A DNA stretch of 46,947 nt, taken from contig JAJYCJ010000014.1 in NCBI GenBank assembly GCA_021778515.1, positions 1-46,947 of the forward strand, given 5' to 3'. Each line of letters starts with the position of its first letter. Position 1 is the first letter of the stretch. The notes below the pieces were generated by a model. It worked only from the letters and a program-made list of their open reading frames with translations. It had not been told where the DNA came from and did no database searches. The stretch comes from Acidobacteriota bacterium. Its GTDB lineage: Bacteria; Acidobacteriota; UBA4820; DSQY01. A program made the translations under genes and the position numbers. This document shows positions 1 to 46,947 of this stretch, in pieces.

Positions 1-1019
1 GGGTCCGGCCCCACCAGCTCCCGGGTGGCCGCGGCAACCAGGAGGAAAATGAAAGGAGCCAATGCCAGCACCAGACCGGGCCGTCCGCCCGGCCACAAGA
101 GCAAGGCCCCGAAGGCCCCCGCCGAAAGCACGGCCAGCTCTGACAGTTCGGGGTTGCGGTCCGCGACGCGGAGCCAGAATGCGGGCCGCCCCAAAGACAC
201 GATGGGCGCCAACCACGGCACGGCCATGCTGCCCAGGATGAGGAGATCCAGTCCCATCCCCGACAAGGGCCAGGGGGAACGGCCAACCGGCAGCCCCAAC
301 AAGAGCGGGGCTCTCTGCGAAGCCGATCCAGTCGGCCATGCCGCCAGGAACCAGGGAGCGCACCCGAGGATCGCGAACAGGGCGACCATGACCAGAAGAC
401 GAATGGAATGCTCCCTTTTCTCGCCGGTGGAGCGTCTGTGGAGGAGGATTGCGGCCCCCGCCGTGATCCAGAGTCCGGCGACGCCCGAACACCAGAACGT
501 GAGGACCAGCGAGGCCGTGAGCAAGGCAGCTCGGCGCGGTGACGGCCCTCTCAGAAAGAGCCACAGCGTCGAGAGCGCCAGGGCCCCGCCGAGTCCCTCC
601 AGGGCGGTGGGGCCTATCCAGTGGCCAGCGCCGAGGAGCGGGAGGCTTGTCGCCATGAGGAAGACGGCCCTGCCGGCCAGCTCGCGCAGACCGGCGGCCG
701 AGGCTAGACGGTAGGTCAGCATTAGGAGAAGGAAGGCCGCGAGAGCGCTCACGATGCGCGCGGAAGCCGCAGTGAAGGATCCGGCTAGGGCAAAGGAAGA
801 GGCGGCGAGCCAGGGATACAGGGGTGGCAGGTCGAGGACGCGGTCACCGTTGAAGTGCGGAACGATCGTCGGGTGAAGGGCCATCTCTCTTCCGATTTCC
901 GCTTGTTCCGCCTGGCCGCCCGGCCAAAGGGGCCGATCCAGGCCGAGAAGGCAAAGGCCGGCCAGGAGCGTCCACAGCAGAATCCAGGAGAGTCTCGGGC
1001 TGTGGTGAGGGCTGGCCAT
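1..1019 (-). CDS. ArnT-like (GT83/PMT-type) membrane glycosyltransferase, C-terminus cut by window edge
   Basis: The minus strand is open from an ATG at 1019 to the window edge (339 codons, no stop), so this is a partial gene. The product is very hydrophobic with many membrane segments. Residues 29-60 follow the first periplasmic loop of lipid-linked sugar transferases of the ArnT family: RPLW, then AEIGREM, then IVPHFNG and LDLPPLYPWL. The family transfers a sugar from a polyprenyl-phosphate carrier on the periplasmic face of the inner membrane. An in-frame TAG lies just upstream of the ATG (GAT GAG CCT between), which fixes the start. Oddly, the acidic D-E pair expected before the AEIxREM motif is Gly35-Gln36 here. 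Family call is good; activity is uncertain. Confidence 0.75.
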   Translation of the reverse strand, partial: MASPHHSPRLSWILLWTLLAGLCLLGLDRPLWPGGQAEQAEIGREMALHPTIVPHFNGDRVLDLPPLYPWLAASSFALAGSFTAASARIVSALAAFLLLMLTYRLASAAGLRELAGRAVFLMATSLPLLGAGHWIGPTALEGLGGALALSTLWLFLRGPSPRRAALLTASLVLTFWCSGVAGLWITAGAAILLHRRSTGEKREHSIRLLVMVALFAILGCAPWFLAAWPTGSASQRAPLLLGLPVGRSPWPLSGMGLDLLILGSMAVPWLAPIVSLGRPAFWLRVADRNPELSELAVLSAGAFGALLLWPGGRPGLVLALAPFIFLLVAAATRELVGPD

Positions 1020-1113
1020 AGGCTCATCCTAGCACGACGGACCACGAGAGGGCCTGGATGACGGGGCTTGGCGGCGGCTAGAATGGCACGATGGCGAGGA
1101 GGGGAGGTGGCGC

Positions 1114-2664
1114 ATGCGGTGGTTCGTGAGGGGAGACGTGGATGGCTTCTTCGGCCTGGCGCTCGATAACCTGGTCCAGCTCCTCCTGATCGACGTGTTG
1201 TGCAGGACTGTTCTGGGCTTTTCGGGAAGCCTCCTGTACGGACGAATACTCCCGGGGGCCGCGGTCTCTCTCATTGTGGGGAATCTGTTTTATTCGTGGC
1301 AGGCCATGCGGCTTGCCCGCAAAGAGGGTCGAAGCGACGTATGCGCCCTGCCCTATGGGATCAACACCGTTTCCCTGATCGCCTTCGTCTTCCTGGTCAT
1401 GCTCCCGGCGAAAATGGCGGCCGAGGCAGCCGGTTCGCCCGATCCCCAGCGTGTTGCCTGGCAGGCGGGCCTTGTGGCCTGCCTGGGCTCGGGCATCATC
1501 GAGTTCTCAGGAGCCTTCGTAGCCGAGCGGTTGAGGAAGGCCACCCCGAGGGCCGCCCTGCTCTCAACCCTCAGCGGCATAGCCCTTGGCTTCATCTCCC
1601 TGGGCTTTCTGTTCAGAACGTTCGCCCGGCCGGTCGTGGGCCTCACGACCCTTGGAATCATTCTCCTCACCTATTTTGGGAGGGTCCGGTTCAGAGGGGG
1701 GCTTCCCGGAGGCTTGGTCGCCGTGATCGTCGGAACCGCCCTGGCCTGGGTAACGGGGATCGCCCCGATGGGGGACGTGCCCCGCTGGGCTGGATTCCAT
1801 CTGCCCGTTCCCGTTTTGGGAGACCTCTGGCACGCGCTCGGCGGGGGCTACCTTCTCACCTATTTCGCGGTGATCGTCCCCATGGGGCTGTTCAACGTCG
1901 TGGGATCGCTTCAGAACATCGAATCCGCCGAGGCCGCCGGGGACCGCTACGAAACCGCCCCCTCCCTGGCCGTGAACGGCCTTGGCACGATGGCCGCCGC
2001 CCTCTTCGGCTCGTGCTTTCCGACGACCCTCTACATCGGGCACCCCGGTTGGAAGGCGCTGGGGGCGAGATCGGGCTATTCGGTTCTCAACGGCCTCTTC
2101 GTAACCCTGGTGTGCCTCACTGGAACCCTTGCTTTCATAAGCTGGGCGGTGCCCATCGACGCCGGCATGGCCATCGTGCTGTGGATCGGCATCGTCATTT
2201 CGGCTCAGGCCTTTCAGGCCACGCCCAGGGAACACGCTCCCGCCGTGGTGGTGGGCCTCCTTCCGGGACTGGCCGCCTGGGGTGCGATCCTGATCAAGAC
2301 GAGCCTCCGAGCCGCGGGGATGGGCACTCCCAGCGCCCCCTTCACGCCGCAGCTGATCGAGGCCTTCAGCCGGTCCGACACTTGGATTCAGGGCGCGTTC
2401 GCCCTGGAGCAGGGGTTCATCTTCACCTCGGTCATCCTGGCGGCGGTGACGGTTGCCGTTATCGAGCGGCGCTTTTTGAGGGCTGCTGCATGGTGCGGCC
2501 TGGCCTGCCTTCTGGCCACAGTGGGGCTCATCCATTCCTACCGCTGGACCACCAGCGACACCGTGATGTCCCTCTCGCCAGCCTGGCCCTGGGCCGCGGC
2601 CTATGCCGCCATGGCGCTTCTCTTCGCAGGCGCCCGCTGGCTTACGGTAGAGGGAGGGGAATAG
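1114..2664 (+). CDS. NCS2-like (xanthine/uracil permease superfamily) multipass membrane transporter
   Basis: This 516-residue protein has roughly a dozen hydrophobic segments separated by short loops, typical of a secondary transporter. The start (VRGDVDGFFGLALDNL) and the segment YGRILPGAAVSLIVGNLFYSW followed by ALPYGINTVS resemble a bacterial permease branch related to the nucleobase-cation symporter 2 fold. The substrate cannot be read from sequence. The ATG at 1114 follows a clear GGAGGTG ribosome site. It is divergent from the glycosyltransferase (94 bases between starts) and convergent with the sugar transferase, so it is probably a single-gene unit. The call as membrane permease is firm; the exact family is from memory. 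Confidence 0.7.
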   Translation: MRWFVRGDVDGFFGLALDNLVQLLLIDVLCRTVLGFSGSLLYGRILPGAAVSLIVGNLFYSWQAMRLARKEGRSDVCALPYGINTVSLIAFVFLVMLPAKMAAEAAGSPDPQRVAWQAGLVACLGSGIIEFSGAFVAERLRKATPRAALLSTLSGIALGFISLGFLFRTFARPVVGLTTLGIILLTYFGRVRFRGGLPGGLVAVIVGTALAWVTGIAPMGDVPRWAGFHLPVPVLGDLWHALGGGYLLTYFAVIVPMGLFNVVGSLQNIESAEAAGDRYETAPSLAVNGLGTMAAALFGSCFPTTLYIGHPGWKALGARSGYSVLNGLFVTLVCLTGTLAFISWAVPIDAGMAIVLWIGIVISAQAFQATPREHAPAVVVGLLPGLAAWGAILIKTSLRAAGMGTPSAPFTPQLIEAFSRSDTWIQGAFALEQGFIFTSVILAAVTVAVIERRFLRAAAWCGLACLLATVGLIHSYRWTTSDTVMSLSPAWPWAAAYAAMALLFAGARWLTVEGGE

Positions 2665-2750
2665 GGAGGAGGGCCGGGGCCGGAATCCTGGAAGCTTGGC
2701 CCAATCAGCTCAATCTTTGGACCGCGGGCGGGGCAACGCCGCACGAGTCA

Positions 2751-4199
2751 TCAGGCAGCTCCGCGTGCGCTGAGCACGGCGGGGACGGTCTTGATCAGGA
2801 TGACGAAATCCAACATCAGACTCCAGTGGTCGATGTATTGCAGGTCAAGGCGCATCCAGGTGTCGAAATCGAGGTTGCTCCTCCCGGAGATCTGCCAGAG
2901 GCAGGTGATGCCAGGGCGCATCGAGAGGCGCCTTCGCTGCCATCTCTGGTACTTTTCGACCTCCGAGGGGATGGGAGGGCGCGGTCCCACGAGGGACATG
3001 TCGCCCTTGAGGACATTCCACAGCTGTGGTAGCTCGTCCAGGGAGCTTTTGCGCAGCATGCGCCCCACGGGTGTCACTCTTGGATCCTCGCGAATCTTGA
3101 AGACCGGTCCGTCTACCTCATTCATGTGTTCGAGATGGTCCTTGAGGCTTTCAGCGCCTTGGACCATGGTCCGAAATTTCAGGCACTTGAAGCGACGGCC
3201 GTTCAACCCCATTCGCTCCTGAACAAAAAAGACGGTACCAGGGCTGGTAGCCTTAATAGCGATGGCAACAAGACCTAGTATCGGTGCCAGGAGAAGAAGC
3301 CCTAGCGCAGAGACGCAAACGTCCAGGCTTCTCTTGAGGAAGAGCGCCACCTGATCGTGCGGCACCGTCGTGTATCGGAGGAGGGGGAGTTCCTCGAGCC
3401 TCTCCATCTGCACCGCCGCCGAGAGATGCGGGAAGAGGTTGGCAGCCACCAGCGTATCCAGGCCGAGGTCTTCGCAGATCAGAAATAGCTCCTCGAGTTC
3501 GGCCAGATCCTGGGTATCCACGCAGAAGATCACGCCGTCGACCACCTCCCTCGCGAGGAAGTGCGGCAGGGCCTGGACGCTCCCCAGGTTGGCCACCCCC
3601 AAAGCCTCCAGCGCAGCGGCGCCCTCCCTCTCGGCATCTTGCCCGAGAGTCATGAAGCCCCTCGGGCAGACTCCCAGCTCGGGCCTCTCCAGCAAGCGCT
3701 TACCCACTTTCTGAGCCTTCTCCCCAGTTCCGACCAGAACCACGAGGCGGCAGTCCTTTCCGGCCGAGGCTCTTCGCCGGAACCAGAGGGCCACCATGTG
3801 CTTCAGAACTGTGGAGTGGATCACGAAGAGGCCAAGGAACGAGGCCAAGAAAAGCCGGCTCATGAAGGTCAACTTGAGAAGGTAGGCAAGGGCCAGCGTC
3901 AGAAGCAACGCAATGGCCGCGGCCTTCACATTACTAGCGAAGTTCAACGTCAAGGAGACGCCCGGATTCTGGCGGTAGCCGCCCGCCGAAAAGAGCGTAC
4001 CCAGGATCACGAGTGAAGCCAGGAGAAACACCGGAACGTAGTCGTCGAACCCGAACATCGGGCGTGAAGCCAGAATGGTCGAAAGGTGTGGGACCAGGTC
4101 CCGGCGGGCCCAGAAGGCCAGGAAGAACGAAATAAGCAGGGCCAGCAAATCGGCCAGGACACAGACGGAGTTGAATTGGTGGCGGTAGTACTTCAGCAA
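2751..4199 (-). CDS. Undecaprenyl-phosphate hexose-1-phosphate transferase (WbaP/EpsE-like)
   Basis: This enzyme would load the first sugar phosphate onto undecaprenyl phosphate for exopolysaccharide or O-antigen synthesis. The N-terminal half has about four membrane helices and a Rossmann-like region (VVLVGTGEKAQKVGKRLLE); the C-terminal third is the bacterial sugar transferase domain with a hydrophobic helix, KCLKFRTM, RKSSLDELPQLWNVLKGDM, SLVGPRP and RPGITCLWQISGRS. I chose the TTG at 4199 (482 residues) because AAGGAG lies nine bases upstream and the following LKYYRHQFNS is a natural start. The frame stays open to an ATG at 4328 (525 residues) that has no ribosome site and lies inside the divergent promoter. 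No other polysaccharide genes adjoin it. Confidence 0.88.
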   Translation of the reverse strand: MLKYYRHQFNSVCVLADLLALLISFFLAFWARRDLVPHLSTILASRPMFGFDDYVPVFLLASLVILGTLFSAGGYRQNPGVSLTLNFASNVKAAAIALLLTLALAYLLKLTFMSRLFLASFLGLFVIHSTVLKHMVALWFRRRASAGKDCRLVVLVGTGEKAQKVGKRLLERPELGVCPRGFMTLGQDAEREGAAALEALGVANLGSVQALPHFLAREVVDGVIFCVDTQDLAELEELFLICEDLGLDTLVAANLFPHLSAAVQMERLEELPLLRYTTVPHDQVALFLKRSLDVCVSALGLLLLAPILGLVAIAIKATSPGTVFFVQERMGLNGRRFKCLKFRTMVQGAESLKDHLEHMNEVDGPVFKIREDPRVTPVGRMLRKSSLDELPQLWNVLKGDMSLVGPRPPIPSEVEKYQRWQRRRLSMRPGITCLWQISGRSNLDFDTWMRLDLQYIDHWSLMLDFVILIKTVPAVLSARGAA

Positions 4200-4295
4200 G
4201 GGGCAAAACTCCTTTGCTAGTCTAGCACAAGCCTTGGCCCAGTTGAATGCCGTCCCTGCTCCGATGCTGCCGTGGCTTGGGTCGTGGCTCGTTGC

Positions 4296-4324
4296 TTGCG
4301 CGCCAGCGCCCCATCCCCTAAGAT
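4296..4324 (+). promoter_or_regulatory. Sigma70-type promoter of the nrnA-elbB-moaD-moaE operon
   Basis: A TTGCGC -35 box (4296-4301) and a TAAGAT -10 box (4319-4324) are separated by exactly 17 bases, placing the start of transcription near 4331 and leaving a leader of about 18 bases with the AAGGAG ribosome site. Confidence 0.55.
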
Positions 4325-4348
4325 GCAAGATTACGTTAAGGAGACCAG

Positions 4349-5338
4349 ATGCACATCGGGTCGCAAGAGGTGGATTTCCTTAGGTCCGGCCGAAAATTCG
4401 TTCTGACGACCCACGTCTCCTCGGACGGCGACGGAGTGGGGAGCCAGCTTGCCCTCGCGAGGGGGCTGCGGCAGTTGGGTTGTGACGTGGTGATTATCAA
4501 TCCTACGCCCGTACCGGAAAACCTCCGGTTTCTTCTCAAGCGCGCGTCGGAGATCCAATCGGTTCGGGAGATGGATTCGCCGGAGCGCTATTTCACGGGC
4601 GCCCTGACGGTGGTGCTGGACATCGGCGCCTTCGAGCGCCTGGGGGACGTGCTTCCGCTGGCCCGTCTGAGCGAGGGAATCCTGGTGGTGGATCACCACC
4701 GCATGGACAGGACGAGCGGAGTCCACTACCTCTTGGACACACAGGCCTGTGCCACGGGCGAGGTCACGGCGAGAATCCTGGAGGAGCTCACCATACCCTT
4801 GACCTTGGACTTGGCCGAACCCCTCTACGTGGCCATCCACACTGATACCGGTGGTTTCCGCTATCCCGGAACGACGCCCGAAACGCACCGCCTCATAGCT
4901 AGACTGCTCGAAGCGGGTGTGGATCCGCAGAAGGTGTACACGGAGCTCTTCGAGCGGCTGACGCCTCTGAGGCTCTGGTTGACGAGTGAGGTCCTCTCCA
5001 CCGTGCGCATTTCTCCCGGCGGGAAGGTAGCCTGGCTCCAAATCCGCCAGGCGGTGCTCCAAAAGTACGGTGCCCGGATGGAGGATGCGGACGATATGGT
5101 CAACTTCACGCTCGAACTGGATGGGGTCCTGGCCGGCTTCTACTTCAAGGAACTGGGCGAGGGTCTGACGAAGGTTTCCTGCCGGTCGAGGGGGGATTTC
5201 GCCATCGACAAATTCGTGAGCCCGTGGGGAGGTGGCGGTCACCAGCACGCGGCAGGGGTGAAATTGAATCTCCCGATCGAGGAGGCCACGAAGATGTTGG
5301 TCTCTGCCGCCACCGATGTCTTGGAGAAAAAGGGTTGA
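4349..5338 (+). CDS. nrnA: DHH/DHHA1 family phosphoesterase (NrnA-like oligoribonuclease/pAp phosphatase)
   Basis: NrnA-type enzymes degrade very short RNAs and dephosphorylate 3'-phosphoadenosine 5'-phosphate in the cytoplasm. The 329-residue protein has the expected metal-binding motifs in order: THVSSDGDGVGS near residue 22, a VLDIGAF segment, VVDHHRM (the DHH motif), HTDTGGFRYPGTT, and the C-terminal DHHA1 signature GGGGHQHAAG. Length fits the family (about 310-340). The ATG follows AAGGAGACCAG. It is the first gene of a four-gene operon; its stop overlaps the TTG start of the next gene. Confidence 0.9.
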   Translation: MHIGSQEVDFLRSGRKFVLTTHVSSDGDGVGSQLALARGLRQLGCDVVIINPTPVPENLRFLLKRASEIQSVREMDSPERYFTGALTVVLDIGAFERLGDVLPLARLSEGILVVDHHRMDRTSGVHYLLDTQACATGEVTARILEELTIPLTLDLAEPLYVAIHTDTGGFRYPGTTPETHRLIARLLEAGVDPQKVYTELFERLTPLRLWLTSEVLSTVRISPGGKVAWLQIRQAVLQKYGARMEDADDMVNFTLELDGVLAGFYFKELGEGLTKVSCRSRGDFAIDKFVSPWGGGGHQHAAGVKLNLPIEEATKMLVSAATDVLEKKG

Positions 5339-5964
5339 AGCGAAGGATAGGGGTACTTCTGACCGGTTGCGGTGCCTACGACGGCACAGATCCACAAGAA
5401 GCCGTACTGGTCATGCTCGAGATCCAGGCCGCCGGACATGAATTGGTACCCCTGGCCATGGATGTGCCTCAATTTCATACTGTCGATCACACTACGGCTC
5501 AGGAGGTGGAAGGCGAAAGCCGCCGACAAATGCTGGAAGCGGCGAGGCTTGTGCGAGGAAAGCTATATCTACTTGAAGAAATATCACCCAACTTGCTGGA
5601 CGCGTTAATTATTCCTGGTGGTCAAGGCCCCGTCAAGAATTTGCTGACCGGCTTCGCCACGTTGGAGGAGCGGAGCGCCGTGGAGGCCGTAGGCAGTTTT
5701 CTCGCAGCCGTCCACGACTCTGGAGGGCTGATTGGCGCCATCTCCCTCGCGGAATTCGTGGTGAGTTCGGTGCTGGGCCCCTGGCCGGAGGGGAAGGGCT
5801 GCTTCGATCTTTTAGAGGACGAGGTGCTTGTGGACGCGCAGCGGGGGATATACCTCACGCCAGGTTATACGCTGGCCACCTCCCTGCCGCACCTGCACAC
5901 AGGAATCCATAACCTGTGCCAAGCCATATTCCAGGACCTTGAAAAGCGGGACGTGAGCCGATGA
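5335..5964 (+). CDS. elbB: ElbB-like protein of the DJ-1/PfpI superfamily, nucleophile Cys replaced by Ser
   Basis: The 209-residue product matches ElbB (glyoxalase-like, isoprenoid-associated) along its length: IGVLLTGCGAYDG at the start, EAARLVRG, ALIIPGGQGPVKNL, and a C-terminal TPGY segment. The start is the TTG at 5335, overlapping the upstream stop and preceded by GGAG; an upstream ATG at 5224 would read through the previous gene out of frame. Where E. coli ElbB has the catalytic Cys in GFMCIAP, this protein has GAISLAE with Ser137, and about 15 residues after it are missing. The family is clear; enzymatic activity is doubtful. Codons near 5560-5625 are strikingly A/T-ending. Confidence 0.85.
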   Translation: MKRRIGVLLTGCGAYDGTDPQEAVLVMLEIQAAGHELVPLAMDVPQFHTVDHTTAQEVEGESRRQMLEAARLVRGKLYLLEEISPNLLDALIIPGGQGPVKNLLTGFATLEERSAVEAVGSFLAAVHDSGGLIGAISLAEFVVSSVLGPWPEGKGCFDLLEDEVLVDAQRGIYLTPGYTLATSLPHLHTGIHNLCQAIFQDLEKRDVSR

Positions 5965-6206
5965 ACGTGCGCGTGGTTCACTTTGCCCTGATGAGGGAGC
6001 TCTGCGGTTGCGAGGCGGAGCCCTTATCGATCCGAACGGGAGCCGGCGTTCTCGATGCGTGGAGATGCCTCTGTCAGCTCCATGGGGCTTTGCGGGATCT
6101 GCCTTACGAACCGAGGCCCGCGGTGGACCGTCGCTTTGCTTCCTGGGAGGCCTCGCTTGTGGAGGGGCAGGAGCTCTGTTTCCTCCTGCCGACGAGTGGA
6201 GGGTAG
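5961..6206 (+). CDS. moaD: MoaD, molybdopterin synthase small (sulfur carrier) subunit
   Basis: MoaD carries the thiocarboxylate sulfur used to make the dithiolene of molybdopterin. The 81-residue ubiquitin-like protein has the family length and ends in the required Gly-Gly (LLPTSGG), the site of adenylation and thiocarboxylation. Its ATG overlaps the elbB stop (ATGA), and moaE follows one base after its stop, so the two synthase subunits are translated together. No other Mo-cofactor gene is in the window. Confidence 0.9.
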   Translation: MNVRVVHFALMRELCGCEAEPLSIRTGAGVLDAWRCLCQLHGALRDLPYEPRPAVDRRFASWEASLVEGQELCFLLPTSGG

Positions 6207-6207
6207 C

Positions 6208-6672
6208 GTGGGGCCGCAATCCGATATGCTAATTGATCTTACATATAAGCCAATTGATGAGCAATATATCATACATCAGGTAAGAGATGACTCTGCTGGT
6301 TGCGTGGTGACGTTCACGGGGACGGTGCGGAACCATCACGAGGGCAAGCGCGTCTTGAGCCTGCGTTATGAGGCCTACGAAACCATGGCCGCCGAACTCC
6401 TCCAGCAGATGGCTGAAAAGGCACGGCAGCGATGGGGGTTGCTCAGGATCGCCATCGTCCATCGCCTTGGATCCGTCGCCATCGGCGAAACAGCGGTCGT
6501 CATCGCCGTCTCTGCGCCTCATCGCGGTGCAGCCTTCGAGGCCTGCCGGCACCTGGTGGACGCCCTGAAGGATGACGTCCCCATCTGGAAGCTTGAAACC
6601 ACCGAGGAGGGGAGTGCCTGGGTTGCCGAAAGCCGAGTCTTCAAGCGGAGGGAGGCCGGCAAGGACAGATGA
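6208..6672 (+). CDS. moaE: MoaE, molybdopterin synthase catalytic subunit
   Basis: MoaE binds precursor Z and receives sulfur from MoaD. The protein shows the family core: GCVVTFTGTVRNHHEG, SLRYEAYE, IAIVHRLGSVAIGE, SAPHRGAAFEACRHLVD and DDVPIWKLE, where the KxE lysine is the active-site residue. I prefer the GTG at 6208, one base after the moaD stop and behind GGAGGG; the ATG at 6226 (148 residues) is an alternative with a weak ribosome site. The first 25 codons after 6226 are almost all A/T-ending, then use switches abruptly to GC-ending codons. The 3' end overlaps a convergent ORF by 32 bases. Confidence 0.92.
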   Translation: MGPQSDMLIDLTYKPIDEQYIIHQVRDDSAGCVVTFTGTVRNHHEGKRVLSLRYEAYETMAAELLQQMAEKARQRWGLLRIAIVHRLGSVAIGETAVVIAVSAPHRGAAFEACRHLVDALKDDVPIWKLETTEEGSAWVAESRVFKRREAGKDR

Positions 6673-6937
6673 CACCCGGGATGCGAAGCCTGTAGGCACT
6701 GCGCCTTCCGCTGGCACGCACCTCCAATACCACTTCATCCCCGCTGCACTTCAGGTCGAGCCTCTCCAGGTTGCCGGACCACGTCGGGGGCTCCAACGCT
6801 GCCATCACTCTGGCGCCAGCCTCATCGTCCAATCCATGGATCGACAGGAACTCCGACAAGACGGCCTTCGCCACTCGGTGGCGGGCTGACGGTTCGTACT
6901 CGACCAGATCGATTCTCAAGCACAGCATGGAATTCAA
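6641..6937 (-). CDS. Hypothetical small protein, convergent with moaE
   Basis: I do not recognise this 98-residue ORF (TTG start at 6937; ATG at 6928 also possible). It has a protein-like mix with alternating strand and helix: CLRIDLVEYEP, RVAKAVLSEFLSIHGL, LERLDLKCSGDEVVLEVRASGRR. GC-ending codons dominate, as in real genes here. The neighbouring minus-strand frame (6822-7115) is also open and reads plausibly up to about 6940 (IRLEVSRVQADPPSASKELF), so this could be the 3' part of a frameshifted gene. AGGAG lies 12 bases upstream of the TTG, which is rather far. Confidence 0.4.
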   Translation of the reverse strand: MNSMLCLRIDLVEYEPSARHRVAKAVLSEFLSIHGLDDEAGARVMAALEPPTWSGNLERLDLKCSGDEVVLEVRASGRRSAYRLRIPGVICPCRPPSA

Positions 6938-7329
6938 AGATACGCCGAAGCTCCTGAAAAAGTTCCTTGGAAGCCGAAGGGGGATCGGCCTGCACGCGGC
7001 TCACCTCAAGGCGGATGCCCCGGAGCAAGCAAGGCCATGAAGGCCGGATGGCAGGCCAGTCACCCGAGAAGAGGCAGTCTAGCAAGGATGGACGCGTGAG
7101 GCAAAGGGCCGGCAAAGAGCAACGCGCAGAGAAGGGTGTCCTCGCGGATAAGCGTCGGAAAGCCGAGGGGCCGTTTCCTTCTTTCTCTTATATTTGACAT
7201 AAGATATCTTATCAGACTCTATGTGGGCACCGTTACTCGCTCGTCCTGGCTGGATTATCCGCCAACCAGCCTTTGTAATCCGAGCGGCATTCTCCTGCTC
7301 TTGGAGTCTCCCCTCCCTGCGGTCCCGGT
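6938..7329. other. Stretch with no convincing gene
   Basis: Nothing here is well supported as coding. The minus-strand frame 6822-7115 is open but starts with TTG lacking a ribosome site. The notable element is an AT-rich patch around 7190-7215 that contains a perfect palindrome. Confidence 0.4.
7199..7212. promoter_or_regulatory. Perfect 14-bp palindrome, candidate operator
   Basis: ATAAGAT/ATCTTAT is a perfect palindrome in an AT-rich island between small ORFs. A TTGACA hexamer (7194-7199, plus strand) abuts it, but no good -10 box lies 17 bases on (CTCTAT at 7217). It looks like a repressor site. The regulator is unknown, and neither neighbour is a clear target. Confidence 0.35.
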
Positions 7330-7566
7330 CTATTCCGGAGATTCCGGCGAGGGCGAGCCGTCTCCCGCTTTCGCGGTCCGGCTCGGTGTGCGGTCAGGCT
7401 CGTCGCCCAGCCGCTGCTCCCACAGGTCCACACGCAAGTCCTTATCTTCCAGCACCTCGCGGTCGTCCATCCAGTCGTCTGGGGCCACTGGAATCAAGGG
7501 TGCGGTGGGAACCTGTGCTGAAGTCCCCTTTCGCTGCCGCTTTGAGCGTACCTGGACTGCTGGCAT
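7330..7566 (-). CDS. Small charged hypothetical protein (78 aa)
   Basis: I do not recognise this protein. It starts MPAVQVRSKRQRKG (basic), has an acidic middle (DDWMDDREVLEDKDLRVDLWEQ) and a Ser/Pro/Glu-rich, probably disordered tail. Support for a real gene is the ATG at 7566 with AAGGAG seven bases upstream and a promoter-like pair 20-48 bases upstream. The frame is open further upstream to 7707, but that part has no start signals. No similarity or domain is visible. Confidence 0.45.
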   Translation of the reverse strand: MPAVQVRSKRQRKGTSAQVPTAPLIPVAPDDWMDDREVLEDKDLRVDLWEQRLGDEPDRTPSRTAKAGDGSPSPESPE

Positions 7567-7585
7567 GTGTGGGCTCCTTGTCCCG

Positions 7586-7614
7586 AACGTAGGGTGCAAA
7601 TTCGCCGGGTGCAA
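7586..7614 (-). promoter_or_regulatory. Possible promoter for the 78-aa ORF, within a TTGCACCC direct repeat
   Basis: Reading the minus strand, TTGCAC (7614-7609) and TACGTT (7591-7586) are 17 bases apart. The -35 box is part of TTGCACCC, which is repeated 15 bases further on. The -10 match is only three of six. Confidence 0.3.
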
Positions 7615-7671
7615 CCTAGCGCCCGTCGAGCGTCGGACTGCAGCCCGTGACCCGCCGGCCGCGGAGCAAGA

Positions 7672-7965
7672 TTGGAGGACGTTATTTATACTGTAGTAAG
7701 AGAGCAAAGCCTGATAATAGCAGATGCACTAGATTACTACATTAGCAGTAATGAGTTCCAATTTAGCAAACTCCAGACGGGGCATATCCGCCTGGAGTTT
7801 GCGCTCGCCTTCATGTTTCTTTTAGAGGCCGCTCACGGCGACCTGCGGGATCAGCCCGCTCAGCTGAAGCCGGATCCGCATCCTGAAGAGGAGCCGCCCG
7901 AGGAGCGAAAGCCCCCGGACGTGGCTGCAACCCCGCAGGCGCCCGGCACGGATATCAGTTTGTGA
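7672..7965 (+). CDS. Uncertain ORF (97 aa), partly antisense to fmdB
   Basis: A TTG-started frame encodes a protein-like N-terminal half (EDVIYTVVREQSLIIADALD, then YYISSNEF and HIRLEFALAFMFLLEAAHG) and a Pro/Glu-rich C-terminal half that is antisense to the fmdB 3' end. The first 33 codons are A/T-ending and free of stops, which is notable for AT-rich DNA, and match the codon islands seen inside real neighbours. There is a GGAG only within the start region. It may be a small gene, a remnant, or chance. Confidence 0.25.
   Translation: MEDVIYTVVREQSLIIADALDYYISSNEFQFSKLQTGHIRLEFALAFMFLLEAAHGDLRDQPAQLKPDPHPEEEPPEERKPPDVAATPQAPGTDISL
7766..7802 (-). repeat. 11-bp perfect inverted repeat downstream of fmdB
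   Basis: GCAAACTCCAG and CTGGAGTTTGC pair perfectly around a 15-base loop, 58 bases past the fmdB stop. There is no clear T-run after it on the minus strand (TAAATT follows), so it could be a weak terminator or a 3'-end stabilising hairpin of the trxA-fmdB transcript. Confidence 0.4.
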
Positions 7966-8075
7966 ACCTTATCCGAACCGCAGTTCGGACAGGGAGGTGG
8001 CGGTGCATCGGAGCGGAAGATGATCTTCTCGTACCGGAGCGCGCAATTTTCGCATTGGTACTCATAGATTGGCAT
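7860..8075 (-). CDS. FmdB family zinc-ribbon protein
   Basis: This 71-residue protein begins MPIYEYQCENC, the FmdB/CxxC regulatory family start, and has a second CPNC pair, giving a CxxC...CxxC zinc ribbon. The tail is Gly/Ser-rich, as is common in the family. Its role is unknown; it is often described as a putative regulatory protein. It sits 16 bases after the thioredoxin stop, so it is probably the last gene of that operon. Similarity rests on a short conserved motif. Confidence 0.85.
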   Translation of the reverse strand: MPIYEYQCENCALRYEKIIFRSDAPPPPCPNCGSDKVHKLISVPGACGVAATSGGFRSSGGSSSGCGSGFS

Positions 8076-8091
8076 TGATATTCACTCTTTA

Positions 8092-8418
8092 TTAGAGGAC
8101 CTTATCCAACAGTCCCTTAAGTGCGGCTTTAGAAAGGGCACCCACATGTTGCTGCGCCACCTGCCCATTCTTGAAGATGAGCAGTGAGGGGATGGCCATG
8201 ATCCCAAACTGGGCCGCCACGTTCTGGTTCTCATCCACGTTCAGTTTGGTGAACTTGATTTTCTCGGAGAGCTCACCGGACAACTCTTCCACAACTGGGG
8301 CGACCATTCGGCACGGCCCACACCAGGGTGCCCAAAAATCCACAAGGACCGGCTTGCTGGACTCGAGAACCTCAGACTGAAAGGAGTTATCCGTCACTTC
8401 GGTTACGTTCTTCGCCAT
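8092..8418 (-). CDS. trxA: Thioredoxin
   Basis: A cytoplasmic disulfide reductase of 108 residues, the usual thioredoxin length. The active site WCGPC is at residues 32-36, in FWAPWCGPCRMVAP, followed by NVDENQNVAAQFGIMAIPSLLIFKNG with the cis-proline after Ile. I chose the ATG at 8418: AAGGAGG lies seven bases upstream, while the GTG one codon earlier is too close. No thioredoxin reductase is nearby. The gene lies downstream of a DUF2892 protein and a tiny membrane ORF, and a compact hairpin at 8441-8458 sits just ahead of its ribosome site. Confidence 0.95.
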   Translation of the reverse strand: MAKNVTEVTDNSFQSEVLESSKPVLVDFWAPWCGPCRMVAPVVEELSGELSEKIKFTKLNVDENQNVAAQFGIMAIPSLLIFKNGQVAQQHVGALSKAALKGLLDKVL

Positions 8419-8440
8419 CACTTGGCCTCCTTACTTCCGT

Positions 8441-8458
8441 GGGACCGGACCCGGTCCC
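8441..8458 (-). other. Compact GC hairpin between the tiny ORF's TGA and trxA (possible SECIS-like or leader hairpin)
   Basis: On the minus strand GGGACCG and CGGTCCC form a perfect 7-bp stem with a GGTC loop, beginning 15 bases after the TGA at 8476-8474. No T-run follows, so it is not a standard terminator. Position, stem and G-rich loop are compatible with a bacterial SECIS element, but it could equally be a leader structure controlling trxA. Confidence 0.4.
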
Positions 8459-8473
8459 GCAGGATTGAGACAT

Positions 8474-8569
8474 TCAGGTGCCGACCCCCATCTTGGGCAA
8501 CAGGAAGCGGTTGAGGAGATACCAGGCCGCAATCACCGCGCCATATATGAGCAGGTCTCGTCCTGTCAT
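8474..8569 (-). CDS. Tiny membrane protein (31 aa), possibly read through an in-frame TGA as a selenoprotein
   Basis: The ATG overlaps the stop of the DUF2892 gene (ATGA), so translation is probably coupled. The product is one hydrophobic helix, DLLIYGAVIAAWYLLNRF, then LLPKMGVGT and TGA. The frame stays open past the TGA, reading M-S-Q-S-C, and ends at a TAA at 8387 within trxA (60 residues in total). I recall small redox-linked proteins ending in GVPT-C-M-S-x-x-C, which would put Cys at the TGA; if right, the TGA encodes selenocysteine. The hairpin at 8441-8458 is suitably placed. Without readthrough this is simply a 31-residue membrane peptide. Confidence 0.5.
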   Translation of the reverse strand: MTGRDLLIYGAVIAAWYLLNRFLLPKMGVGT

Positions 8570-8751
8570 TGAAGCCCTGACTTTTTTAGGAACCACATCA
8601 TGGGACACCAGTTGGTGAGGGAGGACTGAAGCAAGTTCAGCCCCACAAAGGCGGTAAAAAGATACCACAGCGGGCTTACCCAATATCCAAGCGCCACCGA
8701 AAGCAAGATGAAGAATCCCGCAATTCCTCTCAGCGTACGGTCTACGCTCAT
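8566..8751 (-). CDS. DUF2892 (YgaP-type inner membrane) protein
   Basis: A 61-residue protein with two hydrophobic helices (GFFILLSVALGYWV and WYLFTAFVGLNLLQ) and the family pattern of an N-terminal DRTLR motif and a C-terminal NWCP motif. Such domains occur alone or fused to rhodanese, as in YgaP, and are linked to sulfur or redox handling in the inner membrane. A GGAGGTG ribosome site precedes the ATG, and a TATAGT hexamer (8778-8773) may be its -10 box, without a well-spaced -35. It heads the operon with the tiny ORF, trxA and fmdB. Confidence 0.8.
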   Translation of the reverse strand: MSVDRTLRGIAGFFILLSVALGYWVSPLWYLFTAFVGLNLLQSSLTNWCPMMWFLKKSGLQ

Positions 8752-8819
8752 TTCTCACCTCCACGTCAGGGTACTATAGATGCGTGAGAGGGCGCAACGG
8801 TAACATGGGCTGTGATCGA

Positions 8820-8836
8820 GAAAGGGCGGACCTTTC
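8820..8836 (-). terminator. Weak hairpin after sufS
   Basis: GAAAGG and CCTTTC form a 6-bp stem with a 5-base loop, 52 to 68 bases past the sufS stop and before the DUF2892 promoter region. No T-run follows. It is a candidate end point of the suf transcript only. Confidence 0.25.
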
Positions 8837-8887
8837 ACCTTGAAGCCCTCGCAGAACCGAATGGTCCGGGCCTGGGTGGAATCCCCC

Positions 8888-10144
8888 TCACCGGACCAGA
8901 AGCTTCCTGACCTCTTGAAGGGCCCCGACAAGAACCTCCACCTCCGCTCGAGTATTGTAGAGGTAGAGTGAGGCGCGAAGGGTATTGTCCATTCCGAGGT
9001 GTGTCATCAGCGGCTGGGCACAGTGATGGCCCGAGCGCACGGCTATGGCGAAGCGATCCAGCAGGTTGGCCGCATCGTGGGGATGAGCGCCCTCCACGTT
9101 GAACGAGAACACCGCCAAGTGCTCCCCCACGCGGTGTCCGTACAGAGTAAGCCATGGACATTTATTCAGCTGTTCTAGTGTGTAATGCTCAAGTTCCTTC
9201 TCATATTGATAAATATTCTCCATGCCGATGGAGGAGAGATAATCGATGGCCGCGCCCAGCCCGATTCCCTCCGCGATAGCACTCGTACCCGCCTCGAATT
9301 TCCACGGCAACTCGTTCCAGGTAGAGCCCTCGGTGGTGACGGTGGCGATCATGTCGCCTCCGGTCAAAAAGGGTGGCATCTCCTGCAGGAGGGCCTTGCG
9401 TCCGTAAAGGAACCCAATCCCCGTCGGACCGAGCATCTTGTGGCCGGAAGCCACGAAGAAATCGCATCCCAACGACTGCACATCGACGGGCAGATGGGGA
9501 ATGGATTGGGCTCCGTCTAACAATAGGAGGGCACCGACCTCCTTGGCCATGGCTCGAATCTCTTCAGCCGGATTAATCACCCCGAGAACGTTACTGGCGT
9601 GGACCAGCCCCACGAGTTTGGTCCTGGTCGTGATCAGGCGGCGGGCGGCCTCAAGATCAAGGATCCCCTGGGGAGTCACGGGGATAAACTTCAGAACGAT
9701 CCCGAGCCGGTCGCGCAAGATTTGCCAGGGCACGATATCGCTGTGGTGCTCCATGAGGGAAACCACCACCTCATCCCCTGCCCTCAGGTTGGCCTGCCCC
9801 CAGGTCATGGCCACGAGGTTGAGCGCTTCCGTAGCGTTCCGGACGAAGACTATCTCGCGCCACGACTTGGCGTTGATGAAGCGCGCCACCTTCTTGTGGG
9901 CGTCCTCGTAAGCCACCGTGGCTTCATAGCCGAGCGTGTGGATCGCCCTGTGGATGTTGGCGTTGTACTCCGTTAGGTAGGAGACCATCGCGTCCACGAC
10001 CTGCCGGGGGCGCTGCGTGGTTGCGGCGTTGTCCATATAAATCAAGGGATGGTCGTGTACCTTGCGATCGAGAATCGGAAAGTCCCGGCGCACGGCCTCC
10101 ACATCGAAGCCGCTCGGGGCTATCCGCAAAGCGGACTCGGTCAT
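8888..10144 (-). CDS. sufS: SufS, group II cysteine desulfurase
   Basis: SufS is a PLP enzyme that takes sulfur from cysteine and passes it to SufU for Fe-S cluster building. The 418-residue protein has the family marks: YMDNAATTQRP near the start, the PLP lysine in ASGHKMLGPTGIG, and the active-site Cys in VRSGHHCAQPLM near the C-terminus. The ATG at 10144 overlaps the stop of the Rieske gene; upstream in-frame starts would lie inside that gene. It is last in the suf operon. A run of about 25 A/T-ending codons near 9150-9235 (YQYEKELEHYTLEQLNK) stands out. Confidence 0.96.
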   Translation of the reverse strand: MTESALRIAPSGFDVEAVRRDFPILDRKVHDHPLIYMDNAATTQRPRQVVDAMVSYLTEYNANIHRAIHTLGYEATVAYEDAHKKVARFINAKSWREIVFVRNATEALNLVAMTWGQANLRAGDEVVVSLMEHHSDIVPWQILRDRLGIVLKFIPVTPQGILDLEAARRLITTRTKLVGLVHASNVLGVINPAEEIRAMAKEVGALLLLDGAQSIPHLPVDVQSLGCDFFVASGHKMLGPTGIGFLYGRKALLQEMPPFLTGGDMIATVTTEGSTWNELPWKFEAGTSAIAEGIGLGAAIDYLSSIGMENIYQYEKELEHYTLEQLNKCPWLTLYGHRVGEHLAVFSFNVEGAHPHDAANLLDRFAIAVRSGHHCAQPLMTHLGMDNTLRASLYLYNTRAEVEVLVGALQEVRKLLVR

Positions 10145-10461
10145 GGCTTTGACTCCTTGAGGAAAACCTTGCCTTCGACAATCCGAACTTCGTGGGTGGC
10201 AATCGCCTCGATGGCGGGCATGGAGAGGGCCTCTCCCGTGGCCACGTGGAATCTGGCACCGTGGTGTGGGCAAACCCAGGCGTCCCCCTCCAGGTGGCCT
10301 CCCTCCAGCTCCATGTCCTGATGGGAACAGAGATAGCCAAGCGCGAAAACCTCCTCGCCCCGGCGGACCAGCAGCACCTCCTCGCCATCGACGATCACGC
10401 GGAGCCCCTCGGGTCCGATGTCATCAAGGGCGGCGACGGCTTCAAACCCCTCCATCGTCAT
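10141..10461 (-). CDS. Rieske [2Fe-2S] ferredoxin-type protein of the suf operon
   Basis: A 106-residue soluble Rieske protein of the dioxygenase-ferredoxin/NirD type. Cluster ligands are Cys45-x-His47 (CSHQD) and Cys64-x2-His67 (CPHHG), 16 residues apart. It carries no membrane anchor. It overlaps both sufU and sufS by four bases, so it is an integral part of the operon and may act as an electron donor or cluster carrier during assembly; that role is inferred. Rieske genes in suf operons occur in other bacteria. Confidence 0.92.
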   Translation of the reverse strand: MTMEGFEAVAALDDIGPEGLRVIVDGEEVLLVRRGEEVFALGYLCSHQDMELEGGHLEGDAWVCPHHGARFHVATGEALSMPAIEAIATHEVRIVEGKVFLKESKP

Positions 10462-10889
10462 TCGTCCTCCTCCTCACCGGGCCAATGGGCCTGCCCATAC
10501 ACCCCGGATTTGAGCACCTTGAGGGCCAGCAGGGCGCACTTCAGGCGCATGGGGCCGATGGGGATGCCGAGGTTTTCCAGCATATCGTCCTTGGTGAACT
10601 CCTTGACTCGCTCCAACGACTCCCCCTTCATGAGGTCGGTGAGAATGGAGGCGGCCGCCTGGCTGATGATGCAGCCCCTTCCCTCGAACTTGATGTCCTC
10701 GATGAGCCCGTCGTGGGTCTTAAGGGCGATGCGCATCTGGTCGCCGCAGGATGGGTTCCCCTCCTCGTGGACGATGTCCGCTCCGGGCAGGGGGCCAAAG
10801 TTGTGGGGATGCTTGTAGTGATCCAGCAGCAGATCCATCATCAGCGGATCCACATCCAGGATCTGGTTGGGATTGGGGATTTCCGTCAT
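10458..10889 (-). CDS. sufU: SufU, sulfur-transfer/scaffold protein
   Basis: SufU accepts persulfide sulfur from SufS. The 143-residue protein has the IscU/SufU fold with the three Cys and Asp that bind zinc: Cys48 and Asp50 in NPSCGD, Cys73 in GRGCIISQAAAS, and Cys118 in RLKCALL. The GP(M)R insert between the second and third Cys fits SufU rather than IscU. It overlaps sufD and the Rieske gene by four bases each. Confidence 0.94.
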   Translation of the reverse strand: MTEIPNPNQILDVDPLMMDLLLDHYKHPHNFGPLPGADIVHEEGNPSCGDQMRIALKTHDGLIEDIKFEGRGCIISQAAASILTDLMKGESLERVKEFTKDDMLENLGIPIGPMRLKCALLALKVLKSGVYGQAHWPGEEEDE

Positions 10890-12109
10890 AGGCTCACCCT
10901 GTTCTCCAAGAGGGGGTCGAGGATCTGCGGCACAAAAGCGAAGGGAGCCCTTCCAAATAGGCTTTCCAGGAAACCGACTACCAGGAGCCGGCGCGCTTGC
11001 TCGGGGCTCAAGCCGCGGCTCTCCAGATAGTAGAGCTGTTCCTCATCCACCTGCCCGACGCTTGCCGCATGGGAGGCCTTCACGTCGAGGGCCTTGATCT
11101 CCAACCCCGGAACCGAGTCCGCCCGGGCCTGGGGTGAAAGGAGCAGGACGTGGTCGGATAGGAGGGCCTCGCTGAAATTGGCCTCCTTTTCCATGAGAAG
11201 GTTGCCCGTGAAGATGGCTCGGGACGCGCCCGCGGCCACCGTCTTGACCTGGACGTCGCTGCGTGTGTGGTGTTCCAGCATGCGCACCCGGCTGTCGAGG
11301 TCGAAGTGCTCCCTTCCCGTGGAGAAGACGAGATGGCTCTCCGTCCAGCTCGCCCCGGGAGCGGTCAGATCCGCCTTCATCCGGGCCACTCGCCATCGCC
11401 CCCCCATCCACGCCGAGAAGATCTCCACGGCCGCATCCTTGCCCACCTTGAAGGAGGCCGAAAGGTGATGATGCGAAGCATTCCCTTCGTGGAGCAGGAA
11501 AAGCTTCAATTTGGCCCCGTCGGCGATCCGCATGCCCAATGTGCTGACGCGAAACGAATCCGCCTCCGACAGATCCCTGAAATGCAGGAAGAGGGAGAAC
11601 TCCTCCCTCTCCCCCACTTCCAGGAACAGGGGTTCCAAAACGAGGCCGCCGGCCGCCTCTAGTGCGAGGTAGGCGACGCCTTCATCGCTATGTCCGACGG
11701 GCTTTTTCAGGTAGTACCCATTCTGCCACCCCGCCATGACCAGGTGGTCCCATGTGGTGTCCGGCAGGGGGAGTCTGTCGAAGAAGGTGCGATCCCCGCG
11801 GAGCACCTCGCCGAGGGGATGGACCGACTGCGACATTGCCTTCATGGACGCTAGGCCTACGACCCCGGAAGGGGCGGTCAAACTGGACGAAGGAGGCGCT
11901 GCAGAAAGCCGCTTCCAGTTCAAGTTCAGACGAGAGTACCGGCCGGGTGCCGGAGGCGTTTCTCCGAAGCGCAGGAGGTGATCCTTGCGAGCTTCCAACA
12001 ACCACTCGGGCTCCCCCAGGGACCGTGAGGCCTCCCGAAGGGCCTCCAGATCAAAGGGTGCGACCGGCTCGACCCCTTTCCCCAATCCGTCCGCCTGGCC
12101 CTGGGTCAT
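10886..12109 (-). CDS. sufD: SufD, Fe-S scaffold subunit
   Basis: SufD pairs with SufB and the SufC ATPase to form the SufBC2D scaffold in the cytoplasm. The 407-residue protein has a variable N-terminal half and the conserved beta-helix C-terminal half, with the key His in KASHAASVG and the ending motif [21 protein letters not shown]. The ATG overlaps the sufB stop. Its region near 11230-11470 has long open frames on the other strand, a by-product of GC-rich codon use. Confidence 0.94.
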
Positions 12110-13512
12110 CCCACCGCCCCTTCCATCTCGAGCTGAATGAGCCGGTTGAGTTCGATGGCGTATTCCATGGGCAGCTCCTTGGCGAAGGGTTCGATGAATC
12201 CTTGGACGATCATGGCCGTGGCGTCCGATTCGGAGAGGCCCCGCGACATGAGGTAGAAGATCTGCTCGTCGCTGATCTTGCCCACCGTCGCCTCGTGAGC
12301 GATGGCCACCTTGTCCTCATCGATTTCCATGGTGGGGTAGGTATCCGAGCGGCTTTGGGGGTCCAGCATGAGAGCGTCGCATTTGACCGACGCCTTCACA
12401 CCGGTGGCGCCCTTGGCCACCTTGAGCAGGCCCCGATAGCTGGTCCGTCCCGCGCCCTTGCTGATGGACTTGCTCGTGATGGTGGAACTGGTGTTTGGAG
12501 CCTTGTGGATGATCTTCGCGCCTGCATCCTGGTGCTGGTCGTTGGTGGCGAAGGCGATGGAGAGGATGGTGCCGCGCGCATGCTCCCCGACCAGGTAGAT
12601 CGAAGGGTACTTCATGGTGAGGCGCGATCCCATGTTGCCATCCACCCACTCCATGGTGGCCCCCTCGTAGGCGATGGCCCGCTGGGTAACGAGGTTGTAG
12701 ATGTTGTGGGCCCAATTCTGGATGGTCGTGTATCGTACCTTGGCCCCTCGCTTCACGAAGATCTCGATGACCCCCGTGTGCAGGGACTTGGTGGAGTACT
12801 GGGGGGCCGTGCATCCCTCGATGTAGTGGAGCTGAGCGCCCTCATCCGCGATGATGATGGTGCGCTCGAACTGGCCCATATTTTCCGAATTGATCCGGAA
12901 GTAGGCCTGGAGGGGGATGTCCAGCTTCACCCCCTTGGGCACGTAGATGAAGCTGCCCCCGGACCAGCAGGCCGTGTTCAGCGCGGCGAACTTGTTGTCC
13001 TCGGGCGGCACCAGGGAGGCGAAGTGCTCCCTGAAAAGCGCCGGGAATTCTCGAAGCCCCGAGTCCGTATCCAGGAAGATGACCCCCTTCTTGGCCAGGT
13101 CTTCGTGGATGGAGTGATACACCATCTCCGACTCGTACTGCGCGCCGACGCCCGCCAGGAACTTCCGCTCCGCCTCGGGGATGCCCAGTCGGTCGAAGGT
13201 CTTACGAATGTTTTCCGGAACGTCCTCCCACCGGTCCTCCCGTTTGTCGCTCGGCTTGATGTAGTAGGTATAGGCGTCGAAATCCATCTCCGAGAGATCT
13301 CCGCCCCACCGAGGCATGGGCTTTCCCAGAAACACTTCATAGGCGCGCAGGCGGATGTCGGTCATCCAGTCCGGCTCCTTCTTCTGGCGCGAGATGTCGA
13401 TGACCGTTTCCCGGGTAAGCCCCCTCGCCGAACGGTACACGGCGCTTTCGGGATCGATGAAGTTGTACTTGCTCTGATCTAGGTCGAGAGCGCTCGTGGC
13501 TTTGGCGTTCAT
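12106..13512 (-). CDS. sufB: SufB, Fe-S scaffold subunit
   Basis: SufB is the main scaffold on which nascent clusters form. The 468-residue protein is full length and strongly conserved: [13 protein letters not shown]-like start region ([15 protein letters not shown]), [37 protein letters not shown]-like block, and [17 protein letters not shown] at the C-terminus. The start ATG at 13512 has AAGGAG upstream. It lies 66 bases after sufC, the largest gap in the operon. Confidence 0.97.
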
Positions 13513-13578
13513 TGCCTGCTCCTTGTATGGCGAAGGTTCCCCCGCCGGAGCCTGGCCCCCGCGGAAGGCCCGGAAGCG

Positions 13579-14358
13579 TTACACGACATTGAATTCCTTG
13601 AGAATCCAATCGTAGCCCTTCTGCTCCAGTTCTCGCGCCAACTCCATGCCGCGAGAGCAGAGAACCTTGCCGGCGGCCATCACGTGCACCCTGTCGGGCT
13701 GAAGGTACTCCAGGATCCTGGGGTAGTGCGTGATGATCAGCGCCGTGAACTCCGGGCCCTTGAGTGACCGTATTCCCTCGGCCACGACTTTGGTGGAGTC
13801 TATGTCCAGCCCCGAGTCGATCTCGTCCATGATGACCATCCGGGGGGCGAGCATCTGCATCTGCGCGATCTCAACGCGCTTTTTTTCGCCGCCGGAGGCT
13901 CCCACGTTCAGGTGGCGCATGGCGAAATCGGCCGGCATCTTGAGGCTCTCCAACGATGCGTTCAGCCGCTTCCGGAAAGCCAGGATCTCCTTGGGGTTCT
14001 TCTTGCCGTTCCCATCTGCCCCGCTCCGACCGGCCTGATAGGCATTCCAGAGGAAGTGCGAGAGAGTGACTCCAGGGACCTCCACCGGGTACTGATAGGC
14101 GAGAAAAAGGCCCCTGCGAGCGCGTTCATGGACCTTGAGGGAGAGAAGATTTTCCCCGAAGAGGCACGCCTCTCCCTGGGTCACCACGTAGCGGGGATGT
14201 CCCATGAGCGTGTGGGCAAGTGTTGTCTTGCCGCTGCCGTTGGGGCCCATGATGACGTGGATCTCGCCCTTGGGGACCTGAAGGTCGATGCCCTTCAGGA
14301 CCTCTTTTTCTTCGATGACCGCATGGAGGTTGCGGATATCAAGCGCCAGCTCGGGCAT
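13579..14358 (-). CDS. sufC: SufC, ABC-type ATPase of the SUF system
   Basis: SufC is the soluble ATPase that drives SufB-SufD conformational changes. The 259-residue protein has Walker A GPNGSGKTT, the ABC signature GASGGEKKR, Walker B MVIMDEIDSGLD (the SufC-typical EIDSGLD) and the switch His in IITHYPR. Its start overlaps the 3' end of the rrf2 gene by 20 bases, so both are on one transcript. Confidence 0.97.
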   Translation of the reverse strand: MPELALDIRNLHAVIEEKEVLKGIDLQVPKGEIHVIMGPNGSGKTTLAHTLMGHPRYVVTQGEACLFGENLLSLKVHERARRGLFLAYQYPVEVPGVTLSHFLWNAYQAGRSGADGNGKKNPKEILAFRKRLNASLESLKMPADFAMRHLNVGASGGEKKRVEIAQMQMLAPRMVIMDEIDSGLDIDSTKVVAEGIRSLKGPEFTALIITHYPRILEYLQPDRVHVMAAGKVLCSRGMELARELEQKGYDWILKEFNVV

Positions 14359-14806
14359 ACTTCCTCTCCTTCTCCTTCAACTGGGTCAGCCTCTGTTCCC
14401 CGGTCGGTTGGGGAAGGAGGTCTTTCAACGTTGTCTCTCGGAATATCTCTTCGACGGCATTCTTAAGCTTATGCCACACAGATACCTGCGTACATCCCTT
14501 ATAAAACATACAATTCTTCTGATCTTCCATGCATTCAACCAGCCGCATTTCTCCCTCGATGACGGCGTAAACCTGCATGAGGGTGATCTCCTCCGGAGCG
14601 CGTCGGAGGCAGTAACCGCCATCCCGCCCCAGGGTAGAGCTGACCAATCCTCCCCGCACCAGATTGCGCATCACCTTGGCCAGGTAGGAGAGCGGAATGT
14701 TCTGCGATTCCGCGATGGTCCTCAGCTCAGCAGAAGCGCCATCGGACAGGAGCGCCAGGAACACCAAGCTCCGCACCGCGTAGTCAAACCCTTTGCTCAG
14801 TTGCAT
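14339..14806 (-). CDS. Rrf2/IscR-family Fe-S-sensing repressor of the suf operon
   Basis: A 155-residue DNA-binding regulator starting MQLSKGFDYAVRSLVFLA, the Rrf2 winged-helix start. Three cysteines, Cys92, Cys99 and Cys105 (C-x6-C-x5-C), are placed like the cluster ligands of IscR and SufR, so it probably senses Fe-S status. I chose the ATG at 14806, behind GGGAG; the ATG at 14833 lies inside the inverted repeat. It is the first gene of the operon, suggesting autoregulation. Codons around 14445-14540, over the Cys region, are A/T-ending, unlike flanking sequence. Confidence 0.92.
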   Translation of the reverse strand: MQLSKGFDYAVRSLVFLALLSDGASAELRTIAESQNIPLSYLAKVMRNLVRGGLVSSTLGRDGGYCLRRAPEEITLMQVYAVIEGEMRLVECMEDQKNCMFYKGCTQVSVWHKLKNAVEEIFRETTLKDLLPQPTGEQRLTQLKEKERKYARAGA

Positions 14807-14832
14807 GCGCTTCTCCCTAAATCGCACAATCA

Positions 14833-14849
14833 TGGAGTTAGTGACTCCA
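14833..14849. promoter_or_regulatory. Inverted repeat at the suf promoter, candidate Rrf2 operator
   Basis: TGGAGT-5 bases-ACTCCA is a perfect inverted repeat lying just downstream of the predicted transcription start and upstream of the rrf2 ribosome site. Its position suits repression of rrf2-suf by the encoded regulator. The site does not closely match the IscR consensus I remember. Confidence 0.5.
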
Positions 14850-14862
14850 CAATTGAGAAGTT

Positions 14863-14891
14863 AATGTAACACTGGCCTGTGAGGCTGTCAA
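14863..14891 (-). promoter_or_regulatory. Promoter of the rrf2-suf operon
   Basis: On the minus strand a perfect TTGACA -35 box (14891-14886) and a TACATT -10 box (14868-14863) are separated by 17 bases. Transcription would begin near 14856, giving a leader of about 50 bases that contains the inverted repeat. Confidence 0.7.
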
Positions 14892-14957
14892 GCGCACACA
14901 TGCGCTTTCGCGAACGGGTGGGTGAGTTTCACATCGCCACCATGCTAGAGTGGCTTT

Positions 14958-16535
14958 ATGGCGGCGGTATCCAGCATACGCTTCTCCAGCCATTTGCTGC
15001 GCTCCATCAAGCGACAGATTCGCGAGGTCCGGGGACCCGAGGACGACGAGGTGGAGGCCTACTACCGGCCTTATTCCGACTTTTTTCGCCACCGGAGCGC
15101 CGTTCCCATCGAACACTCCGTGTTCCTCGCGGAATGCAGGGTCTCACCGCTAGTCCTGGTGGGCGACTTCCACACCCTGGACCAGGCCCAGAAGACCTTC
15201 CTCTGGATCCTCGACGAAATGGGCAAGAACCGAATCAGGCCCATTGTGGTCCTGGAGATGGTCCAGGCCCGCTACGACACGCCCCTCCTGCAGTACATCC
15301 GCGGGAAAATCGGAGAACTCGAATTCCTGGAGCAAACGCACTTCTTCGACAACTGGGGGTTCGACTTCTCTCACTATGAGCCCATCCTCGCGTATGCGAA
15401 ACGCTGGAAGCTGGCCGTACACGGACTCAACCAGGGCCAGTCACTCTCCTACCGCGACCACTTCATGGCCCACCGTCTCAAGCATCTGCGAGACCGATAC
15501 CCGGGCCAGCCCCTGTTGGTCCTGGTGGGGGATCTCCACCTGGCACCCACTCATCTCCCCAGGGAGCTGGCCCAGGTTGGCTTCGCCCGCCCGCCCGTTC
15601 TCTTTCAAAACAGTGAAGCGGTCTATATGCGAAAGCTGCGCAACGGCGTCAACCCGTCGGGTTGGTTTCGGCTAGGCGGGGGACGGTACCTCGTGAACAA
15701 CACGCCTCCATGGGTCAAAATGCAGACCTACCTCACCTGGCTCGAACACGGGGGAGAGGCCCTTTGCCAGATGTACGGCTTCTGCCGGCGAGGCGAAGAT
15801 CCCGAAGAGGCCCCCGACCTCACCGACACGGTGGTCAAATACCTCGACGCGCTCGGCAACCTGCTTCAGGTCCGGCACGCGCCGCCGGACTTCGAGGTCT
15901 ACACCTTTCGCTCGCTGGAGTTCCTCCAGGATCCCTATTTCAGGAAGGGGGCCGGCCGGCGCTTCGCGGCCCTGGTGCGGGACGCCAGGTCGGTGTACAT
16001 CCACAAGCACCAGATCCTCTACGTTCCCGAGCTGGATTTGAACCGCACCGTTGAGGAAGCCATGCATTTTCTGATGCATCGCGGCTTCCGGACCCGCTCC
16101 TCCCCCGTCGCCTTCATGGGGCGAATCCACTACTACGCGTGCGGGTTCCTGGCATCCAAGCTGATCAACCCGTTGCGGAAGACGCCGGATGCGAGCCAGA
16201 TGCGAGACTCCCTATCGAGCTTCTACGCGCTGGCCAGGGAGAAGGACAGGATCAAGCTAGGCCGTCAGGCGCTCGTCTTCTCAAGGGCGCTCGAGTTCTT
16301 TCAGCTCATGAAACAACCGCTGGGGCTAGCCCGCCTCGAACTGGAGCCCATGCTCCTGGCGGACTGGAAAACCCTCTATGGGCTTTCGCAGCAAATCGGC
16401 TACACGTTGGGGCTAGGACTGTACGAGCGATTCGACCAAGGAGAGCTGTCCGCGCTCGACCTCCGCCGGTACGCCTTCGAACAGCAGGACCCCCTTCTCT
16501 TCCATGACTTGCGCATCGAGGCCAGGGTTTCGTGA
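14958..16535 (+). CDS. ChaN-like (DUF399, heme/iron-linked) domain protein with long C-terminal extension
   Basis: The first ~230 residues match the ChaN branch of the TraB/EreA/ChaN superfamily: LVGDFHTLDQAQ, VVLEMVQARYD and LVLVGDLHLAPTHLP, carrying the conserved His and Glu. ChaN-type proteins are linked to heme or iron uptake. No signal peptide or lipobox is visible, so it may be cytoplasmic. Residues from about 240 to 525 are an extension I do not recognise, rich in Arg, Leu and aromatic residues. The ATG at 14958 has no good ribosome site; a TAGAGT hexamer six bases upstream could mean a leaderless start. It overlaps mutY by four bases. Confidence 0.75.
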   Translation: MAAVSSIRFSSHLLRSIKRQIREVRGPEDDEVEAYYRPYSDFFRHRSAVPIEHSVFLAECRVSPLVLVGDFHTLDQAQKTFLWILDEMGKNRIRPIVVLEMVQARYDTPLLQYIRGKIGELEFLEQTHFFDNWGFDFSHYEPILAYAKRWKLAVHGLNQGQSLSYRDHFMAHRLKHLRDRYPGQPLLVLVGDLHLAPTHLPRELAQVGFARPPVLFQNSEAVYMRKLRNGVNPSGWFRLGGGRYLVNNTPPWVKMQTYLTWLEHGGEALCQMYGFCRRGEDPEEAPDLTDTVVKYLDALGNLLQVRHAPPDFEVYTFRSLEFLQDPYFRKGAGRRFAALVRDARSVYIHKHQILYVPELDLNRTVEEAMHFLMHRGFRTRSSPVAFMGRIHYYACGFLASKLINPLRKTPDASQMRDSLSSFYALAREKDRIKLGRQALVFSRALEFFQLMKQPLGLARLELEPMLLADWKTLYGLSQQIGYTLGLGLYERFDQGELSALDLRRYAFEQQDPLLFHDLRIEARVS

Positions 16536-17680
16536 GCGGCCGTCGGACCGAAGAGGCCGGCTTCGCCGCGCTGTTGGCGCGTGTCCCAGATCTGGCGGGG
16601 ACACTGCTGGATTGGTATCGGAGGGGCCACAGAGACCTGCCTTGGCGGCATACTCACGATCCCTATGCCCTCTGGGTGAGCGAGGTCATGCTCCAGCAGA
16701 CCCAGGTCTCAATCGTCCTGGCGTTCTACGAGAGATTTCTCCTCCGGTATCCAAACGTTGAGTCCCTGGCGGCAACCGATGAGGAGGCCCTTCTCAAGGC
16801 CTGGGAAGGCTTGGGGTACTACGGCCGCGCCAAGCGCATGCACCTGGCCGCGAAGGCCATTCTCCAAAGGGGCGGATGGCCGCGCCGGGCGGTCGAGCTG
16901 CAGGCCCTTCCCGGCATCGGACGCAGCACCGCCGGCGCCATCGCCTCGTTCGCCTTCGGCGAGGCGGCGCCCATCCTGGACGGAAACGTCAGGCGGATCT
17001 GGGCCAGGCTTCTAGGGTTGGATCGGCCCGCCTCCGGCCGAATCCTGTCCAGCCTTTGGCGACTGTCCGGGGCGGCCGTACAAAGCGCAGATCCAGCCCT
17101 AATCAATCAGGCGCTCATGGAGCTGGGGGCCACGGTTTGCAGACCGCGCAACCCCCTTTGCGGATCGTGCCCGCTTTCAAGCTGGTGCGAGGCCGCGCTC
17201 AGCGGTGATCCGGAGAGATTTCCGCCACGGACGCCCAGGCATGCCCGCCCCCTCCTGGAGGTTTCCCTGGGGATCATATGGCGAGGCGGACGTTTCCTGG
17301 TAACCAAGCGCGCCCCGGATGGGTTCCTTGGCGGCCTCTGGGAATTGCCAGGGGGCAAATGGCATCAGGGCGAGACAGCTCCCGAGGCCCTTCGGAGGGA
17401 GCTGCGGGAGGAACTGGCGCTCGAAGTCATCGATCTGCGTCCCCATCCCACGGTGCGCCACGGCTACTCTCACTTTGAGGTGCGACTTCACCCGTTCGAG
17501 TGCGAAGCCGCCGGCGATGCCGAGCCCCAAACCGCCCTCCCCCACCGGTGGATACTGGCCGAAGAGATCGAAACCCTCGCCTTTCCGGCCGGCACCCACA
17601 AGGTCTTCTCCGAGATATTTCCCATCAGGAGGCGAGCGGCCGAATCCGCCGGTCGCTACGGCACGCAAGACGGAGGGTGA
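16532..17680 (+). CDS. mutY: MutY, A/G-specific adenine DNA glycosylase
   Basis: MutY removes adenine mispaired with 8-oxoguanine. The 382-residue protein starts at a GTG overlapping the previous stop. Catalytic residues are present: Glu51 in SEVMLQQTQV and Asp150 in ILDGNVRRIW. The helix-hairpin-helix is LPGIGRSTAGAIASF (127-140), and the [4Fe-4S] ligands are Cys203, Cys210, Cys213 and Cys219 (C-x6-C-x2-C-x5-C). The C-terminal third is the NUDIX-like 8-oxoG recognition domain (FLGGLWELPGGK). The cluster depends on the nearby SUF system. Confidence 0.96.
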   Translation: MSGRRTEEAGFAALLARVPDLAGTLLDWYRRGHRDLPWRHTHDPYALWVSEVMLQQTQVSIVLAFYERFLLRYPNVESLAATDEEALLKAWEGLGYYGRAKRMHLAAKAILQRGGWPRRAVELQALPGIGRSTAGAIASFAFGEAAPILDGNVRRIWARLLGLDRPASGRILSSLWRLSGAAVQSADPALINQALMELGATVCRPRNPLCGSCPLSSWCEAALSGDPERFPPRTPRHARPLLEVSLGIIWRGGRFLVTKRAPDGFLGGLWELPGGKWHQGETAPEALRRELREELALEVIDLRPHPTVRHGYSHFEVRLHPFECEAAGDAEPQTALPHRWILAEEIETLAFPAGTHKVFSEIFPIRRRAAESAGRYGTQDGG

Positions 17681-17747
17681 CGGCCGCCCAAGCACGGCCC
17701 TTGACCGCGCCGCGCCCTCTCTGGTTTCATAGGTGGGGAGGCAGGCA

Positions 17748-18212
17748 ATGGCCAGTCGGACCGACAAGGTGTTGCTCTACGCGCTCCTTACGCTGATCCT
17801 GTTGGGTGGGCTCTGTGCCTGCTGCCTCTTCGCCGCCATCTTCACCCCACTCCGCTTCTGGACCCACGGTGGAGCTCCGGAGGCAGCCAAGTCCTATCTG
17901 CGCAACAATCCGGTCGTCATGGCCCAGATCGGTAAGGTCACCGGTTTCGGCTGGTTCCCCAGCGGCTCCGTGAGCGATGTGGACGGGCGGGGCAAAGCCC
18001 ATCTCGTCTTTGCCCTCAAGGGCACCAAGGGCGAAGGGCGCGCCGTCCTGGATCTGGAGAAGAAGCCGGATGCCAACTGGAAAGTCGTTGCCGCCCGTCT
18101 CTACGTCGGGGGAAAGGAGTTCATCCTCCAGGAGCCCCCGCTTGGAAGCCAGCCGACGCCTCCTCTCCCTGGAAGCAAGTCCAAACAGGACTCGGACGGG
18201 TACAACACCTGA
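17748..18212 (+). CDS. Coa1/Tim21-like membrane-anchored protein
   Basis: A 154-residue protein with one N-terminal membrane helix (VLLYALLTLILLGGLCACCL) followed by a soluble domain. The pattern FGWFPSGSVSDVDGRGKAHLVFALKGTKG, then VLDLEKK and WKVVAARLYV, resembles the Coa1 domain found in cytochrome oxidase assembly factors and bacterial homologues of unknown role. The ATG at 17748 has GGGGAGG six bases upstream; the GTG at 17733 lies within that site. The C-terminal tail is Pro/Ser-rich. The function is not established. Confidence 0.65.
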   Translation: MASRTDKVLLYALLTLILLGGLCACCLFAAIFTPLRFWTHGGAPEAAKSYLRNNPVVMAQIGKVTGFGWFPSGSVSDVDGRGKAHLVFALKGTKGEGRAVLDLEKKPDANWKVVAARLYVGGKEFILQEPPLGSQPTPPLPGSKSKQDSDGYNT

Positions 18213-18263
18213 TCCGAACGTCCGCTCATCGCCGTCGTCCGATTTCAAGATTCTTGCGGATGC

Positions 18264-18281
18264 CCTCGGCCGGGGCCGAGG
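18264..18281. terminator. Hairpin between convergent genes, candidate bidirectional terminator
   Basis: CCTCGGCC and GGCCGAGG form a perfect 8-bp inverted repeat with two bases between, in the 108-base gap between the convergent Coa1-like and MglA genes. Neither side has a T-run, so any termination would be of a non-classical kind. Confidence 0.35.
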
Positions 18282-18320
18282 CACGGTTCTGGCGGATTCG
18301 GGGATCGACCGGCTGATCGA

Positions 18321-19343
18321 TCAGTCTTCGAGATCCAGGAAAAGGCGAAGCCTGTAGCGGCGACCTTCCAGCTCGACGGGGATATCGAGGGGCACGCCGG
18401 GGAGCAAGTGGACCCGGGAAGGGGCCTCCATGGGCATCTCCTCGGGAATGGCGACATCCGCGCCGCTTCCCAACTCCGCCTCCGGCACCTGGGCGGCGCG
18501 TGGAGTCCCTGTAGTTCCAAAGGGCGAATCCGCGCGGAATACCTCCTCGAACAGGAGCTCGGCGGAATCCTCCACGGCGGAGGCGAGGAGCGGATCCAGT
18601 GGCCCGTCCCGCTTCTCGGCTCCCAGCGCGTTCTCGGGGAGAAAGTCGCCAAGTCCCGCGGGACTGCCGTCCAGAGGGCCGGTGCCCGAAACCTCTCCCC
18701 ATGGCCCTCCGAGGGGCAGCGGCGAGGACGGGGCCTCCATGCGCGGAACGCCCGGCAGCGACTGCGCCAGAAGGGTCCGCAGCACCAGGGAGGTGATGGA
18801 CTTGAGCGTGTCCTCAACCCCCACGCCTTCGCTGGCGATCGCTTCGAAGAACGGGCGATTGGAGGGATTCAGTTCGCGGTCGAGCTCTTCCAGACTCAGG
18901 ATGTCCTGAAGATCCCTCTTGTTGTACTGAATCACCATGGGCGTGGAATCGGGATCCAGCCCGTTGTCCTGGAGGTGCTCGTGGAGCTGCATGAGGGACT
19001 GGAGGTTGGCTTCGCGCATCCTTCTCTGGCTGTCGGCCACGAAGATGACCCCGTCGGCCCCCTTGAGAACCTTGCGTCGGGTACCTTCATAGAAGACCTG
19101 GCCGGGGACGGTGTAGAGCTGAACGCGCAGCTTGTGGCCCTGTACGGTCCCCAATTCCAACGGGAGGAAATCGAAGAAGATGGTGCGGTCCGCATCCGTG
19201 GACAGGGTGAGGAGCTGGCCTCGCTGGCTCTCGTCCATGTTGTCGTACACGAATTTGATGTTGCTCGTCTTGCCGCCCAGGCCGGGGCCATAGTAAACGA
19301 TCTTGGACGTGAGCTCCCGGGTCGTGCGGTTGATGAGCGCCAT
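18321..19343 (-). CDS. MglA-type small Ras-like GTPase with 140-residue C-terminal extension
   Basis: Residues 1-196 are an MglA GTPase: P-loop YYGPGLGGKTSN, TVPGQVFYEGTR in place of the usual DxxG (typical of MglA), DGVIFVADSQ, and NKRD for guanine specificity. MglA sets cell polarity and motility direction in myxobacteria and has wide homologues. The usual length is about 195; here a further 144 residues follow, first Pro/Gly-rich and acidic, then ending in a short strand-rich block (VPLDIPVELEGRRYRLRLF). No MglB/roadblock partner is in the window. It follows the STAS gene by 18 bases in the same operon. Confidence 0.9.
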   Translation of the reverse strand: MALINRTTRELTSKIVYYGPGLGGKTSNIKFVYDNMDESQRGQLLTLSTDADRTIFFDFLPLELGTVQGHKLRVQLYTVPGQVFYEGTRRKVLKGADGVIFVADSQRRMREANLQSLMQLHEHLQDNGLDPDSTPMVIQYNKRDLQDILSLEELDRELNPSNRPFFEAIASEGVGVEDTLKSITSLVLRTLLAQSLPGVPRMEAPSSPLPLGGPWGEVSGTGPLDGSPAGLGDFLPENALGAEKRDGPLDPLLASAVEDSAELLFEEVFRADSPFGTTGTPRAAQVPEAELGSGADVAIPEEMPMEAPSRVHLLPGVPLDIPVELEGRRYRLRLFLDLED

Positions 19344-19361
19344 CGGCCCCCCCTGTCCGAG

Positions 19362-19709
19362 TCACGAAAACATGTCTTCGAGGGCTTTCTCTTCCGAATC
19401 GTAGATCCTGATGATCTCGTCCAGACGGGTGAGGCGCATGAGCTTCCGGATGGTCTCGTTGGGCCTCACCAGCTTGAGGCGCTTCCCGTTGTCCTCGAAG
19501 CGCGCCAGGTACCCCACCACCTCCCCCAAGCCCGTGGAGTCCATGTAGTTGATGTTTTCCAGGTTGAGGATCACTCCCTCGACGCCCTCCTCGCCCAGGA
19601 GCTTGGCCAGCTCCTGGCTGAGTTGGCCGGCCGACTGCCCCAGCGTCACCTCTCCCGTGACGTCCAGAATGATCACGCTGTTGTCCAGCACCTTCTTCAC
19701 GATCCTCAC
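19362..19709 (-). CDS. STAS-domain anti-sigma-factor-antagonist-like protein
   Basis: A 115-residue single STAS domain: an N-terminal beta strand, then INYMDSTGLGEVVGYLARF, which holds the Ser that is phosphorylated in SpoIIAA/RsbV-type proteins, and a C-terminal helix. Start is a GTG overlapping the upstream stop (GTGA). No cognate kinase or phosphatase is in the window, so it may act in a partner-switching system encoded elsewhere or directly with the adjacent MglA-like GTPase. Confidence 0.92.
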   Translation of the reverse strand: MRIVKKVLDNSVIILDVTGEVTLGQSAGQLSQELAKLLGEEGVEGVILNLENINYMDSTGLGEVVGYLARFEDNGKRLKLVRPNETIRKLMRLTRLDEIIRIYDSEEKALEDMFS

Positions 19710-20425
19710 GGCGAGCCGCCCGCATCCCCCGCCCTGTCGAGGGAGAACAGACCCGTGATGGGCTGGCCCGAGGCGATCTCATAGCTGAACCAGGATCCCC
19801 GAACGCTCTTCTGGTCACTGGAGAGCGTGCCGTCCAGTCGCCCCATCTTGCCGAACTTGGCGTCGATCCGTTCGAGGAAAAGCTGGTTGTTGATGAAGGT
19901 GCCCTGGAGGCTGCCGGCCTGGCCGTTGTCCAGCGTGTAGTCGCCGGTCAAGAGCGTGCCGTTCTGGGAGAGGTACACGTCGCCGTGAGTGCCGGCCGGC
20001 ATGAGCACGAGGGTCCAATGGCCATCGAGCACCTGTCGGGCCTCCTGGAGATTGGTGCGAAGCTTCTGGATCTCGCCCTGAAGAACCGTCAGCTCGAGGT
20101 AGCCGTCGTGAAGCGAACGCAGAAGATCGAGCCTCTCCGTCTCCAGGCTCTGGCGGCGGGTGGCGTTGCGCAACAGCGCCTCCGCCCGGTCCGCGTTCTT
20201 CGCATCCGTTTCGGAGGCGGCCTGCTCGTCCGAAGACATCAGGTCCTTGATCTGCGAATCGAGCTGGGCAAGGCCCCTCCACTTGGCCGCCATCAACGCC
20301 TGCTGCGAGGTCTGCATGGCTTCCAGCGCGGCCAGCCGCATTTTCTGGATATCCCTTCCCCCGTCCGCGGCGAGCGCGCACACGCCTATGCCCACCGCTA
20401 GCAGAACTGGCAGTCTCTTGATCAT
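19706..20425 (-). CDS. Exported coiled-coil hypothetical protein
   Basis: A 239-residue protein with a signal peptide (MIKRLPVLLAVGIGVCALA, cleavage after ALA), a long helical region with coiled-coil character (about residues 25-120, rich in Ala, Gln, Leu, Glu) and a beta-rich C-terminal domain with GHWTLVLMP, GDYTLDNGQAGSLQGTFINN and GRLDGTLSSDQ. It is probably periplasmic. The ATG at 20425 has GGAG six bases upstream and a predicted transcript start just ahead; the ATG at 20437 lacks a ribosome site. It heads an operon with the STAS and MglA genes. I do not recognise a family. Confidence 0.75.
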   Translation of the reverse strand: MIKRLPVLLAVGIGVCALAADGGRDIQKMRLAALEAMQTSQQALMAAKWRGLAQLDSQIKDLMSSDEQAASETDAKNADRAEALLRNATRRQSLETERLDLLRSLHDGYLELTVLQGEIQKLRTNLQEARQVLDGHWTLVLMPAGTHGDVYLSQNGTLLTGDYTLDNGQAGSLQGTFINNQLFLERIDAKFGKMGRLDGTLSSDQKSVRGSWFSYEIASGQPITGLFSLDRAGDAGGSP

Positions 20426-20443
20426 GGCCGTCTCCATGGTGCG

Positions 20444-20472
20444 AAGATAACATAGGGACATCACCTCGGCAA
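20444..20472 (-). promoter_or_regulatory. Promoter of the coiled-coil/STAS/MglA operon
   Basis: On the minus strand, TTGCCG (20472-20467) and TATCTT (20449-20444) are 17 bases apart. Transcription near 20437 leaves a leader of about 12 bases before the ATG at 20425. Confidence 0.5.
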
Positions 20473-20557
20473 GTTCGCCCCAGCGGCCCTCCGGCCCGGA
20501 GACTCGATCGGGCGCCTCCATCCTGGGATGTGCTAGTGTTGAGCGCGGAGGGGTGGG

Positions 20558-21823
20558 ATGGCGAAGGAACGGGCACTGCTCGTCGGATTGGTCCTGCAAA
20601 ACATGCCTTTGCACCGGGTCGAGGAGTACCTGGACGAACTGGCCTCACTGGTGGACACGGCCGGGGGGCTGGTGGTGCGGCGAGAGGTCCAGTCGCGGGA
20701 GCATCCCGATCCCGCCACCTTCGTCGGGCGCGGCAAGGCCGAGGAGCTGGGAAGGCTCTGCGTTGCCGAAGGGATCAAGCTCGTGGTGTTCGACGACGAT
20801 CTGACGCCCGCTCAGGTCCGGAACCTGGAGAAGGCCGTGGGCGTCAGGGTGACGGACCGGACGGGCGTCATTCTCGACATTTTCGCCCGCCGAGCACGGA
20901 CTCGCGAGGCCAAAACCCAGGTGGAGCTCGCTCAGTACACCTACCTCCTGCCACGCCTGACCCGCGCATGGACGCACCTATCCAGGCAGGCCGGAGGTAT
21001 CGGCACGAGGGGCGTGGGCGAAACGCAGCTCGAAACGGACCGCCGGGTGATCCGCCGCCGGATCGCCGTTCTCACCCGCGATCTGCGGCGTATTGCCGAT
21101 CAGCGCGAGGTCCAGCGAAGGAGCCGCGAAGAGACCTTCGAGGTGGCTTTGGTGGGCTACACAAACGTGGGCAAATCCTCCCTCATGAACAGCCTGACGG
21201 CGGCGCACGTGGCCGTGGAGGACCGGCTCTTCTCCACCCTGGACACCACCTTCCGGAGGATGCCGTCGGACCGGGCCGGCCTCCCGGTCGTGCTCATCGA
21301 CACTGTGGGTCTCGTGCGAAAGCTGCCCCATCACCTGGTCGCCTCCTTTCGTTCCACCCTGGAGCAGGCGAGCGAGGCCGACCTGATTCTGCACGTGGTG
21401 GATGTCAGCCACCCGTCCTTCGAGGAGCAGGCCGTCACCACCCTGGAGGTCCTCGCGGACCTCGGAATGGACAAGATTCCCCTCTTGACCGTGTTGAACA
21501 AGGTGGACTGCACCGGCGAAGGCGTGCTCGCGCGCGCGGGCAGCCTCTACCCGGATTCCGTAGCGGTCTCCGCGACCACCGGGGAGGGCCTCGACAAACT
21601 GCGTGAGGCGGTATCCGCGGCGGCCCGCCGCGCCACGACGGGCCGGACCCTCTTCGTCCGGTACGAGGCCTGGCCGCAATTCGTCACCTTGAGAACCGGT
21701 TACCGCACCCTAAGGGAGCACTACGAAAAAGACGGCGTGACCGTCGTATTGCGCGCCGGCGAGGAGGAGGTGGCCGAACTCGCTGCCCGCCTGGGGATCC
21801 CCGCCGGAGTCCAAGAGACTTAG
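20558..21823 (+). CDS. hflX: HflX, ribosome-associated GTPase
   Basis: HflX is a GTPase that splits or rescues stalled ribosomes, mainly under stress. The 421-residue protein has the N-terminal HflX domain (ATFVGRGKAEEL, VVFDDDLTPAQVRNLE), the GIGTRGVGETQLE-type linker (GGIGTRGVGETQLETDRR), and the G domain: GYTNVGKSSL (G1), IDTVGLVRKLPHHL (G3) and NKVD (G4). The ATG follows GGAGGGGTGGG. It is divergent from the coiled-coil operon and stands alone before the phosphate transport pair. Confidence 0.95.
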   Translation: MAKERALLVGLVLQNMPLHRVEEYLDELASLVDTAGGLVVRREVQSREHPDPATFVGRGKAEELGRLCVAEGIKLVVFDDDLTPAQVRNLEKAVGVRVTDRTGVILDIFARRARTREAKTQVELAQYTYLLPRLTRAWTHLSRQAGGIGTRGVGETQLETDRRVIRRRIAVLTRDLRRIADQREVQRRSREETFEVALVGYTNVGKSSLMNSLTAAHVAVEDRLFSTLDTTFRRMPSDRAGLPVVLIDTVGLVRKLPHHLVASFRSTLEQASEADLILHVVDVSHPSFEEQAVTTLEVLADLGMDKIPLLTVLNKVDCTGEGVLARAGSLYPDSVAVSATTGEGLDKLREAVSAAARRATTGRTLFVRYEAWPQFVTLRTGYRTLREHYEKDGVTVVLRAGEEEVAELAARLGIPAGVQET

Positions 21824-21852
21824 GCTGGGATGCTCCCCGCCCCTTCCCGGGA

Positions 21853-21881
21853 TTGCGTTTCAGCAACGGACTTGGTACACT
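21853..21881 (+). promoter_or_regulatory. Promoter of the DUF47-pit operon
   Basis: TTGCGT (21853-21858) and TACACT (21876-21881) are separated by 17 bases, giving a transcript start near 21888 and a leader of about 54 bases. Confidence 0.5.
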
Positions 21882-21941
21882 TTAACCTCTTGAGACCGGG
21901 GGGGGATCTACCCCACATAACGCGACGAGGGAAGGAAAACC

Positions 21942-22559
21942 ATGAGATTCTCTCTGGCTCCCCGTGAGGTGCGTTTCTTCGATATGTTCGAAGCATCGGT
22001 GGAGGTCGTGCTCAAGGGGGCGCGCCTCTTCAGCGAGATGCTGCACGACTACACCGATACCACTCAGAAGGCCAAGGGCATCAAGGCCGCCGAGCTCGAA
22101 GGCGATCAGAACACCCATCAACTGATGGACGCCCTCAACCGCTCCTTCATGACGCCCATCGACCGCGACGACATCTGCGCGCTCAACTCGGGCCTGGACG
22201 ACATCCTCGACTGCGTGGAGGCGCTGGCAAGCCGCATGGTGCTCTTCAAGATCGAGGAGCCCACACCGGAGATGTGCGAGTTCGCGGACCTCCTCTTGGA
22301 GGCGGTGGAGCACCTGGCAGGAGCCGTCCATTCGCTTCGGAAGATGGACACGCTCATGCTTTACTGCCGCGAGGTGAAGCGGCTGGAGAACCTGGGGGAC
22401 GACCTGAGCCGGAAGGTCATCTCGGACCTCTTCGAAAAGGAGGGGGACCCGATCCGGATCATCAAGCTCAAGGAGATCTACGGCCGGATGGAATCGGCCA
22501 TGGACCGTTGCGAGGACGTGGCCAACATCATCGAAACCATCTTCGCGAAAAATGGCTAA
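21942..22559 (+). CDS. DUF47 (PhoU-like) Pit accessory protein
   Basis: A 205-residue all-helical protein of the PhoU-like DUF47 family (also TIGR00153/YkaA type). Visible hallmarks are FFDMFEASVEVVLKGARLF, ELEGDQNTHQLMDALNRSFMTPIDRDDI (the E-x3-D metal motif region) and the C-terminal MESAMDRCEDVANIIE. Such proteins are almost always next to a Pit-type phosphate transporter and are thought to regulate it. Here pit overlaps its last codons by eight bases. Confidence 0.92.
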   Translation: MRFSLAPREVRFFDMFEASVEVVLKGARLFSEMLHDYTDTTQKAKGIKAAELEGDQNTHQLMDALNRSFMTPIDRDDICALNSGLDDILDCVEALASRMVLFKIEEPTPEMCEFADLLLEAVEHLAGAVHSLRKMDTLMLYCREVKRLENLGDDLSRKVISDLFEKEGDPIRIIKLKEIYGRMESAMDRCEDVANIIETIFAKNG

Positions 22560-23544
22560 CCCGCTCTGGTTTTTCATCCTCTTTGTCGCCACCGCCCTCT
22601 TTTTCGACTACATCAACGGCTTTCACGACACCGCGAACTCCATCGCTACGACGGTCCTGACCGGCGCCCTCTCCATTCCCAAGGCCCTCATGCTGGCCGC
22701 GGCCCTCAATTTCGTGGGCGCCTTCCTGGATAAGGCGGTCGCCACGACCATCGGAAAGGGCATCGTGGACCCGCATACGGTGACGCTCTCGGTGGTCTTC
22801 TCCGCCCTCCTCGGAGCCATCGCCTGGAACCTCATCACCTGGTGGAAGGGGCTTCCCTCCTCCTCCTCCCATGCCCTGATAGGCGGCATCGTAGGGGCGG
22901 TCGTGGCCCGGTACGGCTTCGGCGTCTTCCACCCTCGCGGCCTGAAGCTCATCATCGCCGCGCTCCTCCTCTCACCCCTCATGGGCCTGGTCGTGGGGCA
23001 CCTCTTCATGACCGCCATCGGCTGGATTTTCCGCCACTTCAGGCCCAGCACCCTGAACCACTATTTCAAGTTCTTCCAGATCCTGTCGGCATCGGCCATG
23101 GCCCTGGCCCACGGCGCCAACGATGCCCAGAAGACCATGGGCCTGATCACCATGGCCCTGGCCAGCGCCGGCTTCCTGCCGAGCTTCGAGGTGCCCCTGT
23201 GGGTGGTGGCCTCTTGCGCCGCAGCCATGGCGCTGGGCACGGCCGCCGGAGGCTGGCGGATCATCAAGACGGTGGACCGCCAGGTCCTGACCCTTCAGCC
23301 CGTCCACGGCTTCGCCGCGGAGACCTCGGGTGCGGGCGTGATCTTTCTGGCGACGGCCCTCGGTGCGCCCGTCTCCACCACTCACGTCGTCTCCTCGGCC
23401 ATCATGGGCGTTGGTTCGGCCCAGAGGCTCAGCGGAGTCCGCTGGAACGTGGTGAAACAAATCGTCTTTGCGTGGATACTCACGCTGCCGATCTCCGCCC
23501 TGTTCGCGGGAACGGCCAGCTGGCTCTTCCACTTCATCTCGTAA
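22552..23544 (+). CDS. pit: Pit family inorganic phosphate transporter
   Basis: A low-affinity metal-phosphate/proton symporter of the inner membrane. The 330-residue protein is hydrophobic with about ten helices and shows the internal repeat of the family signature: YINGFHDTANSIAT in the first half and AHGANDAQKTMG in the second, with SSSHALIGG and STTHVVSSAIMG at matching positions. It lacks the long hydrophilic loop of E. coli PitA, consistent with the short bacterial form. It is translated with the DUF47 gene. Confidence 0.94.
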   Translation: MANPLWFFILFVATALFFDYINGFHDTANSIATTVLTGALSIPKALMLAAALNFVGAFLDKAVATTIGKGIVDPHTVTLSVVFSALLGAIAWNLITWWKGLPSSSSHALIGGIVGAVVARYGFGVFHPRGLKLIIAALLLSPLMGLVVGHLFMTAIGWIFRHFRPSTLNHYFKFFQILSASAMALAHGANDAQKTMGLITMALASAGFLPSFEVPLWVVASCAAAMALGTAAGGWRIIKTVDRQVLTLQPVHGFAAETSGAGVIFLATALGAPVSTTHVVSSAIMGVGSAQRLSGVRWNVVKQIVFAWILTLPISALFAGTASWLFHFIS

Positions 23545-23600
23545 GCGCGCTTGCCCTCCCACCGACACGGCGGTAGCCTACGGCCACCCCGGGAGGCGGA

Positions 23601-26009
23601 ATGGCTCATCCTACGAAAGAAAACCAGGGCGCCGAAAAGGGAGGAAGCGGACGGACGCGCCTGCGGATCCGATGCACCGGCTTTGTCCAGGGGGTGGGGT
23701 TCCGCCCGGCCGTGCACCGCCTCGCCACGAGCATGGGGCTGGCCGGATGGGTCCTGAACGGGCCGGACGGCGTGGTCATCGAGGTGGAAGGCGCACAGGA
23801 CTCGCCGCGGCGCTTCGCCCAGGCCCTGCCCGCCTCACTGCCGCCCTTGGCCAGCCTGGAGAGCCTGAGCCTGGAACCGCAGGCCCCCCTGGGAGAGACC
23901 TCCTTTGAGGTGAGGGCATCGGAGCTCGGCGCCCGGGGCAGGGCGCTGGTCCCCCCCGACGCGGCCTTGTGCCCCGATTGCCGTCGGGAGATGGACCAAG
24001 CCGCGGACCGTCGGTTTCGCTACCCCTTCACCACCTGCACCAACTGCGGGCCACGCTTCTCACTGGTTCGCTCGCTCCCCTACGATCGCGAGCGAACCTC
24101 CATGTCGTGCTTCCCTCTCTGCGAGGCCTGCCGGACGGAGTATGAGAGCCCCTTGGAGCGGCGGTTCCACGCCGAACCGGTCTGCTGCCCCGACTGCGGT
24201 CCCGAGCTCTGGCTCTGTGCCCCAGACGGAGCGCGGCTGGCTCCTGGCGCGGAGGCGCTGGAGGAGGCCCGCCGGGCGCTGGCTCAAGGGTTCATCCTCG
24301 CCGTCAAGGGCATGGGCGGGTTCCAGCTCGCGTGCCGCGCGAGCGACGAGCGAGCCGTGGCGGAGCTTCGCGCGCGAAAACATCGGCCGCGCAAACCGTT
24401 CGCGGTGATGGTCCGGGACCTGCCTGCGGCCCGAAACCTGGTCCAGCTCTCGGCGGATGGTGAAGCGCTCATGGCCTCGCCTCGCTCGCCGGTGGTCCTC
24501 GCCCCGCGGCGGTCGCCCTCTCCCCTCGCCCCGAACGTTGCTCCGGGTATCGGCGATCTGGGCCTCCTCCTCCCCACCACGCCGCTTCACGTCGAGCTTT
24601 TCCGCGGCGCCGTTTACGATGCGCTGGTCATGACCTCCGGAAACCTCTCGGAGGAGCCTATCTGCCTGGGGAACCGCGAGGCCCTCGCGCGCCTGTCGGA
24701 GCTGGCCGACCTCTTCCTGCTCCACGACCGGGACATCCTTCGCCGGGTGGACGACTCGGTGGTGCGGCTGTGCGAAGGAGAGGTGGTGATGGTCCGTCGG
24801 GCCAGGGGGTACGTGCCCGAACCCCTGGAACTCCCGAAGCCGGCTGCGGAACCCGTTCTCGCCCTCGGAGGCCATCTTCAGGTGACCGCCTGTCTCGCCG
24901 AGGGAGACCGGGCCTTCCTCTCGCAACATGTGGGAGACCTCGAAGGTGACGCGGCCAGGGGCTTTTTGGCCGAGGCGGCGATGGGCCTCGAAGAGTTCCT
25001 CGATGTGCGGGCGCGCCTGCTCGCCGTGGACGAGCATCCCGACTACCCCAGCGCCTGGAAGGGCGAAGAGATGGCTCGCCAGCGGGGAGGACGCGTGGTT
25101 CGGTTGCAGCACCACCTCGCCCACGCCGCCGCGGTTCTGGCGGAGAACGGAGTCTTTCCTCAGGGCGCGGACGCCGCAGCCGCGTTGATTCTGGACGGGA
25201 CGGGCTGGGGGCCCGACGGAGAGGCGTGGGGGGCCGAATGGCTTCTCCTGGAGGGGGTGGGACGCTGGCGGCGCCGCCCCGTCTTGTCGAGCGTGCCGCT
25301 GGTGGGAGGGGAGCAGGCGGTGCGGGCCCCCTGGCGCGTGGCGGCGGTGGCCCTGGCCATGGAGGATGGAGACCTGCTCGCCGCGGATCTTCCCATGATG
25401 CAGGTGGTGCCGCGGGCGCTCGCCGCCCAGGTGGGTGGCCTCGCGAAAGGCCCATGGCCCATGGCCTGCGGCGCGGGCAGGCTGTTCGAGGCGGCCGGGG
25501 CCCTCCTCGGGCTCGCCGTCGAGAACGACTGGGAGGGGGAGGCTGCCGCCCGCTTGGAGACCCTCGCGGCTCGGAACGAAGGTCCTGTGCCGTTCTGGAA
25601 CGAGGTCGCGCTGAAGCCCCGGGGAGAGGGTATGATCCTGCCCTTCGGCGCCCTGCTGGCCGCCGCCGCACGGCGCCTTTTGGGCGGCGAGGAGCCGGCC
25701 GCGGTGGCCGCCGGCTTCCACGAGACCTTCTGCCGTCTCGCCGCCCGCTGCGGGCCGACCACCTGGTTAACGGGGCGGCCCAGGGTGGTCGCGTTGGGGG
25801 GTGGATGCCTGGTGAACCGGCTCCTCCTCAGCGGCCTCAAACGCGCCCTCGGTGAAGCCGGAGCCAAGGTAGTCATCGCCCATAGGCTTCCCCCCGGCGA
25901 CGGTGGACTCTCTTACGGTCAGGCGGTTCTGGCCTGCTCGCTCGCGCCGGGACTGCCCGGATGGGAACTCAGTTCCTCTTGTATTCCTCAGTCGCCGGGC
26001 CGAAGATAA
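23601..26009 (+). CDS. hypF: HypF, carbamoyltransferase for hydrogenase cyanide ligand synthesis
   Basis: HypF converts carbamoyl phosphate to carbamoyl-AMP and transfers the carbamoyl group to HypE, giving the CN ligands of the NiFe site. The 802-residue protein has the acylphosphatase domain (CTGFVQGVGFRPAVHR, about 30-110), two zinc fingers (CPDC...CTNC and CEAC...CPDC), a YrdC domain with VRRARGYVPEPL, and a Kae1-like C-terminal domain (HHLAHAAAVLAENG, LGGGCLVNRLL). Slightly longer than the usual 750-780. The ATG has GGAGGCGG upstream. It is the first of hypFCDEAB. Confidence 0.96.
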   Translation: MAHPTKENQGAEKGGSGRTRLRIRCTGFVQGVGFRPAVHRLATSMGLAGWVLNGPDGVVIEVEGAQDSPRRFAQALPASLPPLASLESLSLEPQAPLGETSFEVRASELGARGRALVPPDAALCPDCRREMDQAADRRFRYPFTTCTNCGPRFSLVRSLPYDRERTSMSCFPLCEACRTEYESPLERRFHAEPVCCPDCGPELWLCAPDGARLAPGAEALEEARRALAQGFILAVKGMGGFQLACRASDERAVAELRARKHRPRKPFAVMVRDLPAARNLVQLSADGEALMASPRSPVVLAPRRSPSPLAPNVAPGIGDLGLLLPTTPLHVELFRGAVYDALVMTSGNLSEEPICLGNREALARLSELADLFLLHDRDILRRVDDSVVRLCEGEVVMVRRARGYVPEPLELPKPAAEPVLALGGHLQVTACLAEGDRAFLSQHVGDLEGDAARGFLAEAAMGLEEFLDVRARLLAVDEHPDYPSAWKGEEMARQRGGRVVRLQHHLAHAAAVLAENGVFPQGADAAAALILDGTGWGPDGEAWGAEWLLLEGVGRWRRRPVLSSVPLVGGEQAVRAPWRVAAVALAMEDGDLLAADLPMMQVVPRALAAQVGGLAKGPWPMACGAGRLFEAAGALLGLAVENDWEGEAAARLETLAARNEGPVPFWNEVALKPRGEGMILPFGALLAAAARRLLGGEEPAAVAAGFHETFCRLAARCGPTTWLTGRPRVVALGGGCLVNRLLLSGLKRALGEAGAKVVIAHRLPPGDGGLSYGQAVLACSLAPGLPGWELSSSCIPQSPGRR

Positions 26010-26081
26010 AAGGGTCTCCGGCGGGTCGCGCTTCGGTGAGGTCGCGTTTTCTTTTGCCGCCCCTCTTCAAGGAGTCCGGGC

Positions 26082-26309
26082 ATGTGCTTGGCCATCCCCA
26101 TGGAACTCAAGGAGCGCGACGAGTACGAAGGCATCGTGGAGCTGGGAGGAGTGCAGCGCAGGGTCTCCCTCCTGCTCTTTCCGGAAGCCACCCCGGGTGA
26201 CCATTTGCTGATTCATGCGGGCTTTGCCATCGGCCGAGTGGACGCCGAAGAGGCCCGCCTGACCATCGAGGGGCTGGAGCGGCTCGCCTCCGAAGCGCGG
26301 CCCTCATGA
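26082..26309 (+). CDS. hypC: HypC, hydrogenase maturation chaperone
   Basis: HypC carries the Fe(CN)2CO unit with HypD and delivers it to the large subunit. The 75-residue protein starts MCLAIPMEL, so Cys2, the iron-binding residue, is present, and continues in the short OB-fold (IVELGGVQRRVSLLLFP). Its stop overlaps the hypD ATG. Confidence 0.95.
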   Translation: MCLAIPMELKERDEYEGIVELGGVQRRVSLLLFPEATPGDHLLIHAGFAIGRVDAEEARLTIEGLERLASEARPS

Positions 26310-27415
26310 TCTCCCAAGAGCCATTCCGCGACCCCCGCCTTCTCGACTCCCTCTTCCAGGCCATCCGGAGCGAGGCGGAACTCGCCGGGCGCCGCTTCAG
26401 CTTCATGGAGGTGTGCGGCACCCATACCCACGCCATCGCCGAGGCGGGGCTGAGGCGGAGGCTGGCGCCGCGAGTGCGCTTGATCTCGGGCCCGGGGTGT
26501 CCCGTCTGCGTGACGCCCGTCGAGTACCTGGACCGCGCAATCGCGCTGGGGCGCCTGCCCGGCGTCCGTCTCGCCACCTTCGGGGACCTCTTCCGCGTGC
26601 CTTCCAGCCGGGGTAGCCTCGAGACCGCGGCGGCTGAGGGGCTCCGGGTGGAAGTCGTCTACTCCCCGAGGGATGCCCTCACCCTGGCCTCCGCCCACCC
26701 GGAGGAGCGGGTCGTGTTCCTGGCCGTGGGATTCGAGACCACCGCGCCGGCCATCGCCGCCACTCTGGCCGAGGCCGACCGCCTGAACATCCGCAACTTT
26801 TATATCTTGAGCGGGCACAAAGTCGTCCCTCCGCCGCTGCGGCTTCTGGCCTCGGATCCGGAGCTGGCCCTCGACGGCCTGCTTCTTCCCGGTCACGTGA
26901 GCGTGCTCACGGGCTGGGGGATCTTCGACTTCCTGGCCGCCGACTTCGGCCTCCCCTCGGTGGTGGTCGGCTTCACCCCGGCCGACATCCTGCTGGGCGT
27001 GCTCGAGCTCGTGCGTCAGCGCCGTAAGGGAGAGGCCCGCGTGACCAACCTCTACGGCAGGGTCGTTCGCAGGGAGGAGAATGCGGAGGCACGCCGGCTC
27101 ATGGACCGCTACTTCACTCCCATCGATTCGGACTGGAGGGGCATGGGTGTGATTCCCGGGTCGGGGTTGGCCCTCCGCTCTGAATGGGCCGGGCGTGACG
27201 CGGGGCTCTGGCCCGTCTCTCTGCCCGAGCCGATCGAACCGGCGGGTTGCCGGTGCGGGGAGGTACTCAAGGGCACAATCTCACCTCCAGAGTGCCCCCT
27301 CTTCGCCGCGGCGTGCGACCCGGATTCCCCCGTGGGGGCCTGCATGGTCTCCAGCGAAGGCACCTGCGCGGCTTGGTATCGCCACGAACGCTACCGCGGG
27401 GAGGCGGCGCCGTGA
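26306..27415 (+). CDS. hypD: HypD, Fe-S scaffold for Fe(CN)2CO assembly
   Basis: HypD is the platform on which the Fe(CN)2CO group is built with HypC and HypE. The 369-residue protein has the strongly conserved VCGTHTHA (Cys/His iron site) and GPGCPVCVTP motifs, the central GFETTAPAIA segment, and the C-terminal [4Fe-4S] cysteines in CRCGEVLKG, CPLF, CDPDSPVGACMVSSEGTC. It overlaps both hypC and hypE by four bases. Confidence 0.96.
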   Translation: MISQEPFRDPRLLDSLFQAIRSEAELAGRRFSFMEVCGTHTHAIAEAGLRRRLAPRVRLISGPGCPVCVTPVEYLDRAIALGRLPGVRLATFGDLFRVPSSRGSLETAAAEGLRVEVVYSPRDALTLASAHPEERVVFLAVGFETTAPAIAATLAEADRLNIRNFYILSGHKVVPPPLRLLASDPELALDGLLLPGHVSVLTGWGIFDFLAADFGLPSVVVGFTPADILLGVLELVRQRRKGEARVTNLYGRVVRREENAEARRLMDRYFTPIDSDWRGMGVIPGSGLALRSEWAGRDAGLWPVSLPEPIEPAGCRCGEVLKGTISPPECPLFAAACDPDSPVGACMVSSEGTCAAWYRHERYRGEAAP

Positions 27416-28431
27416 CTCTGCCAGACCGCATTCTCCTGGCCCACGGGGCCGGCGGGCGCAAGACCCGCGAACTCATCGAAGAGCTCCTCCTCCCTTCTCT
27501 GAGCAACGAGTTCCTGGCCACCCTTTCGGACGCGGCCGTCATGCCCCGCCTTCCGAAGGGCCGGCCCGCCCTCACAACGGACGGCTTCGTCGTGGACCCT
27601 CCCCTCTTTCCGGGCGGCGACTTGGGCTACCTTTCCGTCTGCGGTACGGTCAATGACCTGAGCGTGGCTGGCGCCGAACCCCTCTGGCTCACCTGGAGCC
27701 TCATCCTCGAAGAGGGGCTGGAGACATCGCTGCTCCGCACCTGCCTCGAAGGCGCCGTGCGGGCCGCGCGAGAGGCCGGGGTGCGCATCGTGGCCGGCGA
27801 CACGAAAGTGGTGCCCAAGGGAAAGGGAGACCGGCTGTTCATCACCACGGCAGGACTGGGCGTCGTCCCGCCCGGGCGCGACCTGGGCGATCACCGCGTG
27901 CTCCCCGGAGACGTCATCCTGGCCACCGGACCGCTTGGGGACCACGGAGCCACCATCATGGCCAGCCGTCACAGCATGAGCGGGGCGGCGCTCCGCTCGG
28001 ACTGCGCTCCCCTGAACGGCCTTATCTCAGCCCTGCTGGCCTCCGGGGCCGAGGTCCACTCCCTGCACGATCCTACGAGGGGAGGGGCCCTCGTCACCTG
28101 CCACGAGGTCTGCGCCCGCACGGGATTGAGGATGGTCCTCGAGGAGGCCCACCTGCCCGTTCGGCCGGAGGTGGCGGCCCTCTGCGCACTGCTGGGCCTT
28201 GCCCCCGTGGCGATGCCGTGTGAGGGGCGGGCCCTGATCTGGTTGAAGGAATCGGACGCGGCCCGCGCCATTGAAGCCCTCCGCAGCCACCCGCTGGGAC
28301 GAGGGGCGTGCGCCATCGGGAGGGCCGAGGCCCCGCGGAAGGACCGCTCTCCCGTGGCCATGAGGACCCCCACTGGAGAGGAACGGCCGCTGGACCTGCG
28401 GGCGGGCGCCGATCTGCCAAGAATCTGCTGA
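27412..28431 (+). CDS. hypE: HypE, carbamoyl dehydratase
   Basis: HypE dehydrates the carbamoylated C-terminal Cys to thiocyanate, the CN donor. The 339-residue protein has the PurM-like ATP-binding fold with LLAHGAGGRKTRELIEE near the start, DGFVVDP, GTVNDLSVAGAEP and TRGGALVT, and ends in the essential PRIC, Cys being the last residue. The start is a GTG overlapping the hypD stop; longer in-frame starts upstream lie inside hypD. Confidence 0.96.
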   Translation: MTLPDRILLAHGAGGRKTRELIEELLLPSLSNEFLATLSDAAVMPRLPKGRPALTTDGFVVDPPLFPGGDLGYLSVCGTVNDLSVAGAEPLWLTWSLILEEGLETSLLRTCLEGAVRAAREAGVRIVAGDTKVVPKGKGDRLFITTAGLGVVPPGRDLGDHRVLPGDVILATGPLGDHGATIMASRHSMSGAALRSDCAPLNGLISALLASGAEVHSLHDPTRGGALVTCHEVCARTGLRMVLEEAHLPVRPEVAALCALLGLAPVAMPCEGRALIWLKESDAARAIEALRSHPLGRGACAIGRAEAPRKDRSPVAMRTPTGEERPLDLRAGADLPRIC

Positions 28432-28466
28432 GAGGGGCGCTGCGCTGCCCCCCGCCGGGGAGGGAG

Positions 28467-28838
28467 ATGCACGAGTGGAGTCTGGCCTGCGAGTTGGTGC
28501 GTCAGGCCGAGACCGAGGCCCGTCGCCGGAACGCGCTGAGAGTTCATGCCGTCAAGGCGTCGGTGGGGGTGCTGACGGGGGTCGTTCCGGAGCTTCTCCA
28601 GCGGGCCTACGAGATGGCCCGGCAGGGCACCTGCCTGGAGGAGGCACCCTTGGAGATCGAGGTGGAGGCGATCCGCGCCCGATGTCCCCGGTGCGGACGG
28701 GAGGTCACCCTGCACTCCCCCGCCCTGGTCTGCCCGGACTGTTCCGCCCTGGGGCTGGAAGTTCTCGGGGGCGACGGGATCTTCCTCGCCAGCCTGGAGT
28801 TGGAGGTCGCCGAAACGGCGGGAGGGAATCATGTGTGA
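28467..28838 (+). CDS. hypA: HypA, nickel-insertion metallochaperone
   Basis: HypA delivers nickel to the large subunit together with HypB. The 123-residue protein starts MHEWSLACELV, giving the nickel-binding His2, and has the zinc site CPRC (about residue 75) and CPDC (about 90). The ATG is preceded by GGGGAGGG. The 3' end overlaps hypB by eight bases. Confidence 0.95.
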   Translation: MHEWSLACELVRQAETEARRRNALRVHAVKASVGVLTGVVPELLQRAYEMARQGTCLEEAPLEIEVEAIRARCPRCGREVTLHSPALVCPDCSALGLEVLGGDGIFLASLELEVAETAGGNHV

Positions 28839-29574
28839 AACCTGCGGATGCGGACTTCCTGAGGAAGCCAAGAATCACGCCCATGAACACGATCACGATC
28901 CGGGGCGCACCCACCGAGAAGAGGCGGTTCTCTACCGCAACCTTCTCGCCGCCAACGAGGCACAGGCGAGGGAGAACAGGGCGCACCTCATGGAGCACGG
29001 CATCCTGGCGGTTAATCTGATGTCCTCTCCCGGCACGGGTAAGACGAGCCTCATCGAGGCCGTGACCGCCTCGCTCTCGGACCAGCTCAGGGTGGGGGTC
29101 ATCGAAGGAGACCTGGCCACCGACCGCGACGCCGAGCGCATAAGGGCACTTGGGCTCCCCGTCTGGCAGATCACCACCGGCTCCACCTGCCACCTCGATG
29201 CGGCCATGGTTCACGAGGCGCTGCACCACCTCCCTCTCGAAAGCATAGACCTGCTCTTCGTGGAGAACGTCGGCAACCTGGTCTGCCCCGGCCTCTACGA
29301 CCTTGGGTGCCACTTGAATGGGGTGCTCCTGTCGGTGACCGAGGGCGACGACAAGGTGGCCAAGTACCCGGTCATCTTCAAGTACGCCCAGTTCTTCTGC
29401 ATCACCAAGTCCGACCTCCTTCCCTACGTCTCCTTTGATGCGGCGAAGCCCCAGCGCGAGGCGCGGATCCTCAAGGGAGACCTCAAGACCTTCTCGCTCT
29501 CAGCCAAGAGCCGCGAGGGCATGGGCTCGTTCTTGAACTACCTGCTAGCTGAACGGGCCGCTCTAACGGCTTGA
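28831..29574 (+). CDS. hypB: HypB, GTPase for nickel insertion
   Basis: HypB is a SIMIBI-class GTPase that powers nickel transfer. The 247-residue protein has the N-terminal CETCGCG high-affinity nickel motif, a His-rich stretch (HAHEHDHD), the P-loop SSPGTGKTSL, the GTP-bridging metal site in TGSTCHLDAAMV, and the ITKSD motif for guanine. The His stretch is short, so it probably serves nickel handling more than storage. It is the last gene before the hydrogenase promoter. Confidence 0.95.
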   Translation: MCETCGCGLPEEAKNHAHEHDHDPGRTHREEAVLYRNLLAANEAQARENRAHLMEHGILAVNLMSSPGTGKTSLIEAVTASLSDQLRVGVIEGDLATDRDAERIRALGLPVWQITTGSTCHLDAAMVHEALHHLPLESIDLLFVENVGNLVCPGLYDLGCHLNGVLLSVTEGDDKVAKYPVIFKYAQFFCITKSDLLPYVSFDAAKPQREARILKGDLKTFSLSAKSREGMGSFLNYLLAERAALTA

Positions 29575-29727
29575 TAGCGGGACGGACCGGGGATCGCTCC
29601 ACTGTCGGGCTGGGCTCTCGGTTCACGCACCTCTGTATCATTGCGAAACGATGCCCCCCTCGGCCGAGGCGCAAGATCGCGCATCCATGCACCCAAAGAG
29701 TGAGTAGTTACATATCACTAAAACGCA

Positions 29728-29756
29728 TTGACATCTGAAAAGCGGGAACCTACATT
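29728..29756 (+). promoter_or_regulatory. Promoter of the hydrogenase structural operon
   Basis: A perfect TTGACA -35 box (29728-29733) and a TACATT -10 box (29751-29756) with 17 bases between lie in an AT-rich part of the 247-base gap after hypB. Transcription would start near 29763. The hexamers and spacing are identical to the suf promoter. GC-rich palindromic CCTCGGCCGAGG at 29658-29669 may end the hyp transcript. Confidence 0.65.
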
Positions 29757-29821
29757 ACCAGAGGATTCTCATCTTTGGGGGGATCATCTTCACCCGTTAT
29801 CGGTCTTTTGAGGAGGTGGCC

Positions 29822-30955
29822 ATGGGTAAGGCCAGGGGGTTTCCCATATCGGGCGGCAGTGTATCTGACAAAGAGGCGAGCGGCGTCGGTAGGCGGGATT
29901 TTCTGAAGGCATGCACCATGGCGGCGGCCGCCGTGGGCCTCTCCGCCTCGGTGGGCAAGGCCTGGGCCGAGGCGGCGGCGAAGGGGCTGAAACCCTCCGT
30001 CATCTGGCTCCACTTCCAGGAATGCACGGGCTGCACCGAATCGCTCCTGAGGACCAGCCACCCGGCGGTGGCGGAGCTGATCCTCGACCTCATCTCCCTG
30101 GACTACCACGAGACCCTCTTCGCGGCCGCTGGCCACCAGGCAGAGGACGCGCTGAAATCCGCCATGGAGAAGGGCGCGGGCAAATACATCTGCGTGGTGG
30201 AGGGGGGCATTCCCACCAAGGACGGCGGGATCTACTGCCAGATCGCCGGGCGCACGGCGCTGGATATGTTGAAGGAGGTGGCGGACAAGGCCGGCGCCAT
30301 CATCGCCATCGGCTCCTGCGCCTCCTGGGGCGGAATCCAATCTGCCGATCCCAATCCCACTGGAGCCAAGGGCGCGCCGCAGATCCTTGAGGGCAAGACC
30401 GTGGTGACGGTGCCGGGCTGCCCTCCGAACCCCTACAACTTCCTCGGCGTGGCGCTACAGTACGCCACATTCGGAACCCTCCCGGCCCTGGACAAGCTGG
30501 GCCGGCCCATGTTCGGTTACGGACGCGTGATTCATGAAGACTGTCCAAGGCGGCCGCACTTCGATGCGGGCCGCTTCGTGCAGCAGTTCGGCGACGAAGG
30601 GCACAGGCTGGGCTACTGCCTCTACAAGATGGGCTGCAAGGGTCCAGTGACTCACGCGAACTGCTCCATCCAGGATTTCGGTGAAATCCCCGGTATTTGG
30701 CCGGTGGGCATCGGCCACCCGTGCGTGGGCTGCACCGAGCAGGCGATACTCTGGCAGCTGCCCATCGCCGCCACCGTCGAGATCGAGCATCCCACTCCGC
30801 CGGCCCTGTACCCACCCATCAGCCCCGAACACGGAGGCGTGAGCCCGGTGGCGACAGGCGTGGCGGGTCTGGTCGGAGGGGCCCTCATCGGGGCAGGCAT
30901 CATGGCCTCGAAGAAGCTCATGGCCGAAGACAAGGCCACGACCAAGGAGGAGTGA
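29822..30955 (+). CDS. hybO: [NiFe] hydrogenase small subunit (HybO/HyaA type), Tat-exported and membrane-anchored
   Basis: This subunit carries the Fe-S relay of a group 1 uptake hydrogenase. It has a Tat signal (GVGRRDFLKA, Arg24-Arg25, then a hydrophobic stretch), the proximal cluster motif ECTGCTES (Cys68, Cys71) with later GSCASWGG and PGCPPNP, the distal and medial ligands (HEDCPRR, CLYKMGCKGP, NCSIQDF, HPCVGCTE), and a C-terminal membrane helix. The ECTGCTES motif lacks the two extra cysteines of oxygen-tolerant enzymes. The ATG at 29822 has GAGGAGG upstream; the GTG at 29816 lies inside that site. Confidence 0.95.
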   Translation: MGKARGFPISGGSVSDKEASGVGRRDFLKACTMAAAAVGLSASVGKAWAEAAAKGLKPSVIWLHFQECTGCTESLLRTSHPAVAELILDLISLDYHETLFAAAGHQAEDALKSAMEKGAGKYICVVEGGIPTKDGGIYCQIAGRTALDMLKEVADKAGAIIAIGSCASWGGIQSADPNPTGAKGAPQILEGKTVVTVPGCPPNPYNFLGVALQYATFGTLPALDKLGRPMFGYGRVIHEDCPRRPHFDAGRFVQQFGDEGHRLGYCLYKMGCKGPVTHANCSIQDFGEIPGIWPVGIGHPCVGCTEQAILWQLPIAATVEIEHPTPPALYPPISPEHGGVSPVATGVAGLVGGALIGAGIMASKKLMAEDKATTKEE

Positions 30956-30956
30956 G

Positions 30957-31850
30957 ATGGGCGTGGACCGTCGCACCGCACTGAAGGGCATGGCCGTGGC
31001 GGGCGCGGCGCTGCTCGCCTCCGGTCCCGGAGACCAAGCCCGAGAGCCCCATCCCGCTCCCTCCGATGCCGTGGGCATGCTCTACGATGCCACGCTGTGC
31101 ATCGGTTGCAAAACCTGCGTAGTCGCCTGCCGGGAAGCGAACCACATGCCCCCTGAGAGGACCGCACTCGGAGGAGGCATCTACGACTCCCCCATCAGCC
31201 TGGACGGACAGACCCGCAACATCATCAAGGCGTACGAGGGGGCGGACGGCAAGAGCTCCTACATGAAGTCGCAGTGCATGCACTGCCTGGATCCCGCCTG
31301 CGTCGGGGCCTGCATGATCGGGGCGCTGCAGAAGCGGGAGCACGGCATCGTCACCTGGGACGGCAGCCGCTGCATCGGGTGCCGGTACTGCCAGGTGGCC
31401 TGTCCGTACCTCATCCCCAAGTTCACCTGGGACAAAGCCATCCCGAAGATCGTCAAATGCGAGATGTGCAGCCAGCGGATCGCCGAAGGCAAGATCCCCG
31501 GCTGTTGCGAGGTCTGTCCCAGGAGCGCGGTCATCTTCGGCAAGTACGACGACCTGCTGGCCGAGGCCAAGAACCGCCTGAAAAAGAACCCCGACCGCTA
31601 TTATCCCAAGATCTTCGGCGAAAAGGATGGAGGCGGCACTCAGGTGCTCTACCTCTCCAAGGCCGGCATTTCCTTCACCGACCTGGGCCTGCCGGCGTTG
31701 GGCGATACGCCCGTACCCGAGTTGTCGCAGGAGATCCAGCACGCGGCCTACAAGGGATTCATCGCCCCCGCGGTGCTCTACGTGGCCCTGGGCACGGTGA
31801 TCTGGCGGAACAAGCGGGCCGAGGCCCAGGGGAAGGAGGAAAAGCCATGA
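30957..31850 (+). CDS. hybA: HybA-like periplasmic ferredoxin subunit
   Basis: HybA relays electrons between the small subunit and the membrane subunit. The 297-residue protein has a Tat-like start (DRRTALKGMAVAGAALLAS), four cysteine clusters of the 4x[4Fe-4S] type (CIGCKTCVVAC, CMHCLDPACVGAC, CIGCRYCQVACPY, and CEMC...CCEVCP), and a C-terminal membrane helix (GFIAPAVLYVALGTVIW). It follows the small subunit by one base and overlaps hybB. Confidence 0.93.
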   Translation: MGVDRRTALKGMAVAGAALLASGPGDQAREPHPAPSDAVGMLYDATLCIGCKTCVVACREANHMPPERTALGGGIYDSPISLDGQTRNIIKAYEGADGKSSYMKSQCMHCLDPACVGACMIGALQKREHGIVTWDGSRCIGCRYCQVACPYLIPKFTWDKAIPKIVKCEMCSQRIAEGKIPGCCEVCPRSAVIFGKYDDLLAEAKNRLKKNPDRYYPKIFGEKDGGGTQVLYLSKAGISFTDLGLPALGDTPVPELSQEIQHAAYKGFIAPAVLYVALGTVIWRNKRAEAQGKEEKP

Positions 31851-33031
31851 CCGACCATGCGGTCCCGGTTGGAGGCCCCATCCTGACCCGCCCCTTCAAA
31901 TGGCTCATGGCCATCTTCGGCCTCGGCGTGCTCCTGCTCATCTGGAGGTTCCTGGCTGGCCTCGGGGCTACCACGGCCCTGAACGACGGCTATCCGTGGG
32001 GGCTCTGGATCGCCTTCGACGTCGTGACGGGGACGGCCCTGGGCTGTGGGGGCTATGCTGTGGCCATCCTCGTCTACATCCTCAACAAGGGCAAATACCA
32101 CTCCCTCGTTCGGCCGGCCATCCTGACGAGCGCCCTCGGCTATTCTTTGGCGGCCTTTGCCATCGTCTTCGACGTGGGGCGCTACTGGTACATCTACCGG
32201 ATTCCCCTCCATTTCTGGCAGTGGAACCTCAACTCGGCGCTCCTCGAGGTGGCCCTCTGCGTCATGGCGTACGTGTTCGTCCTCTGGATCGAGATGGCGC
32301 CTCCCATCCTCGAAGTGATGCAGGAGGGCTCCTCTCCCTTCTTCAGGCGCCTGGCCCAGACCACCCTGCCCATCCTCAACAAGAGCATGGTCTTCATTGT
32401 CGCCCTCGCCCTCCTGCTCCCCACCATGCACCAGTCCTCCCTGGGGACCGTCATGATGCTGGCGGGGCAGAAGCTGAACCCCCTCTGGCAGACCCCCTTC
32501 CTGCCCCTCCTCTTCCTGGTTTCGGTGGTGGGCATGGGGTACGCGGTGGTGGTTTTCGAGTCCACCCTCTCCAGCTTCTTCCTCAAGCGTCCCTACGAGA
32601 CGGAGATGCTGGGCTCGCTCGCCAAGATCATGGCCTACATCACCATCGGATTCCTGGCCATCCGTCTGCTGGACCTGCTCTACAGGGGAGCGTTCGGCCT
32701 GGCCTTCACCTCGGGCTGGCTCAGCTTCTTCTTCTGGCTGGAGATCGTCCTCTTCGTGGCCTCCGCGGCCATGGCCCTCTCCCCCGCCGTTCGCGCCAAC
32801 CCCGGCCGCCTCTTCCAGATGGCCATGTTGATGTTGATAGCGGGCGGGCTGTACCGGTTTGACACCTATCTGGTCGCCTTCAACCCGGGACCCGGGTGGT
32901 CCTACTTCCCGGCCGTACCCGAGTTGTTCATCACCATCGGGATCGTGGCGTTGGAGATCATGATCTACATCGTGTTCATCAAGCGATTCCCGATCCTTGG
33001 GGGAGCTTCTCCCGCCCGGTCGCGGGCTTGA
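31847..33031 (+). CDS. hybB: HybB-like (NrfD/PsrC family) quinone-linked membrane subunit
   Basis: A 394-residue integral membrane protein of about ten helices that links the hydrogenase to the quinone pool without heme. Typical blocks are PWGLWIAFDVVTGTALGCGGYAVA, ALGYSLAAFAIVFDVGRYW and LLLPTMHQSSLGTVMMLAG. The ATG at 31847 overlaps the hybA stop (ATGA). Together with HybA this matches the Hyd-2 arrangement of enterobacteria rather than the cytochrome b type. Confidence 0.93.
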   Translation: MTDHAVPVGGPILTRPFKWLMAIFGLGVLLLIWRFLAGLGATTALNDGYPWGLWIAFDVVTGTALGCGGYAVAILVYILNKGKYHSLVRPAILTSALGYSLAAFAIVFDVGRYWYIYRIPLHFWQWNLNSALLEVALCVMAYVFVLWIEMAPPILEVMQEGSSPFFRRLAQTTLPILNKSMVFIVALALLLPTMHQSSLGTVMMLAGQKLNPLWQTPFLPLLFLVSVVGMGYAVVVFESTLSSFFLKRPYETEMLGSLAKIMAYITIGFLAIRLLDLLYRGAFGLAFTSGWLSFFFWLEIVLFVASAAMALSPAVRANPGRLFQMAMLMLIAGGLYRFDTYLVAFNPGPGWSYFPAVPELFITIGIVALEIMIYIVFIKRFPILGGASPARSRA

Positions 33032-33044
33032 AGGGGGTATGAGC

Positions 33045-34760
33045 ATGAGTCCTCGGATCACAGTGGACCCGATTACGCGAATCGAAGGTCACCTCCGGAT
33101 CGACGTGGAGGTGAACGGCGGGGCGGTGCAGGACTCCTGGTCCTCGGGCCAGATGTTCAGGGGCATCGAGATCATCCTGCAGGGAAGAGATCCCAGAGAC
33201 GCCTGGCTCTTCACGCAGCGGTTCTGCGGCGTCTGCACGACGGTCCACGCCATCACCTCGGTGCGGGCCGTCGAAAACGCCCTGAACCTGGAGATTCCCA
33301 TCAACGCGCAATACATCCGCAACCTCATCCTCTGCGCCCACGCCCTCCACGACCATATCGTTCACTTCTACCAACTGTCGGCGCTGGACTGGGTGGACGT
33401 GGTCTCCGCCCTCAAAGGCGATCCCGCGAGCACCGCGGCCCTGGCTGAAAGCCTCTCGCCGTGGCCCGGCAACAGCCGCCGGCAATTCGAGGCCGTGAAG
33501 GACAAGCTGGCGGGATTCGTCAAGGCCGGCCAGCTGGGCATCTTCACCAACGGCTACTGGGGCCATCCTGCCATGAAGCTTCCGCCGGACGTGAATCTTC
33601 TGGCGGTGTCCCACTACCTGCAGGCCCTGGACATTCAGCGGAAGGCCAACCAGGTGGTGGCCATCCTGGGCGGGAAGACGCCCAACATCCAGAACCTGGC
33701 CGTGGGCGGCGTGGCCAACGCCATCAACCTCGACAACGAGTCCACCCTGAACATGAACAAGCTGTTCATGATCAAGGACCTCCTCGATGAGGTCGCCACC
33801 TTCGTGCAGCAGGTCTACCTCATCGACGTCTGCGCCGTGGGGGCGCTCTATGCGGACTGGCTCAAGTACGGAGCGGGCGTTACCAACTATCTGGCCGTTC
33901 CGGACCTGCCCCTGGACACCAAGGGAACCCAGTTCGATCTGCCCGGCGGAACCATCTTCAATAAGGATCTGGGCACGGCGAAAGCGATCACCAGCTTCCA
34001 GGACCCCTATTTCCGCGACAACGTGACCGAATGCATCGCCCATTCCTGGTACGATGGCGACTGGGACAAGCATCCCTACGAAGAGACGACCGAGCCCAAA
34101 TATACGGACTTCAACCCCGCCGGGAAATACTCGTGGGTGAAGTCTCCGCGCTTCCAAGGCAAGCCCATGCAGGTGGGGCCCCTGGCCCAGGTGTTGGTGG
34201 GCTTCGCCACGGGGCACGAGCCCACCAAGCGCTGGGCCACTCACGCGCTCCAGACCGCAGGCGCCGTCGCCAAGGCCCAGTTGAGCCCCGCCGTCCTTCA
34301 CGGGACGCTGGGCCGCCACCTCGGCCGCGCCGTGAGGGCGGCCGTCATCTCCGAGCTCGCCCTCCAGCAGTGGCAGCGGCTGGCCGAGAACATCGGCAAG
34401 GGTGACGTCGCCATCTTCAATCCCCCGACCTTCCCCAAGGGAGAGGTCCAGGGCTTCGGCTTCCACGAGGCCCCCCGCGGGACTCTCTCCCACTGGGTGG
34501 TCATTGACAACGGGAAAATCAAGAACTATCAGGCCGTCGTACCGTCGACCTGGAATGCCGGCCCGAGAGATGAGAAGGGCCAGAAGGGGCCCTACGAAGC
34601 CTCCCTGGTGGGGAACCCGATCGCGGATCCGGCAAAACCCTTGGAGGTCCTGCGCACCATCCACTCCTTCGATCCCTGCCTCGCCTGCGCCATCCATACC
34701 CTGGACGTGGAGGGAACGGAACTCTCGAAGGTCAACGTGTTCAACTCCTGCGACGTATGA
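33045..34760 (+). CDS. hybC: [NiFe] hydrogenase large subunit (HybC type)
   Basis: This is the catalytic subunit that splits or makes H2. The 571-residue protein begins ITVDPITRIEGHLRIDVEVN and holds the NiFe site in FCGVCTTVHA (Cys61, Cys64) and DPCLACAIH (Cys545, Cys548, His551). The Ni ligands are all Cys, so it is not a NiFeSe enzyme. Residues 552-571 form the C-terminal extension that HybD would remove after His551. I chose the ATG at 33045, seven bases after GGGGG; the ATG at 33039 is too close to it. Confidence 0.96.
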   Translation: MSPRITVDPITRIEGHLRIDVEVNGGAVQDSWSSGQMFRGIEIILQGRDPRDAWLFTQRFCGVCTTVHAITSVRAVENALNLEIPINAQYIRNLILCAHALHDHIVHFYQLSALDWVDVVSALKGDPASTAALAESLSPWPGNSRRQFEAVKDKLAGFVKAGQLGIFTNGYWGHPAMKLPPDVNLLAVSHYLQALDIQRKANQVVAILGGKTPNIQNLAVGGVANAINLDNESTLNMNKLFMIKDLLDEVATFVQQVYLIDVCAVGALYADWLKYGAGVTNYLAVPDLPLDTKGTQFDLPGGTIFNKDLGTAKAITSFQDPYFRDNVTECIAHSWYDGDWDKHPYEETTEPKYTDFNPAGKYSWVKSPRFQGKPMQVGPLAQVLVGFATGHEPTKRWATHALQTAGAVAKAQLSPAVLHGTLGRHLGRAVRAAVISELALQQWQRLAENIGKGDVAIFNPPTFPKGEVQGFGFHEAPRGTLSHWVVIDNGKIKNYQAVVPSTWNAGPRDEKGQKGPYEASLVGNPIADPAKPLEVLRTIHSFDPCLACAIHTLDVEGTELSKVNVFNSCDV

Positions 34761-35311
34761 GCGAGGAGACGAGCGAGAACGCCAGCCAGCGGATTCTGGT
34801 ATTGGGCCTGGGCAACGTCCTCATGGGTGACGACGGCTTCGGGCCCACCGTGGTGACCCTGCTGGCGGCGCAGTACGAACTTCCCGAGGGGGTGTCGGCG
34901 CTGGACGCCGGCACCCCCGGTTTCGACCTAACGCCCCACGTGTCCGGCCTCGCCTCGCTGATCGTCGTGGATACGGTCAAGCTCGACGCGCCTGCGGGCA
35001 CGCTGCGCCTATACCGCCTCCCCGAGATAGTGGCCCACGTGCCCGTGGTAAGGGCCTCCCCGCATGAGCCTGCCCTCCAGGAGGCGCTGCTCGCGCTTCA
35101 GTTCGCGGGCCAAGCCCCCGCGGAGGCCCTGCTCGTCGGTGCCGTCCCCGAGCTCATCGATGTGGGGCCCGGCCTCAGCGCTTCCCTGCGGGCGGCTGTG
35201 CCAGATGCCTTGCGGGAGGTATTGCTCGAATTGGGGAGGCTCGGACGTCCCGCGGTCAAGCGGAGTGCTCCCCTGCCGGCGAACCTCTGGTGGGAAGAAA
35301 GAGTCACCTGA
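34757..35311 (+). CDS. hybD: HybD-like hydrogenase maturation endopeptidase
   Basis: This nickel-dependent protease cleaves the large subunit tail once the NiFe centre is complete. The 184-residue protein shows ILVLGLGNVLMGDDGFG, DAGTPGFDL, VVDTV and ASPHEPALQEAL. Of the three metal ligands known in E. coli HybD, the Asp (VVDTV) and His (SPHE) are present, and the Glu is replaced by Asp in GDDGFG. It overlaps the large subunit stop by four bases, as is usual for cognate proteases. Confidence 0.93.
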   Translation: MSEETSENASQRILVLGLGNVLMGDDGFGPTVVTLLAAQYELPEGVSALDAGTPGFDLTPHVSGLASLIVVDTVKLDAPAGTLRLYRLPEIVAHVPVVRASPHEPALQEALLALQFAGQAPAEALLVGAVPELIDVGPGLSASLRAAVPDALREVLLELGRLGRPAVKRSAPLPANLWWEERVT

Positions 35312-35331
35312 CGCGGCAAGCTGGAGGTCGT

Positions 35332-35715
35332 ATGGCGCGTCTGGAACGCTGGCTGGTCATTCTGATCGCTCTGCACAGCGCCGCCGTGGGGTTGTTCCTT
35401 GTGGCCCTTCCCGAGTGGTCGGCGATCACCCTGGGCGGTTGGACCCGAGTCGCGCCCATTTTCTTCCCGCGCCAAGCGGGCGTCTTCCACCTGGTGCTGG
35501 CTGCCGGGTATCTCATCGAGTACTTCCAGTACCGCGGGATCACCCTGCTCGTCACCGCCAAGTGCATAGCCACCATCTTCCTGCTCGCCTCCACGCTCGC
35601 GGGCGGGGTGCCGTGGATCGTTCCCGCGTCAGGCTTGGGCGACGGCCTGATGGGGATCAGCATCATCCTCGTCCGACGCTGGCGGGCCTCTTCGGAGCGC
35701 GGGCGACCCCGTTAA
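35332..35715 (+). CDS. Small four-helix membrane protein at the end of the hyb operon
   Basis: I do not recognise this 127-residue protein. It has about four hydrophobic helices (WLVILIALHSAAVGLFLVAL, AGVFHLVLAAGYLIEYF, ITLLVTAKCIATIFLLAS, LGDGLMGISIILVRR) with short loops and a basic end. The ATG at 35332 has GGAGG upstream and lies 20 bases after hybD, so it is likely co-transcribed with the hydrogenase genes. A membrane-side helper role is only a guess from position. Confidence 0.7.
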   Translation: MARLERWLVILIALHSAAVGLFLVALPEWSAITLGGWTRVAPIFFPRQAGVFHLVLAAGYLIEYFQYRGITLLVTAKCIATIFLLASTLAGGVPWIVPASGLGDGLMGISIILVRRWRASSERGRPR

Positions 35716-35745
35716 CGGCTCCCGCGGCCGGGCTTCCGAACACGG

Positions 35746-37272
35746 TCAGTTCACATTGCGAGGCACGGGAGAGGTCCCGCTGAGGGCTTCGTAGGTGTCC
35801 TCCACTTCGTCGATCCCCAGGCGGAGGGTCATGGTGACGTGGTTGTAGAGGCACATCTCCAGACCCTGACATGCGGGGTCCCGCCCCAGTACCCTGACGA
35901 TGACCTCGTTCGTACTCGACAGGGCTTCGCAGACCTCCTGCACGCTGAAGCCCTGGCTGAACCTCCGTTCCGCCAGGTCGCGGCAGTAGCCGAGGAAGGT
36001 GGACCTTTCCCGCGTGCGCACGGCGTTCATCAAGTGCCGCATGAGCTGACGGAGGTACCACCTCAGGTCCTGAGCCTCCAGCCGCCGGTAGCCGAGAAAC
36101 CACTGTTTGGCCCGCGGACCTTGGAAGCACTGCACGAGGGCCTCCATGATCTCTTCCTCGTGCTGGTCCATGAGACGGTGCACCCGGAGATTGGCCCGGA
36201 CCCGCACCTCCTTCATGGCCGCTCGGTTCCGGGCTGCCCACTCGCTTGGATTGCTCTTGAGGTTCTCGATCAAGAACGGCATGCGCCGGAGGATCTCGAG
36301 CCGCTCCTTGGGGCGCCATCCGATCCGCTCGAAGGAGTGGCTGGCATCCACGGTCATCGCCAGGTCGATGTAACGGCCCATCCACGGGCGCTCGAAGGGT
36401 CGCTCCCCCAGAAGGCGCCCGGCGACGTCCCTGGCGTATAGTCCGGGCCAGCAGACCAATCGGGGCAGAAAAATGGGTTTCACCTTGCGCCCGAAATAGG
36501 CCGCGCAGGCCTCCTCGTAGAGTTCCACGTGGTTGACGGCCCCGTTGGCGCTCGCGATGACGATCTCGCCTGGGTTGAGGATCTGGTGGCGCTCCAGCAA
36601 GGCCAGCAGGAATGATGCGCCATCCCTCACGTGGAGGTAAGGGACGGACGAGGCGCCCTTCCCCGCCAAGATCCTCGCGTTCCAGGCCTTCGAGAGCCAG
36701 GTCTGAAGGAACACATACAGCGGCGGATACTCGCACCAGTCCGAGAACATGGCCCCGAAGCGGACGATGCACGAGGGGATGGTGTCGCGGTATTCGCCGA
36801 GCATGGCCTCCCCGATCCGCTTGGTCTTGGCATAGATGTGGTCGCCGTCCGGCGGCGAGCTTTCGTTCAACACGCCTCCGGGCGGCGGAAACTGGGAGGC
36901 TGCCACGGAGCTCGCGAAGACGAACCGCCTGAGGTGCAAATGCCTGCACCGATCCAGCATGTTGCGAAGGCCGTGGACGTTGGTGCGCCAATACTCGGGA
37001 TGATCCTCGCCGGTGAAGTCGTAGTGGGCCGCGAGGTGAATGACGACCTCCGCACCCCCCTCGCCCTCTATCTCGCGAAACACCTCGTCCAGGGGTTCCC
37101 CCTCGCCGATGTCCACCTGGTACCAGGTGATGCTGTCATGGATAGGCGCGCCGCATTCATGCTGCGACCGTCTGGCAATGGCGAGAATCCGGTAGCGGCC
37201 CTTGAGCGCCTCCAGAAGATGACGCCCGAGGAAGCCCGAGGCTCCCGTGACGACTAATCTCGGAAGATCCAT
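35746..37272 (-). CDS. NAD-dependent epimerase/SDR protein with C-terminal RsbRD_N-like helical domain
   Basis: Residues 1-350 are an extended short-chain dehydrogenase: VVTGASGFLGRHLLEAL at the start, VIHLAAHYDF, FASSVAASQF and the catalytic YAKTK (YxxxK). The last ~150 residues are helical (LMDQHEEEIMEALVQCF, FLGYCRDLAERRFSQGFSVQEV, EALSSTNEVIVRVLG) and resemble the N-terminal sensor-like domain of RsbR-type and related regulators. The fusion is unusual. The ATG at 37272 has GAGGA upstream; the GTG at 37290 is an alternative. It is a single gene, convergent with the hyb operon. Substrate unknown. Confidence 0.75.
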   Translation of the reverse strand: MDLPRLVVTGASGFLGRHLLEALKGRYRILAIARRSQHECGAPIHDSITWYQVDIGEGEPLDEVFREIEGEGGAEVVIHLAAHYDFTGEDHPEYWRTNVHGLRNMLDRCRHLHLRRFVFASSVAASQFPPPGGVLNESSPPDGDHIYAKTKRIGEAMLGEYRDTIPSCIVRFGAMFSDWCEYPPLYVFLQTWLSKAWNARILAGKGASSVPYLHVRDGASFLLALLERHQILNPGEIVIASANGAVNHVELYEEACAAYFGRKVKPIFLPRLVCWPGLYARDVAGRLLGERPFERPWMGRYIDLAMTVDASHSFERIGWRPKERLEILRRMPFLIENLKSNPSEWAARNRAAMKEVRVRANLRVHRLMDQHEEEIMEALVQCFQGPRAKQWFLGYRRLEAQDLRWYLRQLMRHLMNAVRTRERSTFLGYCRDLAERRFSQGFSVQEVCEALSSTNEVIVRVLGRDPACQGLEMCLYNHVTMTLRLGIDEVEDTYEALSGTSPVPRNVN

Positions 37273-37521
37273 CCCCCATCCTCTGCTCACAGCATAACAA
37301 GAAGCTCCTGGCGTAGGAAGCCCCGATGAGGTTCCACGGCCGCCCCGAGGGGATGCGCCTCCACGAGGCGACCGGGACGGTTGTCTTCAGGTGATTCTGT
37401 GGAGTACCTGGGGTTGACCCCGGGGCGCTGGCAAGCTTCTCCGCGCGGTCTTGCGCGGGCTGACGGGCGAGTGAGGCCAGCGCTGTGAGCGGATTCTCAC
37501 GCCACGGGCTGGCCCGTTGGA
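37273..37521. other. Gene-free gap with short GC hairpins
   Basis: No ORF is convincing. Hairpins include ACGGGC-2-GCCCGT at 37504-37517, just after the pgl stop, CCGCGC-6-GCGCGG at 37441-37458, and GGGGT-2-ACCCC near 37410. None has a T-run, but the first two could end the pgl transcript. Confidence 0.4.
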
Positions 37522-38253
37522 TCAATACCCTCGCGCCGCCCGGTCTAGGAACCACGTCACGGGACCCGCGCCCCCGATGCGGCCGGCCGGCAGTCGTGCG
37601 GCCTCGGCTTCGGACCCATCGACCAGGATGCGGACCACCGGGGCCTTTTCTGCCCCCGCCACCAGGAACCAGATGGCCCTTGCCGCGGACAGCCCGCGCA
37701 GGGTGAGGGTGATCCGGCTCCGGGGGATGATTCCCGGCGCGGCCTCCGCCGCCGCCACCCAGGCGTGGCGTTCCGCGAGGGCCGGCGAGCCGGGAAAGAG
37801 CGAGGCGGTGTGGCCCTCGTCCCCCAGCCCGAGGAGCGCCAGGTCGAAGGCGGGCTCGCCCTCGCTGGCGAAGAAGGCGCGCAACTCTCTCTCGTAGGCC
37901 GCCGCAGCCTCCACCGGAGAGCCGAGGCAGACGGGCACGGGGTGGAGGTTGCCCGGGGGGACGGGAATCCTCTCCAGGAGCGCTTCCCTCACCATCCTGA
38001 AATTGCTGGCCGGGTCGCTCTGGGGAACGAACCGCTCGTCGCCCCAGAAGAGGTGGATGCGGTCCCACGGAAGGTCCCCCGCCCTGCCCTCGGCGAGGAG
38101 CGCGTACAACCGCCGAGGGGTGTGGCCGCCCGAAAGGGCCAGGGAGAAGCGTCCGCGCCCGCGCACCGCCTCACGCGCCACCACGCCCAGGCGCTCGGCG
38201 GCGCTCAGGCTCAGCGCCTCCAGGTCATCGAAAACCAGAACCTCCGGCTTCAC
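37522..38253 (-). CDS. pgl: 6-phosphogluconolactonase (Pgl/DevB type)
   Basis: This enzyme hydrolyses 6-phosphogluconolactone, step two of the oxidative pentose phosphate pathway. The 243-residue protein has the SOL/DevB motifs [38 protein letters not shown] and [17 protein letters not shown]. The start is a GTG overlapping the zwf stop (GTGA); longer in-frame starts lie inside zwf. It is the last gene of the sugar operon. Confidence 0.94.
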
Positions 38254-39713
38254 CGGGTCACCCAGCCGCCCGCCAGGTCCGACACGAGGGAATCGGCCTC
38301 CTTCGGACCCATGGAGCCCGCCGCGTAGCCCCGCACCGGGTACCCCGTCTCCAGAAGCGGCGTGTAGAGGCTCCATGCGGCCTCGACTTCATCCGCGTGC
38401 ACGAAGAGGGTCTGGTCGCCCGCCAGCACGTCGAAGAGCAGCGTCTCGTAGGCATCGGGCAGGGGCTTGAACGCTTCCGAGTAACGGAAATGGAGCTTCT
38501 GGGTGGCCAGTTCCACCACCTGGCCGGGCGTCTTCACCTCGAAGTGCAGGTCGAACCCCTCCTCCGGCTGGATGGTGATGACGAGGACGTTGGAGTGGAT
38601 CGCGCAGGTGTCGAAGGGGTGGAAAATGGAGACGGGGGGGCAACGGAAGACCACGGCGATCTGGCTGACCCGGCGGGCCATCCGCTTGCCGGTCCTGAGG
38701 ATGAAGGGCACGCCGTGCCAGCGCCAGTTGGCCACCTGGAGGCGCAGGGCCGCGAAGGTCGGTGTGCGCGAGCCCGCGGCCACGCTGGGTTCTCCGAGGT
38801 AGGCCGGCACACTCCCTCCATCCACCGTTCCGGACCCGTACTGGCCCAGGATCATGTCCTCCGGCCCGATGGGGGCGACGGCCCTCAGTACCTTGGCTTT
38901 CTCCTGGCGGATGGCGTCCGCGCCGAAGGTGCCCGGAACCTCCATGGCGGCGAGCGCCAGAAGCTGGGTCAGGTGGTTCTGGACCATGTCCCTCATGACC
39001 CCGGCCTGCTCGTAGTAGCCCGCCCTTCCCTCCACACCCAGGGTCTCGGCCACGGTGATCTGGACGCTTTCCACGCGGTCCCGGTTCCAGAGCGGCTCGA
39101 AGAGGGAGTTGGCGAAGCGGAAGACTAGGAGGTTCTGCACGGTCTCCTTGCCGAGGTAGTGGTCGATCCGGTAGATCTGGGACTCGTCGAAGCGCTGGTG
39201 GACGAAATCGTTGAGCGCCTTGGCCGAGGCCAGGTCGCGACCGAAGGGCTTCTCGATGACCAGCCGAGTCCAGCCCCGGCTCCGGTTCAGGCCCGCCTGA
39301 CCGAGCGCCCCGATGACCTCCGGGAAAGCCTGGGGCGGCAGCGCCAGGTAGAAGACGCGGTGTCCCGGATGGCCGAGCTGGTCCTCGATCTGAGCCAGCC
39401 GGCGGTCGTAGGCCTCGTAGCTGGCGGCGCTTCCATCGGGCACGGCCTGGTAGAACAGGCGGCTCGCCCAGAGCTTGCCGGCCTCATCGCCCGCGGGCGC
39501 GGCACCGGCCTCCTTGAGCGCCTCGGCGGCCATGGCCCGGAAGCCGCCGTCGTCCATGTCGCTCCCCCGTCCCACGCCGACGATGGCGCTGCCCGGGTGA
39601 AGGCGTCCCTCGTTCACCAGATGCGAGAGCGCGGGCAGGAGCTTGCGCGTGGAAAGGTCTCCCCTCCCCCCGTGGATCACGAAGAGGATGGGTTCGGGGC
39701 TGCCGGCGGCCAT
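38250..39713 (-). CDS. zwf: Glucose-6-phosphate dehydrogenase
   Basis: Zwf oxidises glucose 6-phosphate, making NADPH (or NADH). The 487-residue protein has the nucleotide site [31 protein letters not shown] and the catalytic RIDHYLGKE, plus [14 protein letters not shown]. Length is normal. Its ATG follows the gnd stop by three bases, with GGAGGG inside the end of gnd as ribosome site. Confidence 0.96.
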
Positions 39714-39716
39714 GTC

Positions 39717-40625
39717 TCAGCCCTCCTTCTTGATGGCGTGGCCGCCGAACTTGTTGCGCATCATGGCCAGGAGGCGGTCCGAGAACGAATCGGCGTCCCG
39801 CGAACGAAGGCGCTCCATGAGCGAGATGGCGATGACGGGAGCCGGCACGTCCAGATCCACGGCCTCCGCCAGGGTCCAACGCCCCTCGCCCGAATCCACG
39901 ACGTAGGGCGCGATGCCGCCCAGCTTCGGGTTCTCCTCCAGCCCCTCGGCGATCAGGTCCAGCAGCCAGGAGCGGACCACGCTCCCGTAGCGCCATATCT
40001 CGGCCACCTGATCCAGGTTCAGGCTGAAGGCCTCCTTGTGCTGGAGAACCTCGAACCCCTCCGCGTAGGCCTCCATCAGGCCGTATTCGATGCCGTTGTG
40101 GACCATCTTCACAAAATGTCCCGCCCCGCTAGGGCCCACGTGGCCCCAACCCTTGTCCGCCGCGGGCGCGAGGGCCTCGAAAAGGGGGCGCAGGCGGTCG
40201 ACCACGGCCTTGTCACCGCCCACCATGAGGCTGTAGCCTTCCGCCAGTCCCCAGATGCCGCCGCTCGTCCCGCAGTCCACGTAGTCGATCCCGCTGGACT
40301 TCAGCTCCTTCCCTCGGCGGAGGGAATCCTTGTAGTAGGAGTTGCCGCCGTCTACGAAGACGTCCCCCTTCTGCGCCACGGCCAGGAGGGACTGGATGGT
40401 CTCGTCCACGGGGGCGCCGGCCGGGACCATCAGCCAAAAGGTCCGCGGCGGCCGCAGCCGTCCGGCCAGCTCCCGCAGGTCGTCGGCCCCGCCGGCCCCC
40501 TTTTCCACCAGGGCGCGGATGGCATCGGGGTTCTTGTCGTATCCGTAGACCTCATGTCCGTGTTGGAGCAGCCGCTCGGCCATGTTGGCGCCCATGCGGC
40601 CCAGTCCGATCATCGCGATTTGCAT
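39717..40625 (-). CDS. gnd: 6-phosphogluconate dehydrogenase, short (YqeC-like) type
   Basis: This enzyme decarboxylates 6-phosphogluconate to ribulose 5-phosphate. The 302-residue form is the short type, often NAD-preferring, lacking the second half of the 470-residue enzymes. Motifs are IGLGRMGANMAERL, VDGGNSYYKDSLRR, GTSGGIWGLAEGYSLMVGG and GPSGAGHFVKMVHNGIEYG. AGGAGACGG precedes the ATG. It lies between tal-pgi and zwf. Confidence 0.95.
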   Translation of the reverse strand: MQIAMIGLGRMGANMAERLLQHGHEVYGYDKNPDAIRALVEKGAGGADDLRELAGRLRPPRTFWLMVPAGAPVDETIQSLLAVAQKGDVFVDGGNSYYKDSLRRGKELKSSGIDYVDCGTSGGIWGLAEGYSLMVGGDKAVVDRLRPLFEALAPAADKGWGHVGPSGAGHFVKMVHNGIEYGLMEAYAEGFEVLQHKEAFSLNLDQVAEIWRYGSVVRSWLLDLIAEGLEENPKLGGIAPYVVDSGEGRWTLAEAVDLDVPAPVIAISLMERLRSRDADSFSDRLLAMMRNKFGGHAIKKEG

Positions 40626-40669
40626 TTCCGTCTCCTGGGGTGGGGCCCGCCTGCGGCCGGCCCTTTCGT

Positions 40670-43417
40670 TCAGCCGGCCAGCGCGACCAAGAGGAGGTCC
40701 AGGCCGGCGAGCGCGTCGCGTCCCGCATTGACCCTGAGCACCCGTCGCTTTCTCTGCCGCAGGGCATCCAGGTCACCCAGCGCCTGCGCCCGGATCAGGG
40801 CGCCGAAGGTGAAATCGGTCTCCGGCACCGCCACCGCCGCGGCTGGTTCGTCCACGATCTGCAAAAACAGGCCCGTATTGGGGCCTCCCTTGTGAAGCTG
40901 CCCGGTGGAGTGGAGGAAGCGGGGTCCGTAGCCCGTGGTCACGGCGATGCCCAGCCGTCTTCGGAGGAGCACCGCGATCTCATTGAGGCGCCAGTCCACC
41001 TCCGCCCGCGGGGCGAGATAGGCCTGAAGGCACGCGTAGTCGCCGGGATGGCCCTGGCCGAGCCATGCCTCCAGCGAGCGGGCCAGGGAGCCCGCATCCT
41101 CTGTGTTCACCTCTTCAGCGGGCGCGCCGCCGCTTCCGCCTTTCGCCATGGCTTTCTTCGCGAGGTCTTTCGCCAGCTGCACGTCGGGCTGGTTGAAGGG
41201 CTGGATGCCCAGCACCGCTCCAGCCGAGGCCACCGCCACCTCCCAGCGGAAGAACTCGCCGCCCAGGGCCTCCAGCGAGGCGAGCGGCAACTCGATGACG
41301 GGGTGACCGGCCTTGCGAAGATCGGCCTGAAGCTTCCCCACGGCCTCGTTACCCGTCCCACCGAGGGTCAGATGGACAAAGAGGCGATCCGCGCCGTACT
41401 CGCCGGCTTCTCCCAGGGGCTCGCCCGCGACGGGGACGATGCCTTTGCCCTCTTTCCCCGTGCTCTCGGCGATGAGCTGCTCGATCCAGATGGGAAAGGC
41501 CGCCAGGGCCTCGTCGGCGAGGAAGGTCACCTTGTCGCGGCCTTCCTTCGCCAACTCTCCGAGGATCGCGCCGAGCTGGAGGCCCGGGTTCCGGGCGGCG
41601 TCATCGTCCGCGCACCGCCGGGCCATGGCCCGGCCGGACTCCAGCAGAGCCCCCACGGGAACGCCCAACAGCGCCGCCGGCACCAAACCGAAGTGGGTGA
41701 GAGCCGAATACCGCCCCCCCACCTCGGCGTCGGCCTGGAATACCCTCCTGAACCGGCGCTCCTCGCCGAGCGACTGTAGCGGCGTCCCGGGGTCGGTGAT
41801 GGCCACGAAGTGCCTTCCGGGAGTCTTGGTGAGGGCCGCCACCCGGGCCCAGAAATAGCGAAAGAGGGAGAGGGTCTCCAGCGTGGTTCCCGACTTGCTC
41901 GATACCACGAAGAGGGTCCGCTTCGGATCCAGCCGCGCCGCCACGTCCAGGACGGCCTGCGGGTGGGTGCTGTCCAGCACGATCAGCTCCGGGGCGCCTT
42001 GGGAGGCCGCGAAGGTCCGGCTAAAGACCTCGGGCGCCAGGCTCGATCCACCCATCCCCAGGACCACCGCGTGGCGCAGCCCCTCCTCCCTCACCTCGGC
42101 CGCCAGGGCTCCCAGATCGGCCTCTGCCGCCAGCATCGTTTCGGGGAGGTCCAGCCAGCCTAGCCGGTCCGCGAGCTCCGGGACCGCCCGCTCGGACCAG
42201 AGGGTCGTGTCCTTTTTCCAGAGCCTTGCGGCGAACTTCCCCCCGCTCCACGCCGCCAGGCGCGCCTCCACGGCGCCCGACGACGCACCGAGGCCGAAGC
42301 GGGAACCGGCGGTTTCGCCGGGCGTCGCGAGGGCCTTCCGACGCTCCGAAATGGTAGCCAGCAGGCGGTCGTAGGAATCGGAGAAGGCCTTCACCCCCTC
42401 TTCCTGCAACCGTTCGGTAATCGCCCCCAGATCGATCCCGAGCGCGGCGAGCCGGCCCAGGTCGGCCTCGGCCCGCTCCACCCCCTCTTCCGCCGAGGCC
42501 CTCGCGCGTCCATGGTCCCTGAAGGCCTCCAGGGTCTCGGGGGGCATCGTGTTGACCGTATCCGCACCGATCAGCTCCTCCACGTAGAGGACGTCTCGGT
42601 AGGCCGGGTTCTTGGTGCTCGTGCTGGCCCAGAGGGGGCGCTGCGGGTGCGCTCCCTTCTGGCCGAGCGGCTGGAAGGCCTTCCCCTGAAACAGCTCCCG
42701 GAACCGCCGGTAGACCATCTTCGCGTTGGCGACGGCGATGCGGCCGCTCAGCGCCAGCGCTTCCTCGCCGCCCACGGCTTCGAGCGCCTTGTCCACGGCC
42801 GTGTCCACCCGGCTGATGAAGAAGGAGGCCACGGAGGCCAGCCGCTCCGGCCGCCTGGCCCTCGTCAGGCCCCTGAGGTAGGCCGCGCTGACGGCCTCGT
42901 AATGGTCCATGGAGAACATGAGCGTCACGTTGACGCTGATGCCCTCCGCGATGAGCGTCTCGATGGCCGAAATCCCCTCTCTCGTGGCGGGGACCTTGAT
43001 CAGGAGGTTCGCCCTGTCCACCTCGCCCCAGAGCCGGCGCGCCTCCTCCACCGTGCCCCGCGTGTCGCGCGCCAGGCGCGGCGACACCTCCAGGCTGACG
43101 AAGCCGTCCGTGCCGTCGCTCTTTTCATACACAGCGAGCAGAATGTCGCAGGCCCGCTGGATGTCCTGCACGGCGATGCGTTCGAAAAGCTCGGCGTCCG
43201 TTGCCCCTGGCACCTCCGCCAGGAGCGCCCGCAGCCGGTCCTCGTAGCCGGGATCCCCGGCCAGCGCCTTCTGGAAGATGGAGGGGTTGCTCGTGACGCC
43301 CCGCACGCCGTCCTCCCTCACCAGGCGGGCCAGTTCGCCCGAATCCAGAAGGTCGGCGCGGATGTAGTCCAGCCACACCGACTGGCCGTACTCGTGAAGC
43401 TCCTGCAAGGGATTCAT
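40670..43417 (-). CDS. Bifunctional transaldolase/glucose-6-phosphate isomerase fusion
   Basis: This 915-residue protein joins a transaldolase (residues 1 to about 360; LLIKVPATREGISAIETL with the Schiff-base Lys, YVEELIGADTVNTMPPETL) to a glucose-6-phosphate isomerase (from about 400; VLGMGGSSLAPEV, VVSSKSGTTLETLSLF, LNEIAVLLRRRLGI). The fusion joins the non-oxidative pentose path to glycolysis and is known from some bacterial groups. I chose the ATG at 43417, which has AGGAGG seven bases upstream; the open frame runs on to 43621 inside glk without a start signal. Confidence 0.95.
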   Translation of the reverse strand: MNPLQELHEYGQSVWLDYIRADLLDSGELARLVREDGVRGVTSNPSIFQKALAGDPGYEDRLRALLAEVPGATDAELFERIAVQDIQRACDILLAVYEKSDGTDGFVSLEVSPRLARDTRGTVEEARRLWGEVDRANLLIKVPATREGISAIETLIAEGISVNVTLMFSMDHYEAVSAAYLRGLTRARRPERLASVASFFISRVDTAVDKALEAVGGEEALALSGRIAVANAKMVYRRFRELFQGKAFQPLGQKGAHPQRPLWASTSTKNPAYRDVLYVEELIGADTVNTMPPETLEAFRDHGRARASAEEGVERAEADLGRLAALGIDLGAITERLQEEGVKAFSDSYDRLLATISERRKALATPGETAGSRFGLGASSGAVEARLAAWSGGKFAARLWKKDTTLWSERAVPELADRLGWLDLPETMLAAEADLGALAAEVREEGLRHAVVLGMGGSSLAPEVFSRTFAASQGAPELIVLDSTHPQAVLDVAARLDPKRTLFVVSSKSGTTLETLSLFRYFWARVAALTKTPGRHFVAITDPGTPLQSLGEERRFRRVFQADAEVGGRYSALTHFGLVPAALLGVPVGALLESGRAMARRCADDDAARNPGLQLGAILGELAKEGRDKVTFLADEALAAFPIWIEQLIAESTGKEGKGIVPVAGEPLGEAGEYGADRLFVHLTLGGTGNEAVGKLQADLRKAGHPVIELPLASLEALGGEFFRWEVAVASAGAVLGIQPFNQPDVQLAKDLAKKAMAKGGSGGAPAEEVNTEDAGSLARSLEAWLGQGHPGDYACLQAYLAPRAEVDWRLNEIAVLLRRRLGIAVTTGYGPRFLHSTGQLHKGGPNTGLFLQIVDEPAAAVAVPETDFTFGALIRAQALGDLDALRQRKRRVLRVNAGRDALAGLDLLLVALAG

Positions 43418-43436
43418 GGGGAAACCTCCTATGGCC

Positions 43437-43453
43437 CGCCGGCTCGGCCGGCG
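43437..43453 (-). repeat. Intercistronic hairpin between glk and tal-pgi
   Basis: CGCCGGC and GCCGGCG form a perfect 7-bp stem with a 3-base loop directly upstream of the tal-pgi ribosome site, in the 64-base gap after glk. It may set the relative levels of the two products or stabilise mRNA ends. Confidence 0.4.
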
Positions 43454-43481
43454 GATGACGGTCATCTCCGGATGCCTATTC

Positions 43482-44444
43482 TCACGGCTCGGCCAGCCGG
43501 TGGCGCGCCATGGCGGCCGCTCCCACCACGCCGGAATCGGGCCCCAGCCTGGCCCTGGCGAAGAGGACTCCCTGCGCCGCGGCGGCCAGTGCCAGGGAGG
43601 GGACGCTTCGGGCCACTTCATCCAGGAGGGAGGGGTTGCCTTCCACCACTCCCCCCCCGAGCACGACCACGCTTGGGCTGAAGGCGTTGACCATGCCGGC
43701 GAGCCCCGTCGCCAGGTATTCCGCCGTCTCCTTCATGAGCGCCTGGCAGACTCCATCTCCCTTCGCCGCGAGCAGCGCCACGTGTTTCGCCGTCACGGCC
43801 CGCGCGTCCCCGGCCAGGGCGATCAGCGCGGCACCCCCCCACGCATCCGTGGCTGCTGCCTCGCGGGCCCTTTCGGCGATGGCCCAGCCGCCCACGTAAG
43901 CCTCCAGGCAACCGCGCCCGGGGCAGGAGCACTTGCGCCCGCCGAAGAGCAGCACCGTGTGGCCCAGCTCCCCGGCCGTGTTGTTGGCCCCTTCGAGCAT
44001 GCGGCCGCCGGAGACCACGCCGCCCCCCACGCCCGTCCCCACGAAAAGACAGATCATGTCCGCCCGCCCCTCGCCGGCGCCGTGGCGCCACTCGCCCCAG
44101 GCGGCAGCCCGCACGTCGTTGGTGACGTGCACCGGCAGTCCGAGGGCGCGGGAGAGATCGCCCGCCAGGTCCACGTCGAGCCATCGCAGGTTGGGCGCGG
44201 AGCGCACCCTGCCCGAGGGTCCCTCCACCTGCCCCGCCACTCCGACGCCCACCGCCTCGGCCCGCCCGCCGTGGGCGCCGAGTCCGCCGCTCACGAGGCC
44301 ACAAATGGTCGCGACGACTGCTTCGTAGCCCTTCTCCGCCTCCGTCGGGCGCTCTTCCACCCAAGCGATGCTTCCGCCGGCATCCACCAGGGCTGCCCTG
44401 ACCTTGGTTCCCCCCAAGTCCACACCCAGGGTTAAGGACGGCAT
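43482..44444 (-). CDS. ROK family glucokinase
   Basis: Probable ATP-dependent glucose kinase, feeding the pathway encoded downstream. The 320-residue protein has the N-terminal phosphate loop LGVDLGGTKVRAALVDAGG, the ROK zinc motif CSCPGRGCLEAY (C-x-C-x4-C), ELGHT with the sugar-binding Glu/His, and GTGVGGGVV. The ATG at 44444 has GCAGGAGG upstream; the open frame reaches 44528 but has no start signal there. It is the first gene of the operon. Other hexoses cannot be excluded as substrate. Confidence 0.9.
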   Translation of the reverse strand: MPSLTLGVDLGGTKVRAALVDAGGSIAWVEERPTEAEKGYEAVVATICGLVSGGLGAHGGRAEAVGVGVAGQVEGPSGRVRSAPNLRWLDVDLAGDLSRALGLPVHVTNDVRAAAWGEWRHGAGEGRADMICLFVGTGVGGGVVSGGRMLEGANNTAGELGHTVLLFGGRKCSCPGRGCLEAYVGGWAIAERAREAAATDAWGGAALIALAGDARAVTAKHVALLAAKGDGVCQALMKETAEYLATGLAGMVNAFSPSVVVLGGGVVEGNPSLLDEVARSVPSLALAAAAQGVLFARARLGPDSGVVGAAAMARHRLAEP

Positions 44445-44543
44445 CGCGCCTCCTGCAGAGAGACCGTATCTTCTTGAGAGCGACCTCGTGACATCCCGGT
44501 TCTTCGGCTCTTCCCTCGACCGGCTCATGGGACTTTCGTCCCC

Positions 44544-44572
44544 ATTGTAGGGAACCCTCGCCCGGAGTGCAA
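44544..44572 (-). promoter_or_regulatory. Promoter of the glk-tal/pgi-gnd-zwf-pgl operon
   Basis: On the minus strand TTGCAC (44572-44567) and TACAAT (44549-44544) are 17 bases apart, giving a start near 44537 and a leader of about 93 bases. A GGGAC-GAAA-GTCCC hairpin (44542-44529) overlaps the start region. Confidence 0.65.
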
Positions 44573-44614
44573 AATTCCTGCGCCACGGGGATGCGGCGTC
44601 CCGCGCCGCCTGAA

Positions 44615-44643
44615 TTGCGCGAGTGGAGTCCTTGGCGTATAAT
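44615..44643 (+). promoter_or_regulatory. Promoter of the PKD-domain protein gene
   Basis: TTGCGC (44615-44620) and a perfect TATAAT (44638-44643) are separated by 17 bases. Transcription near 44650 gives a leader of about 105 bases. The 310-base gap between the two divergent genes holds this promoter and the glk promoter and no ORF I support. Confidence 0.65.
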
Positions 44644-44754
44644 CAGTCTCGTGCTGTCGGTGGAATTCGCCCCCCCGCCCATCTGTTTCACCAACATCAG
44701 GTTAGATGGGAAGGTCGTCGGGACGTGGACACACTCGAGAGGAGGGTTCTCCGA

Positions 44755-46938
44755 ATGAACCGTTCGAAGCGTTTTCTGTTGGGGATGTCGGCGGCGCTGG
44801 CCGGGCTCTGGGGGCTCGCCCTCGTGGCGGCACCACCCGCGGCTATTCAGGCCTCGCCCTCGGTGACCATCCGATTTCCGGTGAGGATGGACCTCTCGCC
44901 ACCGCTGCGGGACATGAAACCCATTCCGCCTCCCGAGGGCACTACGGCCGGAGGAGTCCACGTCGTTCCCCTCGTCCGGCCGCCCCTGCCCAAGCTGCGC
45001 AACGAGAGCGCGGTGGTGGACCCGGTGGTCCAGAGCTGGCAGGGGAAGGAGAGCATGCCCGCCCCGCTCCAGAGCTGGGACGGGATCGGCAACATCTACG
45101 GCTACGTGCCTCCGGACACCGAGGGCGACGTGGGGCCCAACAACTACATGCAGTGGGTCAACGTCAGCATGGCCATCTGGGACAAGAGCGGCAACCTGCT
45201 CTGGGGGCCGGTGGACGGCAACACCATCTGGAACGGCTTCGGCGGCCCCGCCGACTCGTGCAACGACGGCGACCCCATCGTGCTCTACGACCGCTTGGCA
45301 GACCGGTGGATTGTCAGCCAGTTCGCCCTCTGCGCCAACAACGGGAACGGTCCCTTCTACCAGTACATCGCCGTCTCCCAGACGGGCGACCCCACGGGCG
45401 CCTGGTACCGGTACGCCTACGAGGTCGGGACGACCGCTTTCGGCGACTATCCCAAGTTCGGCGTGTGGCCCGACGGCTACTACATGACCGTCAACCAGTT
45501 CAGCAACACGTGGGAGGGCGTGGGCGTCTACGTCTTCGACCGGGCCGCCATGCTGGCCGGGAACCCCAACGCCGCCATGCAGTACATCAACCTGGGAGCA
45601 GTGGACCTGAACCACGCCTCGCTTCTCCCGGCCGAATTCGAGGGCTCCAACCCTCCCCCGCCCAACGAGCCCGAGTATTTCCTCGAGATCGGCGACGCGG
45701 GCTCGCCCACCGACCCCGATTTCAAGCAAAACACGCCGACGCCCGGAACCCTGAACCTCTGGGCCATGCACGTGGACTGGAACAACCCGGCCAACACCAT
45801 CTTCGGCGTCAACGACGAGCCGAGCCAGGCCATCGACGTGGCGCCCTTCCTCTACATGTGCGGGGGCAATGCCGGAGCCTGCATCTCCCAGCCGGGAACG
45901 ACGGCGAAGCTCGACACGCTCGGCGACCGTCTCATGTACCGCCTGCAATACCGCAACATGGGCGGCTTCCAATCGCTCGTTGTGAACCACACGGTGGACG
46001 TGGACGGCACCAACCACGCGGGCGTCCGCTGGTATGAACTGCACAACAACTCGGGCACCTGGAGCCTCTACCAGCAGGGCAGCTATGCCCCTGACGGCGA
46101 CAGCCGCTGGATGGGCAGCGCCGCCATGGACCACGAGGGGGACCTCGCCATCGGCTACAGCGTCTCCAGCACCACCACCTACCCCTCCATCCGCTACGCG
46201 GGGCGCCTCGCCGGCGACCCCCTCAACGAGCTGACCCAGGGTGAGGCCACGCTGATCGCGGGGACCGGATCGCAGACCGTCAAGTACGACCGGTGGGGCG
46301 ACTACAGCACGCTGAGCGTCGACCCTTCGGATGACTGTACATTCTGGTACACCCAGGAGTACTACCCGACCACCACCCAGGTGGGCTGGCACACCCGGAT
46401 CGGCTCCTTCCGCTTCCCCTCCTGCGGCGTGACGCTCACTCCCTCCGCCACTCCGGCCACGGGCGGCATCCCCTTCACCACGACCCTCAGCGCCGCCGTC
46501 GCGGGCGGACAGGCTCCCTTGACCTACGACTGGGATTTCGGCGACGGCAGCGCCCACTCCAGCGACGCCTCGCCGAGCCACACCTACACCACCGTGGGCA
46601 CCTTCACCTATTCGGTAATGGTGACGGATGCCCTGAAGCTCTCCGTGACGACCCAGGGATCGGTGGTCGCCACCGTCCCGCCGCCGGTGATCTCGGCCGT
46701 CAAGAAGAAGGCCCCGCCCTTCCGCCTGCTCCTCACGGGCAGCAATCTCCACGACGGCTGCACCGTCTTCGTCAACGGGACCTCGGTGCCCCACAGCCTC
46801 TGGAAGAACGCGGGCAAGGTCGTGGCCAAGGGCGGCTCGGCCCTCAAGGCCATGGTCCCCAAGGGCACGACCGTCCAGATCACCGTCAAGAACAACGACG
46901 ACGGAGGCCTCTCCGCGCCCTACAGCTTCAGCTACTGA
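44755..46938 (+). CDS. Secreted PKD-domain protein with a large beta-rich N-terminal region
   Basis: The 727-residue protein has a signal peptide (MNRSKRFLLGMSAALAGLWG, then a hydrophobic stretch ending near AIQA). Residues about 90-560 are rich in Trp, Tyr, Asn and Gly (VPPDTEGDVGPNNYMQWVN, DPIVLYDRLADRWIVSQFA), like beta-propeller surface proteins. A PKD domain follows (YDWDFGDGS, HTYTTVGTFTYSVMVTDA, about 562-642), then an IPT/TIG-like domain (LLTGSNLHDGCTVFVNG). It is probably exported for adhesion or polymer binding. The ATG at 44755 has GGAGGG eight bases upstream. No catalytic motif is visible. Confidence 0.85.
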   Translation: MNRSKRFLLGMSAALAGLWGLALVAAPPAAIQASPSVTIRFPVRMDLSPPLRDMKPIPPPEGTTAGGVHVVPLVRPPLPKLRNESAVVDPVVQSWQGKESMPAPLQSWDGIGNIYGYVPPDTEGDVGPNNYMQWVNVSMAIWDKSGNLLWGPVDGNTIWNGFGGPADSCNDGDPIVLYDRLADRWIVSQFALCANNGNGPFYQYIAVSQTGDPTGAWYRYAYEVGTTAFGDYPKFGVWPDGYYMTVNQFSNTWEGVGVYVFDRAAMLAGNPNAAMQYINLGAVDLNHASLLPAEFEGSNPPPPNEPEYFLEIGDAGSPTDPDFKQNTPTPGTLNLWAMHVDWNNPANTIFGVNDEPSQAIDVAPFLYMCGGNAGACISQPGTTAKLDTLGDRLMYRLQYRNMGGFQSLVVNHTVDVDGTNHAGVRWYELHNNSGTWSLYQQGSYAPDGDSRWMGSAAMDHEGDLAIGYSVSSTTTYPSIRYAGRLAGDPLNELTQGEATLIAGTGSQTVKYDRWGDYSTLSVDPSDDCTFWYTQEYYPTTTQVGWHTRIGSFRFPSCGVTLTPSATPATGGIPFTTTLSAAVAGGQAPLTYDWDFGDGSAHSSDASPSHTYTTVGTFTYSVMVTDALKLSVTTQGSVVATVPPPVISAVKKKAPPFRLLLTGSNLHDGCTVFVNGTSVPHSLWKNAGKVVAKGGSALKAMVPKGTTVQITVKNNDDGGLSAPYSFSY

Positions 46939-46947
46939 GAGGGGGGC

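Follow-up and report, generated by a model that had tools for sequence, protein, structure and literature searches.

A Tailed MglA-Family GTPase, a STAS Protein and an Exported Protein Encoded by a Conserved Gene Trio within an Acidobacterial Order

Introduction

How is an MglA-family GTPase controlled when the gene beside it encodes a STAS protein instead of MglB? This question is raised by a locus in an Acidobacteriota genome, found in a window of 46,947 nucleotides (the whole stretch of DNA that was analyzed; contig JAJYCJ010000014.1), where genes for an exported protein, a STAS protein and a GTPase with a C-terminal tail follow one another. A first-pass annotation, made from the sequence of the window, had read these genes as a possible variant of a polarity or signaling module. 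In the open-access literature that was examined, no description of a tailed MglA class or of an MglA-STAS operon was recognized. Were the STAS protein to control the small GTPase, a single operon would bring partner switching together with a Ras-like polarity switch. The wider finding, a class of tailed MglAs in this phylum that stands apart from mglB, is considered to be worth more than the three-gene unit alone.

The Three-Gene Unit and Its Conservation

The coordinates, strand, order and spacing of the three genes (Table 1) are as first annotated: the exported-protein and STAS genes overlap in the four bases GTGA (19,706–19,709), and 18 bases (19,344–19,361) separate the STAS gene from the GTPase gene. 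The promoter that the genes had been proposed to share was not recovered, as a sigma-70 scan of positions 18,000–20,700 returned none, with 0.2 expected, and scans for promoters and terminators around the unit gave no signal above chance. In the source genome, the unit stands alone, because the upstream neighbor hflX is divergent and the downstream gene, which has a weak Coa1 match in Pfam, is convergent. On the plus strand, an open frame of 458 codons (18,408–19,784) runs opposite the genes for the GTPase and the STAS protein, and is probably a by-product of the high G+C content at codon position 3.

Table 1. Features of the three-gene unit, in positions of the window.
Feature	Position	Strand	Basis
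Exported protein gene, 239 aa	19,706–20,425	minus	No Pfam or NCBIfam family; AF2 model
STAS protein gene, 115 aa, SpoIIAA/RsbV type	19,362–19,709	minus	PF01740, TIGR00377
MglA-family GTPase gene with C-terminal tail, 340 aa	18,321–19,343	minus	Pfam, PDB match, G motifs
GTPase core, residues 1–194	18,762–19,343	minus	Match to solved Myxococcus MglA
GTPase tail linker, residues about 195–308	18,420–18,761	minus	Predicted disordered; AF2 pLDDT below 50 for 196–308
GTPase C-terminal strand block, residues 309–340	18,324–18,419	minus	AF2 hairpin, predicted strands 319–325 and 328–334

The three genes are a conserved unit of one acidobacterial order. The exported protein was sought in 149 genomes, including the source genome, and was found in 27, of which 11 belong to the same order and 16 lie outside it. 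Within the order, 11 of the 13 genomes searched (source genome included) carry all three genes, with identical order and strand in every case; searches of the remaining two genomes, 64% and 88% complete, found no copy of any of them. Loss of linkage in close relatives had been set beforehand as the result that would speak against a unit; the linkage is kept. In family f1, the genes lie beside hflX and/or Coa1/mutY-side genes in six of the eight genomes that carry them and elsewhere, in different surroundings, in the two genomes of genus g3; in family f2, they follow infB-DUF503-rbfA-truB in 3/3 (Pfam names from single representatives in both families). Since the genes remain intact across three different genomic settings, they are regarded as a true unit. 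In f2, the unit begins 30–50 bases past the upstream gene, which Pfam identifies as truB in the single case tested, and transcription there may therefore come from further upstream. The junction of the exported-protein and STAS genes is a 4-base overlap in eight of the 11 loci and a gap of 21–50 bases in three, and the gap between the STAS and mglA genes ranges from 0 to 72. Nine of the 11 loci also occur in named records, each of which is a metagenome assembly.

In comparison with a same-genus relative (one pair), dN/dS was 0.07 for the GTPase core, 0.11 for the STAS protein, 0.12 for the exported protein and 0.63 for the tail linker. The strand block differed by five changes (two synonymous and three nonsynonymous), which are too few to judge.

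The GTPase Core and Its Tail

Residues 1–191 of the GTPase align without gaps to the solved MglA of Myxococcus xanthus (E 4e-63), and the Ras and Arf families of Pfam are matched at 26–28 bits, just above the cut-off. The G motifs are GPGLGGKT, DRT, TVPGQ and NKRD. The reference survey of Ras-like GTPases in bacteria defines MglA Group 1 by TVPGQ together with an Arg that adjoins the Thr of switch I (PMC4316618). All 11 MglAs of the unit have this intrinsic Arg, within DRT, as well as TVPGQ (G3) and NKxD (G4, here NKRD). The protein exceeds the single-domain range of 150–240 aa by its 340 aa, and this mismatch comes from a survey filter rather than from biology, because the defining survey left out sequences longer than 240 aa; tailed MglAs thereby fell outside its analysis (PMC4316618).

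Several known systems can be compared. The GTPase of the MglA-MglB module, known from Myxococcus, Thermus and Bdellovibrio, shares the core, the intrinsic Arg by the switch I Thr, TVPGQ and NKxD, but the GTPase described here differs in its tail of about 145 residues, in switch II residues that set it apart from the mglB-linked MglAs of the phylum, and in having a STAS and an exported protein as neighbors. No mglB was found beside mglA at any of the 11 loci, which places the unit outside the MglA-MglB module. SofG of M. xanthus is likewise an orphan MglA homolog without a coupled MglB, but is 239 aa long according to PMC4316618. The actinobacterial conservon (Cvn) is also an operon built on an MglA-family GTPase, but its histidine kinase, its MglB homolog and its Group 2 GTPase with GTPGQ (PMC4316618) have no counterpart in the unit.

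The tail starts at about residue 195, immediately following the final helix of the modeled core. Its two terminal strands are predicted as a hairpin with an AF2 pLDDT of 76–78, and the tail with a strand-rich end, as first noticed in one sequence, shows the same pattern at the C end of 11/11 MglAs of the unit. The core was poorly modeled by AF2 (10 rows, low pLDDT). The placement of the hairpin on the core in this model was set aside, as it is unusable at this pLDDT.

A similar strand block occurs at the C-terminus of many members of a second acidobacterial group of tailed MglAs (34 tree rows), which spans the phylum and is here called der-linked. In this group, too, no adjoining mglB was found, but in 19 of the 34 the gene directly upstream belongs to a single family, identified as Der by Pfam in three members tested, and no STAS or exported-protein gene was found adjoining. 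A profile built from the 11 blocks of the unit themselves scored 24.2 against twelve blocks of the der-linked group, compared with a best of 11.4 in 60 column shuffles. The comparison with a third type, named after contig C110, gave 13.4 for the blocks of the unit, above the shuffle maximum, and 9.3 for the der-linked blocks, and coiled-coil tails of the C88 type gave 6.3 and 5.5, respectively. In searches of single tails, the der-linked profile beat all 50 whole-tail shuffles in four of the 11 tails of the unit (3/11 against end-only shuffles), in 9/16 further der-linked tails, in 3/16 of the C110 type and in 0/10 of the coiled-coil C88 type. From these profiles, a common origin of the two blocks appears likely, but is not proven, because amphipathic strands can look alike.

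Tailed MglA and MglB in Acidobacteriota

The distribution of tails was surveyed with 134 of the 150 matches listed in one search and 30 of the 31 listed in a second, together 164 frames. The 16 listed rows that were left out stood near the bottom, and 14 of them are frames of at least 693 aa. Five open or cut frames were dropped, leaving 159 complete frames, which are not independent, as some genomes are close relatives. Genes for MglB were sought with a profile from the source genome's own MglB in about 1–2.5 kb on each side for most frames, and in less at contig ends; because of this seed and this limit to the flanks, a divergent or distant roadblock gene would escape.

Among the 159 complete frames surveyed from the matches listed, 57 are untailed (at most 15 extra residues) and 102 are tailed (at least 95 extra residues, and at least 480 in six of them, one of which is the kinase fusion on contig C150 of the source genome). 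Of the untailed genes surveyed, 55 lie beside mglB, the exceptions being L199, at a contig end, and L241, whereas none of the 102 tailed genes does. The GTPase of the unit thus belongs to a tailed class for which no adjoining mglB was found in the genomes surveyed. A tail unique to the source genome had been named as a result that would count against the module, and tails proved to be common elsewhere. This exclusion is no rule for all bacteria, as table 1 of PMC4316618 gives 404 of 488 MglA-clade sequences as coupled to MglB, 390 among the 449 small ones, so that, in this table, 14 of the 39 long ones are also coupled. Since tail and mglB exclude each other (0/102 against 55/57 of the surveyed frames among the matches listed), switching in orphan MglAs becomes directly testable.

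A STAS gene adjoins MglA in 11 of the 102 tailed frames surveyed among the matches listed, all of them copies of the unit, and the other 91 have neither STAS nor mglB adjoining by the profiles used. The search of MglA neighborhoods for STAS genes, which had been suggested as a check, therefore found the pairing in the unit and nowhere else among the 159 frames. The further claim, that the STAS protein holds the partner position of MglB, stands in part: the partner arrangement is unusual, but most tailed genes have neither partner, and the source genome keeps an ordinary untailed mglB-mglA pair on contig C152, so that the STAS protein is no genome-wide substitute for MglB. As a general partner of tailed MglA, the STAS protein was rejected on the same count of 91 genes without an adjoining STAS (by the profile of the unit's STAS protein, which a divergent STAS could escape).

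A second, weaker roadblock (LC7) gene was observed in the source genome (G000) on contig C40 (21,154–21,420), a contig on which no MglA match was found. This gene could serve tailed MglAs in trans.

The two classes also differ in residues that follow TVPGQ, i.e., in switch II. Position 88 is Thr in all 96 frames of the unit and other tailed genes and Ser in 56/57 untailed ones, and position 92 is Val in 95/96 and Ile in 56/57, respectively. In addition, position 109 is Arg in 57/57 untailed frames and in 3/96 tailed ones. In nine frames with at least 480 extra residues, three of them cut, position 88 is Thr in eight and position 92 is Val in nine. At the level of sequence, these class-specific switch II residues suggest a changed partner surface; shared ancestry alone could also fix them, because the tailed and untailed classes largely coincide with clades. 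In the tree, whose bootstrap had not settled, all but one of the 57 untailed rows group in a single clade (100/99), and the MglAs of the unit form another (100/98), next to the coiled-coil-tailed clade (fork 94/83). Another 34 tailed rows form a weakly supported group (84/73).

In an alternative reading, the tailed GTPase would be self-contained: the tail takes the place of MglB, with the hairpin adding a strand to the MglA sheet or docking to a scaffold, and the STAS protein is only co-expressed. The exclusion was found mostly without a STAS gene, and the strand block resembles that of the der-linked group, which agrees with this explanation. As described in PMC11016934, Myxococcus MglB pairs its N-terminal strand with strand beta0 of MglA, lodges its C-terminal helix in a pocket by helix alpha5 and has its dimer face at switch I. 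As the tail starts past the last core helix, an element in cis might reach these contact places. However, many tails have a coiled coil or a different domain at their end instead of the hairpin, the position of the hairpin relative to the core in the AF2 model is not usable, long MglAs coupled to MglB are among those counted in table 1 of PMC4316618, and the STAS gene is retained beside the GTPase gene in all 11 genomes with the unit. This alternative survives best of those considered and is nevertheless doubtful. A switch in which the STAS protein regulates the GTPase is tentatively preferred.

The STAS Protein and the Kinase Question

The STAS protein matches PF01740 with 59.5 bits, above the Pfam cut-off, and TIGR00377 with 71.4 bits against an NCBIfam cut-off of 53.45, and its nearest solved relatives are TM1442 and SpoIIAA. 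It shares with SpoIIAA/RsbV and TM1442 the fold family and the conserved Ser in the DS-x-GLG motif, and differs from them in its linkage to a GTPase and in the absence of a kinase match on its contig. Ser58 lies within D57-S58-T59-G60, and the phosphorylatable Ser that had been read from one sequence is intact throughout, DSTG being present in 11/11 rows of the unit and in 10/10 rows of a further alignment. An identity as MlaB was not found, the NCBIfam equivalog scoring 19.8 bits against a cut-off of 90.

In the 11 genomes with the unit, its STAS protein is a single copy at 59% identity or more, and other STAS matches reach at most 32% (at most 41% across all 23 genomes searched). Of 69 STAS relatives in genome contigs, 60 have no relative of MglA or of the exported protein within 8 kb on each side, or less at contig ends, which also speaks against a general pairing of STAS with tailed MglA; 14 of these 60 have a nuoA-type neighbor family in common (Pfam from one).

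Two further STAS matches and one strong RsbW-type ATPase were found in the source genome, all of them on contigs other than that of the unit. A cognate HATPase_c_2 kinase gene was sought beside the STAS gene, and none of the 19 PF13581 matches in this genome lies on that contig; nor was a kinase matched on the contig of the unit in any of the 11 genomes. An RsbW-type kinase was matched in 11 of the 13 genomes of the order, and in 10 of these 11 one match lies close to a different STAS gene. In G006 (86% complete), which carries the unit, no such kinase was matched. As a separate observation, the RsbW-type matches at G001:C14, G002:C114 and G005:C361 are reported with internal TGA and TAA, one each.

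An ordinary anti-anti-sigma switch would fit the family assignment, the nearest solved relatives and the RsbW-type gene of the source genome; in it, the STAS protein would regulate an anti-sigma kinase, and the GTPase and the exported protein would be envelope genes under shared transcription. This is unlikely, since no kinase was matched on any of the 11 contigs of the unit and one match lies near a different STAS gene in 10 of the 11 genomes with a kinase match, and a plain sigma regulator would hardly need a GTPase as a traveling companion. The same lack of a kinase match on the contig, the position of kinase matches near a different STAS gene and the lack of a match in G006 also weaken the preferred reading, in which the STAS protein acts on the GTPase.

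The Exported Protein

The exported protein has an N-terminus that by eye resembles a Sec-type signal. No Pfam or NCBIfam family was found. The AF2 model (mean pLDDT 82.8, pTM 0.51, alignment of 9 rows) predicts a helical hairpin at residues 24–130, followed by an eight-stranded C-terminal barrel at residues 135–231. The protein had been described as an exported coiled-coil protein; its export and helical part are upheld, but it is more than a coiled coil, as the model ends in a barrel like those of avidins and calycins. In Foldseek, the barrel resembles avidins and other calycin-like barrels (best E 2.2e-4), and VIA gives Z of 12.0–13.7 in the best 50 rows listed, which are mostly avidins and also designed barrels and others. 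Generic helical proteins also match the helical part with similar Z, and these matches carry little weight. The protein is thus predicted to carry the eight-stranded barrel of the avidin/calycin fold, in which ligand binding is frequent. No sequence link to the avidin family was found, either as a Pfam family or as a PDB sequence match to the barrel, and a PDB search with the profile of the exported protein gave weak matches only (best E 0.039). A BFVD search with the model gave one match (E 5.5e-4) to an uncharacterized phage protein.

In the 16 genomes outside the order, the relatives of the exported protein share 23–30% identity, and no STAS or MglA relative was found at their loci (up to 1.5 kb on each side). 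A gene of one FtsX/MacB-permease cluster lies nearby in 10 of the 16, and these loci commonly have genes for an ABC ATPase, a CDP-alcohol phosphatidyltransferase, a semialdehyde dehydrogenase and a ClpB-like protein (each Pfam name being taken from one representative). At L049, the ABC and ClpB-like genes occur with no called permease, at L057 the phosphatidyltransferase is the only one of these genes, and in L054, L055, L056 and L058 none of them was called, by a simple gene caller that missed some genes, including several copies of the exported-protein gene. An envelope role is favored, because distant relatives often sit among phospholipid-synthesis and Lol-type transporter genes, and is weakened, because it is based on the neighbors of such distant relatives of one of the three genes and 6/16 have no called permease-cluster gene.

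A Possible Switch at the Envelope

The simplest reading of the unit is a switch in which the STAS protein would be the cytoplasmic regulator of a process at the envelope. From gene linkage only, we infer that the STAS protein regulates the GTPase. The GTPase would act in the cytoplasm as the switch of an envelope process at a defined site, such as the delivery of lipids or lipoproteins, and the terminal hairpin, held on its flexible tail, may dock the GTPase either to a partner or to the GTPase core itself. An RsbW-type kinase whose gene lies elsewhere would phosphorylate Ser58 of the STAS protein, which could act as a dedicated regulator in trans that binds or releases either the GTPase or the tail. 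In the same envelope process, the exported protein may be a periplasmic reporter or client. The step that is specific to the order is the joining of the STAS protein and the exported barrel protein to the tailed GTPase.

Taken as a whole path, a conserved unit on a tailed, MglB-independent MglA that forms a STAS-regulated switch for an envelope process is possible, and is put forward tentatively; it is weakened because tailed MglAs elsewhere manage without a linked STAS gene. A more extended form is rather unlikely, namely a trans-envelope switch in which MglA is under a STAS phospho-switch in place of a roadblock GAP and is joined to an exported barrel, within a tailed class that has abandoned MglB for a cis element at the tail end. 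The motility-polarity module as in Myxococcus, which had been the first reading, agrees with the gap-free alignment of the core but is very unlikely, as the four flanking genes tested by Pfam include no motility genes, the relatives of the exported protein often lie among envelope genes, and the untailed mglB-mglA pair would be the likelier candidate for a polarity role.

Other MglA Genes in the Genomes Examined

Further MglA genes were observed in the source genome, G000. On contig C150 (L062:2175-4238), MglA is fused to a histidine kinase (HisKA and HATPase_c by Pfam), with a response-regulator gene adjoining, and MglA matches within frames some 700 aa long recur in relatives. On contig C88 (L059:5764-7143), an MglA with a coiled-coil-like tail end lies between genes for an NtrC-type regulator and undecaprenyl diphosphate synthase, and in the clade of this type the regulator gene of that cluster is upstream in 10/14 rows. 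On contig C110 (L060:6240-7385), a tailed MglA follows a DUF2520 gene, an arrangement that is kept in relatives of the order; in eight other rows of this clade, one gene family follows (LysM/transglycosylase in the one tested). In addition, L240 (G005, contig C124) is an untailed MglA of an f1 genome that lies on a zero-length branch with genomes of family f23, and this contig is perhaps foreign to the G005 assembly.
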